64,000 nt of DNA from Acorus gramineus (taxonomy: Eukaryota; Streptophyta; Magnoliopsida; Acorales; Acoraceae): contig CM060854.1 in assembly GCA_030737835.1 (NCBI GenBank), positions 19,473,553 through 19,537,552 of the forward strand, written 5' to 3'. Of the stretch, positions 1 to 64,000 are shown in pieces; within the stretch, counting starts at the first letter, position 1; the number at the start of each line of letters is the position of its first letter. The notes under the pieces were generated by a model. It was given only the letters and a program-made list of their open reading frames with translations. It searched no databases and was not told the DNA's origin. The position numbers and the translations under genes are program-made.

Positions 1-876
1 CCCGACCCGGCGGACCCGAATAAACAAACGAGTCGGGTCAGGGTCCACCCCGCCCCGCCCCGTTGGACGGGTCCGGGTCCACCCCGCCCTGACCCGTTGG
101 ACCCGAGACCCGATTGTTTTATTAAAATATGATCATATATTATAAGACCATTAGTATTAATTGATACATAATTTTATTTCTTACTTAACTTATTTTTGTA
201 TCTACAAGTTCATAAATCATAATCATAACAAGCCTATAAGTCATAATCATAATCATAACATTTTTTTTTGTTGTGTTGATGTTGCAACTTGCAAGAACTT
301 GATTGTTTAATATGTAATAAACTTAATAATGTATTGTCGTCAGTTTGTTTTGGACAATTAACTTATTAGCTTTTGAATTTGTATGATTAATTAGTTTGTT
401 GCATGATTTATGTTTATTATTTAGGTTAATATGTTAGTGTTTATTGTTTTGAATGTTGTTTAGGTTAATATTGTTTTGAATGTTTGTATAATTAGTTATG
501 TTTATTATTTAGGTTAATATGTTTTTTATGTTAGTGATTATTGTTTTGGATGTTGTTTAATAATTCATTTACTTCTTTTGAATTGTATAAAATTATATTC
601 AAACATAGTCTCATTAACAATAATGTTTTATTATAAAAAATTTCAAATAGAATGATAAGGCAAACAAATACATGAGCTCTTCTCTCTCTTTTTTTTCTTT
701 TTTTTTTTTTTTTTTTTATCCAACCAACCGGGTCGGGTCGGACCGGGACCCGACCCGGGTCCGACAGGTCCGGGTCCGGGTCCGGGTCCACATTTTTCCG
801 GACCCGCTGGGTCTTGTTACAGGTCGGGTCCCGGTCCACCCCGACCCGACCCGGACCCGACCGGTTGACAGGCGCA
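1..876. mobile_element. Non-autonomous hAT element, 5' part cut by the window edge
   Basis: Both visible ends are dense in GGGTCC/CCCGAC repeats (1-120 and 725-868) and flank an AT-rich core with no coding capacity. The right end finishes in GTTGACAGGC, the inverted form of the GCCTGTCAAC terminus shared with the elements at 29365-29981 and 36707-37253. Subterminal short repeats plus this terminus are typical of plant hAT transposons. The core carries a degenerate repeat around TTTAGGTTAATATG (about 420-540). The left end lies outside the window, so the target duplication cannot be checked. Confidence 0.6.
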
Positions 877-1077
877 GTTTATATACACAAGAACTATGGA
901 TTATCTCTCTTAACATTCACCTCTGTCCTTTTCCATGTCACATGAAAGTTATGCCTAAATCAGACTGTTCCCATGTCTGCAGTTCATCCTGGTCCGTACA
1001 TGTTATGGTTTTTTTTAAAATATATATTTTGAAATACATTCTTTTATAAAAATTAAAATGCATACACAAGACAATTT

Positions 1078-1237
1078 GAATGCATATAATTTTTTTTGTT
1101 TTTTGTAATGGAATATATACTGAAATTGTGAAATTGTTTTTTTTTTTTAATGGTATTCTCCAAGATTTGATCCCTTGCATGCATATAATTTTTTTGTTTT
1201 TCATAATGGAATATATAGTGAGATGGTGAAATTGTCA
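1078..1237 (+). repeat. Direct repeat pair of about 55 bp in an otherwise empty spacer
   Basis: Two imperfect copies (about 1078-1135 and 1180-1237) share TGCATATAAT, a T-rich run, AATGGAATATATA and GGTGAAATTGT-like endings. They sit in a 490-bp spacer (877-1367) where I see no gene and no other element. Confidence 0.5.
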
Positions 1238-1376
1238 GTGACATAATGACTATAAATGAGGTTGCAAAAGATTGAGAGTATCGATGCCCTTGTGCAATGT
1301 GATACAAGTTGGACTGGAGAAGGCCCAATAATATCACTTATCAGTCATTCATTAGTACATATGACCAAATCTTTAA

Positions 1377-1629
1377 GGTTTTTTATTTTTAAGTTTCCAT
1401 AAAATATATGATTTAGTGATCGATCTTTCATTTCTTCATATTTTGATTTAAGTTCTCAGATTTAAAGTATATGTTCCTTTAAAAAAACCAAATATTTAGG
1501 GATAGGTCCCTCTGAGAGACTAATAAAAAACATACCTTTTAAATCTAGGGACTTAAACTAAAATATGAAGAAGTAATGGATCGATCACTAAATCATATAG
1601 TTTACAGGGACTAAAAAATAAAAAAACCC
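1377..1629. mobile_element. Foldback Mutator-type MITE
   Basis: The segment is a hairpin with two roughly 100-bp arms (about 1377-1473 and 1535-1629) around a short spacer. The ends read GGTTTTTTATTTTTAAG and, inverted, GGGTTTTTTTATTTTTTAG. It is flanked by a perfect 9-bp direct repeat AATCTTTAA (1368-1376 and 1630-1638), the target duplication size of Mutator-like elements. No coding capacity is visible. It shares the GGGACTAAAAA arm motif with the foldback at 22978-23421. Confidence 0.75.
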
Positions 1630-1980
1630 AATCTTTAAAGCCTATGACTTGAAATTATTTTCACAAAAGAGTGTACACTCAATCATTCATACCACCACTG
1701 ATATGAGTATATGCTATTTAAGCAAGTATATACTTGATCTGGAACAATGTAAGATTGCATCTAATCAGTTAACAATCTTGTTTGGATTAAAATTCTTGAT
1801 ATACATATTTCATTTCAGTTTAAACCAAGATTACAGAAAAAATTCAATTTGACATATTCAGATATTCAGTGAAAGCATAAAAAATGGCAGATGTACACAA
1901 AGGATCTTTTCATAGAAAAAAATAAAAAAAAATCACATAAAACGTTAATAAAAAAATTAAAAGAGAAAAAAATCATTATC

Positions 1981-2411
1981 TTAACTACATGAAATCTTTC
2001 AAAAATCCAAAAAACTCCATGTAAACCATGAAAATCACCTTTAGGTCCCTAAAATGTGTATGTGGTTAATGGATTTAGTTCTCCAGTCAAATTATTATCA
2101 ATTTTTGGGGAATATTATGTAATGGTAATGGAGCTGTATTAAAGTATATCGAAATAAATTCTCAAAATCTTACTAAAATTGGATCAAATCTTTACAAACT
2201 TCAGAAAATCAGATTTGATCATTTTGTAAGATAAATGAAGACAAGGGCATTTTGGTAAAGTTTCATGTCTGGTTAATCTTAACCATATATTGGCTACTAG
2301 GGATAATAGCGGGGACCTAGTCCAATTTTTTTCAATAACACGAGGACAAAGGGTGTTTTTTGAGTTTTTCATGGACTTTTTTGTAATTTTCAGAAGATTC
2401 CACATAGTTAA
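1981..2411. mobile_element. Small TIR element, family unclear
   Basis: The first 70 bases from TTAACTACATGAAATCTT match the inverted last 70 bases (TTAACTATGTGGAATCTT) with moderate divergence, which gives a 431-bp inverted-repeat element without an ORF. No convincing target duplication is visible, so the exact borders and family stay open. Confidence 0.45.
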
Positions 2412-4289
2412 AACAATTTTTCCCTAAAAAAATCATCCTACACAAGCACCGAAAAATTACGGCCTGTCTAAGCAGAAAGAGCATTGATACACATTACACA
2501 CGGTTTATTTTGTAATCTTGCCTGTGGCCCTATACACTATAATAATCTAGTATATATTGTGTTATCATAATATATGAGGTTCTATAATAATATATGAAGT
2601 AAAATAAATATTTTTTAAGAAAAAATATTTTATTATATCTTAGTATATGCTTCATTTCATATAATGGCATGTATTTCATTTCTATAATGTCTTGCTTTAG
2701 GATTTAAACCATTCAAATTTGATTCAACTGGGAGGATTTGATCGAACAGTCCCATATTTTCATCTAGAGGAGGTCCATGTGACCATTATCATTCCCATTA
2801 TTAACTCTATTCCTAATTAGGTTATAGTTATTAGTAAAATCTTCCCCACTATAAAGCGAAGATGGTGGTGTAAAGGGAAGATGGTGGTGGGTAGGCTGAT
2901 ATTCGATCTATCATTGAATTAACACATCTCTCCACAAATTGTCTTGTTGGCTTAATTCTTCTATAATAGGCCTCACTTGACATACTAATTGGTTCAACCC
3001 ATAAGGACTCCCAACCCTGGTTGGTTTCTTTGTTTACTGATATTTAATTGATTTTCATGATCGTTACCACTCGTTCTTTGAGAATTATCATTAGTTTGTT
3101 TTACCTGGCCATTCACATTGGCCTGTATATCGTGACCATTATATGCATTCCCTAAGCATTGGCTTGAAACTTCTTGGAGAGTTTCAAGTACATTTATAGG
3201 CTCTTGATTGATCTTGAAACTTTCTCCCCGTTTGCTTCTAGTTCTTATTATTTTACACTTTGCATCTCCACTGGATGTGTCAAAAATGTTGGTCACAAAA
3301 TCAATTTGTTTTTATTTTATTTTTATGATAGCATGTCAGAAGAGACTCGAGTTTAGTCTCTACTCAAATCAAGGCTAGTTTCAAACAATTAGCCAAATTT
3401 AATCAGGCAATTGTAGGTGGTTCTCTTGTCTCAACAAAGAGGATTTCATAATTCACCAAGGTGTAATGAAAAAGAAGATTCAAACTTTGAATTAAATGGA
3501 AGTGAAAACACTAATAAGAAAAAGTGACAATTGCCCATACATAAGAAATAAATATATATATCATCAAAGACATTTACCTCACTAAAGTATACAATACAAT
3601 GACTTCAATTATTGATGTTCTGTTTAAAATATAACACACTTAATTTATTGATTCTAACACTAATTCTATACATACTACCTGAGACAAGTACTTGGACAAT
3701 TTTAAAGTGATGTCTGTTCTTTTTTCTCTGCTTTCTTCTTCTTCTTCATTTGTCCATCTTTTATAGACCTTTGAATTAACTGACTGTAACTGCTTTGCTT
3801 TAGAGAATAACTGCTTCAGAGAATAATTGTTTGTAGCCATCTTTTGCTTCTTCTGAATGGCTAATCGTCATATGTGTTCTTTTGTAATAGTGACACATGT
3901 ACTCCATGTATCTTTTAACAGTTAGTCTTCACATGCTTCATTACCTGCCGGTTGTTATTTTATAATTATAATACACTGATTTTCTTACACTTATCCTAAT
4001 TTTTTAGTGAATTATTTTTGCACAAATAGCAGAGAAGACTGAAAAAAACCGGTAAAAACCCTGAATGGGCTGCTGCTGTTGGGCTTCAGGCTCAGGTCAG
4101 TTCATGGGCCACGGGCCCACAATTGCCCTGGTCAATACATAGATGGTTTCAGCCCACAAGCTAAGTTTCTAGTGGGTTACTCCCACAGAAAATGATACGT
4201 CCAGCCCCATTGCAGTTCACCCCCAATTTTTTTTTTAAATTATATATTCTTCAAATGAAGTGCATATTATTTTTATATCAAATGAAGTA
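2412..4289. other. Gene-poor spacer with one coding-like stretch
   Basis: This 1.9 kb is AT-rich. On the - strand, 3840-3660 encodes a Lys/Glu-rich 60-residue stretch starting MATNNYSLKQLF, with a possible donor after 3680. A further open stretch on - lies at 3296-2994. I recognise neither. They could be two exons of a small unknown gene or a decayed transposon gene. No promoter or related copy is visible. Confidence 0.25.
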
Positions 4290-4297
4290 TATACTGA

Positions 4298-4676
4298 TAG
4301 GGCTGGTAAACGAACCAAGCTACTCGGGCTCGGCTCAGTTTGAGCTCGTTCGTGCTCGTTCAATTAGACAAATGAGCAAGCTTGAACAATTTTTAAAGCT
4401 CGGTTAGACTCGGGACATGAATAAAACTTCATTTTATATTCAAACTCAACTCGTTTGTGTTATAAAAAACTTAGGTGAAACTTGGCTCATTTAGGCTCAT
4501 GAGCTTGGTGGCTCATTTAGGTTAAAATTTTATTTTCAACCCCTAAAAACCTTAAAATGAAGAAGAACACTAGACTTGTTTAGATTCATGAGCTTGACTC
4601 GGCTCGGCTCGGCTCGGAAACTAGCCGAGCTTGAACATGTCAAAACTTGGCTCATTCAACTCGTTTACCACCCCTG
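4298..4676. mobile_element. hAT MITE, 379 bp
   Basis: The termini TAGGGCTGGTAAACG and, inverted, CAGGGGTGGTAAACG form a 15-bp inverted repeat with two mismatches. Direct 8-bp flanks TATACTGA (4290-4297) and TATGCTGA (4677-4684) match at 7 of 8, the hAT target duplication size. The ends carry repeated GCTCGGCTCG/AGCTCG motifs, as expected for subterminal transposase sites. There is no ORF. Confidence 0.8.
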
Positions 4677-4937
4677 TATGCTGAGATACATTAATGTCTT
4701 TTTTTCAAATTAAAAAAATGATAAAAAAAAATCATACAGTCTCTAGGATTTGATCCTTTGACCTATTTCATAAGGATGAGAAGTGTTTAATGATTTAATG
4801 AAAGCTCAATTCGCCATAAACTCATTCTTAGTAAATTATATATATATATATACCTTGTCTAACAATGCTTATATTTCAGTAGATTTTTACCTATAAACAT
4901 GAGACTATATTTTGGAATGTAAAAGGAAATTGAGTGT

Positions 4938-5660
4938 AACCTAGGAAAAAAATTCATATAACCCCATGCGAACCGCATGAAATCCATATAATCCCCTCAT
5001 ATTTCCCAAAAGTCCATATAACCTCTTGAAAAATACTATGTAAATCCAAATAGTTCACTGAGTTAAATTTTTATTGATATATGAGAAATATTCTACAAAT
5101 ATTCTATTTGGTTAACCTTAGAAGAAAATACAGTATATCAAAAAACCCTTGTAATATGTCTAAAAAGCAAAAAATCTTTTGTAAATGATAATTTTACTCC
5201 TCCAGATAGGGTTTCAAAATATATTTAGTGGGGGAAAAATCGTCATTTTCAAAGGGTTGACAGATTAAAATGCTTTCAATTGTATAACATTCAATTTAAA
5301 ATTGCTGCAACACCCCAAAAAATAGAGAGCTAAATGTAAACAGGAATTATAGTATAGAATTACAGTACTCATAGATTCACAAAGATCATATTGAAAGAGG
5401 TGGGTTTTTGTATTATGTATAGAAGGGTAAAATTATTATATTTTTCTCACATTGAATGGAGTTGATAGTATATTGCGTTTTCATATTGGGTTGAGCTAAC
5501 AGAATATTCACAGAATATTATTAATCTGTCAATAAAATTTTAATTCAGGACTTATTTGGATTTATGTATGGGGTTGTAAGGGGTTATACTTTTTCATAAA
5601 AAATAAGGGGGTTATATAAATATCATATAGTTTGTAGGGAGGGAAAAAAATGTAATGTTT
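4938..5660. mobile_element. Long-TIR element of about 0.7 kb
   Basis: About 115 bases at the left (ATATAACCCCATGCG onwards to TAAATCCAAATAG) match the inverted right end (TATATAACCCCCTTAT to TAAATCCAAATAAG). Long diverged inverted repeats around a non-coding AT-rich centre fit a Mutator-like MITE. The target duplication could not be fixed, so borders are good to about 15 bases. Confidence 0.5.
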
Positions 5661-6430
5661 TATCACTATACTTTTAAAAAAAAATTCAAAATGAGTGTTG
5701 CAGATAGGGCTGCTCCTATGTATTATTTTGAGCCAAGGGATTTTCCATTTGTTAATATACAACCATTGCCAGTGGCCCAGAATTTTTTTCTTAAAGGTGC
5801 TTAAAGAATATTACTTATATTGGAAAATAAAAACTCCATTAACATGGATATGCATTGTGTCAATGATATAAGATTAATTTTTAATAAATTAGTTTTTTTA
5901 ACATTAAATATTTAATTTTTTACATTTTTTTTCTAAAAATGTTCATCAATACCATTACATCATTAAGTAATGGTATTTTTAAGTGTGTTTATACACAATA
6001 ATTTTTTCAACCTACACTCAAATTAGCTACCTATACTTGATTATCATGATATTCGATAGAATTTTTACACTTTCTATGCATAAATAGATACAATTCATTA
6101 GAGTAAATATTTTTTTTTTATAAAAGTATATACTTTGTTAGATAAAGTATTTTTTAAAAAAGAAATCAATATGAACTGAAAATAGGACTAAAAAAATGAC
6201 TAGATGAAACATTTTCCTTTTGAAAAATGACAACCATGTGTATAGTTCCATCCATAGTCTACACCATTTTTTTTAATTTAAAAAATTACACATTCATTAA
6301 AATACATGTTGTTATACGAAATGAAGTAGATACTTAGATACAATAGTGTATTTAAAAAAATGAAAAAAAATTAATTTTCATATATTACGATAAAGCTCAT
6401 GCACTATAATAGCACAATATATATCACATT
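5661..6430. other. AT-rich spacer, no gene seen
   Basis: Nothing coding is visible. The stretch from about 6060 to 6235 belongs to a dispersed AT-rich family (related pieces near 7690-7830, 24900-25110 and 37410-37695) that ends in a GAGT(C/G)TAACATTTTCCTT-like motif. Confidence 0.4.
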
Positions 6431-6666
6431 AGAGTGCTGTTACACTCAGTTATAAACCCAGTCTATATCTCAGACCCCACGTCAGCCCATCCACGTGGAA
6501 TTTATTTATTTTTTTTATATTCTATGTTAGCTTTTAAAAAAGCCTGTGAAAAGTTTCCCTCCAAAAAGTTTTCGCCCAAATTCCCGTGACAATACCATTC
6601 CTAAACCCCTCCTAAAAACCCTCAAATCCAAAACTTCTCAAAAAAAAAAAAAAAAACACAAAATAA

Positions 6667-7240
6667 ATGTGGTCAAGGGGGACTGAGTGGGAGGTCCGCC
6701 TCGATGATGGCTTTGTGTACAAGCGCCGCCGCCGAAACCCCTAGACGATGACAACCACCACCACCTTTCATCGCCGTAGACGGTGAGGCGGAGGAGAGGA
6801 TTCAATGTAGGGAAATAAAAAAGGGCATTGAAGAGGGTGATAGAGAGGCACCGCATGGAGCTCAATATGTGGGAGTCTCTCTCCTCGACGCTCGCCGACA
6901 TGAAATCCAGGATCCCCTCCACCCCACCATCCCCACCACCTCCTTCTCGCCACCGCCATCCGATCTGACGGTGTTGAGCGTCATCAGACTATCCATCGAT
7001 GAGCTCCTGTTGCAGGTGGTGATCACAATGTGTTTGATGAAATGCGTGAGTGAAATTGTCGGTGTTGATTATGCGTTTGTTTGTTGCAGGTTGACGAGCA
7101 GGCAGCGCTGATTGGGGAGATGGAGAACCTGTGCGACGTGGCGGCGGAGGAGAGGGTGACATGGTCTCTGTTGGAGCTCCCTGTCTGGGGGTCTGCGAGG
7201 GACCTTGTCGCAGTCTGCGAGGGACCTCGTTGCAATTGTA
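6667..7240 (+). pseudogene. Broken captured fragment of a plant gene with one retained intron
   Basis: From ATG 6667 the reading begins MWSRGTEWEVRLDDGFVYKR, followed by four Arg codons and a stop soon after. Traces of a basic helical stretch (ERHRMELNMWESLSSTLADM) continue in another frame. A 74-bp intron (7016-7089, GTGGTG...TTGCAG) joins SIDELLLQ to VDEQAALIGEMENLCDVAAE in one frame, so exon, splice sites and downstream exon were captured together. The DDGFVYKR segment reminds me of an uncharacterised plant protein family, but I cannot name it. Stops and frame changes show the copy is not functional as a protein. GC content is far above the flanks. Confidence 0.6.
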
Positions 7241-7522
7241 GTTGATGGTGGTGGCAACAATGGTTCAAATTGATTGAGGCTGTGATGTGTTTTTTACAGA
7301 TGTGTTGCTGTTTTTTTGACAAGTGAAGTTACCATCCCATACAAACATGCATACAAACAAATTAGTGGTACGAGGTACACACCTTGTTATTGAAGTACAT
7401 GCTCTTTCAAAAAGCACATGTACTAATTTTTGTATTAGGATTTGTGCTTCCAGAATGCACGAGTGGCCCATGTCTAAGCATCGTCTTTGTTTCTAGCACA
7501 TCCTGAAATTTTTTTTAGAAAG

Positions 7523-8012
7523 CTTTGTAATGTGATGTTTTACATTCTAAATTTGCTATTTGTAATAAACGTGAATAAGTATTTAACTAGTTTTTAACGG
7601 CACATGCAATGTTTAATTGAGTATATACCTCGCTAGGTACAAGGCATTTGCTTTTCACTGTGGTTTTGGTGTTATGAGGAGTGAACCATCATGGGCAGTA
7701 TGCTTCAAAAAGTGTAAAAAAATATTTAATGAGGTATATACAAATCTAACGAGGTATATATTTCACTAGATTTCTAACATAGTTTATAGGACTATGTTTT
7801 GGATTAAGAAAAAAAACTGAGTGTAATAGCACTTGTATGTTATTTATAAAAAGTTGATTTATCGTTTCCAACCTGGCGTTGACATTTCTTCAAGTTATGT
7901 AAGGTGATGTTTTACATTCTAAACTTGGCTATTTGTATTAAACGTGAATAAATATTTAACAAGTTTTTAATGGCACATACAATGTTTAATTGAGCATATA
8001 CCTCGATAGGTT
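7523..8012 (+). repeat. Direct repeat pair of about 120 bp
   Basis: 7523-7640 and 7892-8012 are about 90 % alike and share GTGATGTTTTACATTCTAAA, AAACGTGAATAA and TGTTTAATTGAG. The pair lies inside the Pack-MULE-like element and marks an internal segmental duplication. Confidence 0.6.
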
Positions 8013-8907
8013 CATAAACATTTGAAGTGATTGGGATCACAACCACACCAGTTAGACGAGACATATGGATGACATCACAAATGTAGAATTGAACAATTTG
8101 GTTATTTATAAGAAGTTGACTTATTGTTATTTATATGGATGACATTACAAATGCAGACATTTCTTTATTGCGCTACTTATCTAACTCATACTAACGTACC
8201 TACCAGACATCCTAGGCATATACGTAACTCAACAAAGCATGTACCATAACCAACAATCATATCACACAAGAATTATTAAACAAAATAATCACACCACACA
8301 ATAATATAACGCAATAAAAAATCATCACATATATGATAGCCAAAGCATGGCTGAATGAACATCATAGGAACCATACTAGCAACACGATGAAAACGTAGCA
8401 GAAATATTAAACTTAAGGCACCAATGGTAAGTCATATCGATGAGATCAGAGAGGGTGAGTGAGAGAGGTGAAGGGAAGAAATAAAAGTTTTTTGTCAGAC
8501 CTCAGATAAGCTTGTCCTCGATAGTCACGCCAGACATATTTCTGTTGCATGGTATATACCACATAATTAATCGAGGTATATACATGTGTAGTAAGAGCAT
8601 GCACTATTTTTTTGAACAAAAAGCGTATGTTTAGAAACATCAACTCAACCAGTCAAATCAATGTCGGTGCTTTTTTTCGAGAGGATAAATATTCAAAAGT
8701 AAATATTATTTTATTTAAAATAATCGGACAATCATTTAATACAGTGTCAGAGATTCTTATTAAGGAATTTTGAATTTTAAAACACCCATCCATGCTCGTC
8801 AAAGGAATACATAAGCAAATCCATGTCAGTTAGTCTCGTCATATCATATTCTACGTGGGGTCTAAGAAATTGACTGAGAATAAGTATGAGTGTAACATTT
8901 TCCTTTT

Positions 8908-9382
8908 TATATGTGTGTGTGAGTGTGTGTGAAATAATCACTGTCCGCTCACAAAGGGGACAATTCTGTCACCTTCTTCCCCTCACATTTTAACACGCAC
9001 AGTTACATATGATGAGGTTTCAACGGCTGAGCATTTTTCATGTATAGATTTATATAATGAATAAGTACACGTGATCAAAGACGTGTAACAATTTCAGTCA
9101 TTCGTAAATAACAATCAAATCATAGAAAGGAACACCATTTGTTTTTCTTTTATAAAATATTTCGAGTCTCATTTTGCGTTTTAAGTTGACGCGCGGGTAA
9201 GCCAAGGTTTCATTGGATCTCATCGGACGGTTCTGATGTCTCTGCTTTTTGGGTTTTCTTTGGTTTCATCATGTGAGGTCACCGTAACCTAACATCAGCT
9301 GCGAGTGAGAATAACTGGAACGTGGAGCCCGGTCCATGCAGATGTTAACGGCACGTGAATAATGTGGCACCGGGTCCATGGT
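8908..9382. other. Spacer, nothing recognised
   Basis: It contains a short TG-rich run near 8920-8930 and some moderately GC-rich sequence (9180-9380), but no ORF, TIR or RNA gene that I can support. Confidence 0.4.
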
Positions 9383-10226
9383 GGGGCGCGTCTATCCCAC
9401 TAAGCGTTTTTCATACCCCACCAATTTAAAAAAAAAAAAACCCGTGTTTGTTTGTTTCCACCGATCCAGGTTGACCGAATTTGATCGTCATTTCAGGTTT
9501 TAGACGACCGTAATTGGTCGCAATTTCAAGCTTTAGACGACTGTAATTGGTCGAACAGGGTTCAGAACTATATCTACCTATTTTTTGTAAACAAATAAAT
9601 TTTTTGGTTTATCTATCATATTCTATATTTATTCTTTTATCCAAACAACAGCTAAGGGGCTGAAAAAAATATAAGTAGGTATACTTTCAATTAATTTAAA
9701 ATTTTATAGAAAAATATCTTATTAGACAAATATATATCATTTTTAAGCTTCGTTTGAATTCGTAGTTAAGAGGATTCTTCGTTTGAAAATAAAAAAAACA
9801 TATCAGTTGATCCAAACACATTATATATTTGGCTTTTGAAAATTTGTCTGTCACTTATGTAAAAAAAAATTGTTCTTATATTCTACATTTAAGAATAATA
9901 ATTGATTCTCCTTACATTATAACTCAGACTTGGAGTGGTATGAAGGATTCAAGGAAGATATACGTCATGGGATTATGTTTTCAAGAAAAAAAATTATAAA
10001 CTTTATTACAAATTCTGTTCGACCAAGTTCGGTCGCCCGAAACCTGAAATGATGACCAAGTCCGGTCGTCCAAAACATAAAATTGCGACAAGTCCGGTCG
10101 TCCAAAACCTGAAGTGACGACTAAATTTGATCGACCTGGCCAGATCGGTGGAAAAAGATAAAACACCGATTTTTTTTTTCAATTGGTGGGGTAAGAAAAA
10201 AACTTAGTGGGGATAACCGCGCCCCC
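9383..10226. mobile_element. Long-TIR (about 190 bp) Mutator-like foldback element
   Basis: The left arm (about 9383-9575) and the inverted right arm (about 10010-10226) agree along GGGGCGCG, TATCCCACTAAG, ATACCCCACCAATT, a T/A run, TTCCACCGATC and repeated TTCAGGTTTTAGACGACCG / ATTGGTCG units. Each arm carries two or three copies of this 30-45 bp GACGACCG...TTGGTCG motif. The centre is AT-rich and non-coding. Arm length suggests Mutator-like ancestry; the target duplication was not resolved. Confidence 0.6.
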
Positions 10227-10692
10227 AACAACATAGGGTATGCGTGGACCATAATTTTGGTTAAAATATTCAGTTTGAGATTTCCTAGTAAAAGTTTTAA
10301 CAAAAAATTTGGACAGCTTGTCATTAATTTAAATCTGGACAGATTGTCGTTGCTTTACAAAAATATAAAACACTAAACGTGTTTTCAACAAGGAAAAATA
10401 CGACAACTAGTATAAAAATTAACTTTAAAAAAAATTTGGGTATCTTAATAATAGAATTTTATTGAACTACTTTATACTAATCATATTTTTAAAACGGGTT
10501 TTTAAACTGTCCCTTAGTCATTTGATCAACACCCTAAAATATTTGAAATTGAATGCTAATATACAGTTTGTTTTTATAGTCTCATTTGCAGTCACCACAT
10601 TACTAACGCATTGTGTGGATGATTAATGTAGTATATGTTTCACTACTTAATTATATAGACTATTATAAAAAAAAAACATAACAAAATTGAGG

Positions 10693-13600
10693 AAAATGAT
10701 TCATAGGCCACATTTCATAGGCCCCCCCATATAAGCTCCCATATAAGCCCTATGAGGTGGCATTAGTGACATTACCCTTAATACCCCTGATTTAATTTTA
10801 GGAAACGTCCACCGTAATAAATGGACTGTTAGGATCAGCGAGTAATTAATTGCATTTATTTTGTAAACTTTTCATTTTTAGATCTATCATTTTTTGAATC
10901 TCAATTTTTCACGATGAAAAAATTTTCACAATGTAATTCTTTCAAAGAACAATTTGAAGCAAATCGGATTTGATGTTTGATCAAATCTTCAAACTGAATT
11001 CAGATCCGGAGGACTTTCTCATCCGTTAATCTGATCGGAAAAAAAAATTGAACATTTTGGTATTCTTTTCGATGGAGGTTGATTTAGGTGCGGCGTTTAT
11101 TGTTGTTTGTATATGCAAATTTTTAATCTATTTTCATATTCTGTTTTTTATCTTAATTTTGGCAGTTTCATAATCTAACGATTGTGAATTTTGTGTTTTT
11201 TTATATTTTTGATGTTGTAGGTTGAATCTGGCATGTTGTTGTTTAACGTTTTATTATCAGTTACATATTTCATACCTTTGTTCGAGTTATATTCATTTTG
11301 TTACTGGATTAATGTGTATTTTTAATTACTTAGTTACATTTAGAATTGTAACTGAAATGTTATAAGGCTATGTAGAAAACCTTAATGATATATCTGAATG
11401 TAATTAACTTTTAGTGAAATAAATTTGTGTTACAGACTTACATAACCAATTTTAATATGAGTAATATATTTCCATTCTATGTTTATTTGTTTTTTTGGTA
11501 AATATATGAACACATTAATAGCTTTTTGTGGATTTTTGTTTGTTCAATACAGGGAACACAAGGAATTCAGTGTCAATGGTAGGCAGTCCACAAAATGATT
11601 TCTCTGTTGAAGTAAAAGTATTTACTCTCCAATCAAGGATCGAAGAACACAGGGAACACAGGGAATCATTGCCAGACTGAATTATTCACTCTTCAATCAA
11701 GGGTCGAAGTAAAAGGCGGCTACCGTTGAAAAGAAAGGCATCTAAGGTTTTCAAGCCAAAGAGAAAGCAAGTGAACATTTCTGAAAATTGCAATGTGCAA
11801 AATGTTGGTGAAGCTGTTGGATCTGTTGCTTTGTGGTTCCTTTATTTTTCTTAGCATTTGTTTTCTTTTTCCAATGACATGTTTTGTAACATTTTTGTCG
11901 ATTTTTCTGAAATGTTTTGTAATGTGCTCTTCGAGAGACTGAGTTACATTCATCATAATTCAGTTACATTGTTAAATTATTAGTTACATTTTTAAAAAGT
12001 TAGTTAAATTTTAATTTAAACTACTTACATTATTGTAAATTTATGTTCCAAATTTTTCTAAAAGGTTTTGTAACAATACTACTACATGTTTCAAATTTTA
12101 GATACATTTAGCATAAATCATAGTCTATATTAGTGACAAACAACCAACCAATACCAGTTGTTTTACATTCTTCAAAACATAAAAAGACATAAAAAATTAT
12201 AGTTTTTCATTTAAACACATCACAATACATTCTGAAGATGTTTGCTTCTTTCAAAAATTTATTTTGCACCCATATGCATGACAAAATTTTCACATATATG
12301 CATGACTAAACACTCAGAGTCATTGATCAAACTACATTGTTCTAACTCTGTGATCATCATTTATGTATGTCCTCTTTTTGTCATTCAGAATTTTTTTGAT
12401 GAAGTGTGCTCTAACGTATGTGCACACATTCTTTGTCATGTTTGCCAGTAATTCTTCATGAAGGGTATACCGTCTCATAATATGAATGATCGATGTCCCA
12501 CAATCCATCCTGCAATTTAACCAAAATGAAATTTTATTAAAGGGTTTATTATATTACAGTTTTGAACATGTAATGTTGTAAACATATGTACAAAAACTGA
12601 GGTTGTTGTGATGCTTCCATCGCTGATATGATTTTTCCCACTTCGATATATGGTCAAAATACTTCATGAATTGAGTTACATTTTGTAATAATCAGTTACA
12701 TTTTACTGTATGGTATCAGAATTGACATTTTATGAATAAAAGTCTATTACATTCTGTAGTAATTAATTATATATAACAAAAAATTCAATAACATATACCA
12801 AATGTCAGTTACATTTTTTAAATTTTGTTATTTACATATTCAAATACTGAAGACTCCAAGTATATCATGACATTCACACATACTATATTTTTCAAAAGTA
12901 AGTTACATTTAATATCTAATCGATTGCATTTTTGAAATTGACAGTTTCATATAACAAAAAGTAAGTTACTTTAATAAGACGGTAATAACATTCACCCATT
13001 GTCAGTTTACATCAAACAATTAGATAAATGCACATAACCAAAAAATAAGTTACATACTTCAATTTATCAGTTACATATATAATTAGTCAATGATTCTACA
13101 CACATCATGTCACAATCATACCTGCAACATTCAAATACACATAATACACATAATAAAAAAAAAGAAAGTCGGTTACATTCTTCCAATAGGTGCATCAAAT
13201 TCAAATTCAACAGCAATTTAAACATTATAAAGCATTTTTAACTAAAATAGATGCGGGAAGCTACTAAAATTTTTCAATAATATCACATTCATGTAGTTTT
13301 TCATATCATTCATAAATTATTTTCACATATCACAGAAAAAACCAATATATCAATCGGAAATAAATTTTCTATGATTTTTTTAGATTCGAATGATCATTTA
13401 AAACATCAAAAGAGTCAGAAAAAAAATCGCTGCATACCTATTTTTGGTAGGGGATTAACAATCAGATGAAGAAAAGGTTCAAAAAATTGTTGAAAGTGAA
13501 GTCGTAAACAAATTTTAGGTCTTTTTGGTTGTTTTAGATGAAATGGGAAGAGATTGTGGGTGTGATTTTGTTTGTGATTTTTGTTTTTGGAAACTCCGGA

Positions 13601-13824
13601 GAATTCGAAAATCCAAATTTGGCTCATGAGAGGATGGGGAAGATGAAACCGTAAACAAAAAAAGAGGGATTTGGCATTGGAACCGTGTGTTTTTAATTAG
13701 GGGTAGTTTTGTATTTTGCTTTTTTACCCTTTTGTGAAAGTCAATCAAGGAACCAATAGGATATTGACACCTAATGGGGCTTATGAGTGGGGCCTATATA
13801 ATGGGGCCTGTGTAGCAAGACTTT
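10693..13824. mobile_element. Mutator-like element, 3.1 kb, non-autonomous
   Basis: The ends AAAATGATTCATAGGCC...ATAGGCCCC and, inverted, AAAGTCTTGCTACACAGGCC...ATAGGCCCC form an imperfect 35-bp inverted repeat. The flanks AAAATTGAGG (10683-10692) and AAAATTGATG (13825-13834) match at 9 of 10, a Mutator-size target duplication. A diverged duplicate at 23637-23646 (AAAATAGATG) keeps the empty site. The interior has no transposase reading frame. It is very AT-rich and carries a dozen or more dispersed (A/C)AGTTACATT(T) motifs between about 11330 and 13170. The roughly 230 bases inside each end are less AT-rich, including GATGGAGGTTGATTTAGGTG near 11071. Confidence 0.7.
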
Positions 13825-13834
13825 AAAATTGATG

Positions 13835-14026
13835 TATTTCATTCATATGTTTTATTTTTAAAATATTGTACTTCATAATTGAGTAATATTTCAAAAATAT
13901 CAAAACATGTGTGGGGGTGCAAACAAGAAGTTGCTTGTCATTTGCTAGTGTAACGCCATAGGCTTGCACAACAAGAAATTGTTCACTTTGTCCCAAAATG
14001 GAGTCATGGCTTTAAAATGCGTCATA
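13835..14026. other. Old locus sequence between two insertions
   Basis: The first 30 bases (ATTCATATGTTTTATTTTTAAA) align with 23650-23680 of the duplicate segment. The rest has no counterpart there and no gene. Confidence 0.4.
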
Positions 14027-14513
14027 GGCTTAGTTTGGCATGGGGATAAGGGGTTGGGATAAGGAAAAAATTGGGTTAAATTACTTGTTATCCCATATGG
14101 CATTAAAAAAAGGGGGATAAAGCATGGACAATTGTCCACATTTTGAGAGAAAAAATATGGATAGCTGTTCTGGGTAAAAAGTGGAACATACTTTATCCTA
14201 ATTTTTTATCTCAATTTTGTAAAATTGGGATAACATTTATGACTACCATTCCCAAAAAAAAAAAAAGAAAAAAAAGAATGTGTTCCACCAAACAATATTA
14301 ATGACCAATTAATAGGAAGGGTAGATCTGATATTTTTTAAAAAAATTTAAAGTTATCCCATATTTGATCCAAATACAAGATTGAGGATAAGAACACAAAA
14401 AATGATGATAATAAAAAACATTACCATATGCAAATCTGGATAAAAATAATTTTTTTTATCCCTATAAATTAGACAAATTTATCCTAAAAATTTATCCCTT
14501 TACCAAACTAGGC
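14027..14513. mobile_element. Small TIR element (TTAGTTTGG ends), 487 bp
   Basis: The left end GGCTTAGTTTGGCATGGGGATAA pairs with the inverted right end GCCTAGTTTGGTAAAGGGATAA. Several GGGATAA/TTATCCC motifs repeat through the body. Ends of the form G(G/C)CTTAGTTTGG are common in PIF/Harbinger- and hAT-type MITEs. No target duplication was clear enough to decide between them, and there is no ORF. Confidence 0.55.
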
Positions 14514-14704
14514 TTTAGTCTGTAAGAGCTATGCTCACATATAAGCAGATACTATCTTCTCCTATTAAACGATGTGAGATTAAACATCAAACTCTCACTC
14601 TCACCTAATTCATGGGCCTCTTGGCACTGTTGGGCTTCCTCCTCGATAGGCCAGCCATCACATCCAGTCCTTGATATATTTCTACTTTAAATAATGTTTC
14701 CTCA

Positions 14705-14813
14705 TATAATTGCTCGGTTGCTCCGCACGCATACATGAGCCCTAAATACACACATCACTATCCCTCACAGAGCTTCCTTATCCAGTTATCCTTGTATTTA
14801 CCAATAAATAAAT
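14705..14813 (+). mobile_element. Short retroposed insertion with 16-bp target duplication
   Basis: AAATAATGTTTCCTCA occurs at 14689-14704 and again at 14814-14829, perfectly. The 109 bases between end in an AATAAATAAAT tail. The homologous segment at 23684 onwards has a single copy of the site sequence and lacks the insert. A long perfect duplication plus a simple tail is the mark of LINE-machinery retroposition (SINE or short LINE end). The family is not recognised. Confidence 0.6.
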
Positions 14814-14958
14814 AAATAATGTTTCCTCAGCTTTTTAAATATTCAAAACCACCCAAAATTTATGCACCAAGTATTAATATTTTTTAAGATGATTCGTTAG
14901 GTTAGAAGGAGTGTTAAAGAGTCATTATTATGAGAATAATTCGTTAGGTTAGAAGGAG

Positions 14959-15862
14959 TGTTAAAGAGTCATTATTATGAGAATATTGACTCTTTATTAT
15001 CATTATTATGATATTATTAGTTTTCTTGTTTTCTTAGTTTCCTTTTTTGATATTTTAGGTTTTCTTTTATGTAACTATAAATAGAGCATTTGGCTCCTCT
15101 AATTCAATAACAAGAATTTCTTTTTTTTTTATTCTAACATAGTATCAGAGCCACCCAAAAAATCCTAGATCCACAAATATTTTCTTTTCTTCTTCCCCGC
15201 TCTGATCGAGGAATCTTCAATCGGAGCGGGGGAGAACTCTTGTTATTCATATTTTTCTTTTTAGTTGCTTTATTTGCTTCTTGCGCGAACTCTATTCGTT
15301 TGCATCGTCGTTGTTCTTCTCTCTTTGCTGTGTAATATGACCGTGCCCTCCGCGAGAGTCTTCCGCGCACCTTTACACCGTTGCCACCGCCTTGTGCCTC
15401 CGTGAGCCCTATGCGTGCCATCTGATCTAGTGGACCACCAACTCCGACAGACTCAAGAAGAGCGGGAGCAACTCCGACTAACTCAACGAGCAGGAGCAAC
15501 TCCGACTGACTCAACGAGCGGGAGCGACTTCGACTGACTCAAGAAGAGCAGGAGCGAAGTGATGGAACCCAAAAGACAGATGACAACTATCAATTCACAA
15601 AATTGAGTTCTTCGATTATTGGAGTTGTTTGTTATTTTTGTGTAAACTCTAAGGGTTCTACCATTCAGAGTTTGGGAGGGAGTGTTAAAGAGTCGTTATT
15701 ATGAGAATATTAACTCTTTATTATTATTATTATGATATTATTAGTTTCCTAGTTTTCTTAGTTTCATTTTCTGATATTTTAGGTTTTCCTTTATGTATCT
15801 ATAAATAGAGCATTTGGCTCCTCTAATTCAATAACAAGAATTCTCTTTTCTTTATTCTAACA
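14959..15862 (+). mobile_element. TRIM (terminal-repeat retrotransposon in miniature), non-coding
   Basis: Two LTRs of about 180 bp (14959-15139 and 15683-15862) begin TGTTAAAGAGTC and end TATTCTAACA. The first is followed at once by a primer-binding site like the initiator-Met tRNA complement (GTATCAGAGCC), and a purine tract (GTTTGGGAGGGAG) precedes the second. The 543-bp interior has no retroviral genes and carries a roughly 33-bp GGAGCAACTCCGACTGACTC repeat (15450-15550). The 5-bp flanks AGGAG/AGATG compare with ATGAG at the empty duplicate site (23774-23778). A 46-bp block of flank plus LTR start is tandemly doubled just upstream (14913-14958). The LTRs are close to each other but not identical, so it is moderately old. 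Confidence 0.85.
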
Positions 15863-15867
15863 AGATG

Positions 15868-17533
15868 TATGATCAAATAGCTATAACTATCGATAGAAGC
15901 CAAATTGTAAAAAAAAAACTTAACAAGTATCATGTGAAAATAAATTACAAATTATTGTAGTAATTTTAATTAATTTTGATTTATCAAATAATACACAAAT
16001 TGGTGCTTGGGTTCCAATATGAGATCAAATGGGTTTAAATATATATATATATTTGGTGTACATTAAATGTTGAATGTGGTTAAATGTGTCTCAGACATTT
16101 TTTAGAAAATATCTTATTAGACACAATTACCATCGAACAATTCATCCCCGATCGACAGCCCAACCATTGAATGTTATAAAAAATTGTTGGCAAATCAATT
16201 GTCGAATGATTTAAACAGTAGTTAACAAAATGACTATTGAATGTTTTAAACAATAATTGATAGGACAATTATTGAATTCTTTAAACAAAGGTTAATAGAG
16301 ACTATCGAAATAGTAATGGGATTAATGATTTTCAAATTAAACCTATATGTGGGGTTTTTGGTTTTTCTTGGTTGGTGGGCTCAGTGAGTTGATTAGTGGG
16401 GATAGACGTACCCTTCTTACAATTGGACCTATAAGTCGATTACGATAGTACGAAAATTAATTTGTTTGATAGAAATTTAAATTTTAAATAATATAAATTA
16501 ACTAAAAATTAAAATCAAATATACTAAACTATTTTGCATCAACCCTTTTCAAAAATATGTTAGTTTTTTTCATGTGCAATGCACATGCATAATTGAGCGG
16601 TGGGCTTGGCTTTCATTTATATTGATGTTGAAAATGTGCACTTAATGAATTTAGCATGATATGTAGATCTCCCAAGTGGTTGTATATTTGTTTTCACTCT
16701 TATATTGTAATGTTTGATTGTTTCTTTAATTTTATGTATTCGCTTCTCCCTACCATTCATGGGAGAACTTTTTTTGTGCTTCCCTTGCTGTGGGTAATGT
16801 TATATTTTTTTTTGTTGATTGAATGAGATGAAAAAAAGTTAAGGAAAATGTTTGACAAGTAAGAAAATAATAGAGAATCAGAGAGCATAGATGAATGAAT
16901 GCGTTGAATGAGATAGAAATTAAAATGAGTGATGGACAAGATAGAGAAACGATAAAGAATTGAATGCTTATTTTCTACTATTGATGGGCTGAGTGTTAAT
17001 TTGACATATTTGTTTTTATAGAAGGTGATAACTTTATGGTTGAATATATTATTTAATATGTACAATTAATTATTAAAAATATATATTATACCTATTGTAA
17101 TCAGTAACATTTGTTTTATTGAAAAGCTGTCTTTCCTGGTCAACATTATTACAAATTTTTTTTTTTTTTTTTAGGGGGGGGGGACAAACTATTCTATTTT
17201 TTGGTGGTTGAATGCTAATTTGACATATTTGTTCTGGGAACATAAACTCCCACTACCCTATTTTATATCTCACAACCTTATTAATCTCACTACCCCCATA
17301 TTTTATATCAAAATCTTAAACCCACCTATTTATATATGCAATGTATTAAACTTCCAATCCCACCACCCCATCTCATTTCTCTCTCCTCTTCCTTTCCTCC
17401 CTTCTGCCCCCCCCTCCACACAGTCACCACCACCATAGCCACCACGTACAGGCCGTCGCCGCCCTCACTACCACCACTGCAGCAACCTCGTATTGGGGGT
17501 AGAAGGATTTAGGGGTGGGTTTAAGAAACTAAG
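15868..17533. other. AT-rich spacer without a gene
   Basis: 15868-16040 aligns with 23779-23950 (old duplicated locus). 16100-16310 carries a degenerate repeat around TATTGAATG(T)TTTAAACAA. 17155-17185 is a T run followed by a G run. 17390-17470 is a C-rich CCACC stretch. I see no ORF with coding character. Confidence 0.45.
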
Positions 17534-17854
17534 GGGCCGTTTGGTTCAAACCTATTTCAGTGCTTATTCAGCTGAAAGCTGAAAATAAGTATTTTTTGAG
17601 GTGAAGTGTGTTTGGTTGGGGATAAAAAAAATACTGAATATAAGCCCTTAATCAGGTTTTACGTCTGATTTTTCTCAGTCCCTCGTCCCACACTTTTATT
17701 TCCGTCTTCAGAGTTTCTGCCAAGCCAAAAGACCAAAATGCCCCCACTGAAAACCACATATTACCACACATATATAAACCAACTTTCATTCTCTCTCTCC
17801 TCAAACATAACATTTTCAAAAACCTAACCCTAAAATCCACGATTTCACCTCCGT

Positions 17855-18046
17855 CCCGTCCGAGAATGTGCTCCGCCCCGTCACCTCCGACCGAGAATCT
17901 GCTCCGCCCCGGCACCTTCGTCCGAGAATCTGCTCCGCCCCGTCGCCTCGGTCCGTGAAATATTTTTTTTCCCCCATCAGCTCCGTCCGAGAATCTGCTC
18001 CGCCCCGTCACGGAGGTCCGAGAATCTGCTCCGCCCCGTCCTTTCG
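17855..18046 (+). repeat. Six 31-bp GC-rich tandem units
   Basis: The unit (T)CCGAGAATCTGCTCCGCCCC starts at 17861, 17892, 17923, 17954 (degenerate), 17988 and 18019. Spacing is 31 bp except across a T-rich insertion in the fourth. Since 31 is not a multiple of three, the open frames across it are repeat artefacts. It could be a 5' leader of the element's transcript. Confidence 0.7.
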
Positions 18047-18340
18047 TGCTCATCTGCTCCTTCGACCATCATCGACCTCTCATCTTCGGCAGATCGAGCA
18101 GCACAGCAAATCGATCAGCTCTCCTCTTCCATTCTCCACGACATATCAAGTTCAAAAACCCGGGATCCGCCGCGTCAGGCCATCCTCGTCCCTTCAGGAA
18201 CCACCCCTCGCCGCATCAGGCCATACCCATCGAAGAGGAGACCGATCCGAGGTATACTTTTTTGTACTCTGAACCCTATATTCGAAAAAAAACATTCTGA
18301 ACTGATTTTTAGGGGTTCTAGTCCTCATTCCAGTGAATTA

Positions 18341-18975
18341 CAGGTTTTACTTATTAGTGGTGTCCATGCTGTGTAGGATTGTGTTTAATCTGTGCAGTTT
18401 TGGCCTTAACCCATCGTTCCAATGTTGTACATATATGTTGTTCATGTTTGTCAAATTTTACACACTGATGACCCCTTTTAGATAAGGATTGTGTTTAATT
18501 TACAGGTTTTACTTATTAGTGGTGTCCATGCTGTGTAGGATTGTGTTTAATCTGTGCAGTTTTGGCCTTAACCCATCGTTCCAATGTTGTACATATATGT
18601 TGTTCATGTTTGTCAAATTTTACACACTGATGACCCCTTTTAGATAAGGATTGTGTTTAATTTACAGGTTTTACTTATTAGTGGTGTCCATGCTGTGTAG
18701 GATTGTGTTTAATCTGTGCAGTTTTGGCCTTAACCCATCGTTCCAATGTTGTACATATATGTTGTTCATGTTTGTCAAATTTTGCACACTGATGACCCCT
18801 TTTAGATAAGGATTGTGTTTAATTTACAGGTTTTACTTATTAGTGGTGTCCATGCTGTGTAGGATTGTGTTTAATCTGTGCAGTTTTGGCCTTAACCCAT
18901 CGTTCCAATGTTGTACATATATGTTGTTCATGTTTGTCAAATTTTACGCACTGATGACCCCTTTTAGATAAGGAT
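18341..18975 (+). repeat. 162-bp tandem array, four near-identical copies
   Basis: Units start at 18341, 18503, 18665 and 18827 with an exact 162-bp period. Differences between copies are only one or two bases, so amplification is recent. Every unit boundary reads AATTTACAG|GTTTTACTT, which has the look of an intron 3' splice site. The last copy is cut short and runs into ATGGACTGTAAGAAATG (18974 onwards). Confidence 0.9.
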
Positions 18976-21240
18976 GGACTGTAAGAAATGTTGGTGTGGT
19001 TTGTTAATTTAAACAGTTTTCTTTAATAGTTTCTAGTTTTTGAAGCTATAATGCATAATGCCCCTCATGAATCATTGAACTTGCTAGTGAGAATGACATC
19101 CAAGAATGTTACAAGTAATCAAAGTTTACCAGCATTGTTTGATTAGTGGATTTTTGGTTGAGGAGAGGACCACAATGTCTTGTATTTACTTGTAATTGTC
19201 ATAAAAAGGGGCCTCTTTTTGTAAATAAAATTCTCTTTTACAAGGTGTGGTTGCATTATATAGCATATGGGGTTGTTAAAACTTGGTTGATATTTATGAT
19301 TCTCACATATGAATGATGTGAATTGTTTTGGTTGATCTGTTGTAATATACCAATAGTTGATTTTAAATGAGTATTCTTAAAATGATTGTTTTTAAAGTGT
19401 GTTGATAAATAGAGACAGAGATGTCTGGATATATTGTTTTCACTGATATGGTTTCTTGGTTCAATATTCTATTAATCTAGATTTCAGTGTTACACAGACC
19501 ATATGTTATTCAAATGGATCAAAGTAGTGGTGTTTATTTTAATGAGAGTTTTTTCAAGTCATTGGTCTCATCCAACTTTCGCGAATTTACACAATCCCTT
19601 GTCTGCTCATGTTATATAAATAGTTATGGTCTTGGTGTGCCTAGAAATGGGGGAATGAATGGCAAACTTGTTTGAAAAAGTAGCCATGTTATAAGAAACA
19701 ATCTGACCACATTAAAAATAGCAATCAGGACACACATCTAACATTAAATTTGTGTTTCTAGATATTCCATAGATGATGATAAGAGAAGATCATAGAACAT
19801 GGAAGATACTGCATCTTAATTAGTACATCCCACAAGAACTCATCAGCTTCCAAAACTTGGATATGGATAAAGAGAGTTTGTGTTTGGTGGAGAAGTTTAG
19901 GATCATTTTGCATAACTTTTAAACTTTTATGGATGATTGATTACTTGTATTGATTTCAAGAACATCTTATTCTAGCAATGTAAACATGGAGTTCAAATTC
20001 CAATTACATATTTAAAAGAAAGAAAATTTATGCTCTAGCCTCTAGGTATCATTTAACATATCCCACTTCCTAACTGAACTCATAAATTTACAAGTTAGCA
20101 GTGCTTTAGTGTGTGTGCTTATAAAAAATTCATGACCAATGTCCTTGATCTGTCCTTCAATTTTGAATAAAAAGAAATATTGGACCAGGTGTTTATAAAA
20201 ATATATAATAGGTGCTACAGCCAACTTCACACCAACAAAAACAACATTAATGATCCAACCTTTTTTTCCCCAGCGTAGGAAAAACAGATCATGATAATCA
20301 ATGAGGCATAACTATGAATGCATGATCATATATATGCATATTACCATATCATAAGTACAAACTGACACCATAAATTTTTATTGTCACTTTAACAGGATAT
20401 CTTCGACAAATCTGCCAGATACACTGAACACAAAATCCCTCTCTCATATCTCAGCATTTTTTTACAAGTTTGAATATTCAAAGAAAAAAAACTCTCAGAC
20501 CAATTAACAACCCAAAATGTAATGCTTGATGAGGGGCGACCAACAAGAATAGTCGTCAGTTTGCCTAAGCCAAATTCAAGTTTGAATTCTGTCAAATATT
20601 GGGCTAGAGCCGAGGATGTGAAGCTTTTCAAATCAGAGGATGTTTTTATTGTCTTTGTTGTACTATATTCAAGTCATTTTTGGAGTTTGTTTTGGGTGTG
20701 ATTGAATTGATGAGGAATCTAATTTACATTTTAAACCCATATAAAGGCATAAATTGACACTTTTTAGATTTGCATGTCTTGCCATTGTATTTTAACTTTG
20801 GTATTGGACTTAAATTCCCCTATCCCGAAGATCAGGTCAAGCTTTGATTTTTCTTTCTAATTTGATATATATCTATTTATCTTTCCTTGTTCAACATGTG
20901 TTAGAACTATTCATGTCCATGCCCAAATATAAAAAAAAAACTATTCAATTACTATTTTATTCATTCGATTGAACCACATGATCAAGTAATTATAAACTGA
21001 CATGGATTTATGTTCTACAAGTGTAATCAGGAACACCCACAATGCTTTGTGTGGGTTGATGAAGTGCGTCGGGCGCACGGACCCGAGGCTTACCAGGTGC
21101 CAGCTCAGGAGAAGGTTGAGAAGGCCGTCGCAGTTCAACGCCCCATAGGGATACTCATCTTTGGATGTTGTTCATGCATATGTATCATATTGATGGTGTT
21201 TGTGATCTTTTTTTTGCTTGTACTCTTGGCCATCAAATGA
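18974..21240 (+). pseudogene. GRF-zinc-finger plus transmembrane gene fragment
   Basis: A short stretch at 18974 reads MDCKKCWCG, with a possible donor in GGTTTG. At 20999-21240 an open stretch reads FYKCNQEHPQCFVWVDEV, then a charged linker and a strongly hydrophobic tail of about 30 residues (GILIFGCCSCICIILMVFVI and on), ending at TGA 21240. The Cys-x5-Cys-F-x-W-x-D pattern is the second half of a GRF-type zinc finger, and small plant proteins with GRF, linker and a C-terminal membrane helix exist in many copies. The usual GRRF before the finger is not present, and the exon joining the two parts is unclear. It may be a decayed exon carried by the surrounding element. An AATAAA is not obvious. 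Confidence 0.35.
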
Positions 21241-21867
21241 CTGTAGAAGTTGGATTATGAAACCAGCACTGTAATGTAAATATTTACTGATCTTGGACTT
21301 TGTCTTTTATTTGAGAATGTTGTAACATACTCATGTGGCTATCTATTGTAGCATGAAAACATATGTAGCATGAGTATTACCTTTTCTTGGTTTCGAGGAA
21401 TTTGATGATCTACAGGTTTTTATTTTTGAATCATAAAGTGTTAATATTATTCTCTTGTATTTATAATGTGTAGCATGACAGGATATGCCACTTTGTATCA
21501 GGTTCTAGGTGAGAGTTGTAAAAAAAATTTGACAGGTATGTGATTGTTATGATATTTCAAAATTGGTAAATATAGATTGCATATTTACCACATCATGAAA
21601 AGTCATTATGTCTTGAGTTATTTTTTTGTAAATCTATATAAGCTTGTATCAGGTTCTAATAAGTAATGAAACTGTAGTATCTAATAATTTATTAAATAGA
21701 CATTTAATAAAAAATTTTTTTTAATAAATAGAAAAAATAAGCAAATAATCAAGTTTTCAACCAAACATCAAATTACATTCAGCACTTATTAAATGGACCA
21801 AAACACCCTTGTCATAAGCTCTACTCTTCAGTACTGAACCAAACACACTTATATGGTCCTACGGGGA

Positions 21868-22892
21868 CACAAATAAATAAATAAAAATTTCATACGGTCC
21901 TTCAGAGCCACTTTTGAATCCTAACATTGCATGATCCTTCAGGGATCCATGTACATAAGTTTTTCATTGTCCTACTGGGACACATGATTTTGTGACATTA
22001 AAATGGAACTCACATCAAATATTTATGAAATATCAAAATTGACATGATATCTAAAAAAAATGTTAACACGTATTTGAATAATAGATTAACAAGGTAAATG
22101 TCAACATTATTATTATTATTTTTTAAATACTCAATAAGAAAAATAATGCATCAAGCAGGCATGACTCTCATGAATCAGCAAAGCAAGTATAAACACAGTA
22201 TGAAGAATATATTGTATCTTTAATAGACATTAAAATAGATTCAACAAGAGTTCAGGGGAAAAAAATCCATGTCTAAAGTTCAGGGAAACCTTTTAATTTT
22301 CATTCGTTCAAAATACAAAAATGGAATCATGGTGCTTGTCAAATTAGTATGGGTGTTTTCAAATAGGGCATGATGGTGATATAATAAAATTATGGGTTCT
22401 TCTCATGCCAATAGTATCATTCATGAATATAATAAACTAAACAATAATATATAATATAACATACCATGCATATAACTATAGTAAATTCAACACCAATACA
22501 AGGGATGATAATTTTTTTTTTTTATGTAGATCATTAAGAACCCACCGATACAAACCTTTCTCTTTAACAAAGAGCTTCTCATGCTGATAACGTGTTGTAA
22601 ACTAAGAATAATACATGAATATAAGAATACACAGACAAAGCATACAAGACATATAGAGAAGACAAGTGGAGAGAGATTTCTTATTCACTATTTATTAGTA
22701 TAAACCCTTCAATTTATAGGGTCTATGGATGAATCTCAAATGTTGGAAGTTACAAGTAATAAGAGGTGATGGGGTAGTTAGTGGGGTGATTAAGACAAGG
22801 GGGTTATGGAGTTGAATGAGGGGGTTGTGGAGTTGAAGAGTGGAGAATGTTATGGGTTGGAGAAGTAGTGGTTATCCACCGTATTCATAACA
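21868..22892 (-). mobile_element. Partial LTR retrotransposon with one LTR
   Basis: A 300-bp LTR (22593-22892) reads, on the - strand, TGTTATGAATACGG to GTTTACAACA. Directly beyond it is a CGTTATCAGCATGAGAAG stretch like the primer-binding region of many plant LTR elements. 21850-22592 would be leftover internal sequence; its first 150 bases carry a degenerate GGTCCTACGGGGACAC motif every 45-60 bp. No second LTR and no coding genes are visible. The element is clearly incomplete and old. Confidence 0.5.
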
Positions 22893-22977
22893 GATCAAAC
22901 TTTATTAAATTTTAGGATATGTTTAAAAACAAGTTTGAGTTGGTTTTTGCTTCATGAAAACATAAAAAAAAAATTAA

Positions 22978-23421
22978 GGGATTTATTTTTTTAAGTCCAT
23001 GTAAACATATCTATTTAGGGATCGGTCCATTACTTTTTCATATTTCTTTTTTAGTCCCTATATTTATAGTTTTTAGTCCCTTCGTCAAACGTCCATCCAT
23101 ACACCGTTAATTTATGAAATGTGATTTATTTTTTAATCCCTGTCAACTATGTTATTTAGTGATTAGTCCCTCTCTTCTTCATATTTTACAGGGACTAATC
23201 ACTAAATAACATAGTTGTAGGAACTGATCATTAAATAACATAGTTTATAGGGACTTAAAAATAAAATCACATTCACAAATTAACGGTGTATGGACGGACG
23301 TTTGATGGAGGGACTAAAAACCAAATAGGCGGTTGAATATGGGGATTAAAAAAGAAATATGAAAAAGTGAGAGACCGATCCCTAAATAGAAATGTTTACA
23401 TGACTTAAATTTTAAAATCCC
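22978..23421. mobile_element. Foldback Mutator-type MITE, 444 bp
   Basis: Two arms of about 200 bp pair almost completely. The ends are GGGATTTATTTTTTTAAGTC and, inverted, GGGATTTTAAAATTTAAGTC, followed in both arms by ATGTAAACAT, TCTATTTAGGGATCGG and ACCGTTAATTT. The loop near 23160-23240 repeats AGTCCCT...AACTATGTTATTTAGTGAT. A perfect 9-bp target duplication AAAAATTAA flanks it (22969-22977, 23422-23430). Transcripts would form a long hairpin. Confidence 0.85.
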
Positions 23422-23549
23422 AAAAATTAAATGTGTTTTCAAAACAGTTGTGTGAAAACATGTTCGATTAAAAAGTTTGTTTTAAGTTTTTTTTAAAAAA
23501 AGGTAATAATTGAGTTTTATTTAATTAATAATACAAAATCATGTTTTTT

Positions 23550-23980
23550 AAATGGATTTCTAAAAGATCTTAGTCATTTGATCAGCATATGTTTCACTAT
23601 TTAATTATATAATCTTTTACAAATAAAAAATAAAAAAAAATAGATGCATTCAATCCATATGTTTAATTTATTCTTTAAATAATTTTTCCTCTGCTTTTTA
23701 AAAAATTCATACCACCCAAAATTCATGCACCAAGGATTAATATATTATAGATGAGATGATTTATTAGGTTAGAATGAGTATGATCAAACAGCTGTACTAA
23801 TCGAAAAAAAGCCAAATTGTAAAAAAACATGATTAGTATCATGTGAAAATAAATTACAAATATTTATATTAATTTTAATTAAATTTTTTTTTATCAATAA
23901 TACAAAATTTGGTGCATGCATGGGTTCCAATATGAGATCAAGTGGGTTTAAAATTATATACGTCTATGATGGTGTAATTT
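23550..23980. repeat. Diverged duplicate of the 10.5-16 kb locus, without its insertions
   Basis: Blocks align in order with the old locus: TTAGTCATTTGATCA with 10516; ATATGTTTCACTA(T/C)TTAATTATATA with 10631; AAAATAGATG...CATATGTTT with 13825; TTTAAATAAT...TTCCTC with 14686/14815; CACCCAAAATT(C/T)ATGCACCAAG, then TTAGGTTAGAA, with 14852; and TATGATCAAA...TATCATGTGAAAATAAATTA with 15868 onwards. The Mutator-like element, the short retroposon and the TRIM are absent here. Confidence 0.7.
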
Positions 23981-24221
23981 ATTAACATGTTTTCATATAT
24001 TGAAATATTGTAAGATATATAAATTTAATAATATTATATTTACACCTAACTGTTATACAATAATTGTAGGGACCATTAAAAAATTAGTTCAGCAAAAATA
24101 AATAAATAAATAACATTCCATCTCCATCAAAGTCATGTGATGAATAGCCATGTCACCTATATGGATTAGGCCATTAGGGGGTTCAGTTTTCCCTGTATTT
24201 TTTAGGACCACTGGGATCACA

Positions 24222-24706
24222 TAAGCCTGTCAATTGAACGGATACGGATCAGATATATTAATATCCATATCTTAACTTTTGGATTCGAATACATATATTA
24301 ATTTTTAGATTCGGATCCCTTCGGATACGGATCAAATACAGATATTTTTCAGATAATTGACATGTTTGAATATTAATATTAATTTGAATAATCAAGTGAT
24401 ATTTTAAAGAGACATTAAAATTAAAATTGAGATTTTAAGACTTACTATCTCCTTCAGATATCATACATTAAAAATTTAATAGTATTATAATATATTATCA
24501 TTGTGATTAATCATACAAGATTACAATATGGGCAATATATAATACAAATATATATATTTTTATAATATATATCGAATACAAATATTTTTCAGATTGGATA
24601 GACTGATATCCATATCCGCACTCTGAATCTTCGAATATCGGATATTTATTTTTCAGATACGAATTCAGATCGGATTCGATTTTTTTTCAGATAATTGACA
24701 GACTTA
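24222..24706. mobile_element. hAT MITE, 485 bp
   Basis: The termini TAAGCCTGTCAATT and, inverted, TAAGTCTGTCAATT differ at one base. The 8-bp flanks GGATCACA (24214-24221) and GAATCACA (24707-24714) match at 7 of 8. GGATA(C/T)GGAT-type motifs repeat near both ends. There is no ORF. Confidence 0.85.
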
Positions 24707-24714
24707 GAATCACA

Positions 24715-25881
24715 TACCATGTGGCATTTTTTTTTTTTATCCTTATATTCTCTCTCACATATTTTTGGAGATTTTTTTTTTTTTGGACTACAGTTAGGTG
24801 TGTGCACTTCATGTTAAAGATATGTTTTAAGAGTGCTATTAGACACAGTTTCTTTTTTCGCCCCAATTTCAATTCTCTATATGTCGATAGAAAATCAATA
24901 GATCATATGTTCACATTAATAAGGTATATGTTTTGATAGAAATTTTTCATATTTTTTATAAATGCATTCATACAATTCATTGGAGCATATGTTTCATTTT
25001 TTTATAAAACCATGTACTTCATTGGAGATATATTATTTATAAAAAATTTAAAACACAAGTAGACTAGAATTATGACTGGAAAAAAGACTGTATGTAACAT
25101 TATTCATGTTTTAAACTTTAATTTGATAATATGATAAGCTTTGTAAAAGTTTCACTTGAAGTCTCGCTAGGAGCTGGAGCCTTTTCTTTTTGGACCTTTT
25201 GTCAGATTGGACGATGGAGATCATTCTGATCAAATGAAATCTGGACCGTCGCTCGAATAAATCCGCAGATGTAGTATGGACCGTCGGATCGACGGTTACT
25301 CTGACCGTTGGATTTTTTAATAGAGGGCTGCCTTAGACTCTGTTTCAGTGAAAACTGAAACAGAGGAATGGACTCCTCTAAGAGTCCTTTCAACTAATTT
25401 TTCTACTCTATAAAATCCATCATAGTTTGCATTTGTTAGATCATCCAATACATTCACTGCAATAGACATTCTCAGGGTGCATTCGAGTCCAGTCCAGTTC
25501 ATTTGAGTGCATTCATACAGTCAGTAAACAGAGAGAGAGTGTCAAACACAGAGTTGGTTTGCTGTCCATATACGGTTTGAAGTGCTGCTATCGTAGGGAG
25601 ATCTTCCGTTGTATCCTGGGAGACAGTCGCTGCATCCGTGAGCACCTGTGCGGGGCGATTAGTGTCTTAAGGACATAGAGTCCAACTCTAACCTCGGCCT
25701 TCATCAAAAGGAACAAATTCGTCAACTCCAGTATAGTTGTTCTTCTTCCTTGTGTTTGTGTTTTTCTTCTATGTAATACTATTAGTTTATATATATACTG
25801 TTTTATAAACATAACTAGTTCACTGAATTTCTAACACCCAATTTATTTGTTTGGCCTCTAGTAAATGAACATATATATGTA
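24715..25881. other. Spacer with an LTR- or promoter-like segment
   Basis: 24900-25110 belongs to the dispersed AT-rich family. 25190-25800 is different: it has GC-balanced repeats of (G)GACCGTCGGATC(G)ACGGT, a perfect 12-bp stem hairpin CTCTGTTTCAGT/ACTGAAACAGAG (25338-25365), a TATA-like CTATAAAATCC (25410), and a GC-rich leader containing GTGTCTTAAGGACATAG. It resembles the promoter and leader of an LTR element, but no LTR pair was found. No gene is visible. Confidence 0.3.
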
Positions 25882-26085
25882 TATATAGTTGAATGATAAT
25901 ATGTGGTCCGTGCGGTCTGTATGAACAACGTATATTCCTTATCAATGTATATGCGTCGATAAAGAAAGCATATAGCGCAGCAATGTATATGCTTCGATGA
26001 GATGCTTTCTCTATCGACACATATACTTCGATAAGGGAGATGCATGCGTGGTTCGCACGAACCACACGAAATGCATCATATCATT

Positions 26086-26098
<13 letters not shown>
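25882..26098. mobile_element. Small foldback element upstream of the RNase gene
   Basis: The left arm (TATATAGTTGAATGATAATA, GTGGTCCGTGCGG, TATTCCTTATCAATGTATATG, CGATAAAGAAAGCAT) pairs with the right arm read inverted (TATATAGTTAGTAATGATAT, GTGTGGTTCGTGCG, CCCTTATCGAAGTATATG, CGATAGAGAAAGCAT). Stems are about 95 bp around a short centre. A further small palindrome GTGGTTCG/CGAACCAC lies at 26049-26066, and a (TA)n run follows (26092-26121). Confidence 0.65.
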
Positions 26099-26126
<28 letters not shown>

Positions 26127-26185
26127 TCGAACTTTGATAATAGGTTAAGTTTTTGAACAGTTAGACAGAATAAACGTAATCACGT

Positions 26186-26214
26186 CGAGCCCACCTACTT
26201 TGACACCGTCCTCA
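26186..26214 (+). repeat. 29-bp copy of RNase exon 3 in the upstream region
   Basis: These 29 bases are identical to 27833-27861 inside exon 3 of the RNase gene below (coding for part of DEPTYFDTVL) and have the same orientation. The surrounding bases do not match the gene. Confidence 0.9.
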
Positions 26215-26428
26215 TACAGCCATGCAAAGCAAAATTATGCTAAACAAAATCCATGGCCTTATATATGGTGGTGGTCCTCAATTTTTTTAATTTGTTTGGC
26301 CTCTTGTAAATGAACACATTTTAATGCCCACCAACATAGCCTAACCTGCTCATCACATAAAAATAACTCACATGATATCATTCAAAACCACAAATGGATA
26401 TCTAGATCTAGACTGTTCCAAATTTGCC

Positions 26429-26436
26429 TATAAATA
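26429..26436 (+). promoter_or_regulatory. TATA box of the RNase T2-like gene
   Basis: TATAAATA lies 109 bases before the start codon, with a plausible cap region CTATCACTCC about 26 bases on. A purine-rich GAGAGAGAAAGAGAG leader directly precedes the ATG. This is the clearest core promoter in the window. Confidence 0.75.
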
Positions 26437-26544
26437 TGCCTTTTGCTTGTAGTTCTATCACTCCATAAGCTCCTCCATCTCTAGAGAGCTAGATAATTAG
26501 AGTGTGTGTGTGATATATATACATAGAGAGAGAAAGAGAGAAAC

Positions 26545-29190
26545 ATGGCTTCTCATGTTGCCCTAACTGCAGTCATGGTGGTGATGATGCTTGCCTCCTC
26601 CCAAACCATCAATGCTGCCGAGATTGGAGAATTTGATTTCTATTACCTTGTTCTCATGGTCTGCAATACATAATCTATGAAACACCTCCAAATGAAAACA
26701 TCAAAAAATTTAAATTTTGATTATTTGAATATGTATTTATTATATATATATGTATATGATATGTATGATTTAATATATACAGTGGCCTGGGGCGTACTGC
26801 GAGCAGTCGAAGGGGAAGTGTTGCATGCCAAAGACGGGGAAGCCGGAGATCGACTTCTTCGTCCGAGGACTCTGGACCGCCGATGCCACCACCGGCTCCC
26901 AAGTCACTAAGTGCAACCAAACCAGCTTCTATGTCAATCAGGTGATCATCCTTTGCATTATGCATGGATAAATATATGTATATATAATTTGTGTCATGAG
27001 TATGATTTTCATTTTTGTGAATAGATAATGTTAGTGATACTCTCCCATTCAGCTCTTGCATGTTTTGATTTTTTTTTTTTTCGAGAAAGGGTGTACATAT
27101 TTTTAGTAAAGAAGTCTTAGTGCTCCAATAAGTGATTTATCATATTTGTTATGCATAATAGTGTAAAAGCTAGGATAACATGCATCACTTATTTTATCTT
27201 TTATCTCGATTTGATAGATATGATTAATGACGAGATATATGGGCTTTTAATTATATCTAAAATTTAAAATTATTCTCCTATCAAACTATTCTTGAAAGCT
27301 ATGTTATGGTTGAAAAGTTGTGGAATATTTCTCATTTTTCTTCTAGGATGATGGATCAGTTTAGAATTCTGGTCCAAAAGTAAAATGCCACTTTCATGTA
27401 AAATCCAATTCTGGTTGATTATGTGAGAAGGATGAATGAAGAGAGTAGTCTACTGATCACATGAATAAAAGAATTCAAAAAGTCATTCATATGGGTGTTC
27501 CAGCAAATTAAAAGAAGAATAAATGTATTATCAAACTGCACCTAAGAATTCCTAAACACTACACAAGTGCAAATTAAAGAGCTTTACATAAAATCATTTT
27601 TAAAAGATCTTACACAAGACCTACATATCTTTCATAATCAGATCCACATAGAGCCTGTGCTCGTATTCAGAAAAACGTATAATTAATTAACTTCAAAATG
27701 CATGTATGAACAGCTGGATGGTTTGAGTTCTGAGCTTGCAAAGTATTGGAGCAACATAAGGTGCCCCTCCAACAATGGGGTCTCCAACTGGAAGAGCACC
27801 TGGAAGACCTATGGCATCTGCTCCGGCCTCGACGAGCCCACCTACTTTGACACCGTCCTCAATATGAGGTCGAAGATCGAGCTCCTCAGCCTGCTTGTCG
27901 GCCAGGGTAATTGCTTATTTTTTAGTCTCTGCTTATATGTGAACAACCAGATTAATTTGAATCTCACACACAAAATTGGTATTGGGTGATTACAAAGGAA
28001 TTGGACTCACTCACCATGAAAAAGAAAAGAAAAGAAATAACTGGACTCAAAACACTAATTTAAAAGGGGCGTTGATACACTCGGTCCTAATCGAGCACGC
28101 ATTTTATCTAATCAAGCATATGTCTAATCACACAAGTATATATCTAATTAGAAAAGGTGCAATAATACATACATTCAATTCATTCTTGTGAATATATAAT
28201 TCGTTATACATTTACAAAGACTAAAACGTGTTGGAATTGCGAAAATAATAGTATGAATGACTGTAGTCGTGTGACATATACTGATAAGTCATGTACAATT
28301 TAGAGTATGGAAAACTTTCATATTTGATAAAGTCCTCTCTCCAAATTGAAATCAAGGCTAAAATAAGTAATTTGCTTTAGTCTTGGGTATTGTTAGATTT
28401 TTTAAATCTGTGTTTTATATTTCACTTTCTTCAAAAAAAAATTACTATTGCTAGTTAAATTTAAAAATGAGGGATTAAATATGATTATTGCAAAATCACA
28501 AGTCTCTAAAAATTATTCAAACTCGTTCTTTCCCAAACATTACTACACAACATGCATCCATTTCATTAATTGTAATCCATCAGTGCACCCTTTTGTTTCC
28601 ACACAAACTATTCTTTAAGAACTGCGTAGGATGTCTAATCATTTCAATGATTAAACACTCCATAAAGATCAAAATTTAGATAATAATCAATTAATAAAAA
28701 CACTCTCCATGATTTGAACCAATCATAAACCAAATTTTATTCTCATAAAACCATTTTTTAAATAATCAATTCCAAACAAGCTAAGCATTTAAAAAAAAAA
28801 AAAAAAACTTTCAGATTCAATTTTTATGCATTAAAAGTCAATCATTTTAAGCGCTAGCTGTTTTTGAAAATTGATTCTAAATGAGACCTGGTCGCTTTCC
28901 CCTCGCCCAAAATTGAAGGTTACGGTCCATCAAACACGGCCTACTACCGGACATCGGACATCGAGGCAGCGATCTCATCGGTCATCGGGGCGAGACCGGT
29001 GATCCGGTGCAGCAAGGACCAGTCCGGCGAGTTCCAGCTCTATGAGGTCTATGTATGTGTGAACAAGGAGGCGACCGAAGTCATCGAATGCCCGTCGCCG
29101 CCGGCGTTCACCTGCTCTGACTTCATTCGCTTCCACCCCTTCACCTATGACATGCTCAAGGTCAAGCTTGCCATGCCTGCTTCAGGCTGA
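26545..29190 (+). CDS. RNase T2 / S-like RNase homologue lacking catalytic residues
   Basis: Exons 26545-26658, 26783-26941, 27714-27906 and 28919-29190 join in frame (GT...AG introns) to 245 codons. Residues 1-24 form a signal peptide (MASHVALTAVMVVMMLASSQ), so the product should enter the secretory path or vacuole. The fold signatures FDFYYLVLMWPGAYC, CC, the first conserved segment (residues 63-69, FFVRGLW), the second (116-128, NWKSTWKTYGICS) and the C-terminal Cys pairs are all present, and length fits the family. In active RNase T2 enzymes these segments read F-x-I-H-G-L-W and W-K-H-E-W-x-K-H-G-T-C. Here His is Arg66 and Tyr124, Glu is Thr120 and Lys is Thr123, so RNA cleavage is not expected. 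Barley and rice have described S-like homologues without both histidines. A storage or stress role is inference. No stop or frame break exists, which argues against a pseudogene. Confidence 0.9.
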
Positions 29191-29281
29191 TGATCTCATC
29201 ATGGAAAATTAGGATGACTGTGTGTTCTTATGTTATGCATGTTGAACATTGTTACATGTTGTTGTCTCATGTTCAACCTTG

Positions 29282-29287
29282 AATAAA
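29282..29287 (+). terminator. Poly(A) signal of the RNase gene
   Basis: AATAAA lies 92 bases after the stop codon, preceded by TG-rich sequence of the plant upstream-element kind (TTGTTACATGTTGTTGTCTC). Confidence 0.65.
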
Positions 29288-29364
29288 GAAAAGTTTGTGT
29301 TTTGGTCCTTGTTTTGAAAATCTATGTATGGATCTTATCAATGTTGATTTCTTGTGGTTGTGTG

Positions 29365-29981
29365 TAGGCCTGTCAATGGGTCAGGTCTCAGCTGGGTTAG
29401 TGTGGACCCAAAACCGAGACTAGTTAATAAAATAAAAATTTTCACGTAATTTTCAAAACATATAACACTCATGATACTAACGGTAAACATATATCATGCA
29501 ACAGAACAATAAACATTCAAAATAATAAATAGTAAACATCTAACATTCAGAATAATAAACACTAACATATTCACTCATTCTGTCTAACAAGTTTCTCAGA
29601 CAAAGAGAACAAAAAATTAGGTCATTCACTCATTCTATGGTAAATTGGCTTGGTTATGAACTTATGGATAAAAAAAATAAAGAGTTCAGAGTTAAGATTA
29701 TTGACCAAAATGTTATGGATACAGAAATAAAGAGTTAGAACTTGGTAAATAAAAAATAAAATTATAAGTCAATTAATACTAATAGCTTAATAACATATGG
29801 AATTATATATAGAACGGTCAGGTCTCGGGTCCAAATGAGTGAGTTGGAGTACTGGACCCGGACCCGACCCGTTTGTATGTTTGGATCCATCGGGTCAGAT
29901 CCAATTATCCAAATCGGATCGGATATATTACACTTGTAATCGGGTCCGAGTCCAATCAGGTCCAGACCGTTGATAGGCCTA
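29365..29981. mobile_element. Non-autonomous hAT element, 617 bp
   Basis: The termini TAGGCCTGTCAATGG and, inverted, TAGGCCTATCAACGG differ at two bases in 15. A perfect 8-bp target duplication GTTGTGTG flanks it (29357-29364, 29982-29989). Both ends carry GGGTC(C/A)GG-type subterminal repeats around an AT-rich, non-coding core. It inserted about 175 bases past the RNase stop codon. The perfect duplication suggests it is the youngest of the five related copies here. Confidence 0.9.
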
Positions 29982-30137
29982 GTTGTGTGCTATTAACATG
30001 AATAATGTTTGTATCTGCACATATTTTAACTTTTTTTTAAAATAATATATGTCATGTCTAATGAAATATATGTTTTAATGAAAAGTGTATATTTTTCATT
30101 TAAGGATGAATCCATTTTTATCTAATGAAAAATAATA

Positions 30138-30860
30138 TGATAAAATGTGTTTAGACCCCCTAAAATCTTTAAAACATGCATAACCAACCCCCTAAAATTC
30201 CAAAGCATACATTTATACCTTCTGCTGTTAGATTTTTTTGTTAAAATAGAATAAAAATATGATTTTACCCTTTTATTAAGTCATTATCATGTTTTCACAT
30301 TTTAATTAACTTTTTGTGAGTTTTGTGAGGAAAGGTAGATGTTTGCTACTCGATTTTATTTCTGAATTCGAATTACAAATTCTACATTGAGAGAGAATAG
30401 AGTGAAAGCTAAAAACATCTCAAAACTGATATAGAAAAACATAACATCAATACGGGTCGATACCCAAACCCAGGCCTGTTTTGTTTGGTTAGAAGAGATA
30501 TTAACGTGGTTGGGGTCACTACGTTGGCCTTCAGATCACCCCGTGATGTGCATGCCCCCTTCTCGGAATCATACGTCCCCCACCTTGACAATGGCTCAGC
30601 TCCAATGGGGCTCTTGTGTGAGTTAATTCTAACAAAAATGTATTAAAATGTATTTGAAAAATTAATTATTGTATTAATTAATATTTACAAAGCATATCAA
30701 TTCAAAGTTAATTCATTCTCTGTTATAGATATTTACTAAATTAATTGATAAAATAGTAATTTTATTATATTTTTATCTCATTTTAACAAAAAAATCTAAC
30801 TATAAATGGTATAATTGCATGTTTTTAAACTTCATTCAAATGCATTTACCCAAAAAAATA
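30138..30860. mobile_element. Long-TIR element with a coding-like core
   Basis: Left sequence (AAAACATGCATAACC, TTATACC, GTTAGATTTTTTTGTTAAAA, ATAAAAATAT) is repeated inverted at the right (AAAACATGCAATTATACC, GTTAGATTTTTTTGTTAAAA, ATAAAAATAT), giving arms of about 120 bp. The core 30409-30640 is GC-richer and on - reads PIGAEPLSRWGTYDSEKGAC and TSRGDLKANVVTPTTLISLL in one frame. This looks like a captured coding piece, which I cannot assign. Borders are approximate and no target duplication was found. Confidence 0.5.
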
Positions 30861-31401
30861 TTACCAAGAGATCAACACATAGTTACTTCAATTTGTAGAA
30901 CGGTTGGACATATCATTTTCCACTGTTTATTTACTTTGCACATAAAGTACAATAAAAAAAACCCAATTAAAGCTTAAAAAAAAACATAAAAAAATAAAAT
31001 ACAATCAGAGATGCTGCACAAAAGCCAGATTCATTTCACATATAAGATTTAATAAAGGTCACACAAACAACAAACACCCGCAAATGCGAGATTAGAATGA
31101 TTTATACATTCTCTGAAAAATTGAGTCGAAACTCATCATGGAACAATGCGCCACTAAATTATGCCCAACCTGCAAAAAAAAGAACACCAATAGGAGTTAT
31201 TTTTCTTCATCTGTTGTATAAGTAAATGCTACACAAAATTCATTTTCACAACTACAGCATTACTGGTACTTGAGCAGATACAAATATAGTGTCAGAGAAA
31301 GAATGAAACAGCGCTTACTTTTCTGCACAAATGTTGAACAGATCCGGATTTCCGCTATAAATTACTGATCTTCAGCAACTCCTTGACCTGATGATCCATA
31401 C
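30861..31401. other. 3' flank of the FRS gene
   Basis: AT-rich sequence without an ORF. 31010-31400 probably holds the 3' UTR of the - strand FRS gene, possibly spliced (a CCTGCAAAAAAAAGAA stretch near 31170 could be an inverted acceptor). I see no other gene. Confidence 0.35.
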
Positions 31402-34400
31402 CTACATCGCACTTTCTTTCCTCTTGACCCTTCTCCGTTTTCTTGACTGTTCTTCCCCACCCATTTGCGTTATATGACCAATGGACCCTAATTGGCTGTC
31501 ACCCGACACGTTTTCAGTGATATCACCGGACGATGAGTCTGAATCTCCATCGGAGGGACTCTTATCCGAGGTCTGCATTTCCCGTACCTGAGTGAGAAGT
31601 CTCATCATTTCTTCTTGTACATAGTCGAAACGTTCTTTTGTTAAAGACGATTCGTGGACCAACATCTTGGTGAGGGACTGCAGAGCACGAGCCCGATCGG
31701 TCTTTCCGGTCTGACTACTGTGGTTTGTTTTTCGAAACATCGAGCTTTCCCGGCGCCATCGGATCGGAAGATATTTATCAGGGAGGTTGAAACAATTCTT
31801 CAGTGTTAGCATCCGAAGAGCATGCCTGCAAAGTATGCCTGTGGTCTCAAACATCTTGCAACTGCAAATGACCTCTTCATCGGAAGGAATCCAACTAACG
31901 ACACGCCCACCATCCATTTTCATGCGATGTCGCACAAGGGAATTCCCATTCGCTAGGTCGAACAACGCGTATTGCGTGGACATGACGATTTCATTTTGTA
32001 GCATGTTGAAAGCGTAATGGGTGAGTATTGGGGACGCGTGTTCTTCGATTGGCATGCATGTCTTGATATTAATGGTCTGATACTTTTGTCGCACGGTTGC
32101 TTCTTCCCCCGCTTGATTGCCTAAATCAGCCGCAGCAGCCACCTACGAGTATGAAAAAAGAATATTTTAAAAAAAAATTAGGCCTGTCAATGGAGCACAT
32201 AATGTGTTCAAATCCATATCTGAACTTAATATCCAAAAAAATATCCATATTTGACAACCATATCCAATTTGAACATTTGGATTCATATTCGAGTAGTTAT
32301 CCAAAATATCTAAATGGATACAAATGATCCGATATCCGAAAGAAAAATCATATATTCAATATACAAAATAAGTAAAAAATCTAACAATTACTCAACCTAA
32401 AACATAGATTCATAAGCATTTACATAAATCAATATATGGTTTAACATAAAAGCAATAATAACAGCACATATTAATCCCAGAGTGTGTATATATATAAATA
32501 TTGATACAATAAATAATAATAATAAAATTATATTTGAATATGGATATTTTTCGAAGAGGACACAGAGGACACCATCATATATATCTGCTACGCAATCTTT
32601 CAGATACAGATATTTATGTCAGAAATGGATTTTCAGAGAGATTTTTTCAGATATGGATTTGGATTGAATATGTAACAAGCTTAAAAGAAATTTTCATAAT
32701 TGACAGGAAGTTCTAATGGAAAAAATGGGCCAAAGATTCAACAGCTACCCGCTCGATAAAGTCCTTCAGACGCGTCCTTGAGTTCAAGAATCCCTTAAAG
32801 AAAGAACTTATCGACTTTGAATGCTCGACTGTCGTCATTCGAGCAAGGAAGAAACCTCTCAGATACGGAAGTGCACAAAATGGGCGTTGAGAAAAAAGCA
32901 ATGTGATATGTCTATCTGAAACAAGTCCAAACTCGATCACCATCTGCTCCCATTGATGCTCGAAATCATCTGCCGCTTCCAGATTATACAACCTTAGGAA
33001 TTCAGATTTGAACTTCTCGTACTGTGTTCCAAGTGGAAGGAAGAACCAGCTGTATAACTTGGACATGACATGCCAAATTGAGAACACGTGCTTTGTTTCT
33101 GGCAGTTCATTTACTATAGCATCTCTAAGACTCATATCTATATCGGTCAATATTGTTTGAGGGGGTCTCCCATTCATTATGCGTAGAAAAGCCTACAATT
33201 AAAAGAATAGAAAGTATGAGACCAGAATGTCTATCAAATACAGCAAAAGATCTTAATAAAGTAAGCCAAATGGGATGGAAAAACCAAAAAGTAAACACAC
33301 CTGTAATGCCCATTGAAAGGAACTTGGTTTTTCATCTCGCAACAACACACAACCAAAGAAAGTCGTGTTCCCGTGATTGTCCATACCAAACCACATCCCA
33401 ATGTGAATGTCGTATGCATCCAAGCGACACGTTGTATCAAAAACCACCGTGTCTCCAAACAAACTATACGCACGAATCGAATCTCCATATGACCATGCAA
33501 TATGTTCGAGCTTATGATTCTCATCCATTGTGAATTCGTAACAAAAATCCATATCCTTATCTTTCATTCCCTTACAGACCTTAAGAAGCTCCGTTCCATC
33601 ATTTTCTCGGTCAACACTTTTGGAGGACTGAAGGAAATTTCTAAGGTCCCTTTCTATAAATGGAAGCTGACCGGTCTGTACACCCTTCTCCAATTCAAGC
33701 ATCTTCATTATTAAACTCACAGTACAACCGGCCTTTGAAAGAACTAAAATGCGATCTTGATCAGCCACAGAAATATTACGATACGCGGGAAGATGACGTA
33801 CTTCCTCATGGTCCAACAATTCATGGTTGTGTTCATTACTAAACTGAATAACCACCCAACGAGGAATTCCGGATTTCATATCCTTCTTGATTATCATTCT
33901 TGCCTCGCATTTACATCGTGAAGATTTTTTGTTTCTCTGGCGTTCGACTTCCACGGATTTCCGTGGCGCAGCAAATCCTGCACGATGACACACAAGCTCC
34001 CTTTTGTAGATTCCCAGCGGATGACCTTGGCTTCCCTTTGAGCGTTCCCTCCTGATAGAAAAACCATTCTGTCTCGCAAAATTGGTGTAAAATTCTTGGG
34101 CATCATCATCACTACGGAACACTTGCCCCACACGTGGTGTGATATCCATAGGTCTAGCACCTTCGGATGGGGTCCGTAGCATCCCCATTGGATGGCTTGG
34201 ATCAACTGGGCCCACGGGAACTACTGCTGTATCTTCTACGTCTCCATCTGTTCGAACATAACATTGTTCATCGCCACAAGGGCATCGTCGAGATCGGACC
34301 CAGCAACCACTGCTTCTCGGGGGAGTTGCGACCATTTTTAGTGGATCCTATTGTAAATGAAACAAGAACAATCATATATAAAACCAGAGTAAGGGAATGT

Positions 34401-36544
34401 AAACTATTCAGAGATTAAACAGAATGTAATTTAGCACAAGCTCTATCTTGCAACCCCTTCTATGAATTTTTTCTGATAGCAGGATAGAACAAAGATTGTT
34501 TGCTTAATGGTTGCATCATTTGAGGAGGCCTAATAAACTCTGGCAACGGTTTACATTCTATGTGATAAATCTGCATGTTAAAAAAAACCTCTGCATTTTA
34601 TGTGTTGCTAAAAATCTACAGATCTGTGTAAACCTCCACACATATTTACTATCTTAACTCATGGAGCAGAACTTAGTACTCCTCAAAGATAAATTCAGCA
34701 AAGCAATTTTGCTCATTCTATAATGGTAGTTCTTATATGATATGACCTGGAGTATAGACTCAGCATTTGCAGATTTATTAAACATGGAAATATATAGCTA
34801 AAACAAAATTCTTCAATCTTAAAGAATCAGTGCAAAAAGGTCAAACTGATCAATTAGCGTCATGGATGTTTAGATTGAGCTATCATCCCTTCCTGAATTT
34901 TTTTTTTCCGGAAAATATATAGGAGCGATCTTATACATAGAAAGCTCCTGGAATAAAAGGAGATAAGCGATCATCAAACAAAATTAATACAAAATAAAGA
35001 CATAATAAAAAAAAAACTCCTCCAAATCAAAGCTACCCACTCATGATGATATTTGCACCACCGTACTACCTCTACCATGCATTGTCAATGTTTGAAGATA
35101 TCGCTGTAGATAGTGCAAGTGATACCTGAATTTACCCAAACAACTGGACCAAATACACTATCTAAGAATTGGCTACAGTGTTGGAAAGATTTCGTCAAGA
35201 AAACAGGCATGTACCAGGCCCAAGCACCCATGCCATGGCCATTTTGAGAAGCTTAAGCAGTGTTGTAGGTCGGCATGTCCAGGATTGCGTGGTCGGGCAA
35301 CCGGCAGGTTCCTGCCGTCTAACATAAAATAGTCAGCCATCAATCGGCTATCCTACTTTACCCATTGATTTTTTTGGGCCCACTTAGTTAAGTGAATGAT
35401 CAACAGGCTGCCACCCCGAATGTTGAATCATTAAACATGCTTGCTCCATGAATTCCGTGCCTAAAAAAATTTGAATGGGAGTCAATATGCAGGTTGCACA
35501 TTCCGCCCGCTATGCATACTTAATTCTAGAAACAAAATTAGTAGAGTAGCACATATACATCTCTACACAATAGCTACCAAATTACCCCATCTATCCACAT
35601 GTACAATGACTTCCTTCATATTTTCTATTCTACCATCCTCTTTAATGAGCTTCCTTGTTCCATCAATTGCTATCTAGGATCCACACACACATTTATATCT
35701 CCCTCGAACTTCTTAATGGTTCTCTTCACAAGTAAATTCCCGTATTCTAGGGCTGGACCTATAGTTCAATGGTTGACAATAAAAGCCTTTCTAACTAGAA
35801 ACACTCACATTCTCCTTTTTCGATGCAATGCAACCACATAAAAGCCTTTCTAACTAGACTTACATGAAATACTCACATCCACAATTTATGATACAACCCC
35901 ACCACGTCATATGCCTAAATCAATGTGCGCCCATTCATGAAGTAGAATCCTAAACTATGATTCTCTTCCACTTAAACATTCTTAATGCATATTCGAGTTT
36001 GCATGAAAGAAACCAACTTCAAAACAATACTACCTAATGCGCAAAACACATATCATGACCATCGAAGAACACAAAACAAAGACACACGAAGTCAAGCAAT
36101 GATTTTTGTCAAGTGATCCAAACAAACCAAAACATTATCAGCCTAAAAATGCACAAAATTCAACCTTTCCCCCAAATAAACGATCAAATGTTGCAAGTGT
36201 GAACCATCACATTCACTAAAACAGCCATACATTCACAACAATAAGCACAAGATCACCCAAAGGGCTTTCCTTTCCCATCGGGTGATCAAAACCCCAAATC
36301 AAAACACGAGGGTTTTTTTCAGGACTCAAACCTGAGCGAGGTTGGACCATAGGCGGAGGCCGTCCTGCAAGGGCGATCCGCGGGGCACCATGGCCGCGGA
36401 GAAGTGGTGGTGATGGAGCCCGTCCTGCAAGGGCGTCCCGCGCGAAACCACCGGACCTCCGCCGCCCCCCGCCGCCGCCGACAGGTGAAGCCCGTCCTGC
36501 AAGGATGCCCCGTGTTGCACGATAGTCGACGACGGCATCTGCAT
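31402..36544 (-). CDS. FAR1-related transposase-derived transcription factor (FRS10/11-like)
   Basis: Exons 36332-36544, 33301-34347, 32749-33192 and 31402-32142 join in phase to 815 codons (814 aa). The start at 36544 gives MQMPSSTIVQHG. A later ATG (34335, in exon 2) is possible, but an acceptor ATAG|GATCC directly precedes it in frame with exon 1. Domains in order: a Gly/His-rich N-terminus with three xLQDGL motifs (15-19, 39-43, 59-63); a FAR1 zinc-binding domain (about 145-245, CHRAG, CKCEA, NEHNHELL); a MULE transposase core (about 365-440, VFDTT, LTDID); a SWIM finger (C661-x-C663-x9-C673-x-H675); and a basic C-terminal nuclear signal SRKRRRVKRK. The family derives from a domesticated Mutator transposase; FHY3/FAR1 activate phytochrome A signalling genes, while FRS10/11 roles are less known. 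Intron 2 is swollen by a hAT MITE, and another sits upstream of the start. Confidence 0.88.
32179..32711. mobile_element. hAT MITE inside FRS intron 2
   Basis: The left terminus TAGGCCTGTCAAT pairs with an inverted right terminus TTCCTGTCAATT, and the body has repeated GGATA/TATCC motifs like the element at 24222-24706. No clean 8-bp duplication is left. Without it the intron would be only about 73 bases, a normal plant minimum, so nearly all of this intron is transposon. It begins 37 bases from the splice donor side of exon 2 and ends 37 bases before exon 3. Confidence 0.7.
34348..36331 (-). other. FRS intron 1, about 2 kb
   Basis: Bounded by CTCAG|GTTTGAG (donor) and CAATAG|GATCC (acceptor) on -. 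The interior is AT-rich, with a 20-bp direct repeat AAAAGCCTTTCTAACTAGA (35779 and 35840) and a T run near 34898. No gene or clear transposon ends are seen. Confidence 0.6.
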
Positions 36545-36706
36545 CTCTCTCTCCCCCTGCCCTCTCTGTAGGGGTTTTAGGGTTTCTTCTCGTTTTCGGA
36601 GAGCCAAATCAAAACTTTGGTTTTTCCATTTTTTTTTTTTTTGTTTTTTGTGATTTGTGTTCTTCGTTCTAACTTGTGGTGTTCCGCAGGAACAACTCAA
36701 CCCAGC

Positions 36707-37253
36707 TAGGCCTGACCACAGGTCTGATCCGGGTCAGGTCGCGGTGGACCCGGATCCGTTTGATTGTCGGGTCCTTCAGATCGGGTCGACCCATTAAAGA
36801 GTTTAAGTCAGATAAGAGAAGTTCAGAAACTTTTGAAGTGTCTACAATGGCTTCATTTTTTTTTTTTTAATAAAGTCTAGTGTATTATAAATAGTTCTTC
36901 ACTATTTTGATTTTTTAATGTTTTATGAGGGAACATTTGGAATACGGTTTAGATTATTATGCTTTTATGTGAAGTCAAAAAGGTTGTAAAAATATTTCAA
37001 AATGTTTAAAATTTTAAATGATTATTCAATATTTAGTTATAATGTTTGGTTGAATCATGAGTGTTAGGTTGGATCATAAATAAAAAAAATTACATAATAT
37101 TTGGGTTGGGTCAATCGAGTCCAACGGGTCCATAGGATCGGGTCGGGATGGACTCAGACAAGACCTGTTTTAATTATCGGATCCTTCGGATCGAGTATTT
37201 ACGTCTATCATCCGATCGGATCCGGATCGACCTGTGACCCGTTGACAGGCCTA
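36707..37253. mobile_element. Non-autonomous hAT element upstream of the FRS gene
   Basis: The termini TAGGCCTGACCACAGG and, inverted, TAGGCCTGTCAACGGG share the family start. The 8-bp flanks AACCCAGC (36699-36706) and AACCCAAC (37254-37261) match at 7 of 8. GGGTC and GGATCCG-type subterminal repeats are at both ends. It lies 163 bases upstream of the FRS start codon, within the likely promoter or 5' UTR. Confidence 0.88.
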
Positions 37254-37261
37254 AACCCAAC

Positions 37262-38810
37262 ACAAGGGTTATATTTTCCACCCACCAATTTAGATGTTCT
37301 ACGCCTCTTGTAAGTTTTCGTGGCTGGTATTTTGCAAGAGCATGTTTTCGTGGACCGGTGTTATAAATTTTGGGTGGTGGTGTTGATGTTCACTAAAAGT
37401 TTTTTTTACAGCCTAAAATACATTATATATCTCTTTAAAAATCAAATAAAAAATATACCTCATTGAATGATATATATATATAACTTATTAAATATTTTCT
37501 TACACTTACTAAAAATTGATTCATTTAACTTGAAATGGAATGATATACACTTTTAATCAAAACATATACTGCGATGTTTATAATTTTTTTTTAAAATGAA
37601 AACATGTGTGATCTGAGTTTTGATTGATAAAAATGATTGAGTCTAACATTTTCCTTAACTAAAAATGATTGAGTCTAACATTTTCCTGAACTTTTACACA
37701 TTTTATAAATGAGTCCATACCATTTAGTTGAATATATATTTTATTTTATTATAAAATAATATATGTATACTACTTTAATAAAATTAAAATAATGTGAACT
37801 AAATAATGTTTTGATTTTTTAATGGAGCATATAGAGTCAATTTGTTCTACAACCCCATTATTAACGCAGTATATGAAATTGATTAACGCAGTATATTTCA
37901 TTATTTCAATTCAACTCCATTACGAAAAATGTAAAAAAAATATACATTCAACCTCTATGTACGTTACATTATTTTTTATTAAAAAAAAAATACTTCATTA
38001 ACCAAAATATATTTTTAAATAATCATAACTTATGTAGACTGCAAGTGAGACTTGAACGATTTTCCCTTTTCTAATTGTGTACAAATTCATGCAACAATAT
38101 TTTCAAATCTTTATGATATCTGATATATATACTTCAATTAAAGAGAGGTGGTTACGAATAATGAAAAAGAAGATAAAATAAAACTTACAAATCATAAATC
38201 TAGTTAAATGTGACAAGATTGTGTGTAACAACACCCATCAGATCAAAACATTTAGATATGGAAAATGTCTGTGCAGTAACCAACTCTTCAGAAGCAAATC
38301 CTCAGATAGAGGGCCAATAATGGAATGTCAAAATCATGACATTTTTAGCCACATGAAATAGGAAAGAATATAGAAACTGCAAACCGAATTCAATACCAAA
38401 ATTTTTCATTACTGGTTTCCTTACAAAAATTAAGCTTAATACATGGGAAAGCATAATTTAAAACACCTACCTATCCACTCCAAGAACATACATGGTTTTT
38501 TTTCCTCCAAAAAGATGCACATCATCCAACCTTTGGAATGTCACAATTTTTAAGTGTACTGACTAAAAGAGGGGGAAAAACAAATTGGGGGAGTGGAAGC
38601 TTTGAAGTTGCATTTTGCAACAGCAATCTAAATTATACACATCGAATTTGAATCAGAAGCAGTCCAAAATTAACAGCAGTCTCTCCACTTCGCTTAGCCC
38701 GAATTCTTTGTGAAGCTCAACAAAGCTGTCTTTCATTATTTTTTCTGTGACTGGGCACTATGTGTATGCTGTCAGATATTTCTGTCATCCTCTAAAGAAT
38801 GTTGAACAGA
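37262..38810. other. Spacer between FRS and NAA15
   Basis: 37410-37700 belongs to the dispersed AT-rich family and has a doubled 37-bp unit (AAAAATGATTGAGTCTAACA, at 37629 and 37666). About 38580-38810 should be the NAA15 3' UTR on -. No other gene is seen. Confidence 0.45.
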
Positions 38811-41800
38811 TTAGACGGCTAAGTGCTTGAACGAAGCTAGTTTTCCATTCAATGAATGAGCATTTCTGTTTTCAGTCTCTGCGTGGATGATCCCTCCATT
38901 TTCCAACAACTCGAATTCAGCATGCTCCGTGGAGAGCGACGTGGCAGAGCTTTGGATGCCTTCGAAATAACTCGAGCAAGGGAAATATTCTGCACATCGC
39001 ACTTTCCATCCTACATGTGAAAATAAGAAATCGGAGTTACAACCTTATGCGCTAAATCATGGCACTTGCCTCAGTTTAAATAAAATTGTGGTAGGGTGCC
39101 TACCTTTCATCAAAAAAAAAAAAAAACTTCCGCGCTAAATATCTAAATCATAGATTAAATTAACTGATAAACAAAGTCAGAAGGAAGTTTTAAGATGATA
39201 AGTCCACATATATCAAATGTATCTGTTAAATAAAACTTGGGTTAGTATAGTTGTTAGAAAACATCTATTTGGCTGACCAGAAAATTTTGATGGTTGAACA
39301 ACTCTAGAAATATGCAAGTAAAAGGAAAACTGAGCCTTGATCCTCTAATTTCATAGTATCTTGGGTATGAGATCTTCCATGAGTTTTCACGGTGACACGC
39401 ATTTAAAAAGGAATTAAGAGTGGTGAGGTATAAGCATGCATGGATGATCATGAAAACACACAGATGGGTCATTACAAGAAGGAAACAACAAGAATATAGT
39501 AGAATTATATCAACATGATGAGAAGAGATGAAAGCACCAAGGAGAATTTTTTTTCCCTTTTTTTGACAATGATGTGAAAAGCAATTAATGTTAAGCCCCT
39601 AAGAGGGTGGATAAGGGAAGAAGAGGTTTAATCCTCAAAAATAGCATAGATAAACTGATAATTTAAAATAAACCTTTATAACTATACCCTGAGGCATGTA
39701 TCCTTCATTCCTACTATCCATCCAAAACTAATATAATTTAAGACAAACAAAAATGAAAAACATTATGGTTGGTTCTGAAACTTGAAACACTGTGCAAGAA
39801 ATCGCTCAAAGCACTCACTAGAGGCAGCATCCAGATCAATCAACACTGTCTCAAGCAGTTTGTGAACACTGATACAGTCTTTGAGACTCCATTCCAGAAC
39901 TGGTCCTAGGGCTCCATTTCTGCACAAATTCAAAACCCTTGAACATTTTTTTCTAAAGACTAATGACAGAATCACAAGTTCTGCCAAATAAAATATATGT
40001 TTATTTATTTGAAAATTTATTACTTTGCCACAGTTCTATTAGCTGAATCCTCTATCAGCTTAATTGCCTCTATCTTCTTATTGGGTTCCAGAAGATGTAG
40101 CATTTCTGCTACTGCTGCTCTATGCATCAGGGAATCTGACATTCAAAAAAAAAAAAGAAATCACAGTTATGACCAACAATTAAGTGCAAGAAAATTTTAG
40201 ACTCTGGACAACATACCTGTATGTTTCTCGAGGAGAGATCTGTTTGCTTCGACCAATGTCTTTTCATGCAATTGACTGCAAATGACAAATGTAGTTAAAA
40301 AGACGTAAAGGACAGAATTATCCATGTAAATCAGCAAGACCAAAAAAGAGGTTTGTCATTAAGACCTCAGCATTGGTCGCTCTACTTCGAAAACTTTAGA
40401 AATAAGTTTCTCTGAATCAGTGACTGGACCTCCAAAACTGCTCACCTTGTGAAAGAATCTTATCTACAACCAAAAGAGATTATCACAAGTTAAAGGCAAA
40501 CTCGAAGCTTATAAACCAAAATCTAACCAAAGACATGCTTAGCATGACAGAATGTAGTGGCTTGTGTACCCATGTTACATGAGACATACAATGAAAGCTC
40601 ACTTGTCAATATAAAAATACAGAAAAAAAAGTAATACATATTACTCAAAATGTCATACCAAGCAACAATGGGAATCTGGATTGTCTGGATCCAATTTCAG
40701 AAGCTGCTTCAAAGCCTGGATGCATGCAATGATTGAGTCAAAACAACCTTTCAGTTCACGAATAAATGACCTAAAAAAAGCAATAGAAAAAAGTCAAACT
40801 GCAATAAAATTCCAATACACTTTAGATGGCAATAGTTATATTCAGCGTATTGAGAAGAATTCAAAGAAATAGATATTATTGTCATGTACATCTACCGCTA
40901 ATATCGACACAGATGCATGAACAGAGAATAATGTACCAAGAATTGTGTCAACCTTTGAAGAGGTAATGTAACAGAGGTCAGTAACCAACAAAAAAACAAC
41001 ATAAAGCCAACTAAATGGAAGTGAATCCCTTTAATGCCTCTCAGATAAATAAACCTTGCTACCTTCCAAGCATAATTGAAGATAAAAATGCTAGATATTG
41101 ACACCCTGAGATTCTTCATGAACTTATAATCTAAATTCTAATATAGTTTTCACTACAAATAGAATATGGAATGGAGGTATTAGAGAGGTGTCCCACCTTC
41201 TCTTTACATTTAAGTGGTTTGTAGAGAAAGATGAATGATTTTGACCATAATAAACAATGCAAAAGAATGGTTGCAAAAGTCCATCACGACGAGATCGGTA
41301 TCACATTGCATATCACAAACCACAAAAAGAAGTGATCGAGAGAAAATATTCTTCAAGACAAACTACACAGGTTTGGAGTAATAACAGTGCACGGAGGAAT
41401 ACAAACTTCAAAATTCAATGAAAATTTCAGAAAATGGATGCTTACCTGAAAAGCAAGTAAAACTTTCTGTTTTCTCATGTTCAGCTCAAAAGAAAGTAAA
41501 TGTGTTTCCATGGACTCTGCTGAATTCTTCTGAAGGAGCTTCAAATATTTGGTAGCTTCCTGTAATGGATTTTCAACCTGCAAAATTGCATTGCCTATTC
41601 AAACAATTGGACGATCACTCCAATATTTGCGAGGCAATATTCTAAACCTATTTATCAAGGCAATGCATCAATCAACTAGAAATACACCTGCAATAATTTC
41701 TCCCCGTGGGGGTCTAAATCAACTGGTCTATTAGGTTGCCTCTTGCCAGATTTAGATGTATTTGAAGTATTGGATTCTTCTTCATTTTTCTCTTCGGCTT

Positions 41801-44800
41801 CCTGAGACAATTTGAAATGGCATTAGAATTGTTTTTCCATTTTACATGTTAAACAAGAACAGATAAATCCAAATGGACCTTTCTTGCACGGGCTTCTGCT
41901 TTCTTCTGCTTTTGTTTCAATTTCTTTTTCTGAGAGGGAAGCAGTTTTGATGATTCATCATCTTCTTCAGCTGCGGATTTTGGAGGAGAATCATACAGCT
42001 TCATGTAGCATCTGCACTTGAGCATTGTAGATATATTAAAAATCAAACCAAAATAGATTTCACAGGTTAACATGAAAACATCAAATATGCAAACCGGTGA
42101 ATAAAAATTTGGAAAGCTGTGTGGATAAGACAAATATATAATATTAAAAACCATATAATAATAGTAATTAGGAGGGAAATGATATAATATTAAAAACTAA
42201 AAAAAAAAAAGAACCTGATAGCTCCAGCTGCAGCTTTATGAAAATATGGATGTGCATGCAAATGATCCTGAAATTTCAGCATTCTCACATATGCTCGCAG
42301 AGTCATTTTACGTAAGCAGTATGAGTGGAAGTCAAACTGATCTTCAGTGATATCTGCATAGTGCTTTTCAACCGCCAAGAAATTTTTCAAAGCACGACCT
42401 AGATCACCTTGGCGGAGATAACTTTCACCAGAAGCAAGTTCATACCTTCTCAAATTGCATGAGCAATAATTTTAAAAGAGATGAGCATTGTAGTTATTTA
42501 CTTTAGCAATAGTTAGAAACCACTAAGTACGAAATCGCACCACATGCATTGCATATCATGCAGGTTATTATGCTGGTCCCCTTCCTTGGTGAACAAAACC
42601 ACTGTTTTTTCTGCCAGGTCCACCTTCACATAATAAGTCAAAAAGGAAAAAAAAATTAACTTCCCATATAAAAAAATAATAATTTTTTCTTTTTTGGAGA
42701 GAGAAAGAGAGAGAGGTAGTTCACCAATTCCACTGGGTACAACAGAGGAAGGGAAAAATAAAAGGGACATGGGGGTTGGGGACCCTCAAGCCCCTCCCCA
42801 ACAGAAGAAAACTCCTCCATATCTATAGATACATTTTTCAGCTTTGAGAAAATTAATGGCTCAATCTGAGAAAACATACAATAGATGCCCAGGGCCCAAG
42901 TTCTCTACATAGCAGCCTTCCTGTGGAATAGCTTTTCATTTCTGGTGAGCCAAGTAGCCCAGACGCCATGAGGAAGCATCATGGAAAATTTCCCAGCTTC
43001 ACACATAAAAAGGGTCTTGAAAAACTACTTGAACAAGAGGAAATTAACCATGCATAAGATCTACCACACAAAATTTGCATCTGATCACCATATATACCCA
43101 GCACTATTGGAAACCTATGCCTCAATGCAAGGTGGTTCAGTTTGCTTCTCCATAACCATTTCCCATCAATTCTGATGTTTTGAATAAGCAACAAAAAGCT
43201 TAGTTCATTTTTTTTTCTATCTTTGATGATCGAGAGAGTGAGAAAAAGAAATTTATCTACTTTGATTCGAATTAAATCCCACACCTTTCTCACTTAAATT
43301 TAACAATTGAGTAGGAAAAACTGACATAACAGATGAAAAAATTGGAATACACCGTTTAAGGGCATAATGAATTTGTGTGAGATACCTCTAGCAGAAAAGA
43401 AATAGTTTAACTGACCACAGTAATTGAATAATAGAAATAGACGTACTCAAATCTTTGTAACCGCTCAATTGAACCATAAATATATAGTTGCATTGGGATG
43501 ATGATGTTGTAGACAAAATTTGAGAGGCCCAAATTTAGCATTTCAAGTGCTCCAAGAGTCTCGCCTAAACTTCTACGGTTTTGCCTAAACTTCTACGGTT
43601 TCAAACACTTTAAAAAAACATCGGCGTTGAGGGAATATGAACTTGATCCCCATGAGAAGCCATTATACTTACTTGGTCAGCTTGAAGCATACGCTTTACA
43701 CATTCACTGTTCAAGAAACGATCTGCCAGATCCATTGACCTAGCTTCATCTGCCAAATTCGCAGCTGCTGGCAGGTCACCGGCATGTTTAAGTATTCTGC
43801 TCTGTTATTTAATAAAGGAGGGTGTCATTAAGATGCAACATGAAAAGCTAAAATTTAAGCAAATCCATGATGATATGTTTCTGATTTGAATGAATTAATA
43901 ATGAAAAGTACTTCTCTTACTGATACAAATGCATAAATTAGTGGCATGGTTAATTGAAGACATAAATTTAATATATCTAGCTTTTGTCCAAAAATTCATT
44001 CCGATAAACAAAACCCTGGGCCGACTTAAAAAGAAGATGTTTTACAAATAATTCAGAAATGTTTCATCAATGATTGTCAAACTGATATCAATCTTCCTAA
44101 GGACCATATCTAGAGTCCCGATAGAACTGACATCACCAATCAACAGCAGAGTTGTCCTGAACAAAGTCCAGTTGATGAAGAGAATTTGTCTGTGCAACTA
44201 GGTCATGTCCACCGTATGGTTAATAGGAAAGTATAGATATAACGCAAGAAAGTAAGGTTGTTTAACAAAAAAAGAAAGAAAAATGCAGAAGGAAAGATGA
44301 TAGGACCACAAATATGCCATGAAATCTTTGAAAATTTATCAATGGTCACTTAAAAAGAATACATCATCTGGAAGTCAAACTGGACAAGTGGACATTATAT
44401 AAATATCCAACCAAGGCAAGATCACATGAAGGTCAGAACTAAAGGTGATTATGCTCTTGCATGAGATTATTTTCCTCATGCTTTAAAGTTCTCGTTAATC
44501 AAGCGCTATCATTTTCTGGTTTTGACTCCAACCTAAAAAAGGTTTTTCCCTTGGATGAATTTTAATTACCATACCAGAATTTTCATATATATATATAGCA
44601 TAGAGCATCATTAAACTCACAGATAACAAATAGTTGTAAGAATACAAAACCAACCAGGACTTATTGTAAGAATACAAAAATAACCAAAATTTACATCATC
44701 AAAATACAAATTGTGTCACAGATAGGTCTTCTATGCATTATCTAAAAAAAGGCGAAATACTAAAAATCTTTTTTAACAAGAAAAACACATCAGTGACTTC

Positions 44801-47800
44801 AAATATGGTTTCCAAGAAAGGAAAACAGAATGAATGGAAACATACCTTCACAGAGTACAGATCAATTACAGTTGGAGTATGTTCGATAGCCACATTAATT
44901 TTAGCAAGAGCAATATCGCACTGACCTCTTCTGTCATAATGCTGCAATGTTATGAAATTCCTTAGTGACATTCTGAATCATAAATCCTATAAAAACTCCA
45001 CAAACAAATGAAAAGCAAATCTAAACAGCAGGTCAACCTGAGCCAACAAAAACAAAGTCCACAAGAGTGTTGATGGGGGCTCTTTCTGTGCACTGTCATT
45101 TTAATGAATTCATTTTAATTAGTATAACCAAATTTTAATGAATTCATTTTAATTAGTATAAATAAATAAATAAATACCATATTACAACATATGAGACGCG
45201 CGCGTGCGCACACAGAGTATGCATGAACATTCTCTTTTGATGCAGGACAGTCTACATGATATTCACTCATTGAAAGAAAAAAAACATAATGTAACAGAAA
45301 ACAGATACTTGTTATTATAGATTACCTCCCAGGAAATCCACCAGTACTTCTAATTGAATTTTCAAGATCAAGAATTACTTTCTCAAGAATATCTGCCTGC
45401 ACAAGTGACATGATGAAACTCAACTAAACACGTAAGTATCTATTTCAAGAAATATATAATAAAATTCCAAGCAAATTAAGTGTAACATCATCAACCAACC
45501 TTGCCAGGCTGATCGTACAAGGGAGACAGGTCAGAGAACAACGAAGGAACCCCCTAATGCACAAAATAAGAAACAAATATCATCTTAGTTTGGCCAACCT
45601 TTTATTTTCAAATTTTAAATCAACTTAAGTTACTAAATAAATGAGAAGCAACATGGATATGTCAACAAGGAAAGCAGTATTACATAAACTGAAATGTCAT
45701 ATTAACCCTGTCAATACAAAGTATATAAAACTATTAATATCACATTTGAAATACCTTGGTCAAGAGAGGTCTAATATAATTTTCAGCGGCCTCCCGGAAC
45801 TTTTCAAATTGAAGAAAGTCAAGTGGTATTCGCTGAGAAGCACACCACAAAAGACAAGTCATGAAATGCTGAATAATGAGTATAACTCGCTAAATGATAG
45901 CATATCCGTACTATGGTAAGACAGGCATATAAGTAAATATCTTGAGAAAATATATCACCGCACACTTGAAAATAGGAACAAAGATATTGATTTCCAGTTC
46001 TGCCTGCAGTATCATCGAAGTGTGCTCTTATAATTTTATTTTAATTGGCTTCCATCAAACTACAAGGTCATTCACTTGGTAAAAAAACAGTGATAAGTTA
46101 ATTTTAAAGAATCAACAATCAACAGCCTTGATAATCTGAAATTCAAATATTCAATAAAAACGAATGCCACAAAAAGTTATCAAAACTAACAAAAACTAAC
46201 CTAGCAAAATTGGAAATATGGATCTGAGCAAAATATGGTAGATAACTACAGAAACCATCCCAGCAAAGGTAGAAAGTATAGCAAGTGTCAGCCAGCATTC
46301 TGAACTTCAAATTTTTATGGTACGGAAAAATATTCCAGACTGAAAATCAAGTACTTTATCAATTATTTTACCCGAACTGCAGATGACCACTTGTATTGCT
46401 CCCTAAGTTCTTTATACAGGGCACATAATCGATCAGCTTCATCGGATGTGAACTGGCTTTTTTCAGAATATAGTCCTAGGCATTTTTGCAGACCCGAATA
46501 ATACCTGAATTACACAATAATCTACCAAATATTAAATAAAATACAACAGTCAGAGCAGTTGAATGTAACTTTTGTTCTCTTTATATGAGGCAAGGATGTG
46601 CCTGGGAAAACTAAAGCAACAAATACATTATTTTTGCCGTAGTGTGTATCCATATATAAAGAGAATTCTTATGTCAAATTCACTAGTATTTCCAATTGTA
46701 TAGTCAAGTGAGTGAAATACACAAGTGCACTATGGGAAGGAGAAACAAATTCATGTGTAAACAAGCTTTTCATATGAGATGCTTCATGCTTGTGCAGTAG
46801 GAAATATAATACTAGAGTCCACCAAACTACAAAACTGCTTTTGTAATTATATATGCTAGGAGGAGCATAAGGTTGATTTAAGATCCACATCCTTCAGTCA
46901 AACCCTGAATATCTTAATTGGTTTCATAAATAAAAAAAACTGATTTGAGGGCTTCAAGTTCTTACCATCATCACACGAACTGATTCATTTAATATGATAA
47001 AGCATTTCAGGTCGTAAAAAAAAACATATGAATGATATCAGGCCATCTATGGGAACAACCACTGAACTGGAATACTGAGTTGAATTGGGCATAGATCCAT
47101 ATGGATATCAATTTAAATTTTCTGTAGGCATTTATTTGATAGCACTGTTCAGGAGAAGTAGGAGCATTCAAATGGTCCAATTTGAAGACATGTTGCACAA
47201 TATGAAGTTCAAGATTACTCTTTAGAAAAACATATCAATGAACTAAAAGGAAGAAACAAAAGGGCCACCAAAAACTTATGGTGATAAATAGAATCCCTTG
47301 ATCAGAGATGGAAGATCAACAAAAGCAAATTGTCAAGCTGTATTGCATATTTCAAGGGATGTTTTAGCTAATATGGTACAACAGACCCTTGAAAAGTGTT
47401 TGGTATACTATTTGATAATTACTAAAAGAAGCACAAATGGTTCTCCCATCACACAAAACAAACCTGTTGGAAAAAAAAAATTTACCAAATCAAATAAAAT
47501 CACTGGTACGAAAGAAGAAAAAACAAGAAACCCAGGTAGATCATCAAATGATTTTACAATATCTTAGCAAAGAATATTCAACTGATTGTTCTACATACAT
47601 GGTCATGCTCAATCCTTGTTACCGATAATGCTGAATTAATAAATAATTCGCGTATTAAACGCGCATTAAATAGAAAAGGTGTTAATCCCGTATTGATTGA
47701 GCCTTAAAAGAAAAGTACATGTTTTACCCAATTAAACGCGTATTACTTGTATTAAACACATATTAAACACGTATTAAACCCGTATTAAACGCATTTTGAC

Positions 47801-50800
47801 TTTTTGGGATATTTTGATGCATTTGAAGTTTGAACTATAAACTAGTAGATGTCAATGTTATGTTTTGATTAATTTACTTGGCCTAAAGTACTATGTTTCA
47901 AGTCTTAAACATTTAAAGATTGCTGATCTATTTTATTTTTATTTTTTATTGTTCCGAATTTTTCCCGTCTTTTTCCCGGTTTTTCCCGAATTTTACCGTA
48001 TTGAGAATTATTGCCCCTGCTGCATTATTCGCAAATTCTGTACCGGTGACAAGGTGCTCAATCATAGGAACATGATCAATATTGTAGTTTCATCCTCCCA
48101 GCTTCATTGCGACATAAGTGCTCATGCGAAAGACCACCTTACCTATAGTTGTCAGGGTTCATAAAAAGTAATATCTTGTATACTTTCTCTCCTTCTTCTG
48201 TGCGACCAAGCTTTTCTAGTAAAGAAACCTGTTGCTCCTTATATGCCAACTTATCCACCTGGAAAACAAGGCATATTCCAATCTCAGAAATGTTTGCGCT
48301 CCTGTTTCTATGTTACATATGCAACGGCACCATACATATAGAGTCTTACTATTTTAGCCTCTTTCTTGTACAACTCGTCCAGTGCTCGCTCATAAAACCC
48401 ATGTTCCTCCATTAAAGAAATCTGCATGACAATATTAGAGTTATACACAGGAAAATAATAGACTAACACCATTAAAGAAATCTTCTACCTAGCCTCGGTC
48501 CCTTTCTTTTAGGCCTCTTATTCATAGTATTTGTATTTACCCCTTTATGCTTTGGGCATTCCCTTTCTTTTAGAAATAAAATTGAGGCTAAATTCCTACC
48601 TTTTCTTCAAAAAAAAAAAAAAGAATAGTGTAACTCAGTGACTTCGAAATACACATAAAATATTGAGATATATAATTGAGGGCCAAACAAGGATGGACTG
48701 ACAGCAAGTCAGTAACTCAGATTGACATGTTCCAAAAGCTGAGAGTAACTATCTTCCTAGGAGTTCTGCCATCTCTTTTGATAGTAGATAACATAAGCGT
48801 GCATGCTAGCATCTTTCGAGTACAAGTGAATTTGATGCGAAGATGCACACAATTGATTGGAAGATTGAAAAACATATAGCAAAATCTTACCTTGTAAAGT
48901 AGCATTTCTCCATGTTCACAACGTTCATTATCTGAAGGATAATCATCTTCTAACGTCCCTTCATAAGCTTCCAAAATTTCAATCGCTTTTGAGCCACTAG
49001 CAATTACCCATGCATAGGATGGACAGTTATGAGGAAAATATGTACACTAATTCTAAAGAAGAAGGAACTAACAATTTTAAATATTATTTCTCCAGTTAAA
49101 AGATACACAAAATTGTTAATTCATGTGGAGAAAGCCATGTCAATCAAGAGGACATCTAACAAAAACAAGTGGCTGGAGTTTGCTAGACAGGTTTTTTTTT
49201 TTAGAATTATATGAGTGGCCTTGATTTGTATGGCATTCTTTGAGAAACCATAAATCCTGTGGTTCAAGTATCATTCCACCATCTTCGGCGGGAGCATGCA
49301 AAATAGTTTTCCAAGATTATGTACTGTAAGTATGGGCAAACATTACAGGTTGATATTAGGCTCACAAACTACAATAGCTGTCCTTCTTTCCTAGCATGTG
49401 AAAAACAATATGGGTCAATATGAGGCACATAAACTCCAGATGCAGTTTTAAGATTTTGCACCATCTCTTAATTAATGAATTATCTGTGGACATAGCAGAA
49501 AAGAAATGAGCCACTCACAGTTTAGAGGGAATTGCACCAGAAGTACTAAGGGAACAAGATATGCATTTCATTATGGTGATTGGAAAGTATACATCAGCGA
49601 AGGGGTGCTTTTTTATCCTATATAGCATGGACATGGACATCATACAGATGACAAAGTAAATCTTTAAAAACTAGGATATTGCAAAGTCACTGCAATAAAT
49701 AAACAATAGATATATTATATTATAATCACTTAAAAAAGCGAGCACGCATCCATAAATTTGTAAAAAAAAAAAAAATAACTATAGCAGTGCATCAACTATA
49801 AACTCTATTATTTAACATCATATAAACCTTACAATAATCTTTAAATTAAGTGTCATATGTCCTAGCCATGTCCACCCCGCATTCAATGCATGTCCAAAGT
49901 TCAGAAAATTATTTTCAAATTTTGGACACACATGAAATTTGCTGATGCATGTCATGTTCTGATGTATGTCAGAAACAGACAACATGTCTGTTGAAGTGTA
50001 AATGTTTCCTAGCATTTATCTCTGGTAGTAATAGGCTGCAATCACAAGTTATCACAAGAATATCCAATATTCGCCATTGAGTGATCTTACTGACTATGAG
50101 TCAGTTACTCGTCAACAATGAAAGCACAGTAGGTAAATCAATTGAAGATAAACATTCACAAGAGGTCAAGATCTACTTGGAATTCAAATGCTGGGCAACG
50201 GCAAAGCCAATCCAGTTCATACGATGATTTGGTTTTAAACTCAGAAGGTGCTGTCTCGTTTCAACAAACCCTGACAGGTCTCGCATCTGTGCCTGCAATA
50301 AGAACACACAGATCCAACCAATAAAAACATCTGCAATAGTGTGGCTTGATCTAACATCTTTGAAAATTATAGACACTGTAATAATAATAAAGGAATGATA
50401 ACTAGTACTAGACAAAGATGAGCCTGATCATTTGCATCGTCCTGGTTCACCTTTTTTTTAGTTAATAATAAGCAATAGGACTTTGTTCTTGATATATCAG
50501 GGATAACATGACACATTGTCATGACGATAAGCAATGGGGCTTGAACCCAAGACCTCATAGTTGCAAACGCTCCATGGTTCGCATTTGCCCATACAGAAAA
50601 ATAGCCAGCACAATGTCAACAAAAAGTAAGCATAAAAATCGAAACACCATGGTAGACGTTTCCTCCAGATTCGGTTGCCTTTCGACCACTCTGGCCAAAC
50701 ATAAACTCATTGTATCAAGAAATTCCCTGCTATCATGTGTGTGTGTGTGTGTGTGAACAGGGACGATTTTATTAATCGTTTGGATACAATTCCAGATAGC

Positions 50801-53800
50801 AAAAGGAATTAACAAAACAAACCACAACAAAAAAAGTAATTATAATAAAATAAATATTTTTTTGTTTTCTTTCTCATAGGAGATCCCTCATCACCATTTT
50901 GTATGAGAATCTCCTACCTTTCCCTCAAAAAAATCAACAAACATGACCAGTATATGAGGGTTACTAGCCTTCAACACACCCAATATAAATGGAAATATTT
51001 CTAGGTGATCATTAAGATATGGAAATAGCTATGGCGACCTCATTTGGCAAAGTGGGAGCTTGTCTGTCGTGCAAAAAAAGATGGTGGATTGGGTGTTCTG
51101 AATCTTTGTGATATGAATAAGGCTCTCTTAGGGAAATGGCTATGGCGGTTGCTTACTGATTCGGATTCTCTTTGGATTCGAATAATTTGTGAGAAATATT
51201 ACAAAATGTGCTCTAGATTAGAGTTGATTCCTCCTCATCAGGTGGCAATCTCCAAACTGTGGAAAGATATCCTCGAGAGTGTGCAGGCAATAAAAGAGGA
51301 ATCCACATTCTATCCGGGTAATGGCGTTGCAATTAAATTCTGGAAAGATAATTGGCTCCATGGTTCGTCTCCGGCTAGTCTATATCCAATCCTTTTTCAA
51401 GTGGCTGCAAATGTGGATGATTTGATATGTGATGCTTACACCTGCGGGAAGAATTCTATTATTTGGCTTCCGCGGTTGCGTCGTGATCTAAATGATATGG
51501 AAACTTTGGAGTTAACTCATTTCCTTGAGTTACTTCAAGGTATTGATTTAAATTTGGAAGATGAAGACGTGGTGAAATAGAGAATGGCTCCGCAACTTGG
51601 GTTTTCGGTCAAATCCCTATATAGGAAGCTTAACAAGGCCTCGTCTACCATTCCAACAACTAAAAATCAGAATCTGATTTGGGGAATTCTTACACCGCTG
51701 AAAATAAAGGCTTTTATGTGGCTTTTGTCATTAGATAAAGTGCTCACTAAGGTAAATCATTCAAAATGGGCCAACGTTGGGGATGTTTCTTGCAGCCTAT
51801 GTGACGGAGCTGGGAAAATCGAGATCATTTATACTTCAGATGTTCTTTTGCTATGGACATTTGGAACTTGGTTGGTCAGGCTATCGGTTCTAATTGTAGC
51901 TTCCTTGACATTGAAGAGATGTGGAATTTCTTCCGGAATAGAAGGCATAAAGGAGATCGTAGCAATGTAGCCAAATTTCAAAGGCTCATTCCTCATGCGG
52001 TTTGTTGGTGTATTTGGTTATTTCGGAACGAAAGATTTTTTCAAAACAAAAGAGCGTATGTGGAAAATACATAGGCTCTTATTTCATATACACTTAAAGA
52101 TTGGGTGAAGATGATTCTTCAAGTTGAAAATTCTTTGTCCATTATGGGTCTTTCTTGGTTTGTGAGGAATTGATTTTGTAATCTTTTGAATGAGAGATTG
52201 TTCCTATTCAATTTTTCTCTTTTCTTATTTGGAGATCCCTCGTCTCTTTTTTGTTCGGGGGCTTTATATTCAATAAAAGTTCCTATCTCTGTTAAAAAAA
52301 AAAGATATGGAAATAGAGCATGTCACTAAAAGTGCAGATTTACAATAGTACCTTCCACTGGAAAATATGATAATAAATTGGCAGTATTGGAGATCTAAGG
52401 GTGATTACCAAGAAGAAGAAATCAACAAATAGGATAAACTATAGATTCACCTGCAATAGAGAAAGGTCCCGCAAAATTTCAATATTGTTTGAATCAATCT
52501 TCAAAGCATTCCGATAACATTTAATTGCTTCCCGGTATTCCCTGTCAGATCGATACAGAAGACCATAAACGTGCCAACATACGTGACTTTTAAGATCATT
52601 CTGCATAAAAACAGGAGAATGAACATTTTACAATGTAGCCTATATGCAAAAAGATGAAATGAGTAGAATGTCCAACAACCTTCAGTCCACGGCGGACAAG
52701 TTCGTATGCTTCGGATTTACGGTCCATGCAATTTAGGGTTAACCCTTTCATCGACAAGGTTTCTGGTGAGGGGAGAAGAAGGTCACACTCTCAGTGTTGT
52801 AGAATCACGTTATACAAAGAGGGTATGTGAAATTAGATATGCATAAAACATTATTCTAATTTTGAAGATGATAGTATGATAATACCATGTAGAATATTAA
52901 AAATAATTCAGGAAACTAAATCCTACTTATGTTACCATGAACAATAAACAATATAATTTGAGGATTGATAAAAGATTTTTTTTTTAATAACTGGTAGAAG
53001 TTCATTCAATGATAAATTGGAGTACAGTTCCAGGCAATCAATTCTAACTTAACGCTCATTGAATGTTGATAACTCGATGGTCCTCAATTGACTCGTGAAC
53101 ATGCTCTCAATTCAATATGTTAACCAGAAATGGTGGACTGATTAAAAACCATATAAAACAATTGACAGCTAAAGGAAGCTTGTAGCCTTTGTTACTGCAT
53201 ATAAAGGCTCCTGAATATCTATCCAAAGAGAAGCTTTACTATTATTAACCTAAGTAATAGAGAGATGGGAAGACCATAAAGGCATCTGCATTATGATAAT
53301 AGCTGAAAAAGATGGAGGTGTACCTCTAGAATTTTCTGTCCTCAGTGACTACCAACCAATGTTTTAATGTAATGTGTGGTCAAAACTTACAGTGGGGATC
53401 AAAATCGCATGTGCGGCCACATGTTCGGTACATGAGGTTGCACATTGACCATTCAAACGCTTTCGGGCGAACAACTAGTTCAATTTTTCTCCTATTAACC
53501 CGGTCCTTCAGTCTGTTTGAACAGCCAATGTAATTTTTCTTCCTATCAACCCAGTCCCCAAGTCCATTCGAATGGGCACGACCATTCAAATGGAAACGTA
53601 TTGTTTGAACGATCTGAAATAGAATAGTTAAAAAAAATGCAGCCACATGTGCTACACAAGCCGCACATGCGGCATGTGTGGCACATGTGACCACACTTAT
53701 GGTACATTAATGGCACATACGTAGTACATGGCACATTAAGTGTCATCGGGTCTCAAAAAAGCATATGCGGCAGCACAAGCCGGCATGTGCTACCGCATTT

Positions 53801-56104
53801 AAATGTATGCTACCAGCTAACTTCAAAATCACAAAAGATAATCAGTGAACTAAGCTTGGTTAATTAGGTGTTCTTCCTGTAAAAAAGAGAAGGTAAGACA
53901 TCCATTCCTTAAGTTCCAGTGATCTCAACAAAATTTGGATGTTGACACTAATATAGGACTTGGGAGTGAGTGCTCCAAGATTTTTGAAGGACATGTGGAA
54001 TGGCATAATCGAATCTAATATTACAAATGAGAGGATGAAGGACAAAGTTGTGCATAAAAGAATCGTGGCACATTTTGATATATGCTTAGGACATGTGCCT
54101 AGAACAGAAGAAAGGTGCCACGAAGATGTTGTGAGGTAAAGTTGATCGTGATTCACTGCATCTTAGGCTCCATATCCCTCTCTCTATCATGTTATTTCAC
54201 ATCTTATGTTTTGTTAATAAACAAAATTGGGATGATACCAACAAGTTATGCAACAACGTGCCATCACATTAAAAAATGATAGTACATAGCTAGAATGGAG
54301 TTACAACATGAATCATCCTCCACTGTGGCCCATATGAGGGAAACGCTAAGTGTGAGCCTCTAGCAGGCAAAAGAGACCATCAGAGTTTCAGACCTTTCTG
54401 ATGCATTTGCTATTTGTTGGTTCAACGTTATCCTGAACTATGGGGGATCCTTGTATTTTGGGGTTATATATACCCTCTTATATGTCCTTGAACATTAAGC
54501 ATGAGCTCCCACCTTCCCTTAAAAAAAACCAAAAAGTTTTGTAACTCAGTAGACTGAAAGCTTTCATCTGTGAATAATCAGTTCTAAAGGAGAAGACCAA
54601 AAGTTCACAAGATTAAAGCTGCTGTTAAACAAAAATTACTAGGGAAAAATATCTGAAGGTATAAGGAGATACAAAATAAAATAAAACAATTGCATCTAAG
54701 ATGATTGGAAATGTTCCTAGATTGCATCAAACATTAATTGATAGACGATACATGGTTACCTCCATGCTCTGGATATTTCTTCAATATGGCATCTGCGGCC
54801 TTCAAGCCCTTTTTGTATTGTTTAGTTTCATATGATTTCTGCATGCAAAAAAGTGTATGATGCGCTTTCTAAAAACAAAAGTTTAAATTCTAAACTTGCA
54901 CTAACAAGAAGAGAAAATATTAAATTTTAGTAGGAACTATCAAACAATATTATCATGAATAAACTATGTATCTTGAGCAAAAAAATTAGTAGACAAACAG
55001 GAACTCTGGCTATCAAGGCAAACATTTTTCTCGCATTACCAAACTTCTGAACTGTCTAACTGTGTCAAATAAAAGTTTGTTAAAGAGCCACTTAGAAGCT
55101 TACATATGCACTTCAACCTTACTGGAAACCATGTCCTGTGGGAAAAGTTCAAATCAGTTTGGAAATGGAAATATCAAGTGAACTATACTGGGTTTCCACA
55201 TTGTTTTTTTGGATAGATGCAACAGTGATATATATCGTATATATAGTAACAATATAAATCGATTTACTCCCTTCCAAAATCCAATTTGATATAACACGAG
55301 AAAATCCAGTCCCTAATCAAGTAATAACAATTAAAACTATACATGCATACATGTTCTTCCCCAACCTTTCTTGCCATGGTCATTGGTTCATAACATGAGA
55401 ACCAACAAGTTTCAAGTAAAAAAACAGTTTGCTTTCTTCAAAGTGTTTAATTAAAGTAAATAAAGCCCATTCTTCAATTAAAGGACCAAAACCAACTGGT
55501 CGTCCATTCAATGATAAATCACCATATCATTACAACAAACAACCACTCTTACCAGCCACCAATTCTACAGAAAAATATATATATATCTCCCTTTTTATGG
55601 GTAATAATAGACACAAAAATCCAACACAGTACCTTTCTCACAATCATCCCCTGAAGTACTGCTCAGATGACAATTACTAAATCAATTCAATCCAAATCAC
55701 TTCAAATTCACAAAATCAAGAAACAAAAGCCGCCCCCGCAACCCCCCCCCCAAATAAAAAAAAAAAAACAAAAAAAACACAGTTTTTGACAATTGACAGA
55801 GACACCGAACAAGTCAAAAATCACAACTTCCACCATCATTCCGTCCCAACAATCACAAAACCCAAATCCATCAAGAACGACTTAAAAAAAAAGTAACAGT
55901 ACCACCAAACCCAACAACAGACATCAAAGATTCTAATTTTTAACAAAAATCAATCATAAATTAAATAATCTACGGTTTGCTACACAGATATCAAAAACCC
56001 GCAAAAAGACAGCGATTGGAGATAGAGACAGAGAAGAGAGAGAGCGCCCTTACAACTATCACTTTGAAGAGGTTGGCCTCCTTTGGAGGGAGATAGGAAC
56101 CCAT
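38811..56104 (-). CDS. NAA15: NAA15, auxiliary subunit of NatA N-terminal acetyltransferase
   Basis: The 26 exons join without a frame break to 903 codons (902 aa; the Arabidopsis protein is about 897). In order: 56054-56104, 54760-54838, 52680-52762, 52451-52600, 50177-50292, 48891-48996, 48350-48421, 48143-48258, 46372-46504, 45755-45832, 45500-45553, 45326-45396, 45038-45092, 44846-44941, 43673-43801, 42541-42623, 42215-42445, 41879-42011, 41688-41801, 41446-41577, 40659-40715, 40366-40463, 40217-40275, 40024-40135, 39819-39919, 38811-39010. All introns are GT-AG. NAA15 is a TPR superhelix that anchors the catalytic NAA10 to the ribosome, so NatA acetylates nascent N-termini; plant NatA is essential and linked to abscisic acid and drought response. 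Visible landmarks are [64 protein letters not shown] and a Lys/Glu-rich linker (about 575-640). Introns hold several LINE and hAT pieces. Confidence 0.96.
39058..39126 (+). mobile_element. 69-bp LINE 3' end in NAA15 intron 25
   Basis: The insert ends GTGCCTACCTTTCATC plus 15 A. Flanks CTTATGCGCTAAAT (39044-39057) and CTTCCGCGCTAAAT (39127-39140) match at 12 of 14. It is a severely 5'-truncated LINE copy 48 bases from the splice acceptor side of the last exon. Confidence 0.7.
42655..43290 (-). mobile_element. LINE 3' fragment in NAA15 intron 15
   Basis: On - the reading includes [20 protein letters not shown], the C-terminal tail typical of plant L1-type ORF2 downstream of the zinc-knuckle RT region. 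It is followed by a GAGAG-rich 3' UTR and an A-rich end near 42690-42655. Stops interrupt the frame. It has the same orientation as NAA15, unlike the other LINE pieces in the gene. Confidence 0.6.
45101..45170. repeat. 32-bp tandem duplication in NAA15 intron 12
   Basis: TTTTAATGAATTCATTTTAA plus TTAGTATAA is doubled. A (TAAA)n stretch follows, then an alternating purine-pyrimidine run ACGCGCGCGTGCGCACACA (45195-45213). Confidence 0.8.
47637..48017. mobile_element. hAT-like MITE in NAA15 intron 8
   Basis: The flanks TGCTGAAT (47629-47636) and TGCTGCAT (48018-48025) match at 7 of 8. Left AATAATTCGCGTATT and inverted right AATAATTCTCAATAC are similar. The left side repeats CGTATTAAAC(G/A)CG five or more times, and the right side repeats TTTTTCCCG three times, like subterminal sites. 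The first five terminal bases do not pair, so the borders are tentative. Confidence 0.5.
48480..48617 (+). mobile_element. LINE 3' tail in NAA15 intron 6
   Basis: It ends GGCTAAATTCCTACCTTTTC, then TTC and 14 A. The 3' end motif CCTACCTTT(T)C plus poly(A) is shared with tails at 39096 and 50918. The 5' border is uncertain. Confidence 0.5.
50870..50937 (+). mobile_element. LINE 3' tail in NAA15 intron 4
   Basis: GGAGATCCCTCATCACC...CTCCTACCTTTCCCTC plus an A run resembles the 3' end of the LINE at 51029-52301 (GGAGATCCCTCGTCTC...TTCCTATCTCTGTT plus A). It is a short independent copy 100 bases upstream. Confidence 0.5.
51029..52301 (+). mobile_element. 5'-truncated L1-type LINE in NAA15 intron 4
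   Basis: It encodes the C-terminal part of ORF2: [41 protein letters not shown], then a zinc-knuckle RT region ([29 protein letters not shown]). There is a stop at 51578 and later frame damage. The 3' UTR ends in a poly(A) run. A perfect 15-bp target duplication AAGATATGGAAATAG flanks it (51014-51028, 52302-52316). It lies antisense to NAA15 and only 150 bases from exon 4. The perfect duplication points to a fairly young insertion. Confidence 0.92.
53384..53810. mobile_element. Probable MITE rich in GCACATGCGG motifs, NAA15 intron 2
   Basis: Motifs of the form GC(A/G)CATG(T/C)G(G/C) recur on both strands at each end (CGCATGTGCGGCCACATG near 53407, GCCGCACATGCGGCATGTG near 53661, CATATGCGGCAGCACAAGCC near 53762). 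Between them lie repeated CCATTC(G/A)AA(A/T)(C/G)G boxes. Dense short repeats at both sides of a non-coding centre suggest a hAT- or CACTA-type MITE. Ends and duplication are not resolved. Confidence 0.4.
54400..54528 (+). mobile_element. LINE 3' tail in NAA15 intron 2
   Basis: GGGGGATCCTTGTATTTTGG, a TATA-rich stretch, then AGCTCCCACCTTCCCTT plus A8 resembles the other LINE tails in this gene. The 5' border is unclear. Confidence 0.4.
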
Positions 56105-56130
56105 CGTTCCCCGTCGAAGCGAATCGGTGA

Positions 56131-56160
<30 letters not shown>

Positions 56161-56161
<1 letters not shown>

Positions 56162-56294
56162 CTTCAGCTGCTGATCTTCTCTTTTAGGTCAAGTGAGAGA
56201 GACTGCGAGATGGACGAGAGAGAGAGAGCTTCAGCTGCTGATCTTCTCTTTTAGGTCAAGTGAGAGAGACTGCGAGATGGACGAGAGAGAGAAA
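56161..56294. repeat. 67-bp tandem duplication upstream of the NAA15 start
   Basis: Two near-perfect 67-bp copies (from 56161 and 56228) share GCTTCAGCTGCTGATCTTCT and TAGGTCAAGTGAGAGAGACT. They adjoin (GT)n and (GA)n runs (56126-56160). They lie 57-190 bases upstream of the NAA15 ATG, so they are in the 5' UTR or core promoter. On the gene strand this is a long CT-rich leader. Confidence 0.85.
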
Positions 56295-56676
56295 GAGAGA
56301 TTGGTCTGGTGATACGCGGATGGGTGGTTTATGGTATCCGGACCAGCGGGTCCGCTGACGTCGTGGAATTGCGGGAGTCGTGTCAATCGGTAGAATATCA
56401 CGTGCGTGATTCATCGTCCTCCGCCTTATGTTGCACTTTCTATTCTCCGCCAGTTAATTGCGACGAAAGTTCTAAAAGGCGAGCCCTGATCACTGAGATT
56501 GTGCCACGTAGATTGATAACGATGTCAAAGAATATCACGACGGCTGCGCCGTCACTTTCATTTTTTGTGTTTGTTATAACTTGATTGATGAATACAGCTT
56601 ATCATCTGACTATATTTAACAGAGTTTTTTTTTTTTAAAAAAAAAAAAAACAGATCGATAGGCATTTATCATTTAT
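56295..56676. other. NAA15 upstream region
   Basis: 56320-56560 is GC-balanced and reads open on +, but the reading has no recognisable motif and is probably promoter sequence of the - strand gene. A T/A homopolymer junction lies at 56623-56651. Confidence 0.35.
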
Positions 56677-58290
56677 CCCCCCGTTTGGGAAGTGGAATTG
56701 CGTTATTCAGCCCTGATAGTTATACTGGGATAGATATTAGTGTTTGGCATAATAGGCCTATCTGTGTTTGGTTGCATTTTTTGTTATTCTTATTTATTCT
56801 TATTGGAAAACGTAAAATTCAGATTTTTGGTGTTTGGTTGACCTAGAATAAACTGTGGATAAATGGTTGATAAGGGATGGATAGGGAGTTATTATTTTTA
56901 AAATGTCAACTTTGCCCCTGGAATATATTTTTATGTTTGGTGTAATTGATGAATATAAATCAGTCCATCATGAGTGTAATTAAATCTGGACGGTCCATCT
57001 TATGTAATATTTTATGGTGGGCCTTTATATATTTTTTACAACTAATCTATGTATTCATTGGTGATTCCAAATGCTTTATGGTGATTCTAATTATTTTATA
57101 TCAATTTAATTATATTTACTCAATGACTTGATCATAAATAGAAAATATATATAAATCATAGGTTGTCCATAAAATTGATAGATTTTATTACACAAGTAAC
57201 ATTGTCAATATTGTTGTTGTACCAAATAACACTAGCATTCTTATATAAGCCTTCATTTAATTTAATATTGAAAATATAAGTTGTTGTTTGGATAACGTTG
57301 ATAGATATATGTCAAGAACAACATGAATTTTATTACACAAATAACAAGTTAAGCATAAAATCATTGCACATACCATACGGTGGGGTAGCAAATGAGATTA
57401 TTTACCTCGGTTTGGATCTGCGATGAGGTGGATCCACTTCGTCCGAATGCTTCGCCGCCTCCCCCCACTGCCGCGCAAATGCCGATCGTCGCAGGCTTGA
57501 TCAGACACCACAACCGGACGCCGCCCTTCACGAGACGGACACGGTGAAGATCGGTCCAAACAGTCATAAATAGGGTTTTTACTTTTCAGAGGAGAAGCAG
57601 TGAAGAAGATGAAGTCGGTCGCAAATGAGAATATACACACCTCGGTTTGGATCTGCGATGAGGTGGATCCACTTCGTCCGAATGCTTCGCCGCCTCCCCC
57701 CACTGCCGCGCAAATGCCGATCGTCGCAGGCTTGATCGTCGTACAACCGGACGCCGCCCTTCACGAGACGGACATGGTGAAGATCGCTCCAAACAGTCGG
57801 TAGGGTTTTTTATTTTCAGAGGAGAATCAGTGGGGAAGATGAAGTCGGTGGGGAAGAAAATGAAAGTGGGTTTTGGTGTTTCATTTGATGGGACTAGGAG
57901 TACACGTGGCAGCATCTGGTTATTTTGAGTGGGGATTTAGGACGGTCAGGATGAACTGGCTATTTTTTGTTATTTTGGACGATCGTGATCTATTCTGGAT
58001 GGAGTGGTCCACTGATTAGATGGTGGAAATATAAGATGGGTATATCATTGGGGTTTGTTAAAGTAAGTGAGAGAATTTTTTTGTAATGATGGTGAGGGGT
58101 ATTTTTATTCTCAGGAATAGATAAGCCCTGATAAGCTATTCTCCATTTTATTAGAATTGTTATCAGGCCTTATGCTAGTTTATCCAGGCATTGCTATCAG
58201 GGTTTATCCGCCCCAAACAAACAGCGAATAAGGGCTATTCTACTGTTATTCTCCCCTATTCATTGTTTATGTCAGTTGGCAAACGGGGGG
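56677..58290. mobile_element. TIR element with CCCCCCGTTTG ends, 1.6 kb
   Basis: CCCCCCGTTTGGGAAGTGG at the left pairs with inverted CCCCCCGTTTGCCAACTGA at the right. TAT follows at both outer sides (a 2-3 bp duplication at most). GGGCTATTCT/AGCCCTGATA(A)-type motifs recur at both ends. The centre is GC-rich and duplicated. Ends of this kind occur in plant PIF/Harbinger-like and related MITEs; the class is uncertain. Confidence 0.6.
57388..57853. repeat. 233-bp tandem duplication inside the TIR element
   Basis: 57388-57620 and 57621-57853 are about 90 % alike, starting GCAAATGAGA and including GGTTTGGATCTGCGATGAGG, GCCGCCTCCCCCCACTGCCG and CCGGACGCCGCCCTTCACGA. Both copies are GC-rich in an AT-rich element and on - read GGGEAFGRSGSTSSQIQTE-like peptides. 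I cannot assign this to a protein family. It could be a captured exon. Confidence 0.85.
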
Positions 58291-58394
58291 TATGGGAATA
58301 ATTGCACAAATAAGAATATATTAATAAATAAATACAGAATGATCCAGTTGAAAAGATTCTAACCGAACACCACATAAAAAGGGATCACTCATGA

Positions 58395-61300
58395 ATAACT
58401 AGCTGACTACCCTGCATATAAATGGATGACGCTCCCACACATTGCGTTCCCCAATCTCGAATGGATCTGATTGTGGACTCCCACACGTTCTCCGCATACG
58501 GGCTTTCACCTCAAAATATGACTCCATTTCGTGAGATCCATATTGCCCACACCGTAGCCGGAACATAAATTTGAGAGAGCTTAGCCCGCGCACTTCTATC
58601 TCTTGTTCTACGTAACTTCCGCCCTGCCTCCCACATCTCCTCTGTCGTCGAGAAATCACACATCATACTCGTCGCCTTATGAAGCCACTCTCATACCTTC
58701 CGTGCCATATATTGTACAAGAAATGAACAAATGATTCAGAGTCTCATCCTCATTGTCACACATCACACATCTTAAGTCTGTTTGAGGTGCCCAAAGGGAA
58801 ATGCGGTCTCGAGTAAAGACTTTTCCGAGATAAATAATCCACATGAAGGCTTTCACTTTTAATGGAATATGCGATCTCCACACCTCCCTGTGTTTTGTAG
58901 CTGTGACCGCGGTGGTCAGGATGCCCCTCCTTAACCAGTGATACCCACTCCGCACCGAAAACCCCTCGACCGGCTTAGGCCTCCATATTGGTTGATCCTC
59001 CTTGGTTGGGTCTGCTGCCCACTCTTGAAGAATCTCTAAGAGGGACAAGTAAGCATCTATCTCGTTATCGTTTAGGTTGCGGTGCACTCAAACTTTCCAA
59101 AACCCTGTTTCTCCTCGGATGGCCCAGTGGTTTTGCACAACCCCATCTCTATCATAAGCAATTTGAAAGATAGAGGGGAATCTCACCTTGAGGGCGTTCT
59201 CCCTTATTCAAATGTCATGCCAAAAACTAATATGTGAGCCTGAACCCAGCCTCCACCGTATAGCTTCAGTGAAATCGTCTAGACCGCCAAGAATGGCTTT
59301 CCATATACTCGAGCTGTTGCTGCTAAGATGGGGGAATCTGGTTGTTGCCCTGTCTGCGCTCCCATATCTAGCTTGGACTACTCAGCACCATAGGAGATTG
59401 GAATCAGCCATCGCCATAGCCATTTCATCAGCAGCGCCCTATTCATATCCCTAAGGTTGAGAATTCACGCCCCTCCCGACTATTTACTGCTGCACACTGT
59501 TTCCCAATTCTCTAGGTGAACCTTATTGCTGTCCTCCTTTGCCCCATTCCACATGAAACGGCGCCGGATGACCTTTATTCGTTGGAGGATTCCTTTTGGC
59601 ATTTTGAATAATGACATGTAGAATATGGGGAGGTTAGACAGAACAGCCTGCAGCAAAGTAATTCGACCCCCTAAGCTGAGGAACTTGCTCGACCAGCCCT
59701 CTAAGCGTTTCTCAAAACGGTTCATCAGAGGCAGCCACTCCCTCCTCTGTATGTGTCCTGTGTGAAGAGGTAAACCCAAAAGTATAGTAGGGAACTGTTG
59801 GACCTTGCATCCGAATATACCAGCATAAGAGAGCAGGGTCCCTTGATCAACATTAATTCCCAAAAGAGCGCTTTTGTTGAAATTGATTTTGAGGCCCGAT
59901 AGAAGTTTAAAGATCCGGCGCATGGACTTTACCCCTCTAAATGACAATCCTGAAGCCTTCGTCAACACCACCGTGTCGTCTGCGTATTGAACATGCGAGA
60001 TGCTCAAACCGCCTGTCACACATGGTAGTCCGGATACCCACCCCGCCACAGATGCCATCTTCATCATCCTGTTGAACACGTTAGCCACAATAACGAAAAG
60101 CAGTGGAGAGAGAGGATCTCCCTGTCGCAAACCGTTATTTATAGGAAAGAACCCACAAGGGAGGCCATTAATTAACACTGAAGCCTTGGCCGTCGAAATG
60201 CAAGTCGAGATCATACGCACCCAATTCGGCTCAAAACCATGGCATTGGAGAAGATGCAACAGGAAATCCCAATTGACGTTGTCATATGCTTTGGCAAAGT
60301 CGAGCTTGATTACCACCCCTTCTCTCCGCTCTCTATGCATTGTTGAAATGCATTCCTGTGCTGCCATGAATCCATCCCGCAATACTCTCCCCAGAATGAA
60401 AGCAGATTGTCACTCATCCACCAGGAAACCGATCACCTCTTTCAGTCGGTTGGTCAATACTCTCGAAATCATTTTGTAGCATCCGTTCACCAAAGCAATC
60501 GGCTTGAAGTCACCAATCTCTATTGCCCCTTTTTTCTTCGGAATGAGAGCCAAAAAAGTTGCATTCATCTTCCCTACCCCCTCGAAGAGCGAAAGAACTC
60601 CCTGAACATTTCCATGATATCCGGCTTGAGAAGCTTCCAAAACTCTTAATAGAATCTAGGCCCAAAACCATCTGGGCCCGGGGCTTTATCAACTTCACCC
60701 CCAAAAATGGCAGCTTTAATTTCCTCCTCATTGAATTCGCCCTCGAGTCTCTGGAAAAACTGGTCCAGTATACGGCCCAAGTCCTCATCGTACCACACTA
60801 GTCTCCATTTTCCTGTCCTCTCAAATGCCGCAGTGTAATGTTCCACAATCTCCTCTTGGATGTCAGCCATATTATGAATCTTAGAATCTCCCACCTGCAG
60901 TTTCTCAATCCTATTTATGCGTCTCCTCTGATTCGCACACCTGTGAAAGTATTTTGTATTATTATCAACCTCCTCTAACCATATTGCTCGAGATTTCTGT
61001 CTCAATTCCGCTTCATCCATGCAAACATAACCTAACCATTCATCTTTCAGTCTTCCACGATCCACTCTATCCTCCTCACTTAGAAGTCCCACTTCTTCCC
61101 GACTGTCGAGCACTACTAATTGACCCTCTACCTCCTGCTTTCGAGTTCTGCGAGTCCGAGCCATTTCTCTACACCAACTTTTGAGCCTTAATTTCAATCT
61201 TTTGAGTTTAAATACAAGCTTTGAGGCGCCTGATAAATCCCCCGCCTCTCCCGCCCACGAATTTTCCACTAGAACTCTGAATTCAGGTTTAAGAAGCCAC

Positions 61301-62600
61301 CAATTTTCAAATCGAAACCATGCTGGTTTCCTCCTTTGTTCCCCTCCCACCAAAACCAGGGGAGTATGATCAGAGCATATCCGAGGCAGGCCACTCAACG
61401 GCATAACGGATAAGCCGCCTCCCACTCTGCATCAATAAGAACCCTGTCCAATCTAGCCAACGCCGGCATCTCCCTCATGCTACTCCAGATGAAATTTTGA
61501 TTAGCAATTGGTAGATCTGTGAGACCCTCCGCTGCAATCCAATCAGAAAACAGCTCCATTTGCCCTGTCATCAGCCCAGCTCTGTTCCGGTCCTCTATGA
61601 ATCTTGTCACATTGAAATCCCCTAGCACGCACCAAGAAAAACTGTGCACTGGCTTCACCTGACTAAGCTCCTCCCACATAGTCTGCCTGCGAGCGTCCTC
61701 ACATGGTCCGTACACCAAGGAACACAACCACTTCCATTGTGAGGATCTGTTTTCAAAAATCACTGAAAGGGAGAACTCCCCTTCCACCGAGGTGACCTTC
61801 CTCCACATGCTGTTGTTCGAACATATTAAAATCCCTCCAGACGCCCCGATCGACGGTTTAAACACAAATTCTGTTAAGTTCCCCTCACAGATTTCCCGGA
61901 TATCGTTTTGAGAGATAGAATCCTTCTTAGTTTCTTGAATGCAACAAATTGTCACCCTGTTTGTCGAGATGTGCTCTTTTACTGCTGCCTTCTTCCTAGG
62001 GTCATTCAGGCCCCGAACATTCCATATAAGTATGTCTAACATAAACAACCTGTTCGCCCCGCCCGAAAACACATCCAACAAGCTTCAGTGTCCTCCCAGC
62101 ATGCCCGCCATCCCAGCTTCCCCCAGTGCCACATCGAAATGATCCTCTGAAGCGTACTTCATGAACCTCCACCTAGAATCTGTCTAGCTCTTGTACTCCC
62201 GCCTCTTCTCCCTTAACGCACGCTGGTGATCCTTTGAACTCCTCTGCAAGCCCCAATATCTCTGTCTCCTCCGTAGATAACCTGACTTCCTTCGGACTCC
62301 CCAATGATCCTTGACTTTGGACACTGGCCATCCTCCGAGGGGACAGAGACTTCGGCCCCTCCTCCTCCCATTCCCTATCCAGCAGACCCTTCAACCCACA
62401 GTCTAAATCTCCATAGACGGAGCGAACCCCCGAACCTTCTCCTTCCACCTCCGAAAGTGAAAGAGGGACGCGAGATAGGTTAAGGCTCCCCACCACAATC
62501 GATGGTAGCCAACCCGATCGACGAGCGTTCATCTTCTGAGAGGAACCCGGAAGACCCCTCGATGCGCAGTCCCTCGCCATTGACAAGGCCTTGGACGAAA
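58395..62600 (-). mobile_element. Near full-length, inactivated L1-type LINE
   Basis: In order on -: a linker/ORF1 remnant (62586-62173, acidic, no zinc knuckle seen); the ORF2 endonuclease (62081-61395: LIWNVRGLNDPRKKAAV, CIQETK, LVYGPCED, VLGDFNVTRF), continuing in another frame with SDHTPLVLVGG; a linker; reverse transcriptase (60640-59480: FKPIALVNGCYK, VVIKLDFAKAYDNVNWDF, GLRQGDPLSPLLFVIVANVF, HVQYADDTVVL); and a zinc-knuckle RT tail (59087-58677: HIPLKVKAFMWIIYLGKVFT, CVMCDNEDETLNHLF). At least two frame changes (near 61420 and 60590) and stops (near 60645 and 60405) break ORF2. No poly(A) tail or target duplication is visible, so the 3' end may be cut. It is much older than the copy at 51029. 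Confidence 0.9.
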
Positions 62601-64000
62601 GGCCTGGATTACATACAATAATATGTAGTTTATTTTAAGCATTAAAAAAATCATTCGATAATATTCAAATAAGTCATTTTAAAATTCTATTTAAAAAAAA
62701 ATTTAAAAATAAAATAAGTTGATTACTCCTATACCATCTATTAAACATCATCACATACATTTAATTATTCAACACCCTAATTAAAAATTATTAATAAATA
62801 ATAAAATATTTTTTAATTTGCATGAATTTATTATTATTTCTGTATATATAAATACACTAATAAGAGTTAAATTAAAAAAATTAAAAAAAATTGTTCTATA
62901 ATATTATTTAGATATTCTAAATTTTATAAAATCTTTCGAGACACTTATATATGTTAAATATTATACAAAAAAAAAATACTTATGCAACAATTTATAAAAT
63001 ATAAATAACAAAAATATTGAAAAAAAAAACATTAAAAAGTTATGAAAAATCTATAAAAAAAAATCTTGTAAATTTATGAATGAAAATTTTAACATTTTTT
63101 TTTTTGTATTTTCTCTTATTTTAACTTTCCAAATAAACTAACATATTATTTTAGGAATAAATATATTCTTTTCTTATTCAATAGTTTTTTTAGCCACGAA
63201 ATAAATAAGGCACTCATTTGTAAACCTTATGCGTCACATATTTTGACATACCTACTGCATCAACATGTAACCTTCTTAAGTATTGGATCACTTACAAATC
63301 ATGATAAAGAATTGTTCATCAGTCATATCAATGTCTAGATATAACGTAAATAATAATGATATATATAATCTCATTTTTAAACGGAGATGCATCATTTAAG
63401 GTTTATTTTTTTATTAGATGAAAAAACTGGTTTACATAAGGTTTTGACTCCCCCGTTTGGTTCTTGTCATTTTTTTTTTGTTATAATTACTTTATTAGAA
63501 ATCAGTTTACCAGAAATTATTTTATACCAGGAATCCAGATTTCTTCAAACTATTTGGTTCGCTAGTGGATTTCTCCAAAGAATCATTTTCAAGTATTTGG
63601 TTCATACATGGAAAATGATAAGGATTTTGATTTAAATGTTTAAAATATCATTACTATTATATATATACTCGTAAAATTTATTTCTTTATCTATATCACAA
63701 TAATAAAAATAAATAAATTTTTTATAAATATTTAATGAATGCAAATAAATGAAATAACCAATTATGTAATTAAATATATGATAATAGTAATGTTTCTAAA
63801 TCAGTTGAATATTATGAACTCCCCTAAAAACTAAATAACCAATTTTATTAGTTAGGATTCAGAGATATTGCTTTAGGCCTAAACCCACATCACACATCAC
63901 ATATTATACCAATTATAATAATATCTAAACCCATCTACAAAAATAAAATCTAAATTTAAAAATATAAATTAATATCTAATACACAGTTAAGATTTTTCAC
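62601..64000. other. AT-rich end of window, no gene seen
   Basis: Very AT-rich with many A/T homopolymers. A CTCCCCCGTTTGGTTCTTGT stretch at 63448 looks like the terminus of another TIR element (compare 56677), followed by ATTTGGTTC-type motifs, but no matching inverted end is found before the window closes. Confidence 0.35.

Follow-up and report, generated by a model that had tools for sequence, protein, structure and literature searches.

An intact RNase T2 gene, probably class I S-like, with a fully replaced catalytic set and probably retained by selection for a non-catalytic role

The gene studied here lies at positions 26545-29190 of the window, by which we mean the whole stretch of 64,000 nucleotides that was analysed. 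It is contained in four exons (Table 1) that join in frame to 738 nt encoding 245 amino acids with no internal stop codon, and its three introns are all of the GT-AG type, in phases 0, 0 and 1. The protein matches the Pfam profile PF00445 over profile positions 1-188 with 156.1 bits, compared with a gathering score of 26. GC3 of the gene is 0.74 as against a GC content of 0.19-0.29 in its introns, and across the RNase genes of the genome GC3 ranges from 0.55 to 0.74. The original prediction had described an intact gene with signal peptide, TATA box, in-phase exons, poly(A) signal and the cysteines of the fold. Each of these elements was found, the signal peptide being judged by eye. Upstream of the gene lie an inverted repeat and a short second copy of a piece of exon 3 on the same strand. 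A 28-nt core of this piece, searched with at most two mismatches, has only these two copies in the genome, and the upstream one looks like a templated filler insertion. Elsewhere in the window, three adjoining open frames carry FAR1, MULE and SWIM domains and belong either to a FAR1-related gene or to a Mutator-like transposase, and a LINE-type element is present as well. An rbcL insert on C10 agrees with chain 1wdd (rice) at 153 of 164 positions, with 5wsk (wheat) at 151, with 5iu0 (Arabidopsis) at 150 of 164 and with 9chz at 152 of 163. At 10 sites 1wdd and 5wsk differ from both 5iu0 and 9chz; the insert goes with the second pair at 6 of them and with the first at 3, and with one more rbcL sequence in the comparison three such sites are left, split 2 to 1. 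The insert is thus compatible with a grass as well as with another angiosperm, and the GC3 of the RNase genes would be in keeping with a monocot.

Table 1. Features of the RNase T2 gene and of the surrounding window
Feature	Window position	Strand	Remark
Inverted repeat 5' of the gene	25932-25971 / 26002-26041		arms of 40 nt, 85% complementary, loop 30 nt
Copy of part of exon 3 (27830-27861)	26183-26214	+	32 nt at 97% identity, 5' of the TATA box
TATA box TATAAATA	26429-26436	+	sequence; motif at -116, i.e. 116 bp before ATG
Exon 1	26545-26658	+	signal-like N-terminus and first part of the mature protein, up to M38 (MC1 Gln9 site)
Exon 2	26783-26941	+	CAS I region, reading FFVRGLW with Arg66 in place of His
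Exon 3	27714-27906	+	CAS II region NWKSTWKTYGICS; S119, T120, T123, Y124; N116 at the MC1 Phe80 site
Exon 4	28919-29190	+	C-terminal portion with the final four Cys and the FTYDMLK tail (common to C6), stop codon
Poly(A) signal AATAAA	29282-29287	+	sequence; 92 nt past the stop
FAR1, MULE and SWIM frames	31402-34347	-	three adjoining open frames
LINE-type element	59480-62084	-	reverse transcriptase and endonuclease frames

The replacement of the catalytic set is complete. In the alignment, R66, S119, T120, T123 and Y124 stand at the positions of His34, His83, Glu84, Lys87 and His88 of RNase MC1, and none of the five residues that mark an active RNase T2 (the CAS I His and the CAS II His, Glu, Lys and His) is kept. 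All of these substitutions had been named beforehand, together with the retention of structural Trp and Cys. Trp69 (MC1 Trp37, B1 site) and all ten cysteines are kept. Five active-type class I RNases, namely C7a and C11b of this genome and NW, NGR3 and LE with their sequences taken as printed by the PDB search, define 96 invariant columns, at which the focal protein retains 10/10 cysteines, 0/5 catalytic residues and 49/81 of the others (Fisher p=0.007 for catalytic versus remaining active-invariant columns). These five proteins, which are 37-39% identical to the focal one, have the same fold and ten cysteines (PDB 1iyb, 1dix and 1vcz for NW, LE and NGR3), but differ from it in having the whole catalytic set and both base-pocket sites, Gln9 and Phe80, intact. 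The three introns fall in the same alignment columns and phases as in C7a and C11b, as for a class I S-like RNase, the match being by alignment column and phase. Changes extend into the base pocket. In RNase MC1 the base at the B2 site is bound by Gln9, Asn71, Leu73 and Phe80, and Lys87 touches the phosphate, according to the published description (PMC9266746). The corresponding focal residues are M38, N105, R107, N116 and T123. Clear base-pocket losses are the two at Gln9 and Phe80 only, since N105 matches Asn71, and even the active class I set departs from MC1 here, with Thr or Ser at the Asn71 site and Ala at the Leu73 site. E198 was removed from the list of cleft residues, because the paper has Gln164 where chain 1v9h shows a Glu in that column, which makes the mapping unsure.

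Relatives in the same genome bear on the age of this loss. In the 398.6 Mb searched, a Pfam search matched 16 stretches and a protein search 21; both were first-look searches and the counts are lower bounds. The RNase T2 stretches group into at least eight places, on C8 (the focal gene), C6, C69 and C2, with two each on C11 and C7. C6 carries an intact dead gene of four exons (L009 1348-2975), C69 a dead copy whose reading frame is disrupted in exons 1, 2 and 4, and C2 an exon-4 relic with an insertion. This insertion is about 550 bp long (L015 3421-3977) and by eye rich in GGATAT-like repeats. Both places on C11 (C11a and C11b) have intact CAS motifs. They lie at 9.383 Mb on the minus strand (L010) and at 9.866 Mb on the plus strand (L011), 483 kb apart in opposite orientation and with about 98% DNA identity, owing either to a recent duplication or to an effect of the assembly. 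C7 carries one active-type gene (C7a) plus a class II-like gene at C7:3.49 Mb. In the viral_contigs and genome_contigs collections no relative of the focal protein was confirmed. A P1BS match, GNATATNC, lies 113 bp (C7a, L012) and 108 bp (C11b, L011) before the ATG, while the only matches inside 1 kb of C8 and C6 lie more than 550 bp away and C69 has none; these matches are leads only, as mononucleotide shuffles were the sole control and the sequence is partly AT repeat.

C8 and C6 are 42% identical, and both are intact, with the same three intron sites and phases and ten cysteines. In both, T and Y occupy the CAS II Glu and His sites, M replaces Q at the Gln9 site, and the protein ends in an FTYDMLK tail. 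They differ at the CAS I site (Arg in C8, Ser in C6) and at the Lys87 site (Thr in C8, Glu in C6), and C6 has a longer C-terminus and a higher pI. With signal peptides cut by eye, the pI is 5.3 for C8, 7.8 for C6 and 4.8 for both C7a and C11b, and C8 hardly shows the move to a basic pI that has been reported for class I genes without His. At the active-invariant columns the C6 protein retains the ten cysteines, no catalytic residue and 47 others. In a tree of nine rows C8 and C6 form a clade with support 99/96, present in 100% of 200 bootstrap trees, and this clade is grouped with NGR3 and CalsepRRP at a support of 59/28. C11a (because of its near identity to C11b), the class II gene and the C2 relic were kept out of the tree and the codon fits, and C69 entered the codon fit only, with broken codons masked (240/255 usable). 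Long-branch attraction could act on the C8/C6 pair. The pairing is nevertheless backed by a single inserted residue that both have ahead of the CC pair, by the tail, which is absent from C7a and C11b, and by the replacements themselves: 30 active-invariant columns are lost in both proteins, and 15 of these carry the identical new residue, including M38, I106, T120 and Y124. Since the two form one clade and have M38, T120, Y124 and the tail in common, inactivity is probably older than the split between them. That T120 and Y124 are the same in both proteins points to a shared ancestor already without the CAS II Glu and His.

Selection was examined with a GY94 branch model written for this analysis and fitted to 199 codons, a dN/dS check that the original prediction had proposed. 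On the focal branch omega is 0.058 and omega=1 is rejected, with 2dlnL of 11.8 in the grouped fit and 10.4 with all branches free; because dS is saturated (4.5), the size of omega is rough, the rejection of omega=1 is the actual result, and a recent loss of constraint on C8 is still compatible with it. We quote the grouped fit, since the version with all branches free hit a bound in one constrained fit (C7a, omega 20). Omega=1 is likewise rejected on the branch from which C6 and C69 descend (2dlnL 11.1, grouped fit). For the late C6 branch (2dlnL 0.3), C69 (2.3) and the stem (1.1), as well as for both short active branches (0.2 and 0.1), omega=1 was not rejected, and as even active genes give no rejection on short branches, the test is powerful on long ones only. 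Differences between C6 and C69 number 36, 30 and 62 at the three codon positions over 244 sites. In simulations of neutral substitution, 572 of 1000 copies were still free of stops at 0.02 changes per site; the number fell to 91 at 0.1, to 4 at 0.25 and to zero at 1.45. The open frame thus rules out long neutrality and leaves a short one possible. The proposal of a selected pseudoenzyme in place of a pseudogene is supported by the intact frame, the intact dead C6, the broken C69 as a contrast and the rejection of omega=1 for the focal gene.

We consider it likely, at a probability of roughly 0.7, that the gene encodes an old, selected, non-catalytic class I S-like RNase of the OsRNS4 kind, with a presumed role in stress-linked partner binding. 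The product would be a disulfide-bonded protein that has the RNase T2 fold but has ceased to cleave RNA, and it is probably secreted or vacuolar. The gene would belong to an old duplicated branch of the class I S-like RNases in which catalysis was lost before C8 and C6 separated, and purifying selection would retain it for a non-catalytic task. After rice OsRNS4, the most likely function would be that of a stress-induced protein that binds a partner other than RNA, using either its remodelled cleft or its tail at the C-terminus. Plants that overexpress OsRNS4 are reported to be salt-tolerant, according to the title of one study. OsRNS4 rises in salt, drought and Pi starvation, as one rice study reports (PMC7793952). 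In Zn-deficient rice roots it is induced 29-fold, the top induction ratio among 27,800 genes, and the same paper describes the role of inactive T2 RNases as unclear (PMC5520845).

Among other readings, a store of amino acids, like CalsepRRP or the ginseng major root protein and kept solely for a stable fold that can be stockpiled, survives best, and we regard it as unlikely. The rice authors propose such storage for OsRNS4 (PMC5520845), and CalsepRRP ranks fourth among the matches of the PDB search. However, neither nitrogen nor N plus Q is enriched, the latter making up 7.3% of the focal protein and, for two active paralogues, 9.4% and 9.9%; CalsepRRP itself retains three of the five catalytic residues; and the same replacement at half of the columns lost in both C8 and C6 would exceed what bulk storage needs. 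The ordinary nitrogen content and the common new cleft residues weakly disfavour mere storage. A decoy or dominant inhibitor that binds RNA or active RNases without cutting is less probable still. Fold, cysteines, Trp69 and the Asn at the MC1 Asn71 site are kept, and new basic residues have arisen at cleft sites (R66 and R107, with S and K in C6), but the B2 pocket is replaced at Gln9 and Phe80 in both proteins and the Lys that holds the phosphate has given way to Thr or Glu. With two base-pocket residues gone in addition to the catalytic set, RNA binding is disfavoured. A young pseudogene whose stop is still to come is equally improbable: broken relatives on C69 and C2, the exon 3 fragment upstream and the many stop-free copies at 0.02 neutral changes per site would suit it, but the dead state common to the intact C6 is probably old, omega=1 is rejected for the whole focal branch, and frame, splice sites, TATA box, poly(A) signal and GC3 show no decay. 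Among the roles that the original prediction had offered, RNA binding is thereby weakened and storage finds no support in the composition, and a stress-linked binding protein appears to be the better fit than either.

The stress-linked binding protein proposed here might be part of something larger. It is conceivable, and to us doubtful, that the inactive branch is a long-lived family reaching beyond the grasses, in which catalysis was lost once and the cleft was afterwards remodelled to a conserved pocket (M38, I106, T120 and Y124) that, along with a conserved FTYDMLK tail, binds a specific ligand or partner other than RNA in stress signalling. If the host is a grass, the gene would be a further member of a published grass clade; otherwise, that clade would be widened or a separate loss would have taken place. 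The divergent and intact C8/C6 pair offers two long branches for reading which residues are retained, and M38, T120, Y124 and the tail are concrete sites for functional study. A search of the literature on ribonuclease T2 as a plant pseudoenzyme had a sole match, work on viral exonucleases.

T2 RNases that have lost their histidines have been described before, as the original prediction had pointed out. The survey by Ramanauskas and Igic describes a grass clade of 37 class I sequences without one or both histidines and 30 further class I sequences with such a loss, which may mark a functional shift (PMC5598434). OsRNS4 and OsRNS5 have their CAS domains in common with a 'monocot inactive cluster' (PMC7793952). 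Members of the cluster lack one catalytic His or both, and the focal protein has R66 and Y124 at these sites. According to a second rice paper, OsRNS4 (Os09g0537700) has Lys66 and Tyr125, and OsRNS5 has Ala67, Ala121 and Ser125 (PMC5520845). Both rice proteins thus resemble the focal one in that both catalytic His are gone at the same two sites. Judged by these published residues, the focal protein is nearer to OsRNS4 than to OsRNS5, with a basic residue at 66 followed by a Tyr at 125 or, here, 124. A difference lies in the CAS II Glu, which is Thr120 in the focal protein. Among its results the rice paper lists this Glu as lost in OsRNS5 only, while its discussion has the Glu changed in the induced RNase too (PMC5520845). 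CalsepRRP, the storage protein of Calystegia (PDB 1jy5), is counted as class II in the survey by Ramanauskas and Igic (PMC5598434). It shares the RNase T2 fold and the absence of the CAS I His, where it has Lys. In contrast to the focal protein, CalsepRRP keeps Glu84, Lys87 and His88.
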